A DNA stretch of 64,000 nt from Flavobacteriales bacterium (GTDB lineage Bacteria; Bacteroidota; Bacteroidia; Flavobacteriales_D; Sanyastnellaceae), in NCBI GenBank assembly GCA_947488195.1, contig CANKYR010000001.1:59645-123644 (forward strand), in the 5' to 3' direction. Numbering within the stretch: the first letter of the stretch is position 1; the number at the start of each line of letters is the position of its first letter. The notes below the pieces were generated by a model. It did not search any database. It saw only the letters and a program-made list of their open reading frames with translations, and had not been told where the DNA came from. Position numbers and translations under genes: made by a program. Below, in pieces: positions 1-64,000 of the stretch.

Positions 1-350
1 GCATTCAGCTGCATGGGAATTTTGTTCGCTTCGGCGGTATCTGTATTCATGGAAACGAGATACCTTCCATTCAAATCGTAAATGGTAATGAAGAGATTAT
101 TTACCTCGGAGAGTTCACAAACCTTATCTCCCAAAAGCATTGAAATGGAGTCTGGGGCAATGAATCCACCATTTTGAAGTAGCAAGTATTCCAGTGACGC
201 ACGTATAGACTTTTCTTTCTCTGCAATGCGTTCTTCATTGTAGGTAATGTCATGCTCGTAATGGTCGAGCCACGCCACAATTCCTGTTGCCACAAACGAG
301 ATGACAATGACGGAAAAAAGCGAAACGTATATGCGCGAGCGTAAAGTCAT
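1..350 (-). CDS. Probable sensor histidine kinase, N-terminal part (truncated by window edge)
   Basis: Minus-strand reading from ATG at 350: MTLRSRIYVSLFSVIVISFVATGIVAWLDHYEHDITYNEERIAEKEKSIRASLEYLLLQNGGFIAPDSISMLLGDKV...; N-terminal TM segment followed by an extracytoplasmic sensor-like region; open to the window edge. Confidence 0.5.
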   Translation of the reverse strand, partial: MTLRSRIYVSLFSVIVISFVATGIVAWLDHYEHDITYNEERIAEKEKSIRASLEYLLLQNGGFIAPDSISMLLGDKVCELSEVNNLFITIYDLNGRYLVSMNTDTAEANKIPMQLN

Positions 351-354
351 GGGA

Positions 355-1170
355 TTAAAAATCGAAATTATCTGAATCGCGTGGTTTTGTGTTGGCTGGA
401 ATAATGCTCAACCCAATGACCATTGGATAAATTTCAGTTTGAAATTTATTGTTGCAAAAAAGTGGAGTTAAGGATCGCGAAGCGAAGAATATTAGATTCT
501 GAAACCCCACGCGCAAGCACGCTTCCGTGTTGAATCTATTGACATAAATTTCTTCGCTGTTTTTTCGAATGATGGTGGCTTCATTGGTCTTGTGCATTTG
601 ATACGTGCTGTTCGCATAGCGATAGCTCTCTTGCACGCCAAAGGCAACATGCACATTATTCTTGAAGGTGTTCTTGCTATTTATTTCAAACATAAATGGA
701 ACAGAAACCGAAAAAGAACGCAGCTGGTTTTTCAAATAATTGATTGTATCAGTATGCATTTGGGTTTCTGTGCCGGTATTAATGAACTTGAAATTATCTT
801 GGAATCCGATTTGCTGATAGCCCAATGAAATTCCAGAAAAAAATCCGAATCTATTCCCAATCAATTGCTTTTTGTATTCAACAAGATTTAAACGAATTGA
901 GAAAGATTGCTTCGGCTGTATAGGAAACGTTTCGTTTTGCAATGAAACCAGCCCGAAATCAACACCAGTGAAGAAGCACATGTATCGAATATAGTCTTTG
1001 GAATTGTAATCGTCTTCTAGAATTTGCAGAGGAGCCAATTCGAAGTCCTCGACATTAATTTCCGGAAAAGGCACCACCGTATCGGGGGGTAGAACAAAGT
1101 CAAGGCTATCAGTTTGCCCGAAACAGATTATCGCAGGGGAAAAGATGAATATAAAAATCAGTCGCTTCAT
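355..1170 (-). CDS. Hypothetical secreted / outer membrane protein
   Basis: 271 aa ORF with signal peptide MKRLIFIFIFSPAIICFGQ. Confidence 0.7.
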   Translation of the reverse strand: MKRLIFIFIFSPAIICFGQTDSLDFVLPPDTVVPFPEINVEDFELAPLQILEDDYNSKDYIRYMCFFTGVDFGLVSLQNETFPIQPKQSFSIRLNLVEYKKQLIGNRFGFFSGISLGYQQIGFQDNFKFINTGTETQMHTDTINYLKNQLRSFSVSVPFMFEINSKNTFKNNVHVAFGVQESYRYANSTYQMHKTNEATIIRKNSEEIYVNRFNTEACLRVGFQNLIFFASRSLTPLFCNNKFQTEIYPMVIGLSIIPANTKPRDSDNFDF

Positions 1171-1216
1171 GAAAAGTCAATGTGATTCAAATGTAAGCTA
1201 TCTATCTTTGCACGGC

Positions 1217-2281
1217 ATGAATACAAAAAAGGATTTGCGAGAATTGAGTTCGGAAGAACTAATGTCCGAGTTGAAAGAATTGGGCGCACCTTCGTTTCGT
1301 GCGAAGCAGATTCGAGAATGGATGTGGCAGAGAGGTGCTGCAAGTATTTCAGAGATGCAGAATTTGCCCAAAGAATTACGTGAGGTACTCGATGGGAAGT
1401 ATTACTTAACTAAAGCCGTCTTGCATGAGCAACAAATAAGCGCGGACAAGACCATTAAATGTGCGTTCAAGGTAGACGGAGACAAGGTTGTAGAAGGGGT
1501 GCTAATTCCTTCAACGAAGCGCATGACGGCTTGTATTTCTTCGCAAGTGGGCTGCAGCTTGGCGTGTAAATTCTGTGCTACAGGCAGATTGAAAATGTTG
1601 CGCAATTTAACAGGAGGAGAGATTTTCGATCAGGTGAATTATTTGCGCAACGAGGCGCTTACGCGATACAAGACTCCGCTTACAAACATTGTGTATATGG
1701 GCATGGGAGAGCCGTTGCTCAATTACAACAACATGATGCATTCCATTCAATGGATTACCAGTCCGGAAGGATTGGGCATGTCGCCTCAGCGCATTACTGT
1801 GAGCACAGCGGGAATAGCCAAAATGATTAAAAAGCTTGGCGACGATAAGGTTAAGTTTAACCTAGCGCTTTCGCTGCACGCAGCGAACGACGTGAAGCGC
1901 AGCAAGATCATGGAGATTAACGACTCGAATAACTTGGCCGCTCTTTCCGAAGCCTTGAAGTATTTCCATGAGGCTACAGGAACACGCATAACGTTCGAAT
2001 ACATCATTTTCAAAGACTTCAACGATACAATCCAAGATGCAAAAGAATTGGCTGAATTTTGCAAGCAGCTTCCAGTTAAAATAAATATTATAGAATACAA
2101 TCCGATCGATGACGGGGAGTTTCAACAGGCCAGTCCTGAGCGCGTAGATGCTTTTGCGAAATTTTTGGAAAGCAAGAATATGATTGTGAATGTTCGTCGT
2201 TCAAGAGGAAAAGATATTGATGCGGCGTGCGGACAATTGGCCAACAAGAACAAATCTGCTGGTGAACGTGTTTTTAAATAA
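1217..2281 (+). CDS. rlmN: 23S rRNA (adenine(2503)-C(2))-methyltransferase RlmN (radical SAM)
   Basis: CxxxCxxC motif (GCSLACKFCATGRL), MGMGEPLLNYNN, C-terminal RRSRGKDIDAACGQL; ORF track starts at 1145 but ATG 1217 (MNTKKDLRELSSEEL) is the likely start. Confidence 0.95.
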   Translation: MNTKKDLRELSSEELMSELKELGAPSFRAKQIREWMWQRGAASISEMQNLPKELREVLDGKYYLTKAVLHEQQISADKTIKCAFKVDGDKVVEGVLIPSTKRMTACISSQVGCSLACKFCATGRLKMLRNLTGGEIFDQVNYLRNEALTRYKTPLTNIVYMGMGEPLLNYNNMMHSIQWITSPEGLGMSPQRITVSTAGIAKMIKKLGDDKVKFNLALSLHAANDVKRSKIMEINDSNNLAALSEALKYFHEATGTRITFEYIIFKDFNDTIQDAKELAEFCKQLPVKINIIEYNPIDDGEFQQASPERVDAFAKFLESKNMIVNVRRSRGKDIDAACGQLANKNKSAGERVFK

Positions 2282-2312
2282 TTGAGTAAACTTTAAAACT
2301 AAATATTTCAAC

Positions 2313-2681
2313 ATGAAAAAAGTAATATTATTCGCCGCAATTGCGGTAGGTCTTGCATCATGCGGTGGATGGAACGACGAAAAACGCGCAGAGGTTAAAT
2401 CTGAATGCGGGAAAACTGTGGGCAGTCTTTATTCGAAAGAGGACGGCGTGAAAATTTGCGATTGCGTTTCGACAAAGATCTCAGAGAAATTTCCGAAGGC
2501 AGATTACAAGCCAAGCGATGTAAACGACCAAACGAAAGAGTGTATCAAAGACGGGAAATATGTTGATATTTTGACCAAAGAATTGGAGGAGTCTTTCAAT
2601 AAGTTAGAAAGCGATGCTGACTCTTTAACAAAAGCCTTGGAGTCTCAGATGGACGATGAAATGAGTAAGCTTACTGAGTAA
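2313..2681 (+). CDS. Hypothetical lipoprotein
   Basis: 122 aa, lipobox-like MKKVILFAAIAVGLASCGG; stop directly followed by ispG ATG. Confidence 0.75.
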   Translation: MKKVILFAAIAVGLASCGGWNDEKRAEVKSECGKTVGSLYSKEDGVKICDCVSTKISEKFPKADYKPSDVNDQTKECIKDGKYVDILTKELEESFNKLESDADSLTKALESQMDDEMSKLTE

Positions 2682-4595
2682 ATGAAACCATTCTGCGAAG
2701 ATTTATTTGGCTACAAGCGTATTAAAACGAGCCATGTAACCATAGGTGAATTAACCATGGGAGGCGATGCGCCCATTCGCGTCCAGTCCATGACCACGGC
2801 AGACACCATGAATACTGAAGCTACCGTTGCTGAAAGTATTCGCATGATTGAAGCCGGTTGTGAGTTGGTGCGAATTACCGCTCCTAGTAAAAATGAAGCT
2901 GAAAATCTTCGCAACATTCGCGAAGAACTTCAAAAAGCTGGTTATAACATTCCCCTTGTGGCAGATATTCACTTCACTCCGAACGCCGCCGAAATAGCGG
3001 CTCGCATAGTAGAGAAGGTTCGTGTGAATCCGGGGAATTACGCGGACAAAAAGAAATTTGAGGAAATTGTATACACAGATGAATCTTACGCTGCTGAATT
3101 GAAGCGCATTCGCGAGCGATTCATTCCACTTGTAGAAATTTGCAAAGAACACGGAACAGCAATGCGCATTGGAACGAACCATGGTTCCCTCTCTGATCGC
3201 ATTCTTAGTCGTTATGGAGACACCCCTGAAGGCATGGTGGAATCGGCCATGGAGTTCATTCGCATTTGTCTCGATTGCAATTACAAGAATTTGGTTATTT
3301 CCATGAAAGCGTCTAATCCGCAAGTGATGGTGCAAGCCTATCGTTTGTTGGTTCAAACACTTTTGGAAGCGGGTGAAGTTTTTCCTTTGCACCTCGGTGT
3401 TACAGAGGCGGGTGATGGTGAAGATGGAAGAATTAAATCGGCTATTGGAATTGGTACTTTGTTGGAAGACGGCATTGGCGATACCGTTCGTGTTTCATTG
3501 ACTGAAGCCCCGGAAGCAGAGATGCCTGTAGCGAAATTGTTGGTTGATCGTTATGCGAATAGAACGCTTGGATTACACATTCCTGCGGAAGAAATTCCAA
3601 TTGATTTTTTCTCTTATTCAAGAAGACACACACACGAAGTTTTAAATATTGGAGGAAAAAATGTTCCGCGTGTTTTCGCGGATTATTCGAACCGCGAATC
3701 GATTACTGCGGCTTCACTTTTCGCAGTGGGTTACGCATATTCAATAGATATGGACAAGTGGAATTTGTCTGATTCGGCTTGCGATTATTTGTTTGTTGGA
3801 AAGAACACGGTGAATTTTGAAATTCCTGGAACCCTTGGTGTTGCTATGGAACACGCAGCATGGCTTCAACATAAAAATAGAGATCGTCATTATCCAGTTT
3901 TATCTTCAAGCGAATACACCCAACCGAATGAACGTTCGGGCGAGTTGAATTTTGTTGAAGTTGAATTGGAAGATTTAACAGAAAGTTTTTTAGCCGTGTT
4001 GAAACAAGATTCAACTGTTGTGTTGTTGTTGAAGTCTTCGCATGAGTATGTTGTGCAGCACAGAAGAACGGCGATTTTCCGTTTGATGAATCACGGCGTC
4101 ACTTGTCCGGTTGTTCTTTCTTCCACCTACAACATCGAAGAGGAAGCGTACACGCTTTATTCTTCAACCGACGTAGGAGCCTTGTTACTAGACGGATTGG
4201 GCGATGGCGTTCTTATTTCTAGCAGTCAATCTTCTTTGGCGAAATCGAATGCGATTGCATTTGGAATTCTTCAAGCCACGCGCACACGTATTTCAAGAAC
4301 AGAGTATATTTCTTGTCCAAGTTGTGGAAGAACGCTTTTCGATCTTCAAGAGACTACGGCTAAGATTCGTTCACGCACCTCGCATTTGAAGGGCGTGAAG
4401 ATCGGAATCATGGGTTGCATTGTGAACGGTCCGGGTGAAATGGCCGATGCCGATTACGGATACGTTGGAACAGGCGTTGGTAAGATTACGCTTTACAAAG
4501 AGAAGAATGTGGTGAAGAAAAACATTGACGAAGCACAAGCTGTTGATGAGCTTATCTCACTTATTAAGGAATATGGCGATTGGGTTGAACCCTGA
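2682..4595 (+). CDS. ispG: 4-hydroxy-3-methylbut-2-en-1-yl diphosphate synthase (long, three-domain form)
   Basis: 637 aa; VQSMTTADTMNTEATV, IRVNPGNYADKKKF, C-terminal SCPSCGRTLFDLQ and GCIVNGPGEMADADYGYVG [4Fe-4S] motifs. Confidence 0.96.
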   Translation: MKPFCEDLFGYKRIKTSHVTIGELTMGGDAPIRVQSMTTADTMNTEATVAESIRMIEAGCELVRITAPSKNEAENLRNIREELQKAGYNIPLVADIHFTPNAAEIAARIVEKVRVNPGNYADKKKFEEIVYTDESYAAELKRIRERFIPLVEICKEHGTAMRIGTNHGSLSDRILSRYGDTPEGMVESAMEFIRICLDCNYKNLVISMKASNPQVMVQAYRLLVQTLLEAGEVFPLHLGVTEAGDGEDGRIKSAIGIGTLLEDGIGDTVRVSLTEAPEAEMPVAKLLVDRYANRTLGLHIPAEEIPIDFFSYSRRHTHEVLNIGGKNVPRVFADYSNRESITAASLFAVGYAYSIDMDKWNLSDSACDYLFVGKNTVNFEIPGTLGVAMEHAAWLQHKNRDRHYPVLSSSEYTQPNERSGELNFVEVELEDLTESFLAVLKQDSTVVLLLKSSHEYVVQHRRTAIFRLMNHGVTCPVVLSSTYNIEEEAYTLYSSTDVGALLLDGLGDGVLISSSQSSLAKSNAIAFGILQATRTRISRTEYISCPSCGRTLFDLQETTAKIRSRTSHLKGVKIGIMGCIVNGPGEMADADYGYVGTGVGKITLYKEKNVVKKNIDEAQAVDELISLIKEYGDWVEP

Positions 4596-4603
4596 CGCAG
4601 AGC

Positions 4604-5746
4604 CTAGGATACAATCCTTATCTCTTTCAAGAATTTTCTAGCTATATCCTTCGCTTCTTCAATATTCGTGTTACACACTGTAATGTGTCCCATTTTACGG
4701 AAGGGCTTGGTGTCTTCTTTTCCGTATAAATGAATATAAGCACCTTCGGTGTGAAGGACTTCTTCTATGTTTTCGTAGCGTGCTTTTCCTTCAAATCCTT
4801 TTTCACCCAACAGGTTAATCATGACGGCTGGTGTGCGCAGTCCTGCGCTACCTAGAGGCATATTCAAGATTGCACGAAGGTGCATGCCGTATTGCGAAAC
4901 GAAGCACGCTTCAATGGTATGGTGGCCGCTGTTGTGTGGGCGCGGAGCGATTTCATTCACCAATAAGTTTCCATCTTCCGTAAGGAATAATTCAATGGCT
5001 AATAACCCAACGTGTTCGAGTTTGTTGGCGATGTCGGTTGCTATTTTTTTCGCGTTGTTTTCAATTTCAACGTTCACGTTGGCTGGAGAGAAAATGAATT
5101 CTACTAAGTTCGCTTCCGGATTGAATTCCATTTCAACCAAAGGAAAAGTAGTCAGTGCCCCGCTTTCATTTCGAGCAACAATCACTGCAAGTTCTTTCAC
5201 GAAAGGAACGAATTCTTCCAACACGCTGGGGGCATCGAACGCGGCGTTAAACTCTGCTTCTGTGCGAAGAGGAGTTACGCCTTTCCCGTCGTATCCGCCT
5301 TTGCGAAGCTTCTGCATGAACGGTCCTTTTTCCTTAAAAAGTAAAGCGTCTTCAGCGTTGTCTATCAAATGAAAAGGCGCGGTTGGTATGTTATTCGCTT
5401 TGTAAAATTGTTTTTGAAGTCCTTTGTCTTGTATGGTGCGAAGCGCTTGTGGCGTTGGAAATACTTTTTTTCCAAGACGTTCCAATTCTTCAAGAGCTTC
5501 AATATTTACGTGTTCAATTTCAATAGTCAGAACATCTAACGTTTTTCCGAAATCGAGTACGGTTTGATAGTCGTTGAAATTTCCAACAACGAAATTATTC
5601 GCAAGGTCAGCGCAGGGCGCATTAACCGAAGGGTCTAATACAGCAATGTAAATGTTGAAGTTAACAGCTTCTTGAATGAGCATTCTGCCTAACTGTCCTC
5701 CACCTAAAATTCCAAGTTTGGTTGTAAGATCTACTTGATGATTCAT
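4604..5746 (-). CDS. purK: 5-(carboxyamino)imidazole ribonucleotide synthase
   Basis: LGILGGGQLGRMLIQEA; ATP-grasp; NEIAPRPHNSGHHTIEAC. Confidence 0.95.
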   Translation of the reverse strand: MNHQVDLTTKLGILGGGQLGRMLIQEAVNFNIYIAVLDPSVNAPCADLANNFVVGNFNDYQTVLDFGKTLDVLTIEIEHVNIEALEELERLGKKVFPTPQALRTIQDKGLQKQFYKANNIPTAPFHLIDNAEDALLFKEKGPFMQKLRKGGYDGKGVTPLRTEAEFNAAFDAPSVLEEFVPFVKELAVIVARNESGALTTFPLVEMEFNPEANLVEFIFSPANVNVEIENNAKKIATDIANKLEHVGLLAIELFLTEDGNLLVNEIAPRPHNSGHHTIEACFVSQYGMHLRAILNMPLGSAGLRTPAVMINLLGEKGFEGKARYENIEEVLHTEGAYIHLYGKEDTKPFRKMGHITVCNTNIEEAKDIARKFLKEIRIVS

Positions 5747-5817
5747 TTTTCAAAGATAGAATTTCTTTCGCGGAAATAGATTTACATGTGTAAATTGCCG
5801 CTCATATAAACTTCAAC

Positions 5818-6888
5818 ATGAAAAAAATTCTATTTTTTGTTTTAGCCTTAAGTGCTAGTCTAACACAAGCTCAATCCTTAACCGACATTGAAGGAGTTGA
5901 ATACGACCCGACCAATCAGATCTTTTTAGTTGGAAATGGAAACAACGTCGTGCGTATGCACAGCGATGCAGTTCCACAGGGCACGTTGGGTGCAGCGAAA
6001 TCGAATTACGGTATGGAAGTCATGAACGGCGTATTATTTTCTATAGTTGGAAGTGCAGTGAAGGGTTACGATGTGACCACTGGCGCGCAGGTTATGACCA
6101 TTACACTTTCGGGTACTACATTTCTGAACGGAATGGCAAGTAACGGAACCGACAAATTGTGGGTGTCTGATTTTTCGGCGAAGAAAATTCATGAAGTGAA
6201 TGTTGCAGATCTTGCAGCACCTTCAAGTTCTATTGTTGTTGCGAATACCACGAGCACGCCGAACGGATTGACTTACGACGCAGCAAACAACAGATTGGTT
6301 ATGGTAAGTTGGGGCGCGAACGCATCTATCAAAGCGATTGATTTAGCAACGTACACGCTATCTGTTATCACCACAACTAACCTCGGAAATTGCGACGGTG
6401 TTGATCACGATTCTTATGGAAATTACTACGTGAGTTCTTGGAGTCCGAATGCGATTACGAAGTTCTCTAACGACTTTACCACAACGTCTACAGTAACTGT
6501 TACAGGCGGTGTTTCTAGCGCGGCAGATATTTGTTACGCTGAAGAGTTAGATACCTTGGCTATTCCATGTACAGGAAACAACGTGGTGAAATTCGTAGGA
6601 TTTAATCCGTCGTTTGTTGTGGAAGGAAACGCCTCTGAATTTCAGGCCTACGGATATCCAACTGAAGTAAAAGACATGTTCACCGTTGGATTCGATTTGC
6701 CTCAGGCTGTTGATGTAAACATTCGTTTATTCGATGTGAATGGAAGATTGGTGAATGAAGTCATAAATAGAACGTTTCCACAAGGAAATAATCAGGTGGT
6801 TTTAACTGAACTTCCTTCTGAAAGCGGAATATACTTCGTTCAAGTTTGGGCAGGAACGCACCTTTCAGTGGTTTCATTCATTCGCTAA
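5818..6888 (+). CDS. Secreted beta-propeller-like protein with T9SS type A C-terminal sorting domain
   Basis: Signal peptide; SMP-30-like repeats; C-term VNIRLFDVNGRLVNEVINRTFPQGNNQVVLTELPSESGIYFVQVWAGTHLSVVSFIR. Confidence 0.75.
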   Translation: MKKILFFVLALSASLTQAQSLTDIEGVEYDPTNQIFLVGNGNNVVRMHSDAVPQGTLGAAKSNYGMEVMNGVLFSIVGSAVKGYDVTTGAQVMTITLSGTTFLNGMASNGTDKLWVSDFSAKKIHEVNVADLAAPSSSIVVANTTSTPNGLTYDAANNRLVMVSWGANASIKAIDLATYTLSVITTTNLGNCDGVDHDSYGNYYVSSWSPNAITKFSNDFTTTSTVTVTGGVSSAADICYAEELDTLAIPCTGNNVVKFVGFNPSFVVEGNASEFQAYGYPTEVKDMFTVGFDLPQAVDVNIRLFDVNGRLVNEVINRTFPQGNNQVVLTELPSESGIYFVQVWAGTHLSVVSFIR

Positions 6889-7466
6889 TGAGAGTCTTTC
6901 TATTCTGTAGTTTTTTGTTGTTCGGGTTAAATGGCATTGCCCAGCCCGACGACTACGTGAATGCACTTCCTTCGAATGATAGTCAGAAGGAAAATATGAA
7001 TGATCTCACGAACAGAGAGCGTACAGTTGTTGGCGGCTCATTGGGCCTTGGATTAAGCTCTTCGAATGGATCAGGCATGTTCTATGGGGCTTTAACACCA
7101 CTTGTTGGATATAGAGTTACGGAGAGACTTTCTGCAGGAGTTGGATTCAATTACACCTATTACAAAACACGTCTTTACGAAGAGCAGATATACGCAGGTA
7201 TTGCTTGGGCACGATTCGGATTGTTCAATGGATTATTTGCTTGCGCAGAGATTAATCAAGTGAATGCACCTACTTATTCCTTTGGAGGAATGCAAAGAGA
7301 AACCTTTCCTTTGGTTTTAGCCGGCGGAGGAATATCGCAAGGTATTGGACACGGATTGGGTACCTATTTCCAAATCATGTACGACTTTACAGAAGAAGAG
7401 CGGTCACCTTATGGACCGCTCGTTATTCGTGGTGGGTTGCTTATTCCCTTGAGCCCAAGGAAATAA
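6888..7466 (+). CDS. Hypothetical secreted / outer membrane protein
   Basis: TAATG overlap with upstream gene; signal peptide MRVFLFCSFLLFGLNGIAQ; beta-rich. Confidence 0.65.
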   Translation: MRVFLFCSFLLFGLNGIAQPDDYVNALPSNDSQKENMNDLTNRERTVVGGSLGLGLSSSNGSGMFYGALTPLVGYRVTERLSAGVGFNYTYYKTRLYEEQIYAGIAWARFGLFNGLFACAEINQVNAPTYSFGGMQRETFPLVLAGGGISQGIGHGLGTYFQIMYDFTEEERSPYGPLVIRGGLLIPLSPRK

Positions 7467-7467
7467 A

Positions 7468-8532
7468 TTACAATCCCAGTTTCGCAGCAATCTCTTTCGG
7501 AAGAGCGTCTTTGTGCACAATCATACAAACCGTTTTGTAACGGAAGTAAGGAACTGAGATGTATTGGAATCCTTCATTGGCAAGTCCTTCCGTGCCCCAA
7601 GAGTTTTTCACCAAGTAATACGAATTTCCTTTTTCGTCTTTCGCTGTTCCTGTAATGTGCATGAGGTGGTCGTCTGTTGTTTCGAAGCTATCGAATGCCT
7701 CTTGTCTTTTTGTTTGATCGATCTTCGGTTCGTTTTGAAACGATTCAACAAACGCGAATCCCTTTCTTGCATCGAAAGTTTTTTCGCTCACATCGGCATC
7801 CCAAGCAATGGTGTATCCCTTGCCTAGTGCAAAGTCTGCAACGCTTTGAAACTCGTCGAGCGGTAAATTGTAATAAGATTTTTTCGCCCAGTTGTCTGGA
7901 ATTTCCAAAACGAAAGACGAATAGAAAGGATGGTGTGCGAAGGATGTTAGGCACACATATTCTTTCGCATTAATTTTCATTGCATCTCGAAAAGATGCAG
8001 GGGTGTATGACGCTCCGTTGTATTTGAATTCGGCAGGAGCAGCTCCAATCTCGTTATCTAGAATTCCAGTTACATATTTTTGATATCCGTTGGTTGGAGA
8101 TGATACAGCCTCGTTTATCATGGCCATTAGTTTTTCGTCTAATGCATCGTGATTGTAGGTAGAAGCTCCGTTTACAAATCCAGAATATGCTTCTTCCGGA
8201 ACAATTCCGTATTCTTCAATGATTGAAAGCACATCGTGACTCAATCCACCTGGACCGAATTGTTGTTTGCCTTGAAAGCGCACATAGCTCTCGGCTTTCT
8301 TCGGATATGTTAGACGTACATTGTACATTTCTGAAAGGTCAACAGCTTTGTTTCCTTTGCGAATAATTTCAGATTCAATGAACGAAGTGGTAGCGAAGCT
8401 CCAGCACGTGCCTGTCTTACATTGGTCTTCAACGTTACCATGTGCGTTGTCTTTAGCAACTTTAAATTCTTGTGCAGAAGAAGTAAACGTTGCTGCTAGA
8501 ATGATGAAAGAAAAAAGAATTGATTTTTTCAC
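7468..8532 (-). CDS. C1 family (papain-like / aminopeptidase C-like) cysteine peptidase, secreted
   Basis: QCKTGTCWSFATTSFIESE (Cys active site), HLMHITGTAKDEKGNSYYLVKNSWGTEG (His/Asn); probable GTG start at 8532 gives a signal peptide; ORF track extends to 8568. Confidence 0.88.
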   Translation of the reverse strand: MKKSILFSFIILAATFTSSAQEFKVAKDNAHGNVEDQCKTGTCWSFATTSFIESEIIRKGNKAVDLSEMYNVRLTYPKKAESYVRFQGKQQFGPGGLSHDVLSIIEEYGIVPEEAYSGFVNGASTYNHDALDEKLMAMINEAVSSPTNGYQKYVTGILDNEIGAAPAEFKYNGASYTPASFRDAMKINAKEYVCLTSFAHHPFYSSFVLEIPDNWAKKSYYNLPLDEFQSVADFALGKGYTIAWDADVSEKTFDARKGFAFVESFQNEPKIDQTKRQEAFDSFETTDDHLMHITGTAKDEKGNSYYLVKNSWGTEGLANEGFQYISVPYFRYKTVCMIVHKDALPKEIAAKLGL

Positions 8533-8588
8533 AACAAATAATTTTTGGAAAGTTAAGGAGATTGTCATCTTTGTAAAAACAAATACGA

Positions 8589-9557
8589 ATGAAAAATATT
8601 GCAGTGGTCTGCGGTGGTTACAGTGGCGAGTCTGTTGTTTCTATGCGTAGCGCGATGATGGTGATGGAGAACATAGACCGTTCGAAGTTCACACCGACAC
8701 AGATTGTGATTGAGCAAGAGCGTTGGTATGCGTTGGTGAATGAAGTGGAAGTTACAGTTGATCGCAACGATTTTTCTGTGGAAGTAGATGGAATGAAAAC
8801 CACGTTCGACGCAGTGTTCATGATTGTTCATGGTACTCCGGGAGAGAACGGATTGTTGCAAGGATATTTCGATACCATAGGCATGAAGTACACCACGGGT
8901 GATGTGTTAAATATGGCATTAACGTTCAACAAGAAAGCAACGACGCGTACGTTGGGTTCTATGGGTTATCGCGTTGCGCGATCCATTGTTGTTCGAAAGG
9001 AAGAAATAATTACAGCCAAAGAAGTGGTTGCAAAAGTGGGATTGCCATGTTTCGTAAAACCGAATTGTGGTGGAAGTTCAATAGGAACATCACGCGTGAA
9101 TAAGTTGGAAGAAGTTATGGACGCTATTTCTCGCGCTAGAAACGAAGATGAGGATATTATTGTTGAAGAATTTATTTCAGGAAGGGAAGTCACGTGTGGG
9201 GTGATCGTCATGAATGGAAAGCCAACGGCCTTGCCTGTTACAGAGATTGTGAGTGAGACTGAATTTTTCGATTTTCAAGCGAAATATGAAGGGAAGAGCA
9301 AGGAGATTACTCCGGCGCCAATTAGTGAGTTTCATTATGCCCGTGTTCAGGAATTAGCTGCTCGTATTTATACCGACTTGAATTGCGGCGGAATGATACG
9401 CGTAGACTTTTTGTTACCCGACGAAGAACCTTCTGTGATTGAAGTGAATACCGTACCTGGCTTCAGTGCGGCCTCTATTATTCCTCAGCAAGCTGCGGTG
9501 ATAGGTATGAGTAAGATGGAGTTGATTTCCGCGGTGCTAGGAACTACGTTGTTGTAA
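8589..9557 (+). CDS. ddl: D-alanine--D-alanine ligase
   Basis: VCGGYSGESVVSMRSA; PCFVKPNCGGSSIGTSRV; IEVNTVPGFSAASIIPQQA. Confidence 0.94.
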   Translation: MKNIAVVCGGYSGESVVSMRSAMMVMENIDRSKFTPTQIVIEQERWYALVNEVEVTVDRNDFSVEVDGMKTTFDAVFMIVHGTPGENGLLQGYFDTIGMKYTTGDVLNMALTFNKKATTRTLGSMGYRVARSIVVRKEEIITAKEVVAKVGLPCFVKPNCGGSSIGTSRVNKLEEVMDAISRARNEDEDIIVEEFISGREVTCGVIVMNGKPTALPVTEIVSETEFFDFQAKYEGKSKEITPAPISEFHYARVQELAARIYTDLNCGGMIRVDFLLPDEEPSVIEVNTVPGFSAASIIPQQAAVIGMSKMELISAVLGTTLL

Positions 9558-9736
9558 CTTCGTTGTTAGAACTTCGTTGTTGGAACTGCGTTGTTATATC
9601 TTCCCCCCTCTTACCTTTTCTTAACCTTTCTTACCTTTTAAAAAGACATTCGCCGAAGGCATTCGTGTTTTCACATTCGTTGCTTCGCAACATTCGTGCT
9701 TGCACATTCGTTGCTAGGCAACATTCGCCCGCAGGG
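9545..9736. repeat. Intergenic palindrome/separator array A1 (GTTRG-type and CATTCG-type)
   Basis: AACTTCGTT units spaced by GTTAG/GTTGG, then CATTCG alternating with CCGAAGG, TGTTTTCA, TTGCTTCGCAA, TGCTTGCA, TTGCTAGGCAA, CCCGCAGGG. Confidence 0.9.
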
Positions 9737-9737
9737 C

Positions 9738-11267
9738 TCAGAAATACTGATCCAACGCCACCACCTTCCTAACCGCTTCATGCAAGTCTGCAATTGGAAT
9801 GCGCTCCTGTTGCATGCTGTCGCGGTGACGAATGGTTACGCAATTGTCTTCCAAGGTTTCGTTGTCTACTGTTACGCAAATAGGAGTTCCAATAGCGTCT
9901 TGTCTTCTGTATCTGCGACCAATGGCGTCTTTGTCGTCGTATTGTAAGTTGAAGTCTAACTTCAACAGATCTACAATTTCTTTTGCTTTTTCAGGAAGCC
10001 CGTCTTTCTTCACCAACGGCAATACCGCCACTTTCACAGGAGCCAAGGCCGCTGGAATGCGAAGCACCGTGCGCTCACTTCCATCTTCCAACTTCTCTTC
10101 CACAAATGAACTCGACAACACAGCCAAGAACATGCGGTCTAATCCGATGGAGGTTTCAATCACATACGGAACAAAACTCTCGTTCGTTTCCGGATCGAAA
10201 TAACGCAATTTCTTCCCACTGAATTCTTCGTGTTTTTTCAAATCGAAATCAGTACGAGAATGTATTCCTTCCAACTCTTTGAATCCCATTGGGAAGTTGA
10301 ACTCAATGTCGCAAGCCGCATTGGCGTAGTGCGCCAGCTTCAAGTGGTCGTGGAACTTGTAATTTCCTTCACCCAATCCTAAAGCGTTGTGCCACTTAAT
10401 ACGCTCGTTCTTCCAGTAGTTGTACCATTCCATCTCTGTACCCGGCTTCACGAAATATTGCATTTCCATTTGCTCGAATTCGCGCATGCGGAAAATGAAC
10501 TGACGTGCAATAATTTCATTGCGAAACGCCTTTCCAATTTGTGCAATTCCGAATGGAAGTTTCATTCTTCCTGTCTTCTGAACGTTCAAGAAATTCACGA
10601 AAATTCCTTGCGCCGTTTCCGGACGCAAATAAATAATTCCAGCATCGCCGCTTACTGCGCCGAGCTCTGTTTTGAACATGAGGTTAAACTGACGAACATC
10701 TGTCCAGTTGCGCGATCCAGTCTCTGGATCAGCAATTTCACAGTCTTCAATCAATTGCTTCAATCCTTCTAAATCGCTTGCTTCCAAGGCCGCTTTCATG
10801 CGTCCTTTTACCGCGTCTATTTTCTCTTGAGCGCGAAGGACATTCGGATTGGTTGCGCGGAATTGTTCTTCATCGAACGCATCTCCGAAACGGTTCTTCG
10901 CTTTCTCTATTTCTTTGGTGATTTTCGCTTCGCTTTTCGCCATGTAATCTTCCAACAAAACATCGGCGCGGTAACGCTTCTTGCTGTCTTTGTTGTCGAT
11001 CAACGGATCGTTGAACGCATCTACGTGTCCGCTTGCTTTCCAAGTGGTCGGATGCATGAAAATAGACGCATCTATTCCCACAATGTTTTGGTGCATGCGG
11101 GTCATGGCGGTCCACCAGTAGTTCTTGATGTTGTTTTTCAATTCAACACCCAACTGACCGTAGTCGTAGGCGGCCGAAAGGCCATCGTAAATTTCAGAGG
11201 AAGGAAATACAAATCCGTATTCCTTTGCGTGCGAGATTACCGCTTTTAATTTGTCTTCTTGTGCCAT
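9738..11267 (-). CDS. glyS: Glycine--tRNA ligase
   Basis: Class II aaRS; MRTHQ-region equivalents IGKAFRNEIIARQFIFRMREFEQMEMQYFVKPG; GLDRMFLAVLSS; start at MAQEDKLKAVISHAKEYGFV (11267). Confidence 0.95.
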   Translation of the reverse strand: MAQEDKLKAVISHAKEYGFVFPSSEIYDGLSAAYDYGQLGVELKNNIKNYWWTAMTRMHQNIVGIDASIFMHPTTWKASGHVDAFNDPLIDNKDSKKRYRADVLLEDYMAKSEAKITKEIEKAKNRFGDAFDEEQFRATNPNVLRAQEKIDAVKGRMKAALEASDLEGLKQLIEDCEIADPETGSRNWTDVRQFNLMFKTELGAVSGDAGIIYLRPETAQGIFVNFLNVQKTGRMKLPFGIAQIGKAFRNEIIARQFIFRMREFEQMEMQYFVKPGTEMEWYNYWKNERIKWHNALGLGEGNYKFHDHLKLAHYANAACDIEFNFPMGFKELEGIHSRTDFDLKKHEEFSGKKLRYFDPETNESFVPYVIETSIGLDRMFLAVLSSSFVEEKLEDGSERTVLRIPAALAPVKVAVLPLVKKDGLPEKAKEIVDLLKLDFNLQYDDKDAIGRRYRRQDAIGTPICVTVDNETLEDNCVTIRHRDSMQQERIPIADLHEAVRKVVALDQYF

Positions 11268-11289
11268 AACGGCTGCAAAGATAGGACTA

Positions 11290-11976
11290 TTAAATTCTTT
11301 CGAGAAGCGCTTCGAAGATTTCTCTTCCGTCGGTGTTTTCCAATTCGAAATCGGCTGCACGCTCAGGGTGAGGCATCATTCCAAATACATTTTTACCTGC
11401 ATTGCAAATACCTGCGATGTTGTTCAATGAACCATTCGGATTGAAGTCTTCACTTACCACACCGTCTGCAGAGCAATAGCGGAACAACACTTGGTCGTTG
11501 TCTTCAATTTGCTTCAACACATCGGCTGGAGCAAAGAAGTTTCCTTCTCCGTGTGCAATTGGAATTTGAAATGCTTTTTCGCGATCCAAACCAGCAGTTA
11601 AAACCGCGCTAGTTGAAGCCGCTTTCAAATGAACATTTTTGCAAATGAATTTTCTAGTAGTGTTGTGCAACAAGGCTCCAGGAAGCAATTTCGCTTCTGT
11701 TAAGATTTGAAATCCGTTGCAAATTCCCATTACATATCCGCCGCGATTTGCGTGTGCCACCACTTCTTCCATAATCGGAGAAAAGCGCGCAATAGCGCCG
11801 CTGCGTAGGTAATCGCCGTAGCTGAATCCACCTGGAACAAATATGAAATCACAACCTTGAAGGTCGCGGTCTTTGTGCCAAAGTTTTACCACTTCTTGTC
11901 CCATGATGTGCGACATGGAATACACCAAATCTTCATCACAATTGCTACCTGGAAAAACGACGACACCAAATTTCAT
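11290..11976 (-). CDS. purQ: Phosphoribosylformylglycinamidine synthase subunit PurQ
   Basis: MKFGVVVFPGSNCDEDLVYSM; VPGGFSYGDYLRSGAIARFSP; GICNGFQIL; MPHPERA. Confidence 0.95.
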   Translation of the reverse strand: MKFGVVVFPGSNCDEDLVYSMSHIMGQEVVKLWHKDRDLQGCDFIFVPGGFSYGDYLRSGAIARFSPIMEEVVAHANRGGYVMGICNGFQILTEAKLLPGALLHNTTRKFICKNVHLKAASTSAVLTAGLDREKAFQIPIAHGEGNFFAPADVLKQIEDNDQVLFRYCSADGVVSEDFNPNGSLNNIAGICNAGKNVFGMMPHPERAADFELENTDGREIFEALLERI

Positions 11977-12010
11977 AGAAGAGAATTTTTGCAAAAGTAA
12001 GCTAAACTTT

Positions 12011-13015
12011 TCACCACTGAAACACAGGAATGAGTTGTGTTTGTTCAATCAATATCCAAAGGCTTATGGCCACTGAGATGTAAAAGAATGCTGGAGCGAA
12101 AAGCGAGACGCGATAATTGGAATACCAGTAGGAAAGACATAAAATAAGTCCGAGTCCAACCCCTTCAATAATAAGCTGATTCAAGAATAGCCATCCCACT
12201 GTCACCGAGCCAAGCATGGCGAAACACAGGAAGACAATGATCCATTTCGAGTTTCGGTTTTTGTTGGTGTTTCGGTCGCCGGAAGCAATAAGTGATTGCA
12301 TAGAGAACAGTAATGACAAGGCACACAGGGCGTAGAATGACAGTTTCGAGTAAGAATGAATCATCCAATTGTCTTGCGTGTTCAAACTAATAATACGCTT
12401 GAATAAATAGAAATTCCAGTTATCCATAAACAAATACTGAATGGAAAAGCAATACATGATAGGGAATACAAATCCAGCTAGTGGCATAATGTATTCTCTA
12501 AAATTATATCCCCTTGTGAAGATTACTGCAACAAGCAGCATTGGGAACAAAGTCAGATACAATGGGAAACACAGCGCTGCTAATCCGAACCAAAATCCAG
12601 CACGGAAGTACGGGTCTAGCGCCGTTTTCTGTCGGTATACTTCCAACAAACGATTCGCTCCCATGGTTAAAAAAATCTGCGCGAAGAGAAAAGTAATACT
12701 GTGATTCAGGAGGAAAATTACGGTGAAGAGATTCGAGAAAACGATTGCTGGGACGTAGGTCGGACCGTTGTGCAGCTCGTGCCTGTTGTACACCCAGTTG
12801 AACAAGATGGCACCCAAGGTTATCACAACCCAGGCAATACCTGCACCGAGCCAAGGCGTAAGAACGCATTCGAGATTTATAATATCGAAAGGAAACTGCT
12901 GCTGCACCTCAGGAATAACATATCCGAAAAGGCACGGCACGAAAACCAGAAGGTTTAGGAATGGCAATACAAACAGGAGGTAAGGTTGATTGCTTGAAAA
13001 TTGCCGTAGGATCAT
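12011..13015 (-). CDS. Polytopic membrane protein (DUF6427-like)
   Basis: 334 aa, multiple hydrophobic segments; N-term MILRQFSSNQPYLLFVLPFL typical of a Bacteroidota membrane protein family. Confidence 0.65.
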   Translation of the reverse strand: MILRQFSSNQPYLLFVLPFLNLLVFVPCLFGYVIPEVQQQFPFDIINLECVLTPWLGAGIAWVVITLGAILFNWVYNRHELHNGPTYVPAIVFSNLFTVIFLLNHSITFLFAQIFLTMGANRLLEVYRQKTALDPYFRAGFWFGLAALCFPLYLTLFPMLLVAVIFTRGYNFREYIMPLAGFVFPIMYCFSIQYLFMDNWNFYLFKRIISLNTQDNWMIHSYSKLSFYALCALSLLFSMQSLIASGDRNTNKNRNSKWIIVFLCFAMLGSVTVGWLFLNQLIIEGVGLGLILCLSYWYSNYRVSLFAPAFFYISVAISLWILIEQTQLIPVFQW

Positions 13016-13098
13016 GGATTTGTTATTGCAGCAAAATTGAGGCGAAATGTTCCATATTCAAAAGGATTGCTTAAATTCGCCATGAAAATAATTCAATC

Positions 13099-13287
13099 AT
13101 GAACTTACAAACTGTCCTTGCACCAATCGTAGACATTTCACAATGGTTCTTCCGTAACGTTATGGAGCCGCTTGGAAACACTTTCAGCATCATTTGTATC
13201 ATAGGCGCTTTCGGCGGTATTTACTTGTGGATTAGCATGCAAAAGCGTTTCACTGCCGAAGCAAAAAAGAACGGTACAATAATCTAA
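13099..13287 (+). CDS. Small membrane protein (DUF6341-like)
   Basis: 62 aa with one TM segment; divergent from the DUF6427-like gene. Confidence 0.6.
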   Translation: MNLQTVLAPIVDISQWFFRNVMEPLGNTFSIICIIGAFGGIYLWISMQKRFTAEAKKNGTII

Positions 13288-13317
13288 GAAATATTGGCTT
13301 CGGCCTACCTAAACATA

Positions 13318-14292
13318 TTGAAACCCCGCTGGTTCGAGAACTTTCGAATCGTTGGGGTTTTTCTTTTTCTTTTTTTTCTAGTTGGAAGTGCATCGTTCGC
13401 GCAGTCTGAAAATCGTTTGGGTTATTTCGAATTGGATCAAACACTGCAGACTTCAACAGGTGAATTATCGGGAACGCTTACGGTTCCCATCTTGAAGGGA
13501 ACCTTTCCTGTTGCCTTGATTATCGCGGGCTCCGGACCAACGGACCGCAACGGGAACAATGCTCAAATGAAAAACAATTCGTTGCAAATGCTCGCTCACG
13601 AGTTAGCTGCTCAAGGAATTGCATCGATTCGTTATGATAAGCGAGGCATTGGCGCAAGTAAGGATGCACTCGTTTCAGAAAAGAATCTTCGATTTGAAAA
13701 TTATTCTGAAGACGCGAAGGCCTGGGCGGCTCAACTGAAGGCTGATGCGCGTTTCAACAAGCTCATTATCATCGGACACAGCGAAGGTTCTTTGTTGGGG
13801 CTCTTAGCGTGCGAACAAGCCGATGTTTTTGTTTCGCTCGCTGGAGCGGGAAGACCCATTGATGTTATTTTGAAGGAACAATTGGCTGCGCAGCTAAGTG
13901 GAAAAAAGAAATTGCTTCGCGCAGTAGATGAAGGTATTTCTAAATTGAAGAAAGGAGAATTGGTGGAAGACGCTCCGGTAGAGCTGTTCTCGCTGTTTCG
14001 TCCAAGCATTCAGCCTTATCTTATTTCCTGGATGAAATACGATCCGGCAGTTGAAATTTCGAATTTGAAAATTCCGATTGTCATTGTCCAAGGCACTACC
14101 GACCTTCAGGTTCAGGTGAAGGATGCAGAGTTACTTCACGCCGCCTCTCCAGACTCTCGGTATATTTTAATTGAAGGAATGAATCACATTTTGAAACTCG
14201 CACCTTTAGATCGAGCGAAGAATATTGAGACGTATTCGAATCCGGAGTTGCCTTTGGCATCTGAGCTTTGCAGAGTGCTTGGAACGCTTTGA
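13318..14292 (+). CDS. Secreted alpha/beta hydrolase (S33-like serine aminopeptidase family)
   Basis: GSGPTDRNGNN, YDKRGIGAS, GHSEGSLLGLLA nucleophile elbow, MNHILK His motif; no ATG near the signal peptide; TTG around 13318 or 13294 (ORF track) likely start. Confidence 0.85.
   Translation: MKPRWFENFRIVGVFLFLFFLVGSASFAQSENRLGYFELDQTLQTSTGELSGTLTVPILKGTFPVALIIAGSGPTDRNGNNAQMKNNSLQMLAHELAAQGIASIRYDKRGIGASKDALVSEKNLRFENYSEDAKAWAAQLKADARFNKLIIIGHSEGSLLGLLACEQADVFVSLAGAGRPIDVILKEQLAAQLSGKKKLLRAVDEGISKLKKGELVEDAPVELFSLFRPSIQPYLISWMKYDPAVEISNLKIPIVIVQGTTDLQVQVKDAELLHAASPDSRYILIEGMNHILKLAPLDRAKNIETYSNPELPLASELCRVLGTL
13321..13378 (+). terminator. Intrinsic terminator overlapping the start of the alpha/beta hydrolase gene
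   Basis: AAACCCC-GCT-GGTTCGA-GAACTT-TCGAATC-GTT-GGGGTTT followed by a T-rich tract TTCTTTTTCTTTTTTTTC. Confidence 0.75.
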
Positions 14293-14294
14293 TG

Positions 14295-14412
14295 AACTTC
14301 GTTGTTGGAATTTCATTGTTAGAACTGACGTTGTTAAACCCTCGTCCGAAGGACCCTCGTGAAGAATTCACCCTCGCAAAGTCATTTGCCCTCGCAACGC
14401 AAACTGTTTGTA
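14295..14412. repeat. Intergenic palindrome/separator array A2 (GTTRG-type then CCCTCG-type)
   Basis: AACTTCGTT-GTTGG-AATTTCATT-GTTAG-AACTGACGTT-GTTAA then CCCTCG-TCCGAAGGA-CCCTCG-TGAAGAATTCA-CCCTCG-CAAAGTCATTTG-CCCTCG-CAACG-CAAACTGTTTG. Confidence 0.9.
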
Positions 14413-14437
14413 AGTTCGCAAAACATTATTATCAGCC

Positions 14438-14914
14438 ATGACCAACAACAGTATCTTCCGTCGCATTCGATTTATTTACGACTTCTCTGATCAACAGATG
14501 ATAGACATTTTCGGATTGACCGATGTTATGGTTACGCGTTCTGATGTAAGTGATTGGTTGAAGAAGGAAGATCACGAAGAGTATCTCGACATTAACGATG
14601 AAATGCTTTCCATTTTTCTGAACGGATTTATCATTCATAAACGCGGACGAAAAGACGGACCATTGCCTGTTCCAGAGAAACGCTTAACGAATAACCTCAT
14701 CTTCCGAAAGATGCGCATCGCGCTGAATTTAATTGACGAAGACATTATTCAAATCCTTGCTCTTGCGGAAATGAAAATGAGCAAGCACGAACTCAGCGCC
14801 TTTTTCCGCAGCCCCACGCAAAGACAGTATGTCGAATGCAACAATCAGGTGATTCGCAATTTCTTTCAAGGGTTGGAGAAGCGCGAGGGGAGGGAGGAGC
14901 AGCGCAAGTCCTAA
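14438..14914 (+). CDS. DUF1456 family protein (YehS-like)
   Basis: Duplicated module NNxIFRxxRFxYDFSDQQMIDIFGL / NNLIFRKMRIALNLIDEDIIQILAL characteristic of YehS/DUF1456. Confidence 0.85.
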   Translation: MTNNSIFRRIRFIYDFSDQQMIDIFGLTDVMVTRSDVSDWLKKEDHEEYLDINDEMLSIFLNGFIIHKRGRKDGPLPVPEKRLTNNLIFRKMRIALNLIDEDIIQILALAEMKMSKHELSAFFRSPTQRQYVECNNQVIRNFFQGLEKREGREEQRKS

Positions 14915-15005
14915 GGACGAGGGCAACTGGCGTTGCGAGGGCGAATTGCTTCGCGAAGGTCTTACAGACGAGGGTTGCAAGCAACGAGGGTCTTCGACGA
15001 TTTAA
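14909..15005. repeat. Palindrome/separator array A3a (CGAGGG-type)
   Basis: TCCTAAGGA-CGAGGG-CAACTGGCGTTG-CGAGGG-CGAATTGCTTCG-CGAAGG-TCTTACAGA-CGAGGG-TTGCAAGCAA-CGAGGG-TCTTCGACGA. Confidence 0.92.
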
Positions 15006-15006
15006 C

Positions 15007-15155
15007 AACGTAGTTCCCACAACGCAGTTCTCACAACGTAGTTCTCACAACGCAGTTCCAACAACGCAGTTCTCACAACGCAGTTCCCACAACGCAGTTC
15101 TAACAACGCAGTTCCAACAACGCAGTTCCAACAACGAAGTTCTAATAACGAAGTT
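15007..15155. repeat. 14-bp tandem repeat A3b, 11 units (AACGYAGTT + CYMAC)
   Basis: Units start at 15007, 15021, ... 15147 with an exact 14-bp period; consensus AACGCAGTTCYMAC. Confidence 0.97.
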
Positions 15156-16080
15156 CCTTCTGAAAAGACCAACAGACAATCCGACTCACTTTATTTCCGA
15201 GTTGCATTGGAAGAATTTTCATCTCTCTGGCATCTACGTATTCGAGTTTGAGTTGAATTTTTTTCAGGGTGCTTTCTTTTGAAACGAGGGTGCTGAACCA
15301 GAGCACTTGATTTGAGTAGGCAGCGCTTTGAAGTATCATTTTTTCAATGAAGGTTTCTTCTCCGCCTTCGCACCAGAGTTCGGTTCCTTGTCCGCCGAAA
15401 TTCAATTGCACTTTGGTGTTGCGCGTGTTTTTCAGGTTTCTGTTTTTGCGAAGATTCCCTTGTTGCGATTCTTGAAGAGATGCGTGGAAAGGCGGATTGC
15501 AAACCGTGAGGTGGAATTTTTCATTGGGAAGAATAATTCCGTGAAAGATGTCGTGCGCATTTTTTTGATGGCGCAGTTCAATTTTATGTTGAAGTGAATC
15601 GTTCTCGTTTACAATTTTTTGTGAAGCGGCAATGGCTTTTTCATCGATGTCGGTTCCAACGAAATTCCAGTTGTAATCGTGCACGCCAACAATGGGGTAG
15701 ATGCAGTTCGCGCCCACACCCACATCGAGCACGCGAATGTTGTTTCCTAATTTTTTATCTTTAAGATATTCTGGGTTGTTCTTGTACAACAGATCGGCTA
15801 CTTGGTGCATGTATTCTGCTCTTCCCGGAATGGGAGGACACAAATAATTTGCCGGAATGTCCCAATGCGCAATGCCGTAGTTGCTTTTCAGCAGCGCTTT
15901 ATTCAGCAGTTTCACCGCTTCCGCATTGAAGAAATCTATGCTCTCATTTCCGTAAGCATTCATTTTCACAAACGCCCCTAACTCTGGAACGGCTTGAATG
16001 AGTTCAAGGAAGTTGTAGTTTTCTTTGTGTTGATTTCTTGGGTGCATTTTTTTGTTCATTTTTTGTACTTCAAAAAACAA
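15142..16080 (-). CDS. rlmF: 23S rRNA (adenine(1618)-N(6))-methyltransferase RlmF
   Basis: MHPRNQHKENYNFLELIQAVPEL, VLDVGVGANCIYPIVGVHDYNWNFVGTDID, TVCNPPFHAS; start may be MNKKMHPRN (16059). Confidence 0.93.
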   Translation of the reverse strand: MFFEVQKMNKKMHPRNQHKENYNFLELIQAVPELGAFVKMNAYGNESIDFFNAEAVKLLNKALLKSNYGIAHWDIPANYLCPPIPGRAEYMHQVADLLYKNNPEYLKDKKLGNNIRVLDVGVGANCIYPIVGVHDYNWNFVGTDIDEKAIAASQKIVNENDSLQHKIELRHQKNAHDIFHGIILPNEKFHLTVCNPPFHASLQESQQGNLRKNRNLKNTRNTKVQLNFGGQGTELWCEGGEETFIEKMILQSAAYSNQVLWFSTLVSKESTLKKIQLKLEYVDAREMKILPMQLGNKVSRIVCWSFQKELRY

Positions 16081-16101
16081 AACCCTTGATTTTCAAGGGT
16101 T
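16079..16101 (-). terminator. Intrinsic terminator downstream of tRNA-Pro
   Basis: Minus strand AACCCTTGAAAATCAAGGGTT followed by TTGTTTTTTG. Confidence 0.7.
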
Positions 16102-16116
16102 ACAAGGAGTTTTTAG

Positions 16117-16189
16117 TCGGGATGACAGGACTTGAACCTGCGACCACACGCCCCCCAGACGTGTACTCTACCAACTGAGCTACATCCCG
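16117..16189 (-). tRNA. tRNA-Pro (GGG)
   Basis: Cloverleaf: acceptor CGGGATG/CATCCCG, anticodon arm CACGT-CTGGGGG-GCGTG, T arm GCAGG-TTCAAGT-CCTGT. Confidence 0.95.
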
Positions 16190-16271
16190 TTTTTGAAGAG
16201 GAGCAAAAGTAAGAAAATTCTAAGCCCTTACCCCCGCGTTTGTCTTTATTTTTGTAGTCTAATTCGCGAAC

Positions 16272-18689
16272 ATGAAAATCTCTTATAAACTGCTTTCTCA
16301 ATTGGTGCAACCACTTCCGTCTCACGACCTAGTTGCTGCAACCCTTACCCGAACAGGGCTAGAAGTGGAAGGTGTAGAAAGCGTTGAGAAAATTCCAGGC
16401 GGATTGAAAGGCGTGGTAGTCGGACATGTAATCGAATGCGCAAAGCATCCCGATGCCGATCGTTTGTCTATCACGAAAGTGAATCTAGGCGAAGGTGAAC
16501 CCGTACAAATTGTTTGCGGTGCACCGAACGTAGCAGCCGGACAAAAAGTTTTAGTGGCTACCGTTGGAACCACATTGTACCCCTCATCTGGCGAGGCCTT
16601 CACCATTAAGAAAAGTAAAATTCGCGGAGCAGAATCAATAGGTATGATCTGCGCCGAAGATGAACTTGGCCTAGGCGCTTCACACGACGGTATTCTTATT
16701 CTTCCAGAAGAAACAGAAGTGGGAACTCCGGCAGCCGTTGCACTCAATATTGAAAGCGACGTATGCCTTGAAATTGGTATTACTCCAAATAGAACAGATG
16801 CCCTTTCACACGCCGGTGTGGCGCGCGATTTCGCGGCAGCGTGGAATCTAGAGAACGATGAAAAAGTTACTCTAACTTCCACCGAGGCGAAGCCGATTTC
16901 CTTCCAACAAAAAAATTGGAAATTAGATTTTCACGAAAACACCGAGTGTTCGCGCTATGCTTTCGTGGTAATCAAAGGAATTGAAAACCAAGAGACGCCA
17001 ACCTTCATTAAGGAAACCCTTGCCGTTATTGGCGTGAAGAGCGTGAACTTGTGTGTAGATGTAACGAACTATGTTCAACATGAATTGGGTCAACCGCTGC
17101 ACGTGTTCAAGGCGAATGATTTTCCGAATCAGACCATCACGGTTCGAAATGCAAATACAGATGAAGCGTTGGAAACCCTCGATGGTGTTTCGCGCAAACT
17201 CACCAGCGAAGACGTGGTTATTTCCAACCAAAACGAAGTTCTTTGCATGGGCGGTGTTATGGGTGGAAAAAATGCGGGCGTGAGCGCTGAAGATTCGTTC
17301 GTTGTTTTTGAAAGTGCATGTTTCAATGCGGTGCGTGTGCGCAAGAGCGCGAAGCGCAATCAGATACATTCCGATTCTTCGTTCCGCTTTGAAAGAGGCG
17401 TGGCTGTAAACGGAATTCCAAATGCGTTAGCACGTGCTTGGGAATTAATTCAAGCGGAAAATCCGAATGCAGAGTTGATTGAAGCGCAAGATGTTTATCC
17501 GGTTGTACTTCCAAAAACAGAAATTTCAGTTCAGAAAAATTTTTTGAAATCGTTGTTGGGAATTGACATTCCTAGCGAAACGGTTGTTTCCATATTGAAC
17601 GATTTGCAGTTCGAAGTTACTTCATCCGAAGACGGCTGGAAGGTACTTGTGCCTTACAATCGCGTTGAAGTAACGCGTCCGGCAGACGTTGCGGAGGAGG
17701 TGCTTCGTATTTACGGATACGACAGAGTAGAGCTTCCTTCGCGCATGACGCTTTCCTTGAATACCAAGGGAAAAACGGAGAGCTTGCATTTCCGTCTTGC
17801 CGACTTGTTGGTGGCAGAGGGCTACACTGAAATCATGAACATGTCGCTTACAAAAAGCAAGTACGCTGAAGCGTTCGATGCAGCGTTAGGTGTGAACAGT
17901 GTTTCGTTGTTGAATCCGTTGAGCAAAGATTTGTCGCACATGCGCAGCACGTTGTTGTTTGGTGGAATGGAAAGTATTTCGTTGAATGAAAAGCATCGTG
18001 CTACGGATCTTCGTTTGTTTGAAATTGGAAAGGAGTACCGCAAGACGGAAAACGGATACAAAGAGAAGCGCAAACTGGCGTTGTGGTTGTGTGGAAAGGA
18101 AAGCGCTGAGTCTTGGAAGAACAGCGGCAATGCTTCGTCGTTGGCGCAGTTGAGAGCAGTGATAGAGAATATTTTGAATGCGTTGGGCATTCAGCAAGTC
18201 GATGTGATTTCGATTCAAGACTCTCCCATTTTCGCTTATGGAATGGAACTTTCTTCTCAGAAAAAATCGTTGGTGAAGTTGGGAAGAGTGAACGGTGCTA
18301 TTCAGGAAATGACCGATGTTGAGCAAGAAGTATTCTATGCTGAATTTGATTTCGATACATTAGAGAAATTGAAAACGCAGCAGCGCAATGCTTTCCAACC
18401 GTTGAATAAATTCCCTTGGGTTCGCAGAGATTTATCGTTGTTGTTGAACAAGGAAATATCGTTCGAAAGTCTTCGTCAGTCTGCCCTTAAAAGCGAAAAG
18501 AAATTATTGAAGGAAGTGAATTTGTTCGACGTTTACGAAGGCAAGAATCTTCCGGAAGGAAAGAAATCATACGCTTTGAAATTCATTCTTCAAGACGCTC
18601 AGCAAACTCTAACCGATGAGGTTGTAGAGAAGAGCATGCAACGCATTTTGCAAGGCTTGCAGATTGAGTGTTCGGCTGAGTTGAGGTAG
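16272..18689 (+). CDS. pheT: Phenylalanine--tRNA ligase subunit beta
   Basis: MKISYKLLSQLV; tRNA-binding EMAP domain HPDADRLSITKVNLG; C-terminal FDX-ACB FPWVRRDLSLLLNKEI. Confidence 0.96.
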   Translation: MKISYKLLSQLVQPLPSHDLVAATLTRTGLEVEGVESVEKIPGGLKGVVVGHVIECAKHPDADRLSITKVNLGEGEPVQIVCGAPNVAAGQKVLVATVGTTLYPSSGEAFTIKKSKIRGAESIGMICAEDELGLGASHDGILILPEETEVGTPAAVALNIESDVCLEIGITPNRTDALSHAGVARDFAAAWNLENDEKVTLTSTEAKPISFQQKNWKLDFHENTECSRYAFVVIKGIENQETPTFIKETLAVIGVKSVNLCVDVTNYVQHELGQPLHVFKANDFPNQTITVRNANTDEALETLDGVSRKLTSEDVVISNQNEVLCMGGVMGGKNAGVSAEDSFVVFESACFNAVRVRKSAKRNQIHSDSSFRFERGVAVNGIPNALARAWELIQAENPNAELIEAQDVYPVVLPKTEISVQKNFLKSLLGIDIPSETVVSILNDLQFEVTSSEDGWKVLVPYNRVEVTRPADVAEEVLRIYGYDRVELPSRMTLSLNTKGKTESLHFRLADLLVAEGYTEIMNMSLTKSKYAEAFDAALGVNSVSLLNPLSKDLSHMRSTLLFGGMESISLNEKHRATDLRLFEIGKEYRKTENGYKEKRKLALWLCGKESAESWKNSGNASSLAQLRAVIENILNALGIQQVDVISIQDSPIFAYGMELSSQKKSLVKLGRVNGAIQEMTDVEQEVFYAEFDFDTLEKLKTQQRNAFQPLNKFPWVRRDLSLLLNKEISFESLRQSALKSEKKLLKEVNLFDVYEGKNLPEGKKSYALKFILQDAQQTLTDEVVEKSMQRILQGLQIECSAELR

Positions 18690-18780
18690 GAAGGAATTTA
18701 TTCACCGCGAGTCACCGCGCCTTAAACCATTTGTTATGATAACTGTTTGCAGCTGCCATTAGTAAATTTTGCACAGTTTG

Positions 18781-19326
18781 TTATTGAGCTTTGATATATT
18801 TTTTACCGTTCTTGATGTAGAGAGAATGTATTGGGTATGTTGTTATGTCCTTAATTTCTCTACCCAATAAATCGTAGTATTTATCAGTCGTGAATGACGA
18901 ATTTAGAGTTTCTTCAGTAATTGACACCGAATTGCAGTCGTCAAGATTTGTGTTTAATCGAACAAAAGTAGCCATATTTTGGGATGTAACTATTTCATAA
19001 ATGTTTCCTTCACACGAAAATGTAACAGAACCTAAAGCAAAACCGGGGTCAGTATCATTTATATCATTGTCAATTGTTAGAATGCCATTCTGAAGCGTAT
19101 ATCCATCTATTCCTGGTATATGATTGCCATCGGCAGCTTCATAAGTATTATACAAAGAATCACAATTGCCCGTTGTGCAATAGTATGTATATATGAGGCC
19201 ATTTTCATATATTCTGAGCGTATTTGAAAATCCGGCTTGTGACCATTTACCTTCAATTGTGTCATTTTGTGAGAATATGTTGGTTGTGCTCAATAGTAGT
19301 ACAGCTCCTAGTAATAATCTTTTCAT
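18781..19326 (-). CDS. Hypothetical secreted protein with short T9SS-like C-terminus
   Basis: Signal peptide MKRLLLGAVLLLSTTNIFSQ; C-term KYYDLLGREIKDITTYPIHSLYIKNGKKYIKAQ resembles a T9SS sorting tail. Confidence 0.6.
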   Translation of the reverse strand: MKRLLLGAVLLLSTTNIFSQNDTIEGKWSQAGFSNTLRIYENGLIYTYYCTTGNCDSLYNTYEAADGNHIPGIDGYTLQNGILTIDNDINDTDPGFALGSVTFSCEGNIYEIVTSQNMATFVRLNTNLDDCNSVSITEETLNSSFTTDKYYDLLGREIKDITTYPIHSLYIKNGKKYIKAQ

Positions 19327-19602
19327 GTTTTGTTTGTTTTTAATTGTTTAACGATTGGGCAATTGGATTGAGAGCTTGCCCTTATTTTTATCTGCTCAGT
19401 CTTTAGACCTTCTTATGATTGATTTAGTTGCATACACCCGAAGATAACTATCCTTTACACACAATTGAGTGTAAAATTTCCGCAGGTGTTTTGCGAGTCA
19501 GCTTGCATTAATCTGAAAGAATGCTGACATTAAACACTACATTTAAGGAAATTTACAATTAGGTTGGCCTGTTTGTAGACTAGCATTTTTCGAATAAAAT
19601 TT

Positions 19603-19932
19603 ATGAAGACAATCCTAACTATACTTTTTGCGTCTTTGACGCTCCTTTCTTGTTCCAAGGAGGAACATCCAAGAGTTGAATACAAAGTGAGTTCTAGTGG
19701 ATCCGCATTAATTGCATATACAATGGTTACAACATCGGTGCGACAAGAAACTGTTTCAGGTAGCTGGGACGTTTCTTTTAGACATTCCAAAGGCGGCAAT
19801 GTATTTCTTTCTGCTATCAACACAGGAATTGGCACAACAAGCATCTCTGTTTATGTAAACAAGGAATTGCTCTACACCGAAACAACGCAAATTCCTGGTG
19901 GTTTGATTGAAATTTCAGAAGTTTTGCCTTAG
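19603..19932 (+). CDS. Hypothetical lipoprotein
   Basis: MKTILTILFASLTLLSCSKEE lipobox; 109 aa. Confidence 0.65.
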   Translation: MKTILTILFASLTLLSCSKEEHPRVEYKVSSSGSALIAYTMVTTSVRQETVSGSWDVSFRHSKGGNVFLSAINTGIGTTSISVYVNKELLYTETTQIPGGLIEISEVLP

Positions 19933-19959
19933 CGCATGCAAACCGTTTGTTCTGCGGAG

Positions 19960-21129
19960 TTACGCTAAAGAAATTTCTACCGCAATCCCCCTCGCCTCCG
20001 CATCACTCGCAATTAAATCTTCCAACGAGGGCTTTGCGATGAAGGCTGCTTTCTGAAGCGTCTTCTCTACGGTTTCGGCTATTTGAAGGAATTTAATTTC
20101 GTCGTTTAAGAATCGAGCAACCGCAATTTCATTTGCGGCATTCAAAATACACGGAGCATTGCCGCCTTGTTCCAAAGCCTCGAAGGCAAGACCCAAACAA
20201 CGGAAGACTTCAATGCGTGGCTTTTCAAAGGTAAACTGCGGATAATCCATGAAGTTAAATCGCGGCCAGTCGGTCTTTACGCGCTGCGGATAGGCCATGG
20301 CATACAAGATCGGTAACTTCATTTCGGGCAAGCCCAACTGCGCTTTCATGCTGCCGTCTTCGAACTGAACCAGGCTGTGAATAATACTTTGCGGATGAAC
20401 AACCACGTCTATTTGTGAAGGTTTCAAATTGAATAACCACTTCGCTTCAATAACCTCTAACCCTTTGTTCATAAGGGTTGCAGAGTCAATGGTAATCTTT
20501 GCGCCCATGGTCCAATTTGGATGCTTCAAGGCTTGCGCCTTCGTTACTTCTGCCAACTCTTCAGCAGGCTTCTGTCTAAAAGGACCACCACTCGCGGTAA
20601 GAACAATCTTCTCAATAGGGTTGTGCCACTCGCCAGCCAAACACTGGAAAATAGCGCTGTGCTCGCTGTCGACCGGATAAATATTCACCCCGTTTTCTTT
20701 CGCTAACTGCGTGATAATTTCTCCCGCAACAACCAAGGTTTCTTTGTTCGCGAGTGCAATGTTTTTCTTCGCAAGAATAGCGCGTACCGTTGGCGGAAGT
20801 CCCGCTGCGCCTACCAATGCGGTAAGCACAATGTCTATGCTGTCCATCTCTACAATCTGCTCCAACGCTTGCTTTCCTGCAAACACCTTAATGTCTGTGG
20901 AAGCGAGCCCCTCCTTCACTTCGGCGTATTTCGATTCGTCGGAAATAACCACTGCATTCGGATTGAACTTCAACGCTTGCTGAATAAGCAGCGCGCTATT
21001 GCTGTGTGCCGTTAACACTTCCACACAAAATTGATCGAGATGTTCTTGAATCACTTCAAGAGTTTGTGTACCTATTGATCCAGTTGAACCGAGAATAGCA
21101 ATGTTTTTCAATGCGAATATTTTTTGCAA
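19960..21129 (-). CDS. dxr: 1-deoxy-D-xylulose-5-phosphate reductoisomerase
   Basis: NIAILGSTGSIGTQTLEVI; NKETLVVAGEIITQLAKENGVNIYPVDSEHSAIFQCL; ATLMNKGLEVIEA. Confidence 0.96.
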   Translation of the reverse strand: MQKIFALKNIAILGSTGSIGTQTLEVIQEHLDQFCVEVLTAHSNSALLIQQALKFNPNAVVISDESKYAEVKEGLASTDIKVFAGKQALEQIVEMDSIDIVLTALVGAAGLPPTVRAILAKKNIALANKETLVVAGEIITQLAKENGVNIYPVDSEHSAIFQCLAGEWHNPIEKIVLTASGGPFRQKPAEELAEVTKAQALKHPNWTMGAKITIDSATLMNKGLEVIEAKWLFNLKPSQIDVVVHPQSIIHSLVQFEDGSMKAQLGLPEMKLPILYAMAYPQRVKTDWPRFNFMDYPQFTFEKPRIEVFRCLGLAFEALEQGGNAPCILNAANEIAVARFLNDEIKFLQIAETVEKTLQKAAFIAKPSLEDLIASDAEARGIAVEISLA

Positions 21130-21140
21130 ATTAAGAATAA

Positions 21141-21169
21141 AAAAAGCCGCTTCAATGAAGCGGCTTTTC
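21141..21169 (-). terminator. Intrinsic terminator between tRNA-Gln and dxr
   Basis: AAAAGCCGCTTCAATGAAGCGGCTTTT perfect stem with T tract on the minus strand. Confidence 0.75.
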
Positions 21170-21174
21170 GATCG

Positions 21175-21245
21175 TTGCCCGAACAGGATTCGAACCTATA
21201 TAAACTGCACCAAAAACAGTTGTCCTGCCATTAGACGATCGGGCA
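21175..21245 (-). tRNA. tRNA-Gln (TTG)
   Basis: Cloverleaf: acceptor TGCCCGA/TCGGGCA, anticodon arm ACTGT-TTTTGGT-GCAGT, T arm with GTTCGAATC. Confidence 0.95.
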
Positions 21246-21345
21246 ATCTCACTTCTCCTTCGAAAAGCGACTGCAAAATAAATACTTTCTTTTCATAACA
21301 CCAAGTATTTTTCTGTTTCTATCTTCGTTTTATAATAATAAGCCT

Positions 21346-22794
21346 GTGATTTCACTTCAGAACTACATCAACGGAGAATTCGTTTCTGCCGTTTCGGGAA
21401 AGACCCTTGACAACGTAGATCCTTCTACCGGCAAGGTGTACAGTCTTATTCCGCGCAGCGAACAAGCCGATGTAGACGCGGCGGTTACGGCCGCTGAAGC
21501 GGCCTTCCCTTCGTGGTCGAATCTTTCTGTGGAAAAGCGCTCAGAAGTACTTATTCGCCTTGCAGATCTTATAAAATCGAACGCCGAGGCTCTTGCGCAA
21601 GCCGAAACCCTCGACAACGGAAAACCCATTTCGCTTTCTCGGGCAGTGGACATTCCGCGTGCTGAAGCCAACATTCGCTTCTTCGCAACAGGCATTTTGC
21701 ACTTCGCCAGCGAGGCGCATCCGAATACCGAATACATCAACTACACCTTGCGCAAGCCCATTGGCGTGGTCGGATGCATCTCACCTTGGAACCTTCCGTT
21801 GTATTTATTCACTTGGAAAATAGCGCCGGCTTTGGCCGCAGGAAACTGCGTGGTGGCGAAGCCTTCAGAAATTACTCCGTATACCGCCTATCTGTTTTCA
21901 AAACTCTGCGCTGAAGCAGGCATGCCTGCAGGTGTATTGAACATTGTTCACGGTTACGGCCCGGAAGCCGGAGAGGCCATTGTGCAACACGACGGGATTA
22001 AAGCCATTTCATTCACCGGCGGAACCGCAACAGGCGCGCACATTGCTTCAGTCGTGGCTCCGAAATTCAAGAAAATGTCGTTGGAGTTGGGTGGAAAAAA
22101 TGCGAACATCATCTTCAACGATTGCGATTTCGATGAGGCGCTTTCAACCACCGTTCGCACGTCTTTCGCAAACCAAGGACAGATTTGTTTGTGTGGCTCT
22201 AGACTCTATGTTCAGATCGGCATCTATGAAAAATTCAAAGCCGCTTTAATTGAAAAAGTTTCACGCATCGTACCAGGAAATCCTTCCGAAGACAAAACGA
22301 AAATGGGCGCATTAGTCAGCGAACCACACTTGAACAAGGTGTTGTCGTTTGTTGAATTGGCGAAGCAAGAAGGTGGAACCGTCCTTTGTGGCGGCGAGCG
22401 AGTAATGCTAGAAGGAGAAAATGCAGGCGGATATTTTATGCTTCCAACCATTATAGAAGGATTGAACGCGCATTGCAGAACCAATCAGGAAGAAATCTTC
22501 GGTCCAGTGATTACTCTTCAACCCTTCGAAACGGAAGAGGAAGTTCAAGCGTTAGCGAACAGCACGAAGTACGGATTGGCAGCCAGCATCTGGACCACCA
22601 ACGTTACAGTAGCACATCGTCTTGCAGGAAATCTTCAAACCGGAATTGTGTGGGTGAACTGTTGGTTGGAAAGAGATTTGCGCACGCCCTTCGGCGGAGT
22701 GAAACAATCGGGTGTTGGACGCGAAGGCGGTTGGGAAGCACTTCGCTTCTTTACTGAAGCTCAAAACGTTTGTATTTCCATTCCGAAAAAATAA
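21346..22794 (+). CDS. Aldehyde dehydrogenase (NAD-dependent; 2-hydroxymuconic semialdehyde dehydrogenase-like)
   Basis: GTG start; SFTGGTATGAHIA, ELGGKNANIIFNDCD, FANQGQICLCGSRLYV catalytic Cys. Confidence 0.9.
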   Translation: MISLQNYINGEFVSAVSGKTLDNVDPSTGKVYSLIPRSEQADVDAAVTAAEAAFPSWSNLSVEKRSEVLIRLADLIKSNAEALAQAETLDNGKPISLSRAVDIPRAEANIRFFATGILHFASEAHPNTEYINYTLRKPIGVVGCISPWNLPLYLFTWKIAPALAAGNCVVAKPSEITPYTAYLFSKLCAEAGMPAGVLNIVHGYGPEAGEAIVQHDGIKAISFTGGTATGAHIASVVAPKFKKMSLELGGKNANIIFNDCDFDEALSTTVRTSFANQGQICLCGSRLYVQIGIYEKFKAALIEKVSRIVPGNPSEDKTKMGALVSEPHLNKVLSFVELAKQEGGTVLCGGERVMLEGENAGGYFMLPTIIEGLNAHCRTNQEEIFGPVITLQPFETEEEVQALANSTKYGLAASIWTTNVTVAHRLAGNLQTGIVWVNCWLERDLRTPFGGVKQSGVGREGGWEALRFFTEAQNVCISIPKK

Positions 22795-22840
22795 ATGTCA
22801 AACAAATTCGTTTGTACCTTTCAATGCTGAAGAAAGTGGC

Positions 22841-25800
22841 ATGAACGCATACGAACAACTCATACAACGCTTAGACGACTTCATTCGGAAGTACTACAAG
22901 AACCGCATGGTTCAAGGGCTTTTGTATGTTGCTGCACTTTTTTTAGGTTTGTATCTCATTCTCGTTACTCTTGAATTTTTCGGTCACTTCGGTCCAACGG
23001 TTCGCACCATTTTCTTCTTCGGATTTTTAGCCTCTGCTACTTACTTCTTCGTTTCAAGAATTGCATTGCCATTTTTTTCTATGTTGAAGTTGGGAAAGCA
23101 CATTTCCTATGAGCAAGCGGCTTCCATTATCGGGAAGCACTTTCCTGAAGTAGACGATCGACTTCTGAATACCCTTCAACTTCAGACACAATTGAACGAA
23201 CATGCGGAAAGCAGTCTCCTTCAAGCCAGCATAGCACAGCGTATGCAATCGCTTCGCCCGGTGCCTTTCACAGCGGCCATTGACGTGAAGAAGAACAAAA
23301 AATATTTGCGCTATTTGCTTCCGTTGGTTGCTGTTTTCGGAGTGCTGTTTTTAATCACGCCTTCATTCATTCTAAAACCTACCGACCGCTTGCTGCGCTA
23401 CAACGAGATCATTGAAGAGGAGGCGCCTTTCACCATGGACATGTTGAACGACACGTTAACGGCGATTGAAAACACAGATTACGAAGTGCGCATGCAAGTG
23501 ACAGGAAAAGAAATTCCAGCGCAGGTATTCATTGAAGTAAACGGACAGAAATTTCAGATGGTGAAGAAGAGTAATATCGAATTCTCCTACACGCTCACCA
23601 ATGTGAAAGATGACGCAACGATTGTTTTTCATGGTGGAAAATTTCACAGCAAAGGATATAACCTCGACGTTCTCCAAATGCCTAAGCTGACTCTGTTTCA
23701 GATTGAAGTGAATTACCCTTCCTACCTGAAAAAAGAAAACGCTGTGGTGAACAACACCGGCGATTTGCTTGTCCCTGAAGGAACACAACTCATCTGGAAA
23801 ATCGCCGGAGAAAACACTTCTTCCGTTTTATTTGAAACTACCGCTGGCAAATTGCCTTTCGAAGAAACGTCAGAAGGATTCGAGCACCGCGAAAATGCTT
23901 CGCAGAATTTTGCATACAGCGTCATTCCACAAAACGATCAAGTGCAAAATGGAAACGCCCTGTCGTATCAAGTGAACGTAGTTGCCGACGGTTACCCGAG
24001 CATTAGTATTCAAGATGAAACAGATTCTACTTCACGTTACGTTCACTATTTCACCGGAGGTATTCAAGACGATTACGGCCTTACGAAACTCACCTTCACC
24101 GCCGTTCAAATGCGCGACGGTAAGGCCGTAGAAAGCGCAACCGTGTTGCCCATTCAGTTTGAAGTGGGTACAACCGGAGATCAGTTTTTCCACGCAGTAG
24201 ATTTCTCCATCTTCAACCTAGAGCCCGGCGACGAAGTGAATTACTTCTTCGAAGTGTGGGACAACGACGGGGTGCACGGCGCGAAGAGCACGCGCTCCCA
24301 AGTAAGACAATTCGTGAATCCTACGGAAGAAGAACTGAAGGAAATGCGCAACGAGCAGAGCGAAAGCATCAAAGACCAGTTGGAATCGAGCCTTCGCGAA
24401 GCGGAAAAATTGCAAAAGGAAATGAAGCAACTCGAACGCGAAATGCTCGAGAAGCAAAATTTGAATTGGCAGGAGAAGAAAAAATTGGAGGACCTGATTG
24501 AGCGTCAGAAAAAATTGGAAGAGCAAGTTCAGAAAATTCAAGAGCAGAACCAACAACGCAATCAAGAGCAGAAAGACGAACAACTCGCAGAGAAGCAAAA
24601 AGAGCTGGAGCGTCTGATGAACGAAATGCTCAGTCCTGAAATGAAGGAAATGATGCAGGAACTTCAGAAGCTTATGAACGAACTGAACAAAGACGAGCTT
24701 CGAAAAGAAATAGAGAAAATGAATCTTTCGACCGAAGATTTAGAGAAAGAATTAGACCGCGCCTTGGAGCAATTCAAAGAATTGGAAGTTGAAGAAAAAC
24801 TGAAAGAAGCCACCGAGAAGTTGAAGGAATTGGCCGACAAGCAAGAGAAATTAGCCAACGACGAATCGAAGAGTGCGGAAGAAAAACTGAAAGAGCAAGA
24901 GCAGTTGAACAAGGAGTTCGAAGACGTGAAAAAGGAATTGAAAGAGGCGGAAGAATTGAACAAAGAATTGGAAACTCCACAAGAGATTCCGGATACAGAA
25001 GGATTGAAAAAAGAAATCGACGACGAGCAAGAAAAGTCTTCTTCCGAATTGAAACAAAACAAAAAAGCCAACGCTGCGAAGTCGCAGAAGAAAGCCGCAG
25101 AGAAGATGAAGCAGATGGCTCAAGAGATGCAAGACGGTGCGGAAGCCGCAGAGCAAGAGCAGCACGAAGAAGACATGGCTGCCATGCGCGCCTTGTTGGA
25201 AAACATTTTATCTGTGAGCTTCGATCAAGAGGCGCTCATGGAAGAGACGAAGAAGACCCAGGCGAACGATCCGCGCATGAAGACCTTAGCACAACGTCAG
25301 CGTAAGTTGAAAGACGATTCGCGCATGATTGAAGACAGTCTATTTGCTTTAAGCAAACGTGTGCCCGAGATTAGCTCAACGGTGAATCACGAAATCAATG
25401 AGATTAACGCGAACCTCGACCGCGTGATGAAAGATTTTCCAGATGGAAACATGCCGCGCATTACTCAGAATCAGCAGTCGGCCATGACGGGTTACAACAA
25501 TTTAGCGTTGCTGTTAGACGATGCCCTTCAACAGATGCAAGCTCAAATGCAGTCTGAATCGAAATCGAAAAAAGAAGGCAAAGGCAGTTGCCACAAGCCC
25601 GGCGGAAAGGGCAAAGGAAAAGGCAAGAGCAAAGCATCTGCTGCGCAGATGAAGCGCATGCAAGAAGGCTTGCAGAAGCAGTTGGAAGAAGCGAAGAAAA
25701 AAGGACAGAATCAAGGGAAGAACAATTCTGGCGGATCGAAGAGCGGCGGAGACGAAGGCATGGCGAAGGAATTGGCTCAGATGGCCGCGAAGCAAGCCGC

Positions 25801-26179
25801 TATTCGCAAGATGATGGAAGAGAAGGGCAATGAGTTGAACGAAGACGGAAGCGGCGCGGGGAATGAAATGAAGCAGATTGCAAAAGAGATGGAGAAGCTT
25901 CAGCGCGACATCGTGAACAATCAGGTTACCGAGGAAAGTATTCGCAGACAGAACGACATCATGATTCGCTTGTTGAAAGCCGAGGAAGCCGAACGTGTTC
26001 GCGAGATGGACGAAGAGCGCAAAAGCAACGAGGCAGTGAATGCTCCTGTTGGAAACCCAAAGAAATATGAGGATTTTTTGAAGAACAAACAGAAGGGAGT
26101 CGAGACTTTGCGTTCTGTTTCACCCAACTTAAAACCCTATTATAAAGAGAAGGCGCAACGCTATTTCAGAAATTCCTGA
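22841..26179 (+). CDS. DUF4175 family large coiled-coil membrane protein
   Basis: N-terminal two TM segments, beta-rich middle, long E/K/Q coiled coil; ATG 22841 (MNAYEQLIQRLDDFIRKYYKNRM); ORF track start 22712 is overextended. Confidence 0.85.
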   Translation: MNAYEQLIQRLDDFIRKYYKNRMVQGLLYVAALFLGLYLILVTLEFFGHFGPTVRTIFFFGFLASATYFFVSRIALPFFSMLKLGKHISYEQAASIIGKHFPEVDDRLLNTLQLQTQLNEHAESSLLQASIAQRMQSLRPVPFTAAIDVKKNKKYLRYLLPLVAVFGVLFLITPSFILKPTDRLLRYNEIIEEEAPFTMDMLNDTLTAIENTDYEVRMQVTGKEIPAQVFIEVNGQKFQMVKKSNIEFSYTLTNVKDDATIVFHGGKFHSKGYNLDVLQMPKLTLFQIEVNYPSYLKKENAVVNNTGDLLVPEGTQLIWKIAGENTSSVLFETTAGKLPFEETSEGFEHRENASQNFAYSVIPQNDQVQNGNALSYQVNVVADGYPSISIQDETDSTSRYVHYFTGGIQDDYGLTKLTFTAVQMRDGKAVESATVLPIQFEVGTTGDQFFHAVDFSIFNLEPGDEVNYFFEVWDNDGVHGAKSTRSQVRQFVNPTEEELKEMRNEQSESIKDQLESSLREAEKLQKEMKQLEREMLEKQNLNWQEKKKLEDLIERQKKLEEQVQKIQEQNQQRNQEQKDEQLAEKQKELERLMNEMLSPEMKEMMQELQKLMNELNKDELRKEIEKMNLSTEDLEKELDRALEQFKELEVEEKLKEATEKLKELADKQEKLANDESKSAEEKLKEQEQLNKEFEDVKKELKEAEELNKELETPQEIPDTEGLKKEIDDEQEKSSSELKQNKKANAAKSQKKAAEKMKQMAQEMQDGAEAAEQEQHEEDMAAMRALLENILSVSFDQEALMEETKKTQANDPRMKTLAQRQRKLKDDSRMIEDSLFALSKRVPEISSTVNHEINEINANLDRVMKDFPDGNMPRITQNQQSAMTGYNNLALLLDDALQQMQAQMQSESKSKKEGKGSCHKPGGKGKGKGKSKASAAQMKRMQEGLQKQLEEAKKKGQNQGKNNSGGSKSGGDEGMAKELAQMAAKQAAIRKMMEEKGNELNEDGSGAGNEMKQIAKEMEKLQRDIVNNQVTEESIRRQNDIMIRLLKAEEAERVREMDEERKSNEAVNAPVGNPKKYEDFLKNKQKGVETLRSVSPNLKPYYKEKAQRYFRNS

Positions 26180-26237
26180 AAGAAATAAATTGAACATGGC
26201 GTTTTTTTTCTCATTTTTGATACGCAAAAATTAATTC

Positions 26238-26660
26238 ATGATCCAAGGTCGCAGACAACTTCGTTTTCCATCCGTGCTTGAAAGCATACATTTAGCTGAA
26301 AAGCTTGTAGACGATGTTTGCAGTGAATACCGTGTGAAGGAAGATTATTACGGGGAAGTATTGATCTGTCTTACGGAAGCGGTTAACAACGCAGTTGTTC
26401 ACGGAAACCGCATGAGCACAGACCTTCAGGTTTCGTTGACCTTCGAGTTGGAGAATGAAAAGACTTTGCGATTTATTATTTGTGATGAGGGTCCGGGTTT
26501 CGATTACGAAAGTCTGCCAGACCCCACCGCTCCTGAAAACATTGAATTGCCTCACGGAAGAGGCGTCTTTTTGATGCAACGCTTGGCCGACAGATGCATG
26601 TTTAACAACGGCGGAACGGAAGTCGTTGTGGAATTCGATGTAGCTGGCACGGCGGAATAA
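26238..26660 (+). CDS. ATP-binding protein (HATPase_c, RsbW/anti-sigma-like)
   Basis: LTEAVNNAVVHGNR (N box), DEGPGFDYESLPDP (G1), GRGVFLMQRLAD. Confidence 0.88.
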   Translation: MIQGRRQLRFPSVLESIHLAEKLVDDVCSEYRVKEDYYGEVLICLTEAVNNAVVHGNRMSTDLQVSLTFELENEKTLRFIICDEGPGFDYESLPDPTAPENIELPHGRGVFLMQRLADRCMFNNGGTEVVVEFDVAGTAE

Positions 26661-26675
26661 TCTTAAATTTGCCGC

Positions 26676-28217
26676 ATGCAAGAAAAATTAGCCAATCTCG
26701 AACAGAAGAAGCAAGAAGCTTTATTGGGTGGTGGTGCGAAGCGTATAGAGTCGCAACACAAAAAAGGTAAACTCACAGCTCGTGAGCGTTTAGAGGTATT
26801 GTTAGATTCAAACTCTTTCGAAGAAATCGGAATGCTGGTAACGCATCGCAACACCAATTTCGGATTAGAAAATGAAAAATATTTGGGCGACGGTGTGGTT
26901 ACCGGATACGGTAAAATTAACGGACGTTTGGTGTATGTTTTCTCTCAAGATTTTACCGTAATGGGCGGATCGCTTGCAGAAGCGCACGCGCAGAAGATCT
27001 GCAAAATCATGGACTTGTCCATGAAAAACGGCGCGCCGTTGATTGGTCTTAACGACAGTGGTGGTGCGCGTATTCAGGAAGGCGTGGTGAGTCTTGGCGG
27101 CTACGCCGACATCTTCTACAAGAATGTTCAAGCTAGCGGCGTTGTGCCACAGTTGAGTGGTATCATGGGACCTTGCGCTGGCGGTGCTGTGTATTCTCCG
27201 GCCTTAACAGATTTCATTGTTATGGTGGAAAACACGAGCTACATGTTTGTGACTGGTCCGAACGTAGTGAGGACCGTAACACACGAAGAAGTAAGCAGTG
27301 AAGATTTGGGCGGTGCAAGTGCACACAGCACGAAAAGTGGTGTTACGCATTTGACGGCAGAGAACGATGTTGCTGCGTTGAAAGTGATTCGTCAAATGCT
27401 TTCGTACATGCCGCAAAACTGCGAGGAAACTCCAGCGCGCTTGCCTTACGAAGCGGGCAATGAAAGAAGAGAAGGGTTGAATGGAATTATTCCTGCGAAT
27501 CCGAACCAACCTTACGATATCAAAGAAGTTATTTCCGCTGTTGTAGACGAAGAGTCTTGGTTGGAAGTGCATAAGGATTATGCTGAAAATATTGTGGTTG
27601 GTTTCGCGCGCCTGGCGGGAAGAAGCATTGGTATTGTTGCTAATCAGCCTGCTTTCTTAGCGGGTGTATTGGACATTAAGAGCAGCAACAAGGCTGCTCG
27701 CTTCGTAAGATTCTGCGATGCGTTTAATATTCCATTATTGGTGTTGGAAGACGTTCCTGGATTCTTACCGGGTACCGATCAAGAGTGGAACGGAATTATT
27801 TCTAACGGAGCGAAATTGCTTTACGCGTTTAGCGAAGCAACGGTTCCGCGTGTAACTGTCATTACCCGCAAAGCCTACGGCGGAGCGTATGATGTAATGA
27901 ACAGCAAGCACATAGGTGCAGACATGAACTTCGCTTGGCCTTCGGCAGAGATTGCAGTAATGGGCGCGAAAGGCGCGGCTGAAATTATTTTCAAAAAGGA
28001 AATTGGAGAGGCAGCAGACAAAGACGCGAAGTGGAAAGAGAAAGAAGCTGAGTATGCGACGCTATTCGCAAACCCTTACAGCGCGGCTGAACGTGGATAT
28101 GTAGACGAAGTGATAGAGCCAGCAGTGACTCGCGAGAAGTTAATTCGTGCATTTGAAATGCTCGAAAACAAAGTAGAGAAAATGCCTCGCAAGAAGCACG
28201 GAAATATTCCATTGTAA
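26676..28217 (+). CDS. Acyl-CoA carboxylase (propionyl-CoA carboxylase-type) beta subunit
   Basis: [72 protein letters not shown]-term RKKHGNIPL. Confidence 0.94.
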
Positions 28218-28227
28218 TTTTTAGCCC

Positions 28228-28749
28228 ATGCCTTTGATATTGCCTGTTAACGGTGTTTCTCCAACTTGGGGCGACGAATGTTTCATTGCTGAAAACGCAA
28301 CGATTGTTGGTCAAGTTACCATGGGAAATCAATGCAGTGTGTGGTTCACCGCTGTTGTTCGCGGCGATGTGAACACCATTGAAATAGGCAACAAAGTGAA
28401 CATTCAAGACGGTGCTATTATTCACGGCACCTATCAAAAGGCTTCAACAAAAATTGGCAACAATGTTAGCATTGGTCACAGGGCCATGGTTCACGGATGC
28501 ACCATTCACGACAATGTGCTTATTGGAATGGGTGCAATAGTCATGGACAATTGTGTGATTGAAGAGAACTGCATTATAGCAGCCGGAGCTGTTCTTACAG
28601 AGGGAATGCATGTAAAAAGTGGAAGTGTGTACGCAGGAATTCCAGCTAAAAAAATCAAAGACCTTTCTCCGGAATTGTTTCAAGGTGAAGTGCAGCGCAT
28701 AGCGAATAACTATGTCCTATATTCATCGTGGTTTCAACCTAAAAAATAA
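28228..28749 (+). CDS. Gamma-carbonic anhydrase family protein (left-handed beta helix)
   Basis: VWFTAVVRGDVNTIEIGNKVNIQDGAIIHGT; IGHRAMVHGCTIHDNVLIGMGAIVMD. Confidence 0.92.
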   Translation: MPLILPVNGVSPTWGDECFIAENATIVGQVTMGNQCSVWFTAVVRGDVNTIEIGNKVNIQDGAIIHGTYQKASTKIGNNVSIGHRAMVHGCTIHDNVLIGMGAIVMDNCVIEENCIIAAGAVLTEGMHVKSGSVYAGIPAKKIKDLSPELFQGEVQRIANNYVLYSSWFQPKK

Positions 28750-28755
28750 TATTTT

Positions 28756-29640
28756 ATGTGGAAAAAGTTGCTTGTCGTTGTTTGCGCAATTGCGCCTGCA
28801 TTTGCTTTCGCACAGTCGAAAGACACCCTAATTAATTTCCGTGGAATGAACATCCCAATGAAACTTGCGTTCAGCGATGAGTTCGACGGGGCGAAGCTGG
28901 ATGAAAAAAAATGGGACTTACGCGAGGGCGTAACGCGTGATGCAGACCAGAAGATTACGCAGCAATGGCTTATCAAGGAGAGTGTGGTGGTGAAGAATGG
29001 AAGGGTAACTATTACGACACTTCCAAAAGAAAGAAAAGATCAAACCTTCTATGTTTGGATTACCGACGGAATGAAAGAACGTAAGGGTAATTTCAATTAC
29101 GACACAGGCGAGTTCGAATCGAAAGAATTGTTCCATTGGGGGTATTATGAAATTCGTTGTGAGCTTCCGAAGGGAAGAGATGCTTGGCCGGCGTTCTGGC
29201 TGTATGGAGAATCAGATGGAACGAACAACGAGATTGACGTTTTCGAATTTTGGAATGAAGAGAATTTATTTGGTGGATTTAGTCAGAAAAAGCTATCACG
29301 GATTCAACATATGACCACGCATTATAATAAAAAAATGTCAGGTGCAGGAACGAAGCTCCCTTTCGATGGATCAGAAGGCATGCACACCTATGGCGTGTTG
29401 TGGACAGAGAATGCGATTGTGTGGTACACAGATGGAAAAGAAATGCGCACGTTGTATCGATACAAAAAAGCCAGTGATCGCAAAGACGGTAAGATTATTC
29501 CAGGAAGAGAAGAAAATGTCTTCCCGCAATCACCTATGAAACTCTTGGTAGATATGGCTGTTCAACAATCGAATGAACGTTCGGTTTTTGAAAAGAACAC
29601 CTTTGTGGTGGATTATGTTAGGGGGTATTCAATAAAATAA
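28756..29640 (+). CDS. Secreted GH16 family glycoside hydrolase
   Basis: Signal peptide; FSDEFDGAKLDEKKWDLRE; YYEIRCELPKGRDAWPAFWLYGESDGTNNEIDVFEF catalytic ExDxxE. Confidence 0.9.
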   Translation: MWKKLLVVVCAIAPAFAFAQSKDTLINFRGMNIPMKLAFSDEFDGAKLDEKKWDLREGVTRDADQKITQQWLIKESVVVKNGRVTITTLPKERKDQTFYVWITDGMKERKGNFNYDTGEFESKELFHWGYYEIRCELPKGRDAWPAFWLYGESDGTNNEIDVFEFWNEENLFGGFSQKKLSRIQHMTTHYNKKMSGAGTKLPFDGSEGMHTYGVLWTENAIVWYTDGKEMRTLYRYKKASDRKDGKIIPGREENVFPQSPMKLLVDMAVQQSNERSVFEKNTFVVDYVRGYSIK

Positions 29641-29685
29641 ATTCAGGCTTCAGGAATTGTCTTAAATTGAAAAAAATATCTAAAT

Positions 29686-30108
29686 ATGAATAATGAAGCT
29701 TTGGAATTATTGTTGGGAATAGGGATTGTAGTTCTTCTCTTTTCAGCACTTATTGGAATTGTTGTAGCAGTCCTATACCTGCTTAATCTTCAGAATCTTT
29801 TAAAGAGAATTTCCCCTGAAAATAGGGCCGTTGAGCCTAGTAACGTTTGGCTAATGTTGATACCCCTTTTTAATTTAGTTTACGCGTTTATTTTGTATCC
29901 CAAAATATCGGAATCAGTGAAAAATGAATTTTCTAAAAGAGGGTTAACTGATGGTGGTGATTATGGAAAGTCTTTAGGAACTGCGATGGCAGTGCTAGGC
30001 CTATGTGGATTTATTCCGATTTTCGGAGGGTTTGCTAGCATAGCACATTTGGTAATTTGGATAATTTATTGGGTGAAAATGTCGGAGTATAAATCCAAAT
30101 TGTCTTAA
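29686..30108 (+). CDS. Hypothetical membrane protein
   Basis: 140 aa with three hydrophobic segments. Confidence 0.6.
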   Translation: MNNEALELLLGIGIVVLLFSALIGIVVAVLYLLNLQNLLKRISPENRAVEPSNVWLMLIPLFNLVYAFILYPKISESVKNEFSKRGLTDGGDYGKSLGTAMAVLGLCGFIPIFGGFASIAHLVIWIIYWVKMSEYKSKLS

Positions 30109-30981
30109 TTATTTTCTGACCCTTTTCCTCAACAAACTCTCTAGCCAAACACTTGAAAGAATAAGCAGTGCTCCTAAATAAAAAAGTGGACGCATGTGTT
30201 CCGATTGTCCGTAAAAAAGTAAAGCAAGCACAATCGTATAAACAGGCTCGAGGTTAATGGCAATGGCGCAGGAGAATGGAGAGAGATGCTTCATGACATT
30301 CACACTCGCAATGAACGCGAAGGCCGTTGTAACTGTTCCAAGTAAAACAACTAAGAGCCAGTCGTAGCTCGATAATTCTGATATAATGTGCCATTCGTGT
30401 TGAAGTGAAATGACAGCAACGAGGACGACGCTTCCTCCTAACATTTCATAAAAAGCAATGTTGCTAGCGTGAATGGTGCGAATGAATTTCCCATTGAACG
30501 AAGAGAAAATGGCTGCGAACAAAGCGGCTAACAGCGCGAAGACGATGCCCCAAGCGTATTCCATTTCAACATTGAAAATAACTGCAACCCCCGCGGTTAC
30601 TAGAGTTCCAAGCGCAAGTTCCTTCCACACAAATTTCTTTCTCGTGAATAACGGTGAAACTAGCGCAACGAAAAAAGCTGTTGTGCTAATAACCGCAAGA
30701 GCAGTACTGACGTTACTGATGTGAATGCTGTAAAAGAAACACAGCCAATGCGCGGCTGTTAGCACACCCACGAACAATAGTTTGGTAAGATCGAAACGCG
30801 AAACCACAAACGATTTCTTCCACAAAAATTTATAGATCGCAATGGATACCAGCGCCACCATCATGCGCAAGAAAACCAATATCGTCACAGAAAAGCTTAG
30901 TTCCTTTCCAAGGATACCTGTAAAGCCCCAAAGAAATACAATGAAGTGAAGTAAGACGAGTGCTCTATTTCTCTCCTTCAT
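30109..30981 (-). CDS. EamA/DMT family transporter
   Basis: Ten-TM pattern with two repeats; start MKERNRALVLLHFIVFLWGFTGILGKE (30981). Confidence 0.85.
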   Translation of the reverse strand: MKERNRALVLLHFIVFLWGFTGILGKELSFSVTILVFLRMMVALVSIAIYKFLWKKSFVVSRFDLTKLLFVGVLTAAHWLCFFYSIHISNVSTALAVISTTAFFVALVSPLFTRKKFVWKELALGTLVTAGVAVIFNVEMEYAWGIVFALLAALFAAIFSSFNGKFIRTIHASNIAFYEMLGGSVVLVAVISLQHEWHIISELSSYDWLLVVLLGTVTTAFAFIASVNVMKHLSPFSCAIAINLEPVYTIVLALLFYGQSEHMRPLFYLGALLILSSVWLESLLRKRVRK

Positions 30982-31561
30982 TTTTTTCGTGCTCGAATTC
31001 AACAACACCGCCGCTTACAACATACTTCATGAGTTCAAGAGAATTTCCTGTAATAAGCTTTACGTTGCTGCGCGGAACAATGACTAAGTGTCCAGAAAAA
31101 CTGTAGCTCATTGGAATATAAACCCCAACTTTTCCTGCTTCTGCTTCTCCGATTTCTTGAAGATCTTCGTCGGTAATAAACCCAATAACTTCCACTTCGT
31201 GATCTTTACTTAATCGCACCAAAACAGGTTTGTTGAAGCGTTTCTTATTTCCTACAAATGCCCCCAACATATCGGTAATGCTTTTGTAAATGGTTTTAAT
31301 AAAGGGAATACGATCTAAGAATTTTAAAAAGCGACTTCTAATTTGGTCGTTAATAATTTTCGCTCCTAAGAAACCAAGGATCACCAGGGCCACTAACAAA
31401 AGTAAAATTCCAAGTCCAGGGTATTTGTGTTCTATTGGTAAAATGCGATCCAAAGAATCAAAGATTGTGTACAAAACATATCCCGTAATGTATACGGGAA
31501 GAGCAAGCACCAAACCGTTTACGAGGTAGGCGAATAATTTTCTGGAAAAAGACTGTTTCAT
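30965..31561 (-). CDS. DUF502 domain-containing membrane protein
   Basis: GLVLALPVYITGYVLYTIFDSLD; IPFIKTIYKSITDMLGAF. Confidence 0.88.
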   Translation of the reverse strand: MKQSFSRKLFAYLVNGLVLALPVYITGYVLYTIFDSLDRILPIEHKYPGLGILLLLVALVILGFLGAKIINDQIRSRFLKFLDRIPFIKTIYKSITDMLGAFVGNKKRFNKPVLVRLSKDHEVEVIGFITDEDLQEIGEAEAGKVGVYIPMSYSFSGHLVIVPRSNVKLITGNSLELMKYVVSGGVVEFEHEKNEGEK

Positions 31562-31667
31562 AGTGCTAGCGAAGATAGAATCTCTTTGGTGGTTTTATTG
31601 TGGAAAGCATTGCACAATTAGAAAAAAATGATTAATCTTGAATGAGCGTTAGCTCTAACCTTAACCT

Positions 31668-33404
31668 ATGAAAAATATCTACTTCTTTTTTGCTGTGTTC
31701 TTTGTTGGAATTATTTCCGCAAACGCACAATGTCCAACATGTGCTCCTGACCCCACCTGCACAAACACAACGGGCACACCCATGATTTGTCCTGCTATTC
31801 CGCCGAATGCCACCACAGGTGTTTATTACGAACAGGTCATGACGTTCTTTATTCCAACGGATGTTACAGACCCTGGTTCAGGAGTGAATGCAACGTTGCT
31901 TCAGTTAACCATTACCGATGTTTCAGGATTACCTTTTGGATTGGAATTTACGTTGAACGACGCTGACGGAATTTTTTATCCGCCTCAAGGAGAGAATTCA
32001 GGATGTGCTACGATTTGTGGAGTTCCTGTATTACCAGGCACTTATGATATTGTCATCAGTATTACCGCACTTGCGGAAGCGTTTGGATTTGAAGTCACTC
32101 AAAACGACAGTTTTATTATTACGCTAATTGTTGAACAAGGTCCTGGCGGAACGTCAACGTTTACATTTGACCAATCTGCAGGATGCGGTTCTATCGATGT
32201 TGATTATGTTGCAACAATAGGCGGCGACGCGGGACAACTTACGACGTATACATGGGATTTTGGAAATGGTCAAACGGGCACAGATGCTGATCCAGCTCCT
32301 GTGAATTATGGTGCGCCGGGAACATACACTGCTTCTCTTCAAACCATTATTTCCAACTATGTTATTACATCTGTAAACCTTGCTGGAGTTAACGGAAACT
32401 GGAATGGTGATGCTGATGATTTGTTCAGTACTGCAGACCCTTACTTCACTATTAACAACGGCGCTGGAAGCGCTGTTTACACCAGTGGAACAGTGAACAA
32501 CCAAACAAACGCTTCGTATTCCAATGTCAACTTTACTCTTTCAAATCCTCCATACACGATTACGTTTTGGGATGCCGACGACATTACCCAAGACGATAAT
32601 TTAGGAACATCTTCTTTCAACATTGCAGTAGGTTCTCAATCATTCAATTCAGGGAACGGAACTTCTGGCACCATTAACATTTCATTGAACGAAGTGACGA
32701 ATATTTCGGCATCAACTGCAATCAGCGTCTTCCCGCAGCCCGATGCAACAGTAAGCGTGAGCGGAGATGTTATCTCTTGTTCCAACGACACCATGCCAAC
32801 CTACTTCTGGTATTACGACGGCATATTAATTTCAGGTGAATCGGGCTCAAGTTTAACCATGACTGAATCTGGTTATTATTCTGTTTATGTGCAGAATGAA
32901 TTCGGATGTTCTTCAACCAGTGAGCCTTATTTGTATTGTGCGCCTGTTGAAGTCTTTTGGAATGCTGCAGCCGACCAATTGTCAGTTGCAGATACTTACG
33001 ACACTTACCAATGGTTCTACAACGGGTTGTTGCTTCAGGGTGCTATAACGTATTATTTAATCAGTCCTCCGAACGGAGTGTATGCTGTTCAAGTCACAAA
33101 CAGCTATGGCTGCACGCTTACTTCAGACATTATTACTGTAAACGTTGGGGTGGAAGAAATTGCCCTAGAAGACCAATTGAACATTTACCCGAATCCGGTT
33201 ACCGATGTATTGAATGTTCAATGGAACAACACAACGGAAACTGCAACCCTTTATATTCACGACCTTTCAGGAAGACTGGTTCTTTCAGAGCGCGTAGCGA
33301 ATGGAAACGCTGTACTTGATCTTTCGAATCTCTCTTCAGGAAATTATATTCTTGAATTGCAAACGGGAGAAGGTTCCTTAAGAAAACAAGTAGTGAAACT
33401 TTGA
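31668..33404 (+). CDS. Secreted protein with PKD-like domains and T9SS type A sorting domain
   Basis: Signal peptide; PKD-like YTWDFGNGQTGTDADPAPVNYGAPGTYTA; C-term LNIYPNPVTDVLNVQWNNTTETATLYIHDLSGRLVLSERVANGNAVLDLSNLSSGNYILELQ. Confidence 0.9.
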   Translation: MKNIYFFFAVFFVGIISANAQCPTCAPDPTCTNTTGTPMICPAIPPNATTGVYYEQVMTFFIPTDVTDPGSGVNATLLQLTITDVSGLPFGLEFTLNDADGIFYPPQGENSGCATICGVPVLPGTYDIVISITALAEAFGFEVTQNDSFIITLIVEQGPGGTSTFTFDQSAGCGSIDVDYVATIGGDAGQLTTYTWDFGNGQTGTDADPAPVNYGAPGTYTASLQTIISNYVITSVNLAGVNGNWNGDADDLFSTADPYFTINNGAGSAVYTSGTVNNQTNASYSNVNFTLSNPPYTITFWDADDITQDDNLGTSSFNIAVGSQSFNSGNGTSGTINISLNEVTNISASTAISVFPQPDATVSVSGDVISCSNDTMPTYFWYYDGILISGESGSSLTMTESGYYSVYVQNEFGCSSTSEPYLYCAPVEVFWNAAADQLSVADTYDTYQWFYNGLLLQGAITYYLISPPNGVYAVQVTNSYGCTLTSDIITVNVGVEEIALEDQLNIYPNPVTDVLNVQWNNTTETATLYIHDLSGRLVLSERVANGNAVLDLSNLSSGNYILELQTGEGSLRKQVVKL

Positions 33405-33467
33405 TCCGAAGGATTTGATGTGTAAACACGAATGTCGCTGACGAATGCCTTCGGCGAATGTCTTCGA
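33404..33467. repeat. Intergenic palindrome/separator array A4 (CGAATG-type)
   Basis: ATCCGAAGGAT-TTGATG-TGTAAACA-CGAATG-TCGCTGA-CGAATG-CCTTCGG-CGAATG-TCTTCGA. Confidence 0.88.
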
Positions 33468-33468
33468 C

Positions 33469-33834
33469 TTATTTAGCAATAGGATAAAACGCCTCTTCGA
33501 AATGAAAGATTTTTGTAGAGGCGTTTTCTTGTTCTACAATAGAAATCACGTCGAACCTGGGTTCTAGCGAATAGTTGTGCAGCACAATGAACAAGTGCGC
33601 TGCACGAATCAATTTCTGTCGCTTACGCGGATTCACCGCATCTAACGGATTACCGAAGGCATCGGTGCTGCGTGTTTTTACTTCAACAAAGACTAAATAA
33701 TCATGATCAATCATGATTAAGTCAACTTCATACGGATCTATTCGCCAATTCATGGCGACTTCCTTATATCCTTTTTTCTTTAAAAATTCAAGCGCCTGCG
33801 CTTCGCCTTTTTTTCCTAATGCGGTGTGATTCAT
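33469..33834 (-). CDS. YraN family protein (UPF0102, putative endonuclease)
   Basis: GKKGEAQALEFLKKKGYKEVAMNWR; YEVDLIMIDHDYLVFVEVKTRS. Confidence 0.92.
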   Translation of the reverse strand: MNHTALGKKGEAQALEFLKKKGYKEVAMNWRIDPYEVDLIMIDHDYLVFVEVKTRSTDAFGNPLDAVNPRKRQKLIRAAHLFIVLHNYSLEPRFDVISIVEQENASTKIFHFEEAFYPIAK

Positions 33835-33872
33835 GGTTAAGCATTTACATTTGCTGCAAATTATTTCATTCT

Positions 33873-34763
33873 ATGAAAAATCTTCTTGCTTTCCTGTTTG
33901 TGTTTATGGGCATAACAACTTTAGCTCAGAGTTCGAACGAGCCACAATCTTCATGGGGCGGGGTTTCCGATCGCAAGGGTCAGAATTATTTTTATTGGGG
34001 TTATAACCGTGCTTCATATCTAAGAAGCTACATTCATTTCAAGGGAGATGGATACGATTTCGAATTGAAAGAGGTGAGTGCAACTGACATGCCCGCGAAG
34101 TTTGATCCAAACGTTTACCTAAATATTAAGTATTTCAGTGTGCCGCAATTCAATGTTCGCTTTGGACGATTCATTACCGATCAGTTTTCTGTTTCAGTGG
34201 GTTGGGATCACATGAAGTACAGACTAACGCCATTGCAGTCATGTATTTTGGATGGATACGTTGATCCAGCCAAATATGATCCAATGGTATTGAATAATCC
34301 TACCGGTAATTTTAACAATCAACAAATTACTTATACCTCGGATTTCATGGACTTTCACCACAGCAACGGATTCAATTTTGTCCGCGCAGCCGCAGAATAC
34401 CGCGCTCCGGTTTGGAGAAACAAAACCAATCAGTGCGGATTGTACATGTGGTGCTCTGGAAACCTCGGGTTCTTCTTACCTTGGACAGACTTCACCTTTT
34501 ACGGTGAACGCCACTTGAATTGGCTGCATGTTGCAGGATGGGGCTGGAGCGCCTCTTCAGGTCTTCGCTTCGAAGCAGGTAAACACTTCTTTGCACAAGT
34601 GGGTGCACAATTCGGAAGATCTTACTTAGGTGACATCATGTTGGAAGACGGCGACAAAAACGCACGCGCTCAACAAGCCATTACCTTCATGGAACGCTCA
34701 TGGTCTATCGGAACCTACTTTGGTGGAGGGAAGAAGAAACATCCTGCGGATCAATCGAAATAA
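33873..34763 (+). CDS. Hypothetical outer membrane beta-barrel protein
   Basis: Start MKNLLAFLFVFMGITTLAQ; beta-rich. Confidence 0.75.
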   Translation: MKNLLAFLFVFMGITTLAQSSNEPQSSWGGVSDRKGQNYFYWGYNRASYLRSYIHFKGDGYDFELKEVSATDMPAKFDPNVYLNIKYFSVPQFNVRFGRFITDQFSVSVGWDHMKYRLTPLQSCILDGYVDPAKYDPMVLNNPTGNFNNQQITYTSDFMDFHHSNGFNFVRAAAEYRAPVWRNKTNQCGLYMWCSGNLGFFLPWTDFTFYGERHLNWLHVAGWGWSASSGLRFEAGKHFFAQVGAQFGRSYLGDIMLEDGDKNARAQQAITFMERSWSIGTYFGGGKKKHPADQSK

Positions 34764-34934
34764 CCTCACTCCTCCGGATCAATCGAAATAAATTTCGATC
34801 AATCTCTTCGAGATCAATCTGACGTTGTCAGAGAATCAAATCGTCGAAGACCCTCGTTGCTTGCAACCCTCGTCCAAAGGACCTTCGCAAAGCTATTTGC
34901 CCTCGCGTAGCAATACGCCCTCGTCCTTCGTACT
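34748..34934. repeat. Intergenic palindrome/separator array A5 (TCAATC-type then CCCTCG-type)
   Basis: GGATCAATC-GAAATAAATTTC-GATCAATC-TCTTCGAGA-TCAATC-TGACGTTGTCA...TCGAAGA-CCCTCG-TTGCTTGCAA-CCCTCG-TCCAAAGGA-CCTTCG-CAAAGCTATTTG-CCCTCG-CGTAGCAATACG-CCCTCG. Confidence 0.9.
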
Positions 34935-36339
34935 AAATGTGAATCGCCCGCTTCGCCGTCGCATCCAACGCCGCTTCCTTGAAGCTCTCGGTGAATGTTG
35001 GGTGAGCGTGAGAGATGCGTCCAATGTCTTCCGCGCTTGCACGGAATTCCATGGCTACAACCGCTTCAGCAATCATGTCTGCGCAACGCGGACCAATCAT
35101 GTGAACGCCTAGGATTTCATCGGTGTCTTTGTCTGCTAACACTTTCACCAATCCATCGGTGTCCATACTCGCACGCGCTCTTCCGCTGGCCTTGAATGGG
35201 AAGCTTCCTACTTTGTAGTTCTTGCCCATCTCTTTCAATTGTTCTTCGGTATATCCAACGCTTGCAACCTCTGGCCAAGTGTAAACCACACCAGGGATTA
35301 AGTTGTAATTGATGTGCGGTTTTTGTCCAGCAATAACTTCAGCCACAAACGTTCCTTCCTCTTCCGCTTTGTGCGCAAGCATAGCGCCTTTCACCACATC
35401 GCCTATGGCGTAGATGTTCGCAACACTTGATTGAAGGTGATCGTTCGTTACAATTCTTCCGCGCTCGTCTAACTGAACTCCCGCTTTGTCTAATCCGAGG
35501 TTATCGGTGTAGGGCTTTCTTCCAACCGAAACAAGAACGTAATCACCTTCAAGGGTAAGTTCTTCTCCTTTCGCGTTATCTGCTTTCACCGTAACTGTTT
35601 TTCCTTTCGCCGTTACTTCTTTCACTTTGTGTGAAAGGAAGAATTCGAATCCAATGGCTGTCAATGATTTTTGAAGTTCTTTTCCCATTGTTTTATCCAT
35701 GGTCGGGATAATGCCGTCCATGAATTCCACCACACTCACTTTCGAACCGAGACGCGCATAAACGCTACCGAGTTCAAGTCCAATTACACCACCACCAATC
35801 ACAATCAAGTGCTTCGGAACTTCTTCCAACTTCAACGCTTCGGTGCTTGTGATAACGCGTTTTTTATCGATTTGAATGAAAGGCAAGTTCGCCGGTTTTG
35901 ATCCGGTTGCTATTATGAAATTCTTTCCGCTTACCTCTTCGTTTGTTCCGTCTGCTTTCGCAATGGAAAGAGCAGTTGAAGAAGTGAAAGTACCGTGTCC
36001 GTGAAGAACAGTCACTTTGTTTTTCTTCATCAAATAATCAATGCCCTTTGTTGTTTGGTCTACCACGTCTTGCTTACGCTTCACCATCTGTGTCAAGTTC
36101 ACTTTAGGTTTTGAACCTAGATCAATACCATGTTCTTCGAACGTGTGAACCGCTTGGTGGTAGTGTTCGCTAGAGTCTAATAGGGCTTTTGAAGGAATAC
36201 ATCCAACATTCAGACAAGTTCCTCCCAGTGTTGAATAACGCTCAACCAAGGCGGTTTTCATACCCAATTGCGCGCAACGAATAGCAGCAACGTATCCGCC
36301 TGGACCCGCGCCAACAACTACAACATCGAAATTTTCCAT
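34933..36339 (-). CDS. lpdA: Dihydrolipoyl dehydrogenase
   Basis: GGTCLNVGCIPSKALL redox motif; GGGVIGLELGSVYARLGSKVSVVEF; HAHPTFTESFKEAALDA. Confidence 0.95.
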   Translation of the reverse strand: MENFDVVVVGAGPGGYVAAIRCAQLGMKTALVERYSTLGGTCLNVGCIPSKALLDSSEHYHQAVHTFEEHGIDLGSKPKVNLTQMVKRKQDVVDQTTKGIDYLMKKNKVTVLHGHGTFTSSTALSIAKADGTNEEVSGKNFIIATGSKPANLPFIQIDKKRVITSTEALKLEEVPKHLIVIGGGVIGLELGSVYARLGSKVSVVEFMDGIIPTMDKTMGKELQKSLTAIGFEFFLSHKVKEVTAKGKTVTVKADNAKGEELTLEGDYVLVSVGRKPYTDNLGLDKAGVQLDERGRIVTNDHLQSSVANIYAIGDVVKGAMLAHKAEEEGTFVAEVIAGQKPHINYNLIPGVVYTWPEVASVGYTEEQLKEMGKNYKVGSFPFKASGRARASMDTDGLVKVLADKDTDEILGVHMIGPRCADMIAEAVVAMEFRASAEDIGRISHAHPTFTESFKEAALDATAKRAIHI

Positions 36340-36357
36340 GGTGCAAAGATAAGCACG

Positions 36358-37008
36358 TCAATCGATGACCTCGCTTTCTTTTGCCTTTGATTTTTTGCGC
36401 TCTTTGAGATAGGCGCGAACAACGAATCCGTTCGTTACGACAATGAATCCAAGAATAATATATTCGAGGTAGTCCTTTATTCCGGGGAATTTTTCACCCA
36501 AAAAGAACCCCAAAAGAGTGAGAGAACAAACCCAAGCAATAGCACCAACAACGTTGAAGCCTAAAAATGATTTGAACGGGACATGAATAACACCGGCTAA
36601 TATGGGCGCGAAGGTTCGTATGTAGGGAAGGAATTTCCCAAGTATGAGGGTCTTTCCTCCGTGTCTTTCGTAGAAGGTTCTCGTGACGTCTACGTATTTC
36701 TTTTTGAAGAAGAACGAATCTTTTCGGTTGAAAATTGCCGGCCCAAGGCGCCAACCGAAGTAATAACCAAAGAGACATCCGCATAGCGAGGCTATAGACA
36801 TATACAAAAGTAAATTAACGATGGGAGTATCGAGAAGTTGCGGTTGAGTGGAAGTGATAAGCCCTGTGAAGAACAAAAGCGAATCTCCCGGAAGAAAGAA
36901 ACCAATGATAATCCCGTTTTCAGCAAATAGAATAATGAGCACAAGCGCTAGTCCGCCAATGTGCAAAATTTGCTCAGGGTTGGTAATACTTTGAATGAAA
37001 TCCCACAT
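36358..37008 (-). CDS. DedA family membrane protein
   Basis: FAENGIIIGFFLPGDSLLFFTGLI; KFLPYIRTFAPILAGVIHVPFKSFLGFNVVGAIAWV. Confidence 0.92.
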   Translation of the reverse strand: MWDFIQSITNPEQILHIGGLALVLIILFAENGIIIGFFLPGDSLLFFTGLITSTQPQLLDTPIVNLLLYMSIASLCGCLFGYYFGWRLGPAIFNRKDSFFFKKKYVDVTRTFYERHGGKTLILGKFLPYIRTFAPILAGVIHVPFKSFLGFNVVGAIAWVCSLTLLGFFLGEKFPGIKDYLEYIILGFIVVTNGFVVRAYLKERKKSKAKESEVID

Positions 37009-37078
37009 ACTTCCGCAAATTAGGTTTTTCTTCCTTCAGAATCCGTATTGATAATCCGATTCTAACAACACCTATTCG

Positions 37079-37417
37079 TTAGGAAGTTTTTTTCGGGTAT
37101 TCAACCCGAATCGTTTTGAAGTTTGCCGGATCGTATTTCACCGTTACCGCTGAGCCTACCGCATAAATTGGTTCTTTTTCGCAGCGGTCTTCAGTTCGGA
37201 CACGAATCGTTTCACTTCCTTGCGGAGTGTATTCAATAACCGGATAGAAATATTTCTTACCCTTTTCGGTAGCGCTCATCCAATTGACAATTCTTCCTGG
37301 GGTCTTTTGACTTTTTAGTGCGAAGCGAACGGTGTCTTTGAATATGTAGACACCAATTCCAATCGATAGTAACACTAGAAAAGTATAGGGAATGAAATCT
37401 GGAATGTTGTCTATCAT
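37079..37417 (-). CDS. DUF3592 domain-containing protein
   Basis: One TM plus TPGRIVNWMSATEKGKKYFYPVIEYTPQGSETIRVRTEDRC...YAVGSAVTVKYDPANF. Confidence 0.7.
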   Translation of the reverse strand: MIDNIPDFIPYTFLVLLSIGIGVYIFKDTVRFALKSQKTPGRIVNWMSATEKGKKYFYPVIEYTPQGSETIRVRTEDRCEKEPIYAVGSAVTVKYDPANFKTIRVEYPKKTS

Positions 37418-37533
37418 GATGAAGTTTAAGTGAGTCGAACAAATATAGTCTTCATAATTTTTACCGCCATGCAATTTATTCGCTTTACTTCGTTACGACA
37501 TTTGCACTGTTGCTTTCAACATAAAAATTAGAA

Positions 37534-39093
37534 ATGAATCCTGTAAAAATACTTTGGGCCGACGACGAGATAGAATTGCTTAAACCGCACATTCTTTACC
37601 TCGAACAAAAAGGCTATGTGCTGACTACCGTGAACAATGGCCGTTCTGCTATTGATTGGGTGAAAAAAGAGTTTTTCGACATCGTATTTTTAGATGAGAA
37701 CATGCCTGGACTTAGCGGTTTGCAGGTGCTTCAAGACATGAAGGCAATTGACTCTTCTCTTCCCATTGTTATGATTACGAAGAGCGAAGAAGAGCACATT
37801 ATGGAAGATGCCATCGGTTCGAAAATTTCCGATTACCTCATTAAACCCGTTAATCCTAATCAGATCTTATTGACCATTAAAAAGAATCTCGATGAAAAAC
37901 GATTGGTGAGTGAAAAGACCACCAATGATTATCGTCAGGAATTTCGCGAGATAAGTATGCAGCTCGGTCAACGCATGAACGCCGAAGAATGGAAAAATTT
38001 CTTCAAGAAAATGACATTCTGGGCGCAAGAACTTCGCGGGTCGAACGACGAAGGGATGAATGAAATTTTCAAGACGCAAAGAAGAGAAGCCAATGAGCAA
38101 TTCTCGAAATTCATAAAGCAGAATTACCTCGAATGGATGAAAGATTTTTCGAAGGCACCTTTGCTTACGAATTCTGTTTTTCGTCAGCGCGTCGCGCCGT
38201 TAGTTGCTTCCGCGAAGGCCGATGAGTCCGTGTTTATGTTGGTCATAGACAACTTGCGTTACGATCAATGGAAGACGCTTATTCCTCATATAAAACCGTA
38301 TTATAGAATTGAAGAAGAAGACTTATTCTTCAGCATTCTTCCTACAGCCACGCACTACGCGCGCAATGCCCTTTTCTCTGGATTAATGCCATCAGAAATG
38401 CAAAAGCTTTATCCGAATTGGTGGATGAGTGAAGAAGATGAAGGCGGAAAAAACATGCACGAAGAAGATTTCTTAGGCACGCAATTGAAGCGTTTGGGTC
38501 TCGATGTGAAGTGGTCATACAATAAGATTACGAATTACCATGCTGGAAAGAAATTAGCCGATTCATACACGAATTTGTTGAAGAACAACTTGAATGTGAT
38601 CGTTTACAATTTCGTTGACATGCTAAGTCATGCGCGAACAGAGATGGACGTGATAAAAGAGTTGGCAGACGATGAGCCAGCATATCTTTCACTAACCGAA
38701 AGTTGGTTCGAGCACAGTGCGCTGTTAGAAATGCTGAAGCATTTATCTGAGAAGAAGTGCAAGGTTATTATTACAACTGATCACGGAACAGTTCGTGTTG
38801 AAAATCCGATTCGCATAGTTGGAGATCGAAATACCAATTCAAATTTGCGCTACAAAGCTGGAAGAAATTTAGATTACAATCCGAAAGATGTATTTGAAAT
38901 TCGCAACCCAAGTGAAGTACATTTGCCGAAGCAGAACATCAGCACCGCCTACGTATTCGCCACGAACAACGATTTCTTTGTTTATCCGAATAACTACAAT
39001 CAGTTCATGAACTACTATCAAAACACCTTTCAGCACGGAGGTATTTCGTTGGAGGAAATGATCATTCCATTCATCGTGTTACAATCGAAATAA
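37534..39093 (+). CDS. porX: T9SS response regulator PorX (receiver + PglZ domain)
   Basis: N-term receiver ILWADDEIELLKPHILYLEQKGY...DIVFLDENMPGLSGLQVL; C-terminal PglZ-type phosphatase domain FMLVIDNLRYDQW...ITTDHGTVRV. Confidence 0.95.
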   Translation: MNPVKILWADDEIELLKPHILYLEQKGYVLTTVNNGRSAIDWVKKEFFDIVFLDENMPGLSGLQVLQDMKAIDSSLPIVMITKSEEEHIMEDAIGSKISDYLIKPVNPNQILLTIKKNLDEKRLVSEKTTNDYRQEFREISMQLGQRMNAEEWKNFFKKMTFWAQELRGSNDEGMNEIFKTQRREANEQFSKFIKQNYLEWMKDFSKAPLLTNSVFRQRVAPLVASAKADESVFMLVIDNLRYDQWKTLIPHIKPYYRIEEEDLFFSILPTATHYARNALFSGLMPSEMQKLYPNWWMSEEDEGGKNMHEEDFLGTQLKRLGLDVKWSYNKITNYHAGKKLADSYTNLLKNNLNVIVYNFVDMLSHARTEMDVIKELADDEPAYLSLTESWFEHSALLEMLKHLSEKKCKVIITTDHGTVRVENPIRIVGDRNTNSNLRYKAGRNLDYNPKDVFEIRNPSEVHLPKQNISTAYVFATNNDFFVYPNNYNQFMNYYQNTFQHGGISLEEMIIPFIVLQSK

Positions 39094-39094
39094 C

Positions 39095-39496
39095 ATGCAG
39101 CAGTTTGAAGTTTCTTCGTTAGAAGAATTAGAGCCGCTCGCTCAGCAATTCATTCAGAAACATCCAACGGGTGTGTTTTGTGTGGAAGGGGAAATGGGCG
39201 TGGGCAAGACAACCTTCATATCACTTATTGCAAAATTATTGGGGGAAGAAAATACAAGTTCGCCCACTTTTTCCTTAGTGAATGAATACCATTTGCGCAA
39301 CGACGAGCGCATGTATCATTTCGATCTATATCGTGTAAAATCAAAAGCCGAACTGCAAGAGTTCGGCTTCGAAGATTATTTATTCGGCGCTCGGTATGTT
39401 TTTATCGAATGGCCACAAGTGGCTTTCGACTATTTAGACAATCCTAGTTTTCTTCGCATTCGCGAGGAAGAAGGAAAGCGCGTGTTTGAGTTTTAG
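39095..39496 (+). CDS. tsaE: tRNA threonylcarbamoyladenosine biosynthesis ATPase TsaE
   Basis: VEGEMGVGKTTFISLIAKLLG; SSPTFSLVNEYH; YHFDLYRV. Confidence 0.94.
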   Translation: MQQFEVSSLEELEPLAQQFIQKHPTGVFCVEGEMGVGKTTFISLIAKLLGEENTSSPTFSLVNEYHLRNDERMYHFDLYRVKSKAELQEFGFEDYLFGARYVFIEWPQVAFDYLDNPSFLRIREEEGKRVFEF

Positions 39497-39783
39497 TGAG
39501 CTGGTTTGGGAGTTGGAGCAACGTGTTTAGCAGGAGCAACTTCAGCTTTAACCTCTTCAACTTTAGCACCTTCAGCAGCATGCGCAGTAGTATCAGCTGC
39601 AGCTTTGTGGTCTTCGTGTTTCACTTCTTCCACCTCTTTCGCAGGAACAGAACCGGGAAGTTTAGTCATTGGCACTGCAGCGTTGTTGTTAATGTTCACG
39701 AACATCAAAGTTAGAATTGCAGCGGCTGGAATGATGAACCATAAGAACAATGAACCTTGCTTCGGAGAATCTGAATGTGACAT
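39493..39783 (-). CDS. Small single-TM Ala/Glu/His-rich protein
   Basis: MSHSDSPKQGSLFLWFIIPAAAILTLMFVNI...APAKHVAPTPKPAH; start 39783; upstream ORF-track extension unlikely. Confidence 0.65.
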   Translation of the reverse strand: MSHSDSPKQGSLFLWFIIPAAAILTLMFVNINNNAAVPMTKLPGSVPAKEVEEVKHEDHKAAADTTAHAAEGAKVEEVKAEVAPAKHVAPTPKPAH

Positions 39784-39879
39784 AGTTTTTAATTTGAGCC
39801 CCAAAAATAGCAGATAATTCCGTCCTTTCAAAAATAATAAGCAAGGTTTCGTAACTTCGGTGATGAGAATACTCATCCT

Positions 39880-41100
39880 ATGGCCCTTCCGAATAAACAT
39901 TATCATTCTATTGCGCACGAAGCGGCGCTTGCTCCGCAAGAAGAAATGCTGCATGTTGGAAAGAACATGCAACGTTTAACCATTGGGATTCCCAAGGAAA
40001 CTTCTTTTCAAGAACGTCGCGTGGCTCTTGCTCCCGAAAGTGTTGGCTTATTAGTGAGCCGAGGCCATGATGTAATCATAGAATCAGGCGCTGGTAACGA
40101 GAGTAATTTTTTAGATCACGACTACAGCGAATGTGGCGCAACGATCGTGTATGACCGCAAGCAAGTCTTTCAAGCCAACGTTATCATGAAAGTGGCTCCG
40201 CCAAGTTTGGAGGAAATAGAGTTGATGCCCGGAAAGCAAACGCTTATTTCAGCATTGAATTTACCGGTTCAATCGAAGGAGTGTTTCGTTCAACTTTCAG
40301 CAAAGAAGATCACAGCCATCGCTTGGGATTACATTCAAGATAAAAAAGGAATTTACCCCATTGTTCGCGCAATGGCAGAAATAGCAGGCAATACATCCAT
40401 TATGCTAGCCGCGGAATACCTAAGTCACCACACCGGTGGAAGAGGACTTATGCTCGGCGGAATAACAGGTGTTCGTCCAACGGAGGTAGTGATCATTGGC
40501 GCGGGAACGGTTGGAGAAAACGCGGCACGTGCGGCTCTCGGTTTGGGAGCAAGTGTGAAGCTTTTCGATAACAGTATTTATAAATTGAAACGTATTCAGA
40601 ATGATTTGGGTGTTCACTTGTGGACGAGTACCATTCAGCCATCTGAATTGAAACGTGCGTTGACATATGCCGATGTTGTGATAGGCGCTATTCGCGCGAA
40701 GAAAGGAAGAACACCGGTTGTGGTCTCTGACGAGATGGTTCAAGGAATGAAAGAAGGAAGTGTGATTGTAGACGTGAGTATTGACCGCGGTGGGTGTTTT
40801 GAAACTTCGGAAGTCACCAATCACGAGAACCCTACTTTCCGCAAGCACGGTGTTATTCATTATTGTGTCCCGAACATTGCAGCGCGCGTTTCAAGAACAG
40901 CGTCGTATGCGCTCTCGAATATTTTCGCTCCTGTCATTTTAGACTTAGGCGACGAAGGTGGAATCGTGAATCTGATTCGAAATCAGAAAGGGTTCCGCAA
41001 TGGAGTTTACCTCTATCACGGAACCCTTACCAATGAAGACATTGCCACGACATTCGATTTGTCGTGGAAGCCGTTGGAATTGCTTATTGAGGCGATCTAG
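39880..41100 (+). CDS. ald: Alanine dehydrogenase
   Basis: IGIPKETSFQERRVALAPESVGLLVSRGHDVIIESGAG; VVIIGAGTVGENAARAALGLGASVKLFDN. Confidence 0.93.
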   Translation: MALPNKHYHSIAHEAALAPQEEMLHVGKNMQRLTIGIPKETSFQERRVALAPESVGLLVSRGHDVIIESGAGNESNFLDHDYSECGATIVYDRKQVFQANVIMKVAPPSLEEIELMPGKQTLISALNLPVQSKECFVQLSAKKITAIAWDYIQDKKGIYPIVRAMAEIAGNTSIMLAAEYLSHHTGGRGLMLGGITGVRPTEVVIIGAGTVGENAARAALGLGASVKLFDNSIYKLKRIQNDLGVHLWTSTIQPSELKRALTYADVVIGAIRAKKGRTPVVVSDEMVQGMKEGSVIVDVSIDRGGCFETSEVTNHENPTFRKHGVIHYCVPNIAARVSRTASYALSNIFAPVILDLGDEGGIVNLIRNQKGFRNGVYLYHGTLTNEDIATTFDLSWKPLELLIEAI

Positions 41101-41767
41101 ATTCGTCTCCTTTCGACAATAGAAATCCGATTGAAAAATTCAAGCGAAGCGCAATACCGTTCTTCACCGAATTGGTGAAACCACCCGTTAACATTGAATT
41201 TCCATCTGTATATTTTCTGGAAGTGATTTTCGTTCCACCCCCAGCGTATACATCAATAATGAAACGGTCATCTTTTCCTTGGAATTTTTGATATCCGATT
41301 TGTGCTCCGTAAATGGAAACACGCGTGTTTAAATTTTGGAATCCGCCAGTTGGATTAGCGTAATAGTATGTTGAATCTGCAGGATCCATTAAATAATCGG
41401 TGTACTCATCTAACTGATTGCTCGAAAAGCGTTGTGAACTGTATAATCCGAAATAAAATCCCTCCATGTTTTTTCTAGTATACATGCGTACTTCAGGATC
41501 TAGAGAAATTCCAGCATTGCTGTTGTCTGTGTTTTGCTGAAAGTAGGTTCCTCCAGCTAGGTTTTCAAGTCCAGAAGATTTTGGAACAAGGTTTTGGCTG
41601 AATCCCAACGCAACTGAAATACGCGGTGAATTCGGAATCATGTATTCCGCATGAACAGTGTACTTCATGTTTCTGAAGAACACGATGGGGGTGTATTTGA
41701 TTGCAAATTGTGCGCTTGAAGCAAAAGAGGCAAGTACAATAGAAAAAAGTAAAATTGTTTTTTTCAT
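41084..41767 (-). CDS. Hypothetical outer membrane protein
   Basis: Start MKKTILLFSIVLASFASSAQ (41767); beta-barrel-like. Confidence 0.7.
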   Translation of the reverse strand: MKKTILLFSIVLASFASSAQFAIKYTPIVFFRNMKYTVHAEYMIPNSPRISVALGFSQNLVPKSSGLENLAGGTYFQQNTDNSNAGISLDPEVRMYTRKNMEGFYFGLYSSQRFSSNQLDEYTDYLMDPADSTYYYANPTGGFQNLNTRVSIYGAQIGYQKFQGKDDRFIIDVYAGGGTKITSRKYTDGNSMLTGGFTNSVKNGIALRLNFSIGFLLSKGDESRSPQ

Positions 41768-41798
41768 AGAATGAATTTTTATTTGAAGTAAAGGTAAC

Positions 41799-41828
41799 AA
41801 AAAGCCCCACCGAAGTGAGGCCTTTTCA
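41799..41828 (-). terminator. Intrinsic terminator of gcvP
   Basis: Minus strand AAAAGGCCTCAC-TTCG-GTGGGGCTTTTTG. Confidence 0.7.
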
Positions 41829-41845
41829 AATGTTTGAGGTCTGTC

Positions 41846-44677
41846 TTACATGAACGCTTCCATTGGCGGACAAGTACATACCAAGTTTCTATCTCCGTAG
41901 GCGTTGTCTACACGCCCCACGCTGGTCCAGAATTTACTTTCACGCAAACCAGGCATTGGATAAGCAGCAGCGCTTCTTGAGTATGGGTGAGTCCACTCGT
42001 CGGCAGTTAATTCTTGCGCAGTGTGTGGAGCCATCTTCAACATGTTGTCATGCTTATCTGCAGCACCACTTTCAACATCTAAAATCTCCTTTTTAATGTG
42101 AATCATCGCATCGCAGAATCGATCCAATTCAACCAATGGCTCACTCTCTGTTGGTTCAATCATAACTGTTCCAGCTACCGGGAAAGAGACAGTTGGTGCG
42201 TGGAATCCATAGTCCATCAAACGCTTCGCGATGTCTTCCACTTCCACCCCGAAAGATTTGAATGAGCGACAATCTAAAATCATTTCGTGTGCAACGTGTC
42301 CGTTCGTGCCGGTATACAAAACATCGTAATGATCTTTCAATTTCGCTTTCATGTAGTTCGCGTTAAGGATGGCGTACTTTGTTGCATCAGCCACTCCGTC
42401 GAAACCTAACATCTTAATGTATCCGTATGAAATCAATAAGATCATTGCGCTTCCAAATGGCGCAGAACTAACACCGTTAATTGCCTGCTCTCCACCTGTT
42501 TTCACAAATGCATTTGAAGGAAGGAATGGCTTCAAGTGCGCTGCAACGCCAATAGGTCCCATGCCAGGTCCACCGCCTCCGTGAGGAATTGCGAAGGTCT
42601 TGTGTAAGTTCAAGTGACAAACGTCTGCGCCAATTTTACCAGGATTGGTAAGACCAACCTGAGCGTTCATGTTCGCACCGTCCATGTATACTTGTCCGCC
42701 GTTGGCGTGAATGATATCTGTAATTTCATTGATGGCCTCTTCGAATACACCGTGTGTAGAAGGATAAGTAACCATTAATGCTGCAAGATTGTCTTTGTGT
42801 AATTCTGCTTTCTCGCGAAGATCCACAACGTCTACGTTTCCGTTTTCGTCACACTTCGTTACAACAACGTTCAATCCAGCCATTACAGCAGATGCCGGGT
42901 TGGTTCCGTGTGCAGAAGAAGGGATTAAACAGATGTTTCTATGTCCGTCACCTCTGCTTCTATGATAAGCCATGATTACTAACAATCCAGACAACTCACC
43001 TTGTGCACCGGAGTTCGGTTGAAGTGAAACACCAGCAAAACCAGTACATTCACAAAGATCTCTTTCGAGTTCTTCCAACATCTTGTTGTATCCCAATGTT
43101 TGATTCGCTGGCGCGAAAGGATGAATGCTGTTGAATTCAGGCCAAGACAATGGCATCATTTCACTTGTAGCATTCAATTTCATGGTGCAAGACCCCAATG
43201 GAATCATGGCGTGAGTCAAAGACAAATCTTTGTTCTCTAATTTTTTCATGTAACGCAACATTTCTGTTTCACTGTGGTGTGAATTGAAATGCGGATGGGT
43301 CATGTATGACGATGTTCTAGCCATTGAACCGAATGAACATTCGGTAGTTAAACTTACTGATCCTTCTTTTCCGGTTAGAATGAAATACAATTCATTCAAG
43401 TCTGCCGGCTTCGTTGCTTCATTCAAAGAAAGACTTAAACCACCAGCGTGGAAATACATGTTCACGTTGTGTGAAGCTGCACGCTCTTGAATTCCTGCGT
43501 CTGTTGAAGCAATAGTTAACGTATCGTAAAACGAAGTATTCACCACATTCATTCCTGCACTTCCTAATGCGTTGCGTAACGAATGCGTGTACGTATGAAT
43601 GCGCGTTGCAATGCTCTTCACGCCTTTCGGTCCGTGATACACACCATACATAGAAGCCATGACAGCCAACAAGGCTTGCGCCGTACAAATGTTCGAAGTT
43701 GCTTTCTCTCTGCGAATGTGTTGCTCGCGTGTCTGAAGCGCCATGCGATAAGCCGTGTTACCGTGACGATCTTTCGAAACACCGATGATACGTCCTGGCA
43801 TATTGCGTTTGAAATCTTCTTTCGTTGCGAAGAAGGCTGCGTGTGGTCCGCCGAAGCCCATTGGAACTCCGAAACGTTGCGAATTACCGAAACACAAATC
43901 TGCTCCCCACTCACCCGGAGGTGTTAGAGTGGCCAACGCCATTAAATCCGACGCTACAGAAACGAATACATCGTTCGCATGTGCACCTTCACAAAAAAGT
44001 GAATAATCTTCTACGCTTCCTTCAGCATTCGGGAATTGAACACAAGCTCCGAAAAACTCTGGAGTGAATACATGCGTCTTATAATCGCCAATCACCAATT
44101 CAATGCCGAGGTGGAAGGCGCGTCCTGTCAATACATCTATGGTTTGTGGAAAAGTCTTCGCGTCTACGAAATACTTGTTCGCTCCCGCTTGCTCTTTCGC
44201 TCTTGAACGGCTGTGGAAGAACAAGATCATAGCTTCCGCTCCTGCAGTTCCCTCATCCAATAAACTTCCATTTGCAATAGGCAATGAAGTTAAATCGGTA
44301 ACCATGGTTTGGAAGTTCAATATTGCTTCTAGACGACCTTGTGCAATCTCTGCTTGGTATGGCGTGTATGCTGTGTACCAGCCTGGATTTTCGAAAATAT
44401 TTCTTAAGATAACCGTCGGAGTAAAGGTCGGGTGGTAACCCAAACCGATGTAGTTTTTCGCAACGACGTTCATTTTTCCTAGTTCCCAAACGTGACTTAA
44501 ATACTCGTCTTCGCTGAGCGCGCTCGTTATATTTAACGGAGCTTTCAAGCGTATGTGCGCTGGAACAGTCTCGTTAATCAATTGGTCAATAGAGTTCACA
44601 CCAATGGTTTGTAACATGTGCGAGACTTCTTCTTGGCGAGGGCCATTGTGGCGATCTCTAAAATTAGTTGATGACAT
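41846..44677 (-). CDS. gcvP: Glycine dehydrogenase (aminomethyl-transferring), P protein
   Basis: FRDRHNGPRQEEVSHML; VCHLNLHKTFAIPHGGGGPGMGPIGV PLP lysine region; 943 aa. Confidence 0.97.
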   Translation of the reverse strand: MSSTNFRDRHNGPRQEEVSHMLQTIGVNSIDQLINETVPAHIRLKAPLNITSALSEDEYLSHVWELGKMNVVAKNYIGLGYHPTFTPTVILRNIFENPGWYTAYTPYQAEIAQGRLEAILNFQTMVTDLTSLPIANGSLLDEGTAGAEAMILFFHSRSRAKEQAGANKYFVDAKTFPQTIDVLTGRAFHLGIELVIGDYKTHVFTPEFFGACVQFPNAEGSVEDYSLFCEGAHANDVFVSVASDLMALATLTPPGEWGADLCFGNSQRFGVPMGFGGPHAAFFATKEDFKRNMPGRIIGVSKDRHGNTAYRMALQTREQHIRREKATSNICTAQALLAVMASMYGVYHGPKGVKSIATRIHTYTHSLRNALGSAGMNVVNTSFYDTLTIASTDAGIQERAASHNVNMYFHAGGLSLSLNEATKPADLNELYFILTGKEGSVSLTTECSFGSMARTSSYMTHPHFNSHHSETEMLRYMKKLENKDLSLTHAMIPLGSCTMKLNATSEMMPLSWPEFNSIHPFAPANQTLGYNKMLEELERDLCECTGFAGVSLQPNSGAQGELSGLLVIMAYHRSRGDGHRNICLIPSSAHGTNPASAVMAGLNVVVTKCDENGNVDVVDLREKAELHKDNLAALMVTYPSTHGVFEEAINEITDIIHANGGQVYMDGANMNAQVGLTNPGKIGADVCHLNLHKTFAIPHGGGGPGMGPIGVAAHLKPFLPSNAFVKTGGEQAINGVSSAPFGSAMILLISYGYIKMLGFDGVADATKYAILNANYMKAKLKDHYDVLYTGTNGHVAHEMILDCRSFKSFGVEVEDIAKRLMDYGFHAPTVSFPVAGTVMIEPTESEPLVELDRFCDAMIHIKKEILDVESGAADKHDNMLKMAPHTAQELTADEWTHPYSRSAAAYPMPGLRESKFWTSVGRVDNAYGDRNLVCTCPPMEAFM

Positions 44678-44766
44678 ACATTTTGTCTTTAGGTCAGCAA
44701 ATATAGGTAACGGCTTTCAGTACAAATCAACAGATTTTTGTCATCGTGTTGTACTTTTGAACTTCT

Positions 44767-45252
44767 ATGTCTGAATTACCAACTATTTCGAAAGAACTTT
44801 CGAAGGAAAAACGCTACAAGGCGGCCTGCGCGCAGGCCTTTGCGCTGTGTAACGGCGAGCCCAACTTTATTGCGAAGGCTGGAAATGTGATGGCCTTGTT
44901 GAAAGAAAATTTCGATTTTCTTTGGGTGGGGGCCTATATCGTGAATAACAACGCCTTGAACCTCTTTGTATTTCAAGGCCCTGTGGCCTGCACGCAAATT
45001 GCACACGGCAAAGGTGTTTGCGGAACATCTTGGGCGAATGCCGCTTCGATTATTGTTCCCAACGTAGATGAATTTCCCGGACACATTGCCTGCAGCAGCG
45101 CTTCAAAAAGCGAAATTGTAGTTCCGATCATGAAGGGAAATGAGGTGATTGGTGTGTTAGATGTTGACAGCGAACATCTCGATTTTTTCGACGAAGATGA
45201 TCTAACAGGTTTGGAAGAAATAGCGAATATTTTAGCGAATGAAGTTTTTTAA
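44767..45252 (+). CDS. GAF domain-containing protein (fRMsr-like)
   Basis: FQGPVACTQIAHGKGVCGTSWANAASIIVPNVDEFPGHIACSSASKSEIVVPI typical of free Met-R-sulfoxide reductase-like GAF proteins. Confidence 0.9.
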   Translation: MSELPTISKELSKEKRYKAACAQAFALCNGEPNFIAKAGNVMALLKENFDFLWVGAYIVNNNALNLFVFQGPVACTQIAHGKGVCGTSWANAASIIVPNVDEFPGHIACSSASKSEIVVPIMKGNEVIGVLDVDSEHLDFFDEDDLTGLEEIANILANEVF

Positions 45253-46807
45253 CCTTCGAAATAGCATCGTTATTGGAAGCGCACTCTTCGCAGTGGGTTG
45301 CGCGCAAGTGCGCGGATTGAACGGCGGAGCGAAAGATGTCACTCCTCCGAAATTGCTCGCGCAAAGCATAGACTCATTCGCCACGAACGTGGCTACAAAC
45401 ACACTCGTGTTGAACTTCGATGAATTTGTTCAGGCAGGGGCTGCGAATGAAGTGATTATCTCTCCAGCTTTGAAACAGCCAGCTACATTGATTTGCAACA
45501 AGCGACTAGCTATGCTTTCGTGGAACGATACGCTGAAAGCGAACACGACTTACACGATAGAATTAGGCAATGCCATTTCAGATATTACGGAAGGAAATAA
45601 GGCTTCATTGAATTTTGTTTTTTCTACTGGGAGCACGCTCGATTCGGCGTCTATTAATGGGGCGGTATACGATGCACAAAAAGGCGGAGTGCCTGAGAAG
45701 GCAGTGGTAATTTTGTATTCAGATAGTTTATTGGGTGAAGTGGCGTATGCGAAAAAGGTGAATGACAAAGGCGAGTTTGTTTTCAATTATTTACCGAAAG
45801 CAAATTTCCACATAGCTGCATTTTCCGATTTGAATGAAAACAGAATTTGGGATGAAAATGAAGTCGGCGATTTCATGGAGCAACCCATTTCAACAGAACA
45901 AATTTACCCGTTGAATTTGCGCTTCTCTCCAAAGAAAGTTGATAAGATTACAGAGGAAATGTTCAAGACAGATTCTGTTGGAAGTGGCTTCATTGTTGGC
46001 GCTCACGGCATGATTGAAAAAATAAAACTGTCTGCAACAACGGTGAGTGTGCCTTTCAGATATGGATCATTGAACAACAGCGACACCTTGTTTTTTGCTT
46101 TAGGTGGAAGAGAGGGGCTGACGCTTATCAATAATTTCGAAGGCGTTACTTATTCGTTCAACGAACAACCCGCAGATACCTTGAGTGTTTTTGTGGCCAA
46201 GTCGCCGAAGATGAAAAAGTTTAAATTTTCAGGAAGCGTTCAACAAAACCCAAAGGAATTGGCGTTGGTGAAATCCCCGTCTTACGCGATTTTAAAGCGA
46301 AGTTCTTGTGAAATAACACTGCATGGAATTCAAGGTTCTGCAACTATTGTTGAAACGGATTCACCGCTTCATTACGCCATTCAATTAGAAGCCAATGCGA
46401 GCGAGTTCACCGGAAAGGGAAGCATACGTATTTTACCTGGCGCTTGGGAAACAGCATACGGCACCACGAACGATACCCTTCAATTGAATTTTGAATTTCC
46501 ATCCGCTGAAAAATTAGGAAATCTTGAATTGTCCATTCCGGTGCTTGAAGACAAAAGCTTCAAGAAATTCGTTGAACTTCGGAATGAAAAAGGAACTGTT
46601 GTTCGAAAGGTAGACTATTCGGAAACGCTTGTTTTCACGGGTATTCAGCCAGGGAAGTATACCGTTCGATTGGTGCACGATGTGAATCGAAACGGTCAAT
46701 GGGACATTGCAGATCTTCAACAAAAAATAAGATGCGAACCTGTGAATGTTTTTTCAAAACCCATTGAAGTGCGCGCCAATTGGAGCGTGAAGGTGGCGTT
46801 GAATTAA
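45239..46807 (+). CDS. Ig-like domain (Big_5/SbsA-like) lipoprotein
   Basis: Lipobox SALFAVGCAQVRG; GGAKDVTPPKLLAQS; VLNFDEFVQ; AFSDLNENRIWDENEVGDF. Confidence 0.8.
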   Translation: MKFFNLRNSIVIGSALFAVGCAQVRGLNGGAKDVTPPKLLAQSIDSFATNVATNTLVLNFDEFVQAGAANEVIISPALKQPATLICNKRLAMLSWNDTLKANTTYTIELGNAISDITEGNKASLNFVFSTGSTLDSASINGAVYDAQKGGVPEKAVVILYSDSLLGEVAYAKKVNDKGEFVFNYLPKANFHIAAFSDLNENRIWDENEVGDFMEQPISTEQIYPLNLRFSPKKVDKITEEMFKTDSVGSGFIVGAHGMIEKIKLSATTVSVPFRYGSLNNSDTLFFALGGREGLTLINNFEGVTYSFNEQPADTLSVFVAKSPKMKKFKFSGSVQQNPKELALVKSPSYAILKRSSCEITLHGIQGSATIVETDSPLHYAIQLEANASEFTGKGSIRILPGAWETAYGTTNDTLQLNFEFPSAEKLGNLELSIPVLEDKSFKKFVELRNEKGTVVRKVDYSETLVFTGIQPGKYTVRLVHDVNRNGQWDIADLQQKIRCEPVNVFSKPIEVRANWSVKVALN

Positions 46808-47059
46808 AACTTCAATCGCGAAGAGCGTATTTTGAAAATAGGCGTCTTCTTGTTTTCGCACCACGTGCGAACTATTTCCTTCGAATCGTAATCTCCCTCG
46901 TCGGCTGCTGCTTTTCTAGTAAGTGCTTGATGAAATAATGATAAGAACCGATTTTTTTAAAAAGAAGAGTGTTCAACACTTTTTGAATTACCGCCTGTTT
47001 TTCGAACATAATGGCCTTACTTTACGACACTAAAACCATGATTAAGTAAACTAAATCTC

Positions 47060-49594
47060 ATGAAAAGAATCTTACTTCTCGTTTTTTCTGCGCTGTACCT
47101 TGTTGGCGCTCAAGCTCAAGATCTCTTGGGTATTAGCTCGAGCAACTTCGGTGGGCTCTCGAGTGTGTATATAAATCCAGCGAACCTTGCCGACAACCGA
47201 TTGAAATTTGAAATCCAATTGGGTGGGACGGGATTTGCTTTTGCAAATAATTTCATGGGCTTCAAACCTAGTTATTTAGTTCGCGATGGAGGATTAACAT
47301 CAACAACTTACCCGTTGTTAGACCCAACACCGCCAACAGAGGATTTCACAACTGCGAATTTCCAAGACAACAGAAGGGCGTTTGTAAATAATAATATTTA
47401 TTTGCCAAGCTTGTTGGTTTCAATCAATGAAAAAAATTCGATTTCGCTTTCAGCAAGGGCAAGAACCTATTTGAATGTAGATGGGGTTGGAGGTGACTTG
47501 TTTCGTTTTGCCTACAATTCGTTGAACTACCCTTCGCTCTACAACACAAGAATTACCAACGAAAAGCTATCTATTCAAACCATGTCGTGGATGGAATATG
47601 CGCTTGGGTATGGAAGAGTTTTGATAGACAAAGAAAAACATTTCTTGAAGGCCGGCGTGACCTTAAAAGCTTTGCAAGGATTGCAGTCTGCCTATTTGTT
47701 CATAGACAATCTCGACTATGCAGTGAATTCCGATTCAACGGTTTCGTTGTACAACGCAGAGGTGCAATACGGACACTCCACGAATTTCGAAGCTAACCAA
47801 AATAACGCGAATTATCGTGTGGTATCAAATCTCGGAATCGGATTTGACTTTGGATTGATTTACGAATGGCGCCCCGATTATGCGAAGCACAAACATGACA
47901 TGGATGGTGAGACGAATGTGTGGAAGCGTAACGAGAACAAGTACAAGTTGAAAGTGGGTGTGTCTATGACTGACCTTGGTGGAGTGAAGTTTTCTAAAGG
48001 TGGTCAAAGTGGCGACTTCACGGCAAACACAAGCAATTGGGATATTTCGAAATTAGATTTCGGAACAACACCAATAGCTGCATTGGACGACACGCTGAGC
48101 GCACGTTTCGGAGGCACGAATACTGGAGCGAATTACAAAATGAATTTACCAACGGCTTTCAGCACGCAAATCGATTATCACATTTGGAGAGACTTGTACA
48201 TCAATCAAACGAACTTCATTGCGTTCGGATTTAATTCCAACCCGAATAAAATTCATGATTTCACAACCATTTCCGTAACTCCACGTTGGGATCATCGCAT
48301 TGCTGGAGTTTCAATTCCAATTAGCTACAACAGCTTAATGGGAACGCGCACAGGTCTAGCGTTGCGCTTGGGTCCTGTAACTTTCGGAACAAGCAGCATG
48401 TATCCGTACCGCGCATTTCTTCGCGGAGATGGTTTTGGAAAGAAGGACATCACAGGCTTAGACGCCTATGTTTTGGTTCGAATTCCAATCGCATACAAGC
48501 GCATTAAAGACCGCGATGAGGATAAAGTGTCTGACCGTAAAGACCAATGTGTGAAAGTGCCCGGTACATGGGAATACCGCGGCTGTCCTGATAGAGACGG
48601 CGACCACATTCGCGATGAAGAGGACGATTGCCCGGATGTTCCTGGTTTAGCGAAACTACACGGCTGCCCCGATAAAGACGACGATGGCGTAACTGATCTA
48701 AAAGACGATTGTCCAGATGTTGCTGGATTACCAGAATTGAAAGGTTGTCCGGATAGAGACGGTGATGGAATTACCGATTCTAAAGACGATTGTCCCGATG
48801 AAAAAGGATTGGCCATCTTCAACGGTTGTCCAGACCGCGATTCAGACGGTGTAATGGATCGCAATGACGATTGTCCAGACACCAAAGGTTTGGTGCAATA
48901 CAACGGTTGTCCTGATACAGATGGAGACAACATCATAGACAAAGTAGACGAGTGTCCAACAGTTTATGGTATTGCTGAATTGAAAGGTTGTCCAGCTGCT
49001 GAGTTAACCTATTTCAATGTAGAAACACAAGTTGAAAAAGTGAAACAAGGCGGTGGCGTATACAGTTACGGAAACTCGGTAGAAACGAAAACGGCGAAGT
49101 TTAAGTTGGAAGGGTACAATGCAGACACGGTGAAAACGGTCTTCGTTACTTCACCAAACCTACGCGGAAAGAACGCATACAGAGAAGCTGATGGATTCTT
49201 CCGTTTTGCTAAGGAGGCTGAAGTTGTTATCTTGAAGGAAGAGGAGAAACAAGTGATGAAGAAGGCATTCGAAAACTTGGAATACAAGACCAACAGTGAT
49301 GTTATTCTTTCAAGTTCATTTAGCAGCTTAGATGAATTGGCGAAGCTTATGGGAATCAATTCAACATGGAAGCTTCGAATTTCAGGACACACAGACAATG
49401 TAGGATCACGTGATGCGAACCTGAACTTATCGAAGCGCAGATCTGAATCGGTGAAGAAATATTTAATGACGAAGGGAATTGCTGCCGATCGCTTCGAAGT
49501 CTTGTACTTCGGTCCAGACAAGCCAATTGCTCCGAACAATACCGAAGACGGAAGAGCTAGAAACCGCCGCGTAGAGATGCTTATTGTGGAATAA
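47060..49594 (+). CDS. OmpA family outer membrane protein with DUF5723-like barrel and thrombospondin type 3 repeats
   Basis: Multiple DRDGDGITDSKDDCPDEKG-type repeats; C-term OmpA WKLRISGHTDNVGSRDANLNLSKRRSESVKKYLM. Confidence 0.92.
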   Translation: MKRILLLVFSALYLVGAQAQDLLGISSSNFGGLSSVYINPANLADNRLKFEIQLGGTGFAFANNFMGFKPSYLVRDGGLTSTTYPLLDPTPPTEDFTTANFQDNRRAFVNNNIYLPSLLVSINEKNSISLSARARTYLNVDGVGGDLFRFAYNSLNYPSLYNTRITNEKLSIQTMSWMEYALGYGRVLIDKEKHFLKAGVTLKALQGLQSAYLFIDNLDYAVNSDSTVSLYNAEVQYGHSTNFEANQNNANYRVVSNLGIGFDFGLIYEWRPDYAKHKHDMDGETNVWKRNENKYKLKVGVSMTDLGGVKFSKGGQSGDFTANTSNWDISKLDFGTTPIAALDDTLSARFGGTNTGANYKMNLPTAFSTQIDYHIWRDLYINQTNFIAFGFNSNPNKIHDFTTISVTPRWDHRIAGVSIPISYNSLMGTRTGLALRLGPVTFGTSSMYPYRAFLRGDGFGKKDITGLDAYVLVRIPIAYKRIKDRDEDKVSDRKDQCVKVPGTWEYRGCPDRDGDHIRDEEDDCPDVPGLAKLHGCPDKDDDGVTDLKDDCPDVAGLPELKGCPDRDGDGITDSKDDCPDEKGLAIFNGCPDRDSDGVMDRNDDCPDTKGLVQYNGCPDTDGDNIIDKVDECPTVYGIAELKGCPAAELTYFNVETQVEKVKQGGGVYSYGNSVETKTAKFKLEGYNADTVKTVFVTSPNLRGKNAYREADGFFRFAKEAEVVILKEEEKQVMKKAFENLEYKTNSDVILSSSFSSLDELAKLMGINSTWKLRISGHTDNVGSRDANLNLSKRRSESVKKYLMTKGIAADRFEVLYFGPDKPIAPNNTEDGRARNRRVEMLIVE

Positions 49595-49613
49595 AACAAA
49601 CCACTTCTGAATT

Positions 49614-49648
49614 GAAAGGCCCCGATAATCAGTTTATCGGGGCCTTTG
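49614..49648 (+). terminator. Intrinsic terminator of the OmpA family gene
   Basis: AAAGGCCCCGATAA-TCAG-TTTATCGGGGCCTTT. Confidence 0.85.
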
Positions 49649-49713
49649 CTTTATTCCAAATATTTGCATGGAAGGTCTTTTACATTTTTGTTAAAAGAAA
49701 AAAGAAAACGACA

Positions 49714-49767
49714 ATGAAAAAGAACATAAACATCCAGCTTGGCGTTTGGATTTACGCCGACAGATAA
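49714..49767 (+). CDS. Candidate 17-aa small ORF in an orphan transcription unit
   Basis: ATG AAA AAG AAC ATA AAC ATC CAG CTT GGC GTT TGG ATT TAC GCC GAC AGA TAA = MKKNINIQLGVWIYADR, preceded by an A/G-rich stretch; isolated between two terminators. Confidence 0.35.
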   Translation: MKKNINIQLGVWIYADR

Positions 49768-49798
49768 TACGATTTAGGTTATGAGGTTTGGTTTGGTT

Positions 49799-49838
49799 AA
49801 GCCCTTTCAACGTTGTTGAAGGGGCTTTTTCTTTACTA
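49799..49838 (+). terminator. Intrinsic terminator of the orphan small transcription unit
   Basis: AAGCCCTTTCAAC-GTT-GTTGAAGGGGCTTTTTCTTT. Confidence 0.8.
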
Positions 49839-50855
49839 GTCAGCTTGCGAAGCGCCTTTCGATAGAACCTTGTAATACCTTACGGTATCTTCAATGCTCG
49901 AAAAAGTATTTCGGTATTCCAATCCGAATACGCGCGTGGCCTTGCTTCCATCGAATCGTTTCACCTCGTCGTAATTGCGAATTATCTCTCGCGTAATGGT
50001 TGCTCTTTTTCCAGTGAATAATTCCACTAATGCTTCCATGTAATAGAGCAGCACAATCTGCCATTTTTCGGCAATCGTTTTTCCAATTTTAACTTGAAGC
50101 ACAGCTGCAATTTTTGTGAAAAGTTCTGACATGCGAACGTTCTCTGCGCACAGAATGTAGCGCTCATTGGTCGGCTCTTGTTTCGCTGCGCGAATCATCA
50201 CTTCCACTACATCTAAAACAGAAACAATCCCGCTTCCACCGGCGGGCAAGGCCGGGAGGCCTTTTTCAATTCGAGCAATCATGGTTCCTGAACTGCGGGT
50301 GCAATTGTTCGGACCGAAGATGACACCCGGATTTAAAATCGTAGCATTCAATCCTTCTTGAATTCCACGCCAAACCTCTTGTTCAGAAAGATATTTTCCC
50401 TTCGAATAATTTGAATGATAATCATTGAAATCTCGAGGGGTTTCTTCATCAATAACTTCTCCTTTTGAATCGCCTAAAGCAGAAATTGAACTGACATGAA
50501 TCAAGTGTTTTACTTCATTTTCAATACACGCATTCACCACGTTTTTTGTTCCATTAATATTCACTTCCAACATACGCGTTGCTTCTTTTCTGTGATAAGA
50601 AACAATAGCGGCGCAATGAAATACCGAGTGCATTCCTTCGGTTAAATCGAACATATCGTCGGCATCTTCCACATCTCCTTTCACCCATTGAACCTGAGAA
50701 AATAGGTTTTCCTTTCCATAAAATTGAAACAAGTTGAAGACTTCGGATTTGCCATTTTCATTTCGAAATAAAGCAGAAACAGGGATTCCTTCTTCAGCCA
50801 ATCGAAGAACAAGATGACTTCCAATTAAACCTGTTGCCCCTGTTACAAAATTCAT
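49836..50855 (-). CDS. NAD-dependent epimerase/dehydratase family protein (SDR)
   Basis: NFVTGATGLIGSHLVLRLAEEG; VFHCAAIVSYHRKE; YHSNYSKGKYLSEQ YxxxK. Confidence 0.9.
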   Translation of the reverse strand: MNFVTGATGLIGSHLVLRLAEEGIPVSALFRNENGKSEVFNLFQFYGKENLFSQVQWVKGDVEDADDMFDLTEGMHSVFHCAAIVSYHRKEATRMLEVNINGTKNVVNACIENEVKHLIHVSSISALGDSKGEVIDEETPRDFNDYHSNYSKGKYLSEQEVWRGIQEGLNATILNPGVIFGPNNCTRSSGTMIARIEKGLPALPAGGSGIVSVLDVVEVMIRAAKQEPTNERYILCAENVRMSELFTKIAAVLQVKIGKTIAEKWQIVLLYYMEALVELFTGKRATITREIIRNYDEVKRFDGSKATRVFGLEYRNTFSSIEDTVRYYKVLSKGASQAD

Positions 50856-50884
50856 TGTGGCGAAGATATGCCGATATTTGTGTT

Positions 50885-52690
50885 GTGGAAGTTTCCGCTC
50901 ATATCAAAAGCATTTTAAAAGCCCTGCCTGAAAAGGCGGGTGTGTATCAGTTCTTCGACGAGAACGGTTCCATCTTGTATGTGGGCAAAGCAAAGGTGCT
51001 GAAGAACCGGGTGACGAGTTATTTCAACAAGAATAAATACGAGAGTATCAAGACCAAATTAATGGTCAAGAAAATTCGTGATATCAAGTATTCGGTCGTG
51101 GAAACAGAATCCGACGCTTTGTTGTTGGAAGATTCACTCATTAAAAAGTTCAAGCCGCGTTACAACATCTTGTTGAAGGACGATAAGTCTTATTCGAGCA
51201 TTGTAATTAAGAACGAACCCTTTCCGCGTGTGCAGAGTACACGTCAAATTTTAAACGACGGCTCGACCTATTTCGGTCCATACACTTCAGGAAAATCGTT
51301 GTATTCCATTCTCGATTTAATTAAGGAATTGTATCCTCTTCGAACCTGCACGCTGAATCTATCAAAGGCGAATATTCAAGCGAAAAAGTTCAAGGTGTGT
51401 TTGGAATATCATTTGGGAAATTGCTTGGGTCCTTGTGTGGGTAAGCAACGTGAAGAAGACTATCAACAAGGCGTTCAGCACATTAAGCGAATAATCAAAG
51501 GGGAATATTTAGAGGCAGTGAAGACCTTGAAAAAGGAGATGATTCAATTAGCTTCAGAACAAAAATTCGAGCAAGCGCAACAGCTGAAAGAGCGCATTCA
51601 AACCTTGGAAAATTTTCAAGCGAAGTCTACCATTGTAAATACAGACATTGACAATGTGGAAGTCTTTTCCATTGCATCTGACGCGCAGAGCATTTACGCG
51701 AATTACATGCACATCATGCGCGGAAGCATTGTGCACGTGTACACGGCAGAGGTGGTTCGTCAACTCGATGAGACCGACGAAGAAGTGTTAGCTTTCGTGA
51801 TTCGTTCGTTCCGAGAACGCATGAAGAGTCAAGCGAAGTCTGCGCTTATTCCCTTCGACATACATGAAAAAATTCCTGGATTGGAACTCCATGTTCCTCA
51901 GCGAGGAGATAAGAAAAAGTTAGTAGAACTTTCTTTAAAAAACGCGAATCACTTTTTGTTGGAAGCACGCAAGCGTGCGGCTTTCCTTGATCCCGAGCGG
52001 AACACACAGCGCATTTTGGAAACTATGAAAAAAGATTTGCGCCTTCCTGAATTGCCTGTTCACATTGAGTGTTTCGATAACTCCAACATTCAAGGAACTA
52101 ATCCGGTGAGTGCATGTGTGGTGTTTAAAAACGCAAAGCCGAGCAAGTCTGATTACCGCATCTTCAATATACAATCTGTTGTTGGTCCCGATGACTTTGC
52201 TTCTATGCGTGAAGCCGTTTACAGGAGGTATGCGCGATTGATTCAAGAGGAGCAGCCGCTGCCGCAGCTTTTGATTATTGATGGTGGAAAGGGACAGCTC
52301 TCTTCGGCCATGGAGTCGTTGGATTTGCTAGGGCTTCGTGGAAAGATTGCTGTAATTGGAATAGCGAAACGGTTGGAAGAAATCTTCTTTCCAGGCGACA
52401 GCATTCCCATTTATTTGGACAAGCGAAGCGAGAGTTTGAAGATCATTCAGCACTTGCGAAATGAAGCGCACAGATACGGATTGAGCAAACACAGACAACG
52501 TCGCAGCAAGGGTGCCATTCATTCTGAATTGGAAAACATTGCGGGTGTTGGAGCGAAGACCATTGAAAAATTACTTCAACATTTTTCATCTGTTTCAAGA
52601 ATTAAACTGGCTACGCAAAAAGAAATTGAACAAGTGGTAGGGGAAAAAATAGCTGAAAAAATAAAGAATTATTTCGCCAAGGCGCAGTAG
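50885..52690 (+). CDS. uvrC: Excinuclease ABC subunit UvrC
   Basis: GIY-YIG LPEKAGVYQFFDENGSILYVGKAKVLKNRVTSYF; HIECFDNSNIQGTNPVSACVVF; LLIIDGGKGQLSSA; C-term HhH; likely GTG start 50885 (ORF track 50834). Confidence 0.96.
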   Translation: MEVSAHIKSILKALPEKAGVYQFFDENGSILYVGKAKVLKNRVTSYFNKNKYESIKTKLMVKKIRDIKYSVVETESDALLLEDSLIKKFKPRYNILLKDDKSYSSIVIKNEPFPRVQSTRQILNDGSTYFGPYTSGKSLYSILDLIKELYPLRTCTLNLSKANIQAKKFKVCLEYHLGNCLGPCVGKQREEDYQQGVQHIKRIIKGEYLEAVKTLKKEMIQLASEQKFEQAQQLKERIQTLENFQAKSTIVNTDIDNVEVFSIASDAQSIYANYMHIMRGSIVHVYTAEVVRQLDETDEEVLAFVIRSFRERMKSQAKSALIPFDIHEKIPGLELHVPQRGDKKKLVELSLKNANHFLLEARKRAAFLDPERNTQRILETMKKDLRLPELPVHIECFDNSNIQGTNPVSACVVFKNAKPSKSDYRIFNIQSVVGPDDFASMREAVYRRYARLIQEEQPLPQLLIIDGGKGQLSSAMESLDLLGLRGKIAVIGIAKRLEEIFFPGDSIPIYLDKRSESLKIIQHLRNEAHRYGLSKHRQRRSKGAIHSELENIAGVGAKTIEKLLQHFSSVSRIKLATQKEIEQVVGEKIAEKIKNYFAKAQ

Positions 52691-52746
52691 ATAGTTTAGT
52701 TTTGATTGTTGAAATTTTACGCTAAAAAATGCGTTAAACCCTACCT

Positions 52747-55143
52747 ATGGAAAACACGCCCGAACAGGAAAAAAAATATGCTAAGATTCTTTGGTGGCTA
52801 GGAATGTCGCCATGGATTTTTTTCACCCTTGTCCTTGGTGCGGTGCTGTTAAGCGGACTTCCAAACATTGATTTATTGGCGAATCCAAAAATTGGACTGG
52901 CCTCTCAGATATACGCTTCAGACGGAACCACGATTGGTTCGTTCTACAAGGAAAATCGCTCAGACATTACTTATCAAGAAATTCCACCGCATGTTATTGA
53001 TGCGCTGCTCGCTACAGAGGACGTGCGTTTCAAGCAACACAGCGGAATTGATGTGCGTAGTTTAATTCGTGCTGCGGTATCGTTAGGAGCAGACGGAGGT
53101 GGAAGTACGATTACGCAACAGCTTGCGAAATTGCAATTCACACGTGACTTCGAAGACGTAACCATCTTTACGCGTATTGGTCAGAAATTACAAGAGTGGG
53201 TTATTGCTCTTCGCCTTGAACGCGTGTACACGAAGGAAGAAATTCTTACCATGTATTTGAATCAATACGACTTCTTGAATCAAGCGGTTGGATTGAAGAG
53301 TGCGGCCAATATCTACTTCTCTACATCGCCCGATTCGCTTACGATTCCTCAAGGCGCTATGTTGGTAGGTATGTTGAAGAATTCTTCGTTATTCAATCCA
53401 ATTAAACGCGATTCTTTGGTTACAAAAAGACGTGAAGTGGTTATGTCTCAAATGGTGAAATACGGAAAACTATCGGAAGCCGATTATGAAAAATATCGCG
53501 CAGAAACTTTGGGATTAAAGTATGCGCGTGTCTCTCACGACGAAGGACAAGCCCCTTATTTCCGCGAAGCGGTTCGACATAAACTCACAGAAATTTTAGA
53601 GACGCGCGATGCCAATGGCGAGCTGAAATACAAGAAGGGCGACGGCACTGCTTTCAACATATATGAAGACGGATTGAAGGTATATACCACCTTGGATAAA
53701 AACATGCAGATACACGCGGAAGCCGCTGTGGAAGAGCATTTGAGCAAGGAGCTTCAACCGGCGTTTACGAGAAACGTAAGACAACGTCCAAAAGATAAAT
53801 ATCCGTTTTATTCTGGTATCACAGCCGGAGACAAAGCGGCTATCATGAACAAAGCGATTATCACAAGTGATCGCTATAAAAAACTTTCGGGTAAGATGTG
53901 TCCAGATTGTGGACGACCTGCCTCTTACATCGAAACCAAGGACGGTCATTTTCATTGCAAAGAAGACGCGGGTGGTTGCGGACACACTTGGAACATACGT
54001 TCGGAGGAAGAGGTGCTTGCAGAATTCAATAAGCCAGTGCGCATGACGATATACAAGCACAAGGGATATCGCGACACGACCATGACACCTTACGACAGTA
54101 TTGTTTATCACAAAACAATTTTGCACGCGAGCTTAATGTCTGTAGATCCACGCAATGGATTTGTGAAAGCGTGGGTTGGAGGAATTGATTACAAGTACTT
54201 CAAATACGACAACGTATTTCTTTCGAAGCGTCAGGTTGGATCAACGTTCAAACCCTTCATTTACGCCATGGCTATGCGCATGGGCATGAAGCCGTGCGAT
54301 CAGATTACGGGAGCCGGATGTATAGATTTGCCGAACGGAACGCGTTGGTGCCCGAAGGGAGGAGCAGGCGGAACGTACACAATGGCAAAGGCTTTGGCAG
54401 GATCGGTGAACTCGATAGCAGCCACGCTAATTGCGCGTTTCGGGCCAGAGCCTGTGATTGCTATGATGCGGCACATGGGCGTGAAGAGTTTCATACCTAT
54501 GGCCTATTCGATAGCACTGGGAGCTTGCGAGCTTTCAGTCTTTGAATTGGTCGGAGCGCAGGCATCACTTGTTAATCATGGCTTGTACATAGAGCCCACT
54601 TTCATTATGCGTGTGGAAGACAAGAACGGAAATTTAATTTACGAAGCAGATCCGGTTATTGACCAAGCGTTGGAACCAGGCATTGCATACGAAACCGTGA
54701 AGCTCATGAAAGGGGTATGTGATTTAGGAACGGCAGCGCGTATTCGCTCCAATCCGAAGTACGGAAAGATTCCTTATCCGCTTGCAGGAAAGACGGGTAC
54801 TACTCAGAACAACACCGACGGTTGGTTTATTGGAATGACTCCAGACTTGGTAACAGGTGTTTGGGTAGGTGCACAAGATCCAACGATTCGTTTCTCTAGC
54901 ACAGGTCTTGGACAAGGGGCGAATACAGGGCTTCCGATATTCGGATATTACATGAATAGCATTTATAAAGATCAACGCATTTCCATTTCGAAGGGAGACT
55001 TCGAAGCGCCAACGGAATATGATCCGTTGCGGTTCCAATGCACAAGCGGCGCAATGGGCGATCTTTTCTACGAAGGGGAAGACGGCACTATGGAAGAATT
55101 TTTCAACGGTGAATTGGAATTTGACGGCGACGTGCCAGAATAA
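52747..55143 (+). CDS. Penicillin-binding protein 1A (transglycosylase/transpeptidase)
   Basis: GT51 LLATEDVRFKQHSGIDVRSLIRA, GGSTITQQLAK; TP domain KRQVGSTFKPFIYA, AGKTGTTQNNTDGWFIG; 798 aa. Confidence 0.95.
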   Translation: MENTPEQEKKYAKILWWLGMSPWIFFTLVLGAVLLSGLPNIDLLANPKIGLASQIYASDGTTIGSFYKENRSDITYQEIPPHVIDALLATEDVRFKQHSGIDVRSLIRAAVSLGADGGGSTITQQLAKLQFTRDFEDVTIFTRIGQKLQEWVIALRLERVYTKEEILTMYLNQYDFLNQAVGLKSAANIYFSTSPDSLTIPQGAMLVGMLKNSSLFNPIKRDSLVTKRREVVMSQMVKYGKLSEADYEKYRAETLGLKYARVSHDEGQAPYFREAVRHKLTEILETRDANGELKYKKGDGTAFNIYEDGLKVYTTLDKNMQIHAEAAVEEHLSKELQPAFTRNVRQRPKDKYPFYSGITAGDKAAIMNKAIITSDRYKKLSGKMCPDCGRPASYIETKDGHFHCKEDAGGCGHTWNIRSEEEVLAEFNKPVRMTIYKHKGYRDTTMTPYDSIVYHKTILHASLMSVDPRNGFVKAWVGGIDYKYFKYDNVFLSKRQVGSTFKPFIYAMAMRMGMKPCDQITGAGCIDLPNGTRWCPKGGAGGTYTMAKALAGSVNSIAATLIARFGPEPVIAMMRHMGVKSFIPMAYSIALGACELSVFELVGAQASLVNHGLYIEPTFIMRVEDKNGNLIYEADPVIDQALEPGIAYETVKLMKGVCDLGTAARIRSNPKYGKIPYPLAGKTGTTQNNTDGWFIGMTPDLVTGVWVGAQDPTIRFSSTGLGQGANTGLPIFGYYMNSIYKDQRISISKGDFEAPTEYDPLRFQCTSGAMGDLFYEGEDGTMEEFFNGELEFDGDVPE

Positions 55144-55151
55144 AATAGACT

Positions 55152-55856
55152 ATGGGATTTAATAAAGTAAGAGCTTCTGCATCGGAAGCATGTGAAGGTA
55201 TAACCTCAGGAATGACGCTCATGGTGGGCGGATTTGGCCTGTGTGGAATACCGGAGAATTGTATTAACGAATTGGTGAAGATGGGTGTGAAAGACCTCAC
55301 TTGCATTTCGAACAATGCGGGAGTAGATGACTTCGGATTGGGATTGTTACTTCAACAAAAACAAGTCAAGAAAATGATTAGCTCTTACGTTGGCGAGAAT
55401 GCCGAATTCGAGCGTCAGATGTTGAGTGGTGAGTTGGAAGTGGAATTGATTCCACAAGGAACCTTGGCTACGCGATGCATGGCAGCCGGATACGGAATGC
55501 CAGTCGTGTACACACCCGCAGGTGTTGGAACGGAAGTGGCGGAAGGAAAGGAGGTGCGAGAGTTTAAGGGGAAGAAGTATTTGATGGAAGAAGCTTTCGA
55601 CGCAGACTTCGCATTGGTGAAGGCTTGGAAGGGCGATGCTATGGGCAACTTGGTGTTTCGTTCTACGGCGCGCAACTTCAATCCGATGATGGCGATGGCC
55701 GGAAAGATTACCATTGTGGAAGTGGAAGAATTGGTTCCGCTTGGAGCGTTGGACCCCGATCACATTCACACGCCGGGCATTTATGTGCACCGCATTTTTC
55801 AGGGAGTGAATTACGAAAAAAGAATTGAGCAGCGTACTGTTCGTCAAAGAATATAA
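55152..55856 (+). CDS. 3-oxoacid CoA-transferase subunit A
   Basis: [54 protein letters not shown]. Confidence 0.93.
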
Positions 55857-55858
55857 TT

Positions 55859-56488
55859 ATGGCTTGGGATAAAATTGGAATAGCAAAGCGCATAGCGCAG
55901 GAGGTTCAAGACGGAACGTATGTGAACTTAGGCATTGGCATACCCACGTTGGTAGCGAATTACATTCCGGAAGGAATGGAAGTTGAATTGCAAAGTGAGA
56001 ACGGCATTTTGGGAATGGGGCCTTTTCCATTCGAAGGAGAAGAGGATGCAGACTTGATTAACGCAGGGAAGCAGACGGTTACTTTGCGTGACGGATCTTC
56101 CATTTTCGACAGTGCCATGAGCTTCGGAATGATTAGAGCGCAGAAGGTGGATCTTACTATTTTGGGCGCCATGGAAGTGAGTGAGAACGGCGACATTGCC
56201 AATTGGAAAGTTCCCGGTAAGATGGTGAAGGGCATGGGCGGCGCTATGGATTTAGTAGCCAGTGCGAAGAATATTATTGTCGCCATGCAGCATTGCGACA
56301 AGGCGGGTAACTCGAAGTTATTGCCACAGTGTTCTCTGCCGTTAACGGGCATTCATTGCATTAAAAAAGTAGTCACCGATTTAGGTGTATTCGATATTCG
56401 CGACGGCGCGTTTCATTTGGTTGAATTGGCTCCGGATGTTACGTTGGAAGAGGTGGTGGCGAAGACTGAAGGTAAACTGGTTGTGTAA
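55859..56488 (+). CDS. 3-oxoacid CoA-transferase subunit B
   Basis: AQEVQDGTYVNLGIGIPTLVANYIP; LQSENGILGMGPFP; DLVASAKNIIVAMQHCDKAGNSKLL. Confidence 0.93.
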   Translation: MAWDKIGIAKRIAQEVQDGTYVNLGIGIPTLVANYIPEGMEVELQSENGILGMGPFPFEGEEDADLINAGKQTVTLRDGSSIFDSAMSFGMIRAQKVDLTILGAMEVSENGDIANWKVPGKMVKGMGGAMDLVASAKNIIVAMQHCDKAGNSKLLPQCSLPLTGIHCIKKVVTDLGVFDIRDGAFHLVELAPDVTLEEVVAKTEGKLVV

Positions 56489-56662
56489 ACACGAGGGTCT
56501 TCGACGAAGGCAACTAGCGTTGCGAGGGTTTCACGAGGGTCTTTCAGACGAAGGCAACTGTCGTTGCGAGGGCGAAATGCTTCGCGAAGGCAACTTGCGT
56601 TGCGAGGGCAAATGACGTTGCGAGGGTCTGCGACGAGGGTGCTAACGCACGAAGGCCGATGG
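56484..56662. repeat. Intergenic palindrome/separator array A6 (CGAGGG-type), largest mosaic array
   Basis: CGAGGG-TCTTCGA-CGAAGG-CAACTAGCGTTG-CGAGGG-TTTCA-CGAGGG-TCTTTCAGA-CGAAGG-CAACTGTCGTTG-CGAGGG-CGAAATGCTTCG-CGAAGG-CAACTTGCGTTG-CGAGGG-CAAATGACGTTG-CGAGGG-TCTGCGA-CGAGGG-TGCTAACGCA-CGAAGG. Confidence 0.95.
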
Positions 56663-56962
56663 CGATAGTTCTATCTGAACGGAAAAACTCTCGATGTGCT
56701 TCAAAAGATTTTCATTCTTTATGGTTCGGAAATTCACCAAATCCACCAATTGAGGAATATTTAAATCTTCCAATTCACCTGCAATACAATTTAGATCGGA
56801 AAACGTTAGCTCCTCACCAAATAAACAAATGTCGATATCTGAACCCTCCCGGTAAGTTCCAATAGCGCGAGACCCGAAAATCTTCGCTTCTTGAACATGC
56901 GCATTCGAATAAATAACATCCGCTATTGCTCGAAGTGATTTCTGACTTAATCCCGTTTCCAT
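56642..56962 (-). CDS. MntA-like minimal nucleotidyltransferase (antitoxin)
   Basis: GSRAIGTYREGSDID matches GSX10DXD; 106 aa; paired with a HEPN protein. Confidence 0.9.
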   Translation of the reverse strand: METGLSQKSLRAIADVIYSNAHVQEAKIFGSRAIGTYREGSDIDICLFGEELTFSDLNCIAGELEDLNIPQLVDLVNFRTIKNENLLKHIESFSVQIELSPSAFVR

Positions 56963-56966
56963 TTCA

Positions 56967-57377
56967 CTAAATTAATTCATTCATTCGAACTTCCAATTGC
57001 TCGAATAAAACAGGATATTGATTGATTACTTTTTCAAAGACTTCTTCCAAAATAGATTCATCATACAAATGAGACGTTTGATTTCGAGTTGAAATTGTTT
57101 CTAACCACAACTCCCCATTTAAAATTAATTGATTCTGATAAGCCAAACGAAAAGCATCACGAGATCCCACAATTTCTTTAATTCCCTGATGCTTCAAGTA
57201 ATCCTGCAAAACCTTCCACGACATCTCTTGCGTAAACTCAAAGGCTTGAATTAAACCCTGCTTTTCCAGCGATGAAAGCCCTCTCGATTTCGATAATTCC
57301 AATCCAGATAAAAATTGACTCCGAGCATTCTTAAAATTCTCGAAACGCTGCTTCCAACGAATTTCATTTGAATTCAT
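56967..57377 (-). CDS. HepT-like HEPN domain toxin / nucleotidyltransferase substrate-binding protein (HI0074 family)
   Basis: RNQTSHLYD matches RX4HXY; GLIQAFEFTQEMSWKVLQDYLKHQGI; 136 aa. Confidence 0.9.
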   Translation of the reverse strand: MNSNEIRWKQRFENFKNARSQFLSGLELSKSRGLSSLEKQGLIQAFEFTQEMSWKVLQDYLKHQGIKEIVGSRDAFRLAYQNQLILNGELWLETISTRNQTSHLYDESILEEVFEKVINQYPVLFEQLEVRMNELI

Positions 57378-57490
57378 GATACGAAATTCAATGAATTTCT
57401 AGATAAAAGCAAGTTTTGTTTATTCCAAGAAAAAGTAAATTATACTCTTCGTCTTAACAAAATCAAGCCTTTCAATTGACATAAATTTCT

Positions 57491-57691
57491 TCAATTCGTC
57501 CGAAGGACCCTCGTGAAACCCTCGCGAAGCATTCGCCCTCGCAACGCTAGTTGCCCTCGTCGAAGACCCTCAGCGTGCTTTGCTGCAGCTGCGAACGTAA
57601 TTCCCTTTTCGCGAATAGCGTTATCTAATATTTGTCCACGGTGCACAGCCATGTGTGCAATTTCAAACCATTTGCCGAAAGATAAAAGCAC
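57491..57691 (-). pseudogene. Truncated HTH-type regulator fused into array A7
   Basis: MLLSFGKWFEIAHMAVHRGQILDNAIREKGITFAAAAKHA... resembles the N-terminus of Bacteroidota HTH regulators, then runs into array-encoded EGLRRGQLALRGRMLREGFTRVLRTN*. Confidence 0.5.
57498..57585. repeat. Palindrome/separator array A7 (CCCTCG-type)
   Basis: TCCGAAGGA-CCCTCG-TGAAA-CCCTCG-CGAAGCATTCG-CCCTCG-CAACGCTAGTTG-CCCTCG-TCGAAGA-CCCTC. Confidence 0.92.
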
Positions 57692-57752
57692 AAATATTTA
57701 CAATAAGTGTAAAGAATCTATATATATTTGAGTAACTAAACCTTAATCAAAA

Positions 57753-58304
57753 ATGAAAAAACTATTCTTAGCGCTTGTTATAAGTGCAATGTCGTTCGGT
57801 GCAGCTGTTGCACAAAGTGGAATGAAATCAAATGAATCAGAACTTTTTGCTCCACGCAGAAAAAGTGGAAACAGAACATTTGGTTTGGGACTGAATTACG
57901 CCTACCCTGCTTCTGGTTTAAGCGCTCGTTTTGGGCTGAGTGAAAAAGTTAAGGGACAAGTAACTTTTAACTATCGCAATTACGGCACAGGCTATTCTTG
58001 GTCGAACATTGGCGCTGAAATAGATTATTGCTTTGAAGAAAAGAATAATTTATCGCCGTTTCTTTATTTTGGAGTTGGACGCGGATCTATCAATTACGAC
58101 GATGCTATTTTCGGAACTACCGATAATTTCTCTTGGTTCGGTTGGAACTTAGGTGGTGGATTAGAGTGGTTTCCTCCTTTCCTAGGTGGGGATGTAGGCG
58201 TTAACTGGAAGCTTGGCGTTGGCTCTTATGGCTCTTTAGGTCTAACGGCGGGAACTGCAACAGGATTGTTATACGGTGGTGGAATCCATTATTATTTTAA
58301 GTAA
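57753..58304 (+). CDS. Hypothetical outer membrane beta-barrel protein
   Basis: Signal peptide MKKLFLALVISAMSFGAAVAQ; beta-rich. Confidence 0.75.
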   Translation: MKKLFLALVISAMSFGAAVAQSGMKSNESELFAPRRKSGNRTFGLGLNYAYPASGLSARFGLSEKVKGQVTFNYRNYGTGYSWSNIGAEIDYCFEEKNNLSPFLYFGVGRGSINYDDAIFGTTDNFSWFGWNLGGGLEWFPPFLGGDVGVNWKLGVGSYGSLGLTAGTATGLLYGGGIHYYFK

Positions 58305-58305
58305 G

Positions 58306-59046
58306 ATGAAGCACTTCCTTTATTTTTTCGGGGCATTGATTCTATTTTCAGGATGCTCTCAGAACAAATTTTGGGTTGCTCCAAAATTTACAGATGTCAA
58401 TAAGATCGGCACCTTGAAAAAAGGGATGACCAAGGCAGAAGTAACTCAGAGTTTGGGTGTGGATGCGTTTGATGCGTTTTACAACGATGCGGGTAATGAA
58501 ATGTTCGTGTACAATTACCGTCTTGAAGAGAGAAGAGTTCCTGTTTCTAACAGTGGGAGATACGTTAATATGGATACTGCTCCATTAGACAAAACAGTGA
58601 ATAGTCAATCTGCTCAAAATGCTGGTACTGTTTATTACACAGATTGGCGGAAACTATACATCACTTATCAAGATGATAAGCTTGTAAATATTATAACCGA
58701 AGGGGGTATGCAGGATGCAAGCACAGTCTTATTGCTAGCGGCATCAGTTCAAAACTTGCGCACGAATCCAAATGTGAAAGTTATTCCTTATCAAGTTACC
58801 GATGAAAATTTTGTAACGCCATTAGATAAAAATGGACAATATATTTCTACTTCGGGTCAAACGGGTCAAACGGGAACGCCAGGCGCAAATGGGGTTGTAT
58901 ACGGTGTTGGTCATGCTGAAGTTGCTGTTATTCCTCAACATAGAACATATACCGAGGGTGAATACGAACATCGTGTAGAATTCAATAATAGAAGAAGGAA
59001 TAAACGCTGGGGTTTTCGTCAAACTGGAAGAGGTAAAATAAATTAA
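58306..59046 (+). CDS. Hypothetical lipoprotein with BamE/SmpA-like segment
   Basis: Lipobox MKHFLYFFGALILFSGCSQ; KIGTLKKGMTKAEVTQSLGVDAFDAFYNDAGNEMFVYNY resembles BamE-like KGMTKxEVxxxLG. Confidence 0.65.
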   Translation: MKHFLYFFGALILFSGCSQNKFWVAPKFTDVNKIGTLKKGMTKAEVTQSLGVDAFDAFYNDAGNEMFVYNYRLEERRVPVSNSGRYVNMDTAPLDKTVNSQSAQNAGTVYYTDWRKLYITYQDDKLVNIITEGGMQDASTVLLLAASVQNLRTNPNVKVIPYQVTDENFVTPLDKNGQYISTSGQTGQTGTPGANGVVYGVGHAEVAVIPQHRTYTEGEYEHRVEFNNRRRNKRWGFRQTGRGKIN

Positions 59047-59048
59047 TT

Positions 59049-59945
59049 ATGAAGAATTTAATAATTGCATTTTTATTGACGTTTATAGTTGGTGGAGTTT
59101 CTGCGCAAATACGCCAGGGCTCTTTCTTTCCCCAAACAGGAGATGGCCAATACATGAATAATAATCAACTGTTATTCATGAATGATAAGCCTTTCGAGGA
59201 TTTACGTGTTCACAACGCAGGGGCAAAGGCAATTGTCATTATGGGATTGCTTCCTTTTGATATTCCTGGAATTTTAGATGCTGGGGACACGACTTCGAAT
59301 AAACTGGACAATCGGCTTCCGGAGTATGTTTTTCCGAATTGGCGTGTTTACAAAAGTAAAAATAAGTGTGTGACATATGGTTTGGTTTATGCCAAAACAG
59401 GATACAACTATGAAGGTGAAGGCACAGAAGAATTGGGAAGTATCTATTCTTCAATTAAGGAAAGTGGGAAAAAAAGCAAGTTCGCATTTCGTGTGGCTAC
59501 AGACCACCATTTTAAACCATTGCGTTTAAGGATTTTGGACATTGATCCCTACGTGGGTTATTGCGGTAGTTTAGGTTTTTCTCCAACGGTTCGACTGAAA
59601 GAAGAAGAATACATCAACGGCGATTTCAGCAATATAAAAACTACTTCTAAGTACATAACTGCGGGAGCAGACATCTACACGGGGGTTAACTTAATGTTCG
59701 AACGGTTTTCGATTGGAGTTGAATTAATGGCATTCGGCGCTGACTTCCAATTTGGTGCTGGAAAAGAGAAAAATGTTGTAGAGCAAAGTATAGGTAATTT
59801 CAATAATAACCAAACCTACTATACTAGCTCTTCTTGGCAGTCCAATCAGAATTTCTCAAAATTGAAAATGTCTGACAACCAGATTTCCATGTATAAAGGA
59901 TTGCGATTTGTCTTCGCGTTTTACTTAGACAATTTCGACTCGTGA
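59049..59945 (+). CDS. Hypothetical outer membrane protein
   Basis: Signal peptide MKNLIIAFLLTFIVGGVSAQ. Confidence 0.7.
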   Translation: MKNLIIAFLLTFIVGGVSAQIRQGSFFPQTGDGQYMNNNQLLFMNDKPFEDLRVHNAGAKAIVIMGLLPFDIPGILDAGDTTSNKLDNRLPEYVFPNWRVYKSKNKCVTYGLVYAKTGYNYEGEGTEELGSIYSSIKESGKKSKFAFRVATDHHFKPLRLRILDIDPYVGYCGSLGFSPTVRLKEEEYINGDFSNIKTTSKYITAGADIYTGVNLMFERFSIGVELMAFGADFQFGAGKEKNVVEQSIGNFNNNQTYYTSSSWQSNQNFSKLKMSDNQISMYKGLRFVFAFYLDNFDS

Positions 59946-60739
59946 AAAAACACATGTGTGGTTTACTGTTAGCAATAGCGGTATTGTTTAGTTCATGTGA
60001 AAAGGATGATTCTCCCACTATGGTATTTAATCCAAGTGGGAGTTTTTTCCAATCTGGCTTAGAGAATTTTTGGATGAATGTGAGTTGTTCCAGTACGAAT
60101 AATTTAGATCGTCTTGATGTTTATATATCAACTGAAACTCAACCAGAGCAACTTGACACAACTATTTCTTTATTTGGTCAAGAATACACGGCTATTTATG
60201 CAAAGAACTTTTCAAGTGGCTATGCCGAAGGTCAGACAGTTTATTTGAGATTTGTTCTGTACGATTCTAAGGGGGCTACTTCTATGGCCATAAAGCGGAT
60301 TGACTTAACAAGTTCACCGCTTCAGTTGCAAAGTGGTTTGGAGTTTTACTCTATTCATAATACTATCTTCAATGCATTTGATTTAACGGCCGGCTCGGCT
60401 TTGTTTTATAGCTCTGATCAACCTTCAGAATCTATTCCTCAACTGCAAGAATTTAGCACAGACACATTAGCAGGATCGAATGATTTAACCTACAAATGGT
60501 ATTCTCCAAGTAGCTGTCAATTTGCACATGTTCCATTGGTAAACTTCGATGAAGTTCAACGGACAGATTTACCATCATTATTTAATTCCACGCAACATTT
60601 GAATGTCACTGATTCGTTGTATGTCGGGGACATTTATATTTTGAAGGAATCTTCCTCAGCGACCTATTACATTTTTAAAATCACTGATATCATTGGCGGA
60701 TCTCAGCCAGGGAAATACACTTTTGATTTGAAGAAATAG
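59942..60739 (+). CDS. Hypothetical lipoprotein
   Basis: Lipobox LLLAIAVLFSSCEKDDSP; 4-nt overlap with upstream gene. Confidence 0.7.
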   Translation: MKKHMCGLLLAIAVLFSSCEKDDSPTMVFNPSGSFFQSGLENFWMNVSCSSTNNLDRLDVYISTETQPEQLDTTISLFGQEYTAIYAKNFSSGYAEGQTVYLRFVLYDSKGATSMAIKRIDLTSSPLQLQSGLEFYSIHNTIFNAFDLTAGSALFYSSDQPSESIPQLQEFSTDTLAGSNDLTYKWYSPSSCQFAHVPLVNFDEVQRTDLPSLFNSTQHLNVTDSLYVGDIYILKESSSATYYIFKITDIIGGSQPGKYTFDLKK

Positions 60740-60788
60740 CACTATGAAAAAGCAATTTACTTTTTTACAATTTTATTATTCAGTATTG

Positions 60789-60899
60789 CGCCCCATCGGG
60801 GCGACACAAACGCGGAGGCATGGGTGTTAGCCCATGCAAATGGTGATTAAGATTCAGAGTTGTTTTTGCGTGATGACGCCCATGCAAATGGTGATCAAG
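60789..60899. repeat. Double-hairpin element with a 21-bp direct repeat
   Basis: Hairpins CGCCCCATCGGGGCG (60789-60803) and GCATGGGTGTTAGCCCATGC (60818-60837); CCCATGCAAATGGTGATYAAG at 60831-60851 and 60879-60899. Confidence 0.7.
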
Positions 60900-60962
60900 C
60901 AAACGAACCCTCCTCGCGAGTTAACAACGGTTCAACTTTATGCGTATTTATGCGAAAACCGC

Positions 60963-61105
60963 TCCCTCTCGCAGGGCCCTTGGGCATCTGGCGTTGCGAG
61001 GGTCTTTCAGACGAAGGCAAATTCTTTGCGAGGGTTCTGCGAACGTATGATTAATACGCAACGCTAGTTGCCCTCGCGAAGTATTCGCCCTCTTTCGAAG
61101 AAATT
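60963..61105. repeat. Palindrome/separator array A8, inverted about a central palindrome
   Basis: CGTTG-CGAGGG-TCTTTCAGA-CGAAGG-CAAATTCTTTG-CGAGGG-TTCTGCGAA-CGTATGATTAATACG-CAACGCTAGTTG-CCCTCG-CGAAGTATTCG-CCCTC. Confidence 0.9.
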
Positions 61106-61168
61106 TTGCCCCCAGCGAACTTTGTTAAACCTTTTGTTGTCTTACATTTCGTTACGGAAAACCCAACA

Positions 61169-63841
61169 ATGAAAAAACTGATTTACCTCCTTCTGTTTAG
61201 TGCTTTGACTTTTAGTGCTTCTGCACAAGACTTCAGTTGTTACACTTTAGATATTCCGCAGGCTTCCACTTGGACAGTCTACAACTCGAATGGCGAAGTC
61301 TTCGCACAGGGTGTTTCTCCCGAGGCGAATGCTTTTTGTGTTCCCGGTGGATGCTTTCAGCTGAATGTTGAGCCTATGACCATGAACCCTCTTCCACTGC
61401 TTGTTACCGTTTATGACGCTTCAGCGAACGTAGTACCTTTTGAAAATTTCGGTAATGAATTTTATTTTGTTGGACTCATTTCAAACAACGCCGTAGAGGG
61501 ATGCACAGATCCTGGAGCATGTAACTTCAATCCGAACGCAACCTGCGCCAATTACACTTCCTGCGACTACTCTTGTTACGGATGCACCAATCCAGAGGCA
61601 TTCAACTTCAACCCAAATGCAACTGTAGATAACAATACTTGTTGCACAGACCATTGGGCGACGTTCAGCGTAGAACAGGGACAGGCAGGAATCTGGTTGT
61701 ACAGCGAGCAATACTTCATGACAGGCGGAGATAATTCCGTGAACAATCAGTTCTGTGTGAAAGAGGGTTGTTACAATCTTCAGGTCTATTCTTTTGATAA
61801 CCTCGCTTCCAACCAAAATTACACCGTTACTCTTGAAGACGGTTCGGTTTGGTTAACGGGGGTTGTGGATACGAACTATTTGTACACCACCGTTTCTTTG
61901 AATCCAATTTATGGTTGTGCAGATCCCATCGCTTGCAACTACACACCCAATGTAACCTGCAACGACGGTTCATGCGAATACGCTTCTTGCAGCGGTTGTA
62001 TGGATCCTCTTGCAACGAACTACAATCCAGATGCTACATCTGACAACGGAAAATGCTGTTACGCTGACATCGCCACCATTACTACATCGGTGCCTTCAAC
62101 ATGGACTATTCAGAGTTCATTGGGATATTACCAATACGGAACAACGCCGAACGATAGCACGCTTTGCATTAGCAGCGGCTGCTACACTTTGAGTTCTTTC
62201 CCAATTGCTTTCGATCCGTTCAATCAAAATGGAGAGACCACATATATCACAATTACAGATTCTACCGGTTATATTGTTTCTCAAGGTGCCACAAATGCTA
62301 TGGAAACAGGAATTCCATACACCTTCCTTTGGGGTGTTGTAGTACCGGGTTGCACCGAGCCTTCGGCGTGCAACTACAACCCACTTGCAACCTGCAATGA
62401 ACTTGCCTTTTGCGATTATTCTTGTCAAGGCTGCACAGACCCTACAGCGAACAACTACGATACAAACGCAACAGTTGATAATGGTACTTGCTGCTTCAAC
62501 AATTGGTACACCGTTGAATCTTCTTCTTGGTTGGAATGGTATGTTACTTCTTCAGACGGCTTAACACAACAGGGCGGATACAACAACATGCTTCAAGGAT
62601 TTTGCATGGAGCAAGATTGCTTCTCTTTCAGCGCATGGAGCTTAACCGTTCAGCCTTTCCAAATAACCATTTACGGTCCCGACGGAAGCGTATTCTATCA
62701 AACAATTGGAAATGTTAATCCTTATGTAAACGAGTACTTCTCGGTGAATGAAGTCGTTGGTTGCACCGATCTATTCGCTTGTAATTACAATCCAAATGCC
62801 ACCTGCACGAATGCAACGTTGTGCGATTATTCTTGTCAAGGCTGCACCGATCCTACCGCTCCGAATTACAACGCAGACGCTACCGTTGAAAATGGCACTT
62901 GCTGTTCATCAGAAAATTGGAACACTGTTACTTCAGGCGGACAGGTAATTTTCTACGCATTCAATCCGAATACGGGTGAGGGTGCCTTCAACGAGTACCC
63001 GTATGCTACAGGTTATTGCATGAACGCAACGGATTGCTACCAGTTGGTGTTGTATTCATTCATGCCCGATAACTCATCAGTTACAGTTACCAATGCACAA
63101 GGTGAAGTGGTTCTAAGTGGAAATTTAGCTGACTTCGGTTACTTGCAAGCGTATGTTTCAGGAGCGAATGAAATTGTGGGATGTACAGATCCAATGGCTT
63201 GTAACTACGACAGTTTAGCAACTTGTGATGTTGGAAGTTGTTTGTATTACTGCGGTGGATGTTTAGATCCAATGGCCTTGAACTACGGCGGAGATGCACA
63301 GTTCGACGATGGTTCATGTGTGTATGATGTTGAGCTTCCAAACATGGGAATGATATTAATGGAAGACCCTGCCAATGAACAGTTTTTCGTTTCAATGAAT
63401 CTGTCTTCAATGGGAACAGGTGGTCCATACGGCGTTGTCTCTTCTTTGAACGAACCTGTTTCAGTAATGAATGCAGCGGGACAAACATTGAAAGGTCCTT
63501 ATGCTTGCGGAACTGAGGTTCAGTATACTGTTCACGACATGGGCAACAATATGCAAACGGCAATGACCAGTCCGGTTTACACCATGGCATGTGGGGTTCA
63601 GGTGGAAGAAGCACCGGCTAAGAAAACAGAAGTTCAGTTGTATCCGAACCCGGCTACGAACAACGTTCAATTATCTGGAATTGAAAAAGGCACCTCTGTG
63701 GAAGTTTACGACTTAACCGGAAGAATCTTATTCAAAGACAAAGCCCAATCAGACCGCATGGAAATCTCTGTTGCTAAATGGAATGCTGGTGCTTACCTCG
63801 TAAGAGCCGGCGGAAAGACGTTGCGGTTAATTAGAGAATAA
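61169..63841 (+). CDS. Large secreted T9SS cargo protein with five paired Cys-rich GCTDPxACNYNPxATC modules
   Basis: Start MKKLIYLLLFSALTFSASAQ; five ~49-aa Cys-rich modules; C-term T9SS VQLYPNPATNNVQLSGIEKGTSVEVYDLTGRILFKDKAQSDRMEISVAKWNAGAYLVRAGGKTLRLIRE. Confidence 0.9.
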   Translation: MKKLIYLLLFSALTFSASAQDFSCYTLDIPQASTWTVYNSNGEVFAQGVSPEANAFCVPGGCFQLNVEPMTMNPLPLLVTVYDASANVVPFENFGNEFYFVGLISNNAVEGCTDPGACNFNPNATCANYTSCDYSCYGCTNPEAFNFNPNATVDNNTCCTDHWATFSVEQGQAGIWLYSEQYFMTGGDNSVNNQFCVKEGCYNLQVYSFDNLASNQNYTVTLEDGSVWLTGVVDTNYLYTTVSLNPIYGCADPIACNYTPNVTCNDGSCEYASCSGCMDPLATNYNPDATSDNGKCCYADIATITTSVPSTWTIQSSLGYYQYGTTPNDSTLCISSGCYTLSSFPIAFDPFNQNGETTYITITDSTGYIVSQGATNAMETGIPYTFLWGVVVPGCTEPSACNYNPLATCNELAFCDYSCQGCTDPTANNYDTNATVDNGTCCFNNWYTVESSSWLEWYVTSSDGLTQQGGYNNMLQGFCMEQDCFSFSAWSLTVQPFQITIYGPDGSVFYQTIGNVNPYVNEYFSVNEVVGCTDLFACNYNPNATCTNATLCDYSCQGCTDPTAPNYNADATVENGTCCSSENWNTVTSGGQVIFYAFNPNTGEGAFNEYPYATGYCMNATDCYQLVLYSFMPDNSSVTVTNAQGEVVLSGNLADFGYLQAYVSGANEIVGCTDPMACNYDSLATCDVGSCLYYCGGCLDPMALNYGGDAQFDDGSCVYDVELPNMGMILMEDPANEQFFVSMNLSSMGTGGPYGVVSSLNEPVSVMNAAGQTLKGPYACGTEVQYTVHDMGNNMQTAMTSPVYTMACGVQVEEAPAKKTEVQLYPNPATNNVQLSGIEKGTSVEVYDLTGRILFKDKAQSDRMEISVAKWNAGAYLVRAGGKTLRLIRE

Positions 63842-64000
63842 GCTTCGCGAGGAAAAATTTCTCAACCGTCGCACTCAATGCCGAAAGGTTATCGTGGTCA
63901 CTCGCTTTCGCGGCGTCAATGATTTCTCCGGTTTTCATCTTCACTAAGATGCCTTCATTCATGCTGTTGTAAGCACGGTTGTCTACCTTTCCGTTCAAAA
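63831..64000 (-). CDS. Unidentified CDS, C-terminal part (truncated by window edge)
   Basis: Minus strand ...LNGKVDNRAYNSMNEGILVKMKTGEIIDAAKASDHDNLSALSATVEKFFLAKLIL*; convergent overlap with the upstream gene. Confidence 0.55.
   Translation of the reverse strand, partial: LNGKVDNRAYNSMNEGILVKMKTGEIIDAAKASDHDNLSALSATVEKFFLAKLIL

Follow-up and report, generated by a model that had tools for sequence, protein, structure and literature searches.

The convergent gap between the ddl and glyS genes of a genome from an uncultured genus of Flavobacteriales (Bacteroidota), within a 64,000-nucleotide stretch of DNA (the window), holds one case of a genus-wide system of hairpin arrays with at least five linker families: CGAATG, CGAGGG, ATTGAT, GTCATC and AACGNAGTT. 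The arrays can be described as genus-specific, dispersed repeats in which tandem mini-hairpins, with 2-5 bp stems closed by C-G and mostly triloops (often GNA or TNC), are each joined by a family-specific 6-nt linker. The reading tentatively preferred here, given slightly less than an even chance, is that they are REP-like non-autonomous DNA cassettes, made and maintained as DNA hairpins and retained at the ends of genes as substitutes for terminators. The hairpins would be formed, copied and kept perfect as DNA, either single-stranded or extruded. What would keep the arrays past stop codons is that they insulate or terminate converging transcription units where ordinary terminators would otherwise do so, a role for which any linker family should do.

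REPs and other intergenic palindromic repeats have been known for decades, and there is still no agreement on their function. Unrelated linker families at the same gene ends of close relatives amount to a natural experiment in which sequence and architecture are uncoupled, and the swaps between them make it directly testable whether a bare string of DNA hairpins ends or insulates genes. DNA as the folded molecule would be unusual for a gene-end element.

The window belongs to a draft genome (G000; 2.19 Mb in 159 contigs, 85% complete), which is one of a comparison set of nine genomes of the genus, labelled from G000 onward, whose stretches were compared. The closest named relatives of its glyS are Flavobacteriales and Crocinitomicaceae MAGs.

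Two facing arrays in the ddl/glyS gap

The block at 9545-9736 (A1) had been described in a first-pass annotation as a near-perfect alternation of CATTCG with palindromes, preceded by a GTTRG-type and a pyrimidine-rich block. The letters and coordinates of the alternation are right. CATTCG starts at 9647, 9660, 9674, 9691, 9705 and 9722, and the intervening blocks are inverted repeats (CCGAAGG, TGTTTTCA, TTGCTTCGCAA, TGCTTGCA, TTGCTAGGCAA and the terminal CCCGCAGGG), with pairing limited to the two outer bases in TGTTTTCA. This alternation is far above chance: six CATTCG and five hairpin-spaced pairs are observed in the gap, while the maxima among 5000 dinucleotide shuffles are three and zero.

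The same annotation counted three concatenated repeat grammars. This is literally true, since Tandem Repeats Finder recovers all three (a 14-bp period at 9541-9596, a 10-bp period at 9609-9639, and 13-17-bp and 31-bp periods at 9660-9727), each of which is a dispersed repeat of the genus. As anatomy, a different division serves better. Hairpin arrays occupy both gene ends with pyrimidine units between them, and A1 is thus best read as two back-to-back, gene-specific 3′-end arrays (CGAATG for glyS, AACTNCGTT for ddl) that face each other across a pyrimidine spacer module (Table 1). The GTTRG-type block is indeed present, with its start inside ddl, in the unit at 9542. On the ddl sense strand the AACGNAGTT array reads AACTNCGTT; because this block begins within the gene and includes the stop codon, it encodes the last Ddl residues (GTTLL) as well as the stop. 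At the other end, the CATTCG array does come almost to the glyS stop, its first base lying 1 nt past it; in the direction of the gene it is a CGAATG array on the glyS sense strand. Read in this direction, the TGA stop is followed by one base, by CCCTGCGGG, and then by CGAATG-TTGCCTAGCAA-CGAATG-TGCAAGCA-CGAATG-TTGCGAAGCAA-CGAATG-TGAAAACA-CGAATG-CCTTCGG-CGAATG, that is, six hairpins and six linkers. Since C is the first base of the linker and G the last, the linker adds a G-C closing pair to each hairpin, leaving GAAT alone as the unpaired linker.

Table 1. Coordinates of the arrays, their flanking genes and related transposase genes (window positions unless a stretch label is given)
Feature	Position	Strand	Remarks
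ddl, D-alanine--D-alanine ligase	8589..9557	+	NCBIfam NF002527 above cut-off
AACGNAGTT (GNA) array	9542..9596	-	four 14-bp units, hairpins at 9542, 9556, 9570 and 9584
Pyrimidine-rich module	9600..9639	+	four 10-bp units, CTTCCCCCCT / CTTACCTTTT / CTTAACCTTT / CTTACCTTTT; dispersed repeat
CGAATG-linked hairpin array of glyS	9647..9736	-	orthologous arrays in G004 and G006
glyS, glycine--tRNA ligase	9738..11360	-	NCBIfam NF003211 above cut-off; stop codon 1 nt from the array
Sister array, another convergent gap	14918..15157	+	CGAGGG hairpin array, then about ten AACGNAGTT units, reaching into the end of the convergent gene
CGAATG array filling a convergent gap	33405..33468	+	G004 ortholog is an ATTGAT array
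ATTGAT array then CGAGGG array, one convergent gap	34778..34923	-	G005 ortholog is ATTGAT then CGAATG
CGAGGG hairpin array	56492..56655	+	begins 3 nt past a stop codon
Related Y1-transposase (RAYT-like) genes	L140:9453-9794, L142:11314-11655, L144:10559-10900, L146:11722-12066		GCCCC..GGGGYGA palindromes; several beside CGAATG arrays

Two observations concern the flanking genes. In G001, G005 and G006, residues 2-25 of the glyS frame have their match in another reading frame, about 3 kb away, and the match to glyS itself begins near residue 25-27; the GTG start used for glyS may lie too far upstream, or may mark a rearrangement adjoining purQ. The otherwise short glyS/ddl gap of G001 (L214) holds, after glyS, a gene that reads by eye like an ORF6N-type DNA-binding protein.

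The pyrimidine module lacks G altogether on the ddl strand at 9600-9639. About 100 copies are found in eight of the nine genomes, usually flanked by hairpin arrays and often bordered by AACTNCGTT at one end and by CATTCG at the other. A rut (Rho utilisation) site would be C-rich and G-poor on the transcript strand downstream of a gene; in codirectional gaps the pyrimidine strand is the antisense one in 14 of 19 cases, a strand bias opposite to that of a general rut site. Copies of the 10-bp-periodic module (window 9600-9639; L160-L189) also lie 3-60 nt before some start codons, and the module may therefore have a role other than that of the hairpin arrays.

Searches of Rfam and of phage and plasmid collections gave no sign that A1 is part of a longer known IS end or of an rRNA- or tRNA-derived repeat, the finding that would have counted against the first reading. 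A covariance-model scan against Rfam gives no match up to E=1, so A1 is not recognised as a structured RNA of a described family. Phage and plasmid records contain no match to the block, and an origin from either was rejected; viral contigs contain none to the AACGNAGTT array.

Genus restriction and placement at gene ends

A de novo scan for identical hexamers flanking a hairpin returns 164 matches in 53.6 kb of sampled G000 intergenic DNA, against 8.6 expected. The families that emerge from this model-free scan of G000 are CGAGGG, CGAATG, ATTGAT, GTCATC and AACGNA; in G005, ATTGAT and CGAATG are abundant. The G005 genome has 89 copies of CGAATG-N7-11-CGAATG and a single copy of the reversed control pattern. 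Hairpins are 7-13 nt long with stems of 2-5 bp, and their sequences are diverse, with 77 distinct spacers among 164 CGAATG intervals. ATTGAT arrays are often paired head to head, with ATCAAT hairpins followed by ATTGAT hairpins (L127, L133, L141, L152) and a sequence such as CGTTCCGATTAATCC at the centre.

The strict CGAATG unit is present in seven of the nine genomes of the genus. Outside it, no more than 3 of 390 further genomes of the order have a match, each a single one, and one of these three, G388, has a contig with several genus-type arrays. Tandem AACGNAGTT matches number 60 in G000 and zero in 394 other sampled genomes of the class, and 0.98 Mb of glyS neighbourhoods from other Bacteroidota contains no linker-hairpin clusters. 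Judged from these searches, strict array patterns are essentially absent outside the genus. The G388 contig (C48; L219) comes from a genome of another family of the order; its start carries typical genus CGAATG arrays, and its other CGAATG pairs look like chance. The array-bearing contig is probably misbinned, or possibly transferred.

With gaps defined by a home-made gene caller (a simple hexamer model), arrays are found in 43 of 92 convergent gaps (47%), 49 of 288 codirectional gaps (17%) and 14 of 123 divergent gaps (11%). For gaps 60-300 bp long, the corresponding numbers are 27/51, 22/138 and 3/63 (convergent versus divergent, p=3.6e-9). Polarity was analysed after the data had been seen and on array copies that are not statistically independent: in convergent gaps, the reading direction of CGAATG arrays leads away from the nearer stop in 19 of 23 cases (p=0.0026), and the first linker usually lies at -4 to +15 nt from that stop. 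GNA (AACGNAGTT) arrays, which often abut or overlap the stop, have a fixed polarity opposite to that of CGAATG in 16 of 18 (p=0.0013), and the two polarities are not independent where one composite holds both. Codirectional gaps alone give a ratio of 18:9 for CGAATG, which is not significant (p=0.12).

Classical terminators, consisting of a hairpin plus a T tract, are partially excluded by the arrays: they follow 13 of 133 3′ ends with arrays and 73 of 305 without (p=4e-4), and the background of the motif at 5′ ends read antisense in array-free gaps is 3-11%. The arrays themselves do not qualify as canonical intrinsic terminators, which have a GC-rich stem of 5 bp or more with an immediate T tract, because T tracts do not regularly follow the arrays. 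TTTT lies within 14 nt of CGAATG arrays in 8 of 41 cases, compared with a 15% background, and T is enriched 3-6 nt past the cap hairpin of these arrays. A stronger proposal would be that many ordinary terminators of the genus have been replaced by a DNA-structure signal, namely arrays of GNA-loop mini-hairpins at a fixed short spacing right after stops, whose linker and stem sequences are interchangeable between species and in which only architecture and strand polarity are selected. It is rather unlikely in this full form.

Family swapping and the level of pairing

Conservation of the block in sister genomes holds for occupancy and fails for sequence. GlyS is 99% identical in amino-acid sequence between most sister species, and the ddl/glyS gap next to it carries CGAATG in G000, G004 and G006, CGAGGG in G001 and G002, and ATTGAT in G005, where the array fills the gap from stop to stop. 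The C-terminal residues of Ddl vary with the array among sister species (GTTLL, EHCV, ASITV or ASITK). Another swap is found in the window gap at 34764-34932, with ATTGAT plus CGAGGG in G000 and ATTGAT plus CGAATG in G005. Among convergent gap pairs in synteny with the window, an array is present in both species in 12, in one species in 2 and in neither in 8; divergent gaps in the same synteny have none in 18. A wider comparison of orthologs gives 48 pairs with arrays in both and 8 with an array in one only, which overestimates the conservation of occupancy because some stretches were fetched for their arrays. That families are swapped at one and the same gene end suggests conservation of the hairpin architecture, not of its letters.

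These data also bear on whether the arrays serve the host at all. They could be selfish or neutral dispersed repeats whose hairpin DNA copies itself and survives only where insertion does little harm, after stop codons. Their restriction to the genus, multiple copies, cassette swaps and changes in unit number between sister species would all be expected of such repeats, and REP placement is similarly 3′-biased (PMC3733652). Mere tolerance, however, would not be expected to produce fixed polarity and stop-codon abutment, nor does it sit well with occupancy kept in 12 of 14 array-bearing convergent ortholog pairs of the window synteny despite changes of family, or with the lower number of classical terminators where arrays sit. 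A purely selfish or neutral origin is therefore on the doubtful side, though a real possibility.

Within orthologous arrays the stems are held and the loops are free. In 61 aligned units, substitutions affect 18.3% of loop positions and 3.6% of stem and of linker positions. The changed stem pairs comprise six compensatory changes that keep Watson-Crick pairing, one G.T and no broken pair, a pattern of stem conservation that paralogous conversion could mimic. Array stems in general are almost always perfectly Watson-Crick paired.

Replication template switching that keeps making perfect palindromes, multiplied by slippage and under no selection, would also generate compensatory double changes with almost no broken stems, and it can homogenise the arms of inverted repeats (PMC8604942, PMC8794818). 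Yet its hallmark, loop inversion, is not enriched in the CGAATG family (10 observed, 9.7 expected), and constant linkers, GNA/TNC loops, C-G closure and gene-end polarity are left unexplained. A mutational by-product of this kind is very unlikely.

Pairing maintained in RNA should leave more G.T than C.A mismatches on the transcript strand. No such excess is seen over four linker families, with 9 G.T against 18 C.A on the sense strand; leaving out CGAGGG, which has no established polarity, the other three families give 7 against 11. Each of four families is enriched for triloops of the form GNA or the complementary TNC (p about 1e-10), and C-G closes 54 of 58 distinct hairpins in CGAATG, 32 of 34 in ATCAAT, 22 of 24 in GATGAC and 13 of 21 in CGAGGG. 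In tandem AACGNAGTT arrays the loops are GAA (63), GTA (61) and GCA (36). In the CGAATG, ATTGAT and AACGNAGTT families, it is mostly the strand complementary to the transcript that carries GNA. Loops of the d(GNA)/GNNA type closed by C-G form extraordinarily stable DNA mini-hairpins (PMC4686876), and the arrays have such C-G closed GNA triloops on one strand as an enrichment, not in every unit. Together, the missing excess of wobble pairs and the signature of GNA loops favour DNA over RNA as the molecule that would fold.

The first-pass annotation had suggested folding both strands as RNA. A1 is not exceptional when so folded (z of -1.77 on the plus strand and 0.05 on the minus strand), and ViennaRNA folding of single-stranded A1 with either RNA or DNA parameters does not set it apart from shuffles. 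The arrays might still act once transcribed, in the mRNA 3′ end, as terminators or as shields against 3′ exonucleases, and their 3′-end location, polarity, partial exclusion of terminators and the T enrichment past the CGAATG cap hairpin would agree with this. Against such a role stand the G.U-compatible mismatches, which do not exceed C.A on the transcript strand, the lack of a consistent U tract and the unexceptional folding of A1, and it is accordingly judged clearly unlikely.

Mobilising enzymes and comparison with known systems

The preferred reading, that of DNA cassettes maintained as hairpins, raises the matter of what moves them; searches of the genus for RAYT and for RVT_1 identified no mobilising or copying enzyme for the arrays. 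No reverse transcriptase (RVT_1) was found in the genus. Y1_Tnp (RAYT) genes are present in four of the nine genomes, and some lie no more than a few hundred bp from CGAATG arrays, as would be the case if the arrays were REP elements mobilised by a RAYT. No RAYT was found in G000 (85% complete) or G003 (96% complete), though both are rich in arrays. The closely related copies examined are flanked by a palindrome of their own, GCCCC..GGGGYGA, and appear to have inserted next to arrays. Array hairpins have no conserved core sequence. Mobilisation by RAYT is highly improbable. More distant Y1-transposase copies occur in L141 and L143, and the window at 60740-61000, in the RAYT-less G000, holds matching RAYT-flanking repeats (GCCCCATCGGGGCGACA, GGCATGGGTGTTAGCCCATGC), perhaps as a remnant.

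An open-access literature search found no description of intergenic hairpin arrays of this form. Several known systems share features with them. Intrinsic (Rho-independent) terminators also place inverted repeats directly after stop codons, but the stems of the arrays are only 2-5 bp long and no regular T tract follows. TAACTGA-type heptamer repeats of Beggiatoaceae, Cyanobacteria and some Bacteroidetes likewise repeat a constant short word in intergenic arrays; these are direct heptamers located mostly just upstream of start codons (PMC4679880), whereas the arrays described here abut stop codons, are rare in divergent gaps and have hairpins between the words. The promoters of phage N4 provide a DNA-level parallel. 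Their hairpin, with a three-base loop closed by a sheared G.A, is extruded on the template strand by gyrase-driven supercoiling and recognised by the polymerase (PMC4496689). The short stem, C-G closure and GNA three-base loop of the N4 virion RNA polymerase promoter resemble those of the arrays; N4 hairpins are promoters, however, while the genus arrays sit at gene ends and have no known polymerase.

The closest likeness is to REPs and BIMEs. REPs are intergenic, high-copy palindromes with a 3′ bias, found in convergent or unidirectional gaps and sometimes supplying a stop codon (PMC3733652), and the arrays too are short, mostly intergenic palindromes in high copy, 3′ of genes in convergent or codirectional gaps. 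A REP is a GTAG/CGTC-tagged palindrome of 20-40 bp with a family-conserved sequence, in contrast to the hypervariable 7-13 nt hairpins and constant linkers of the arrays, which lack this tag and have CGAATG, CGAGGG, ATTGAT or GTCATC instead. Unlike REPs, the arrays come in several interchangeable linker families, do not require a RAYT and show no G.T wobble excess. With these differences, they are filed as a variety of intergenic palindromic repeats.
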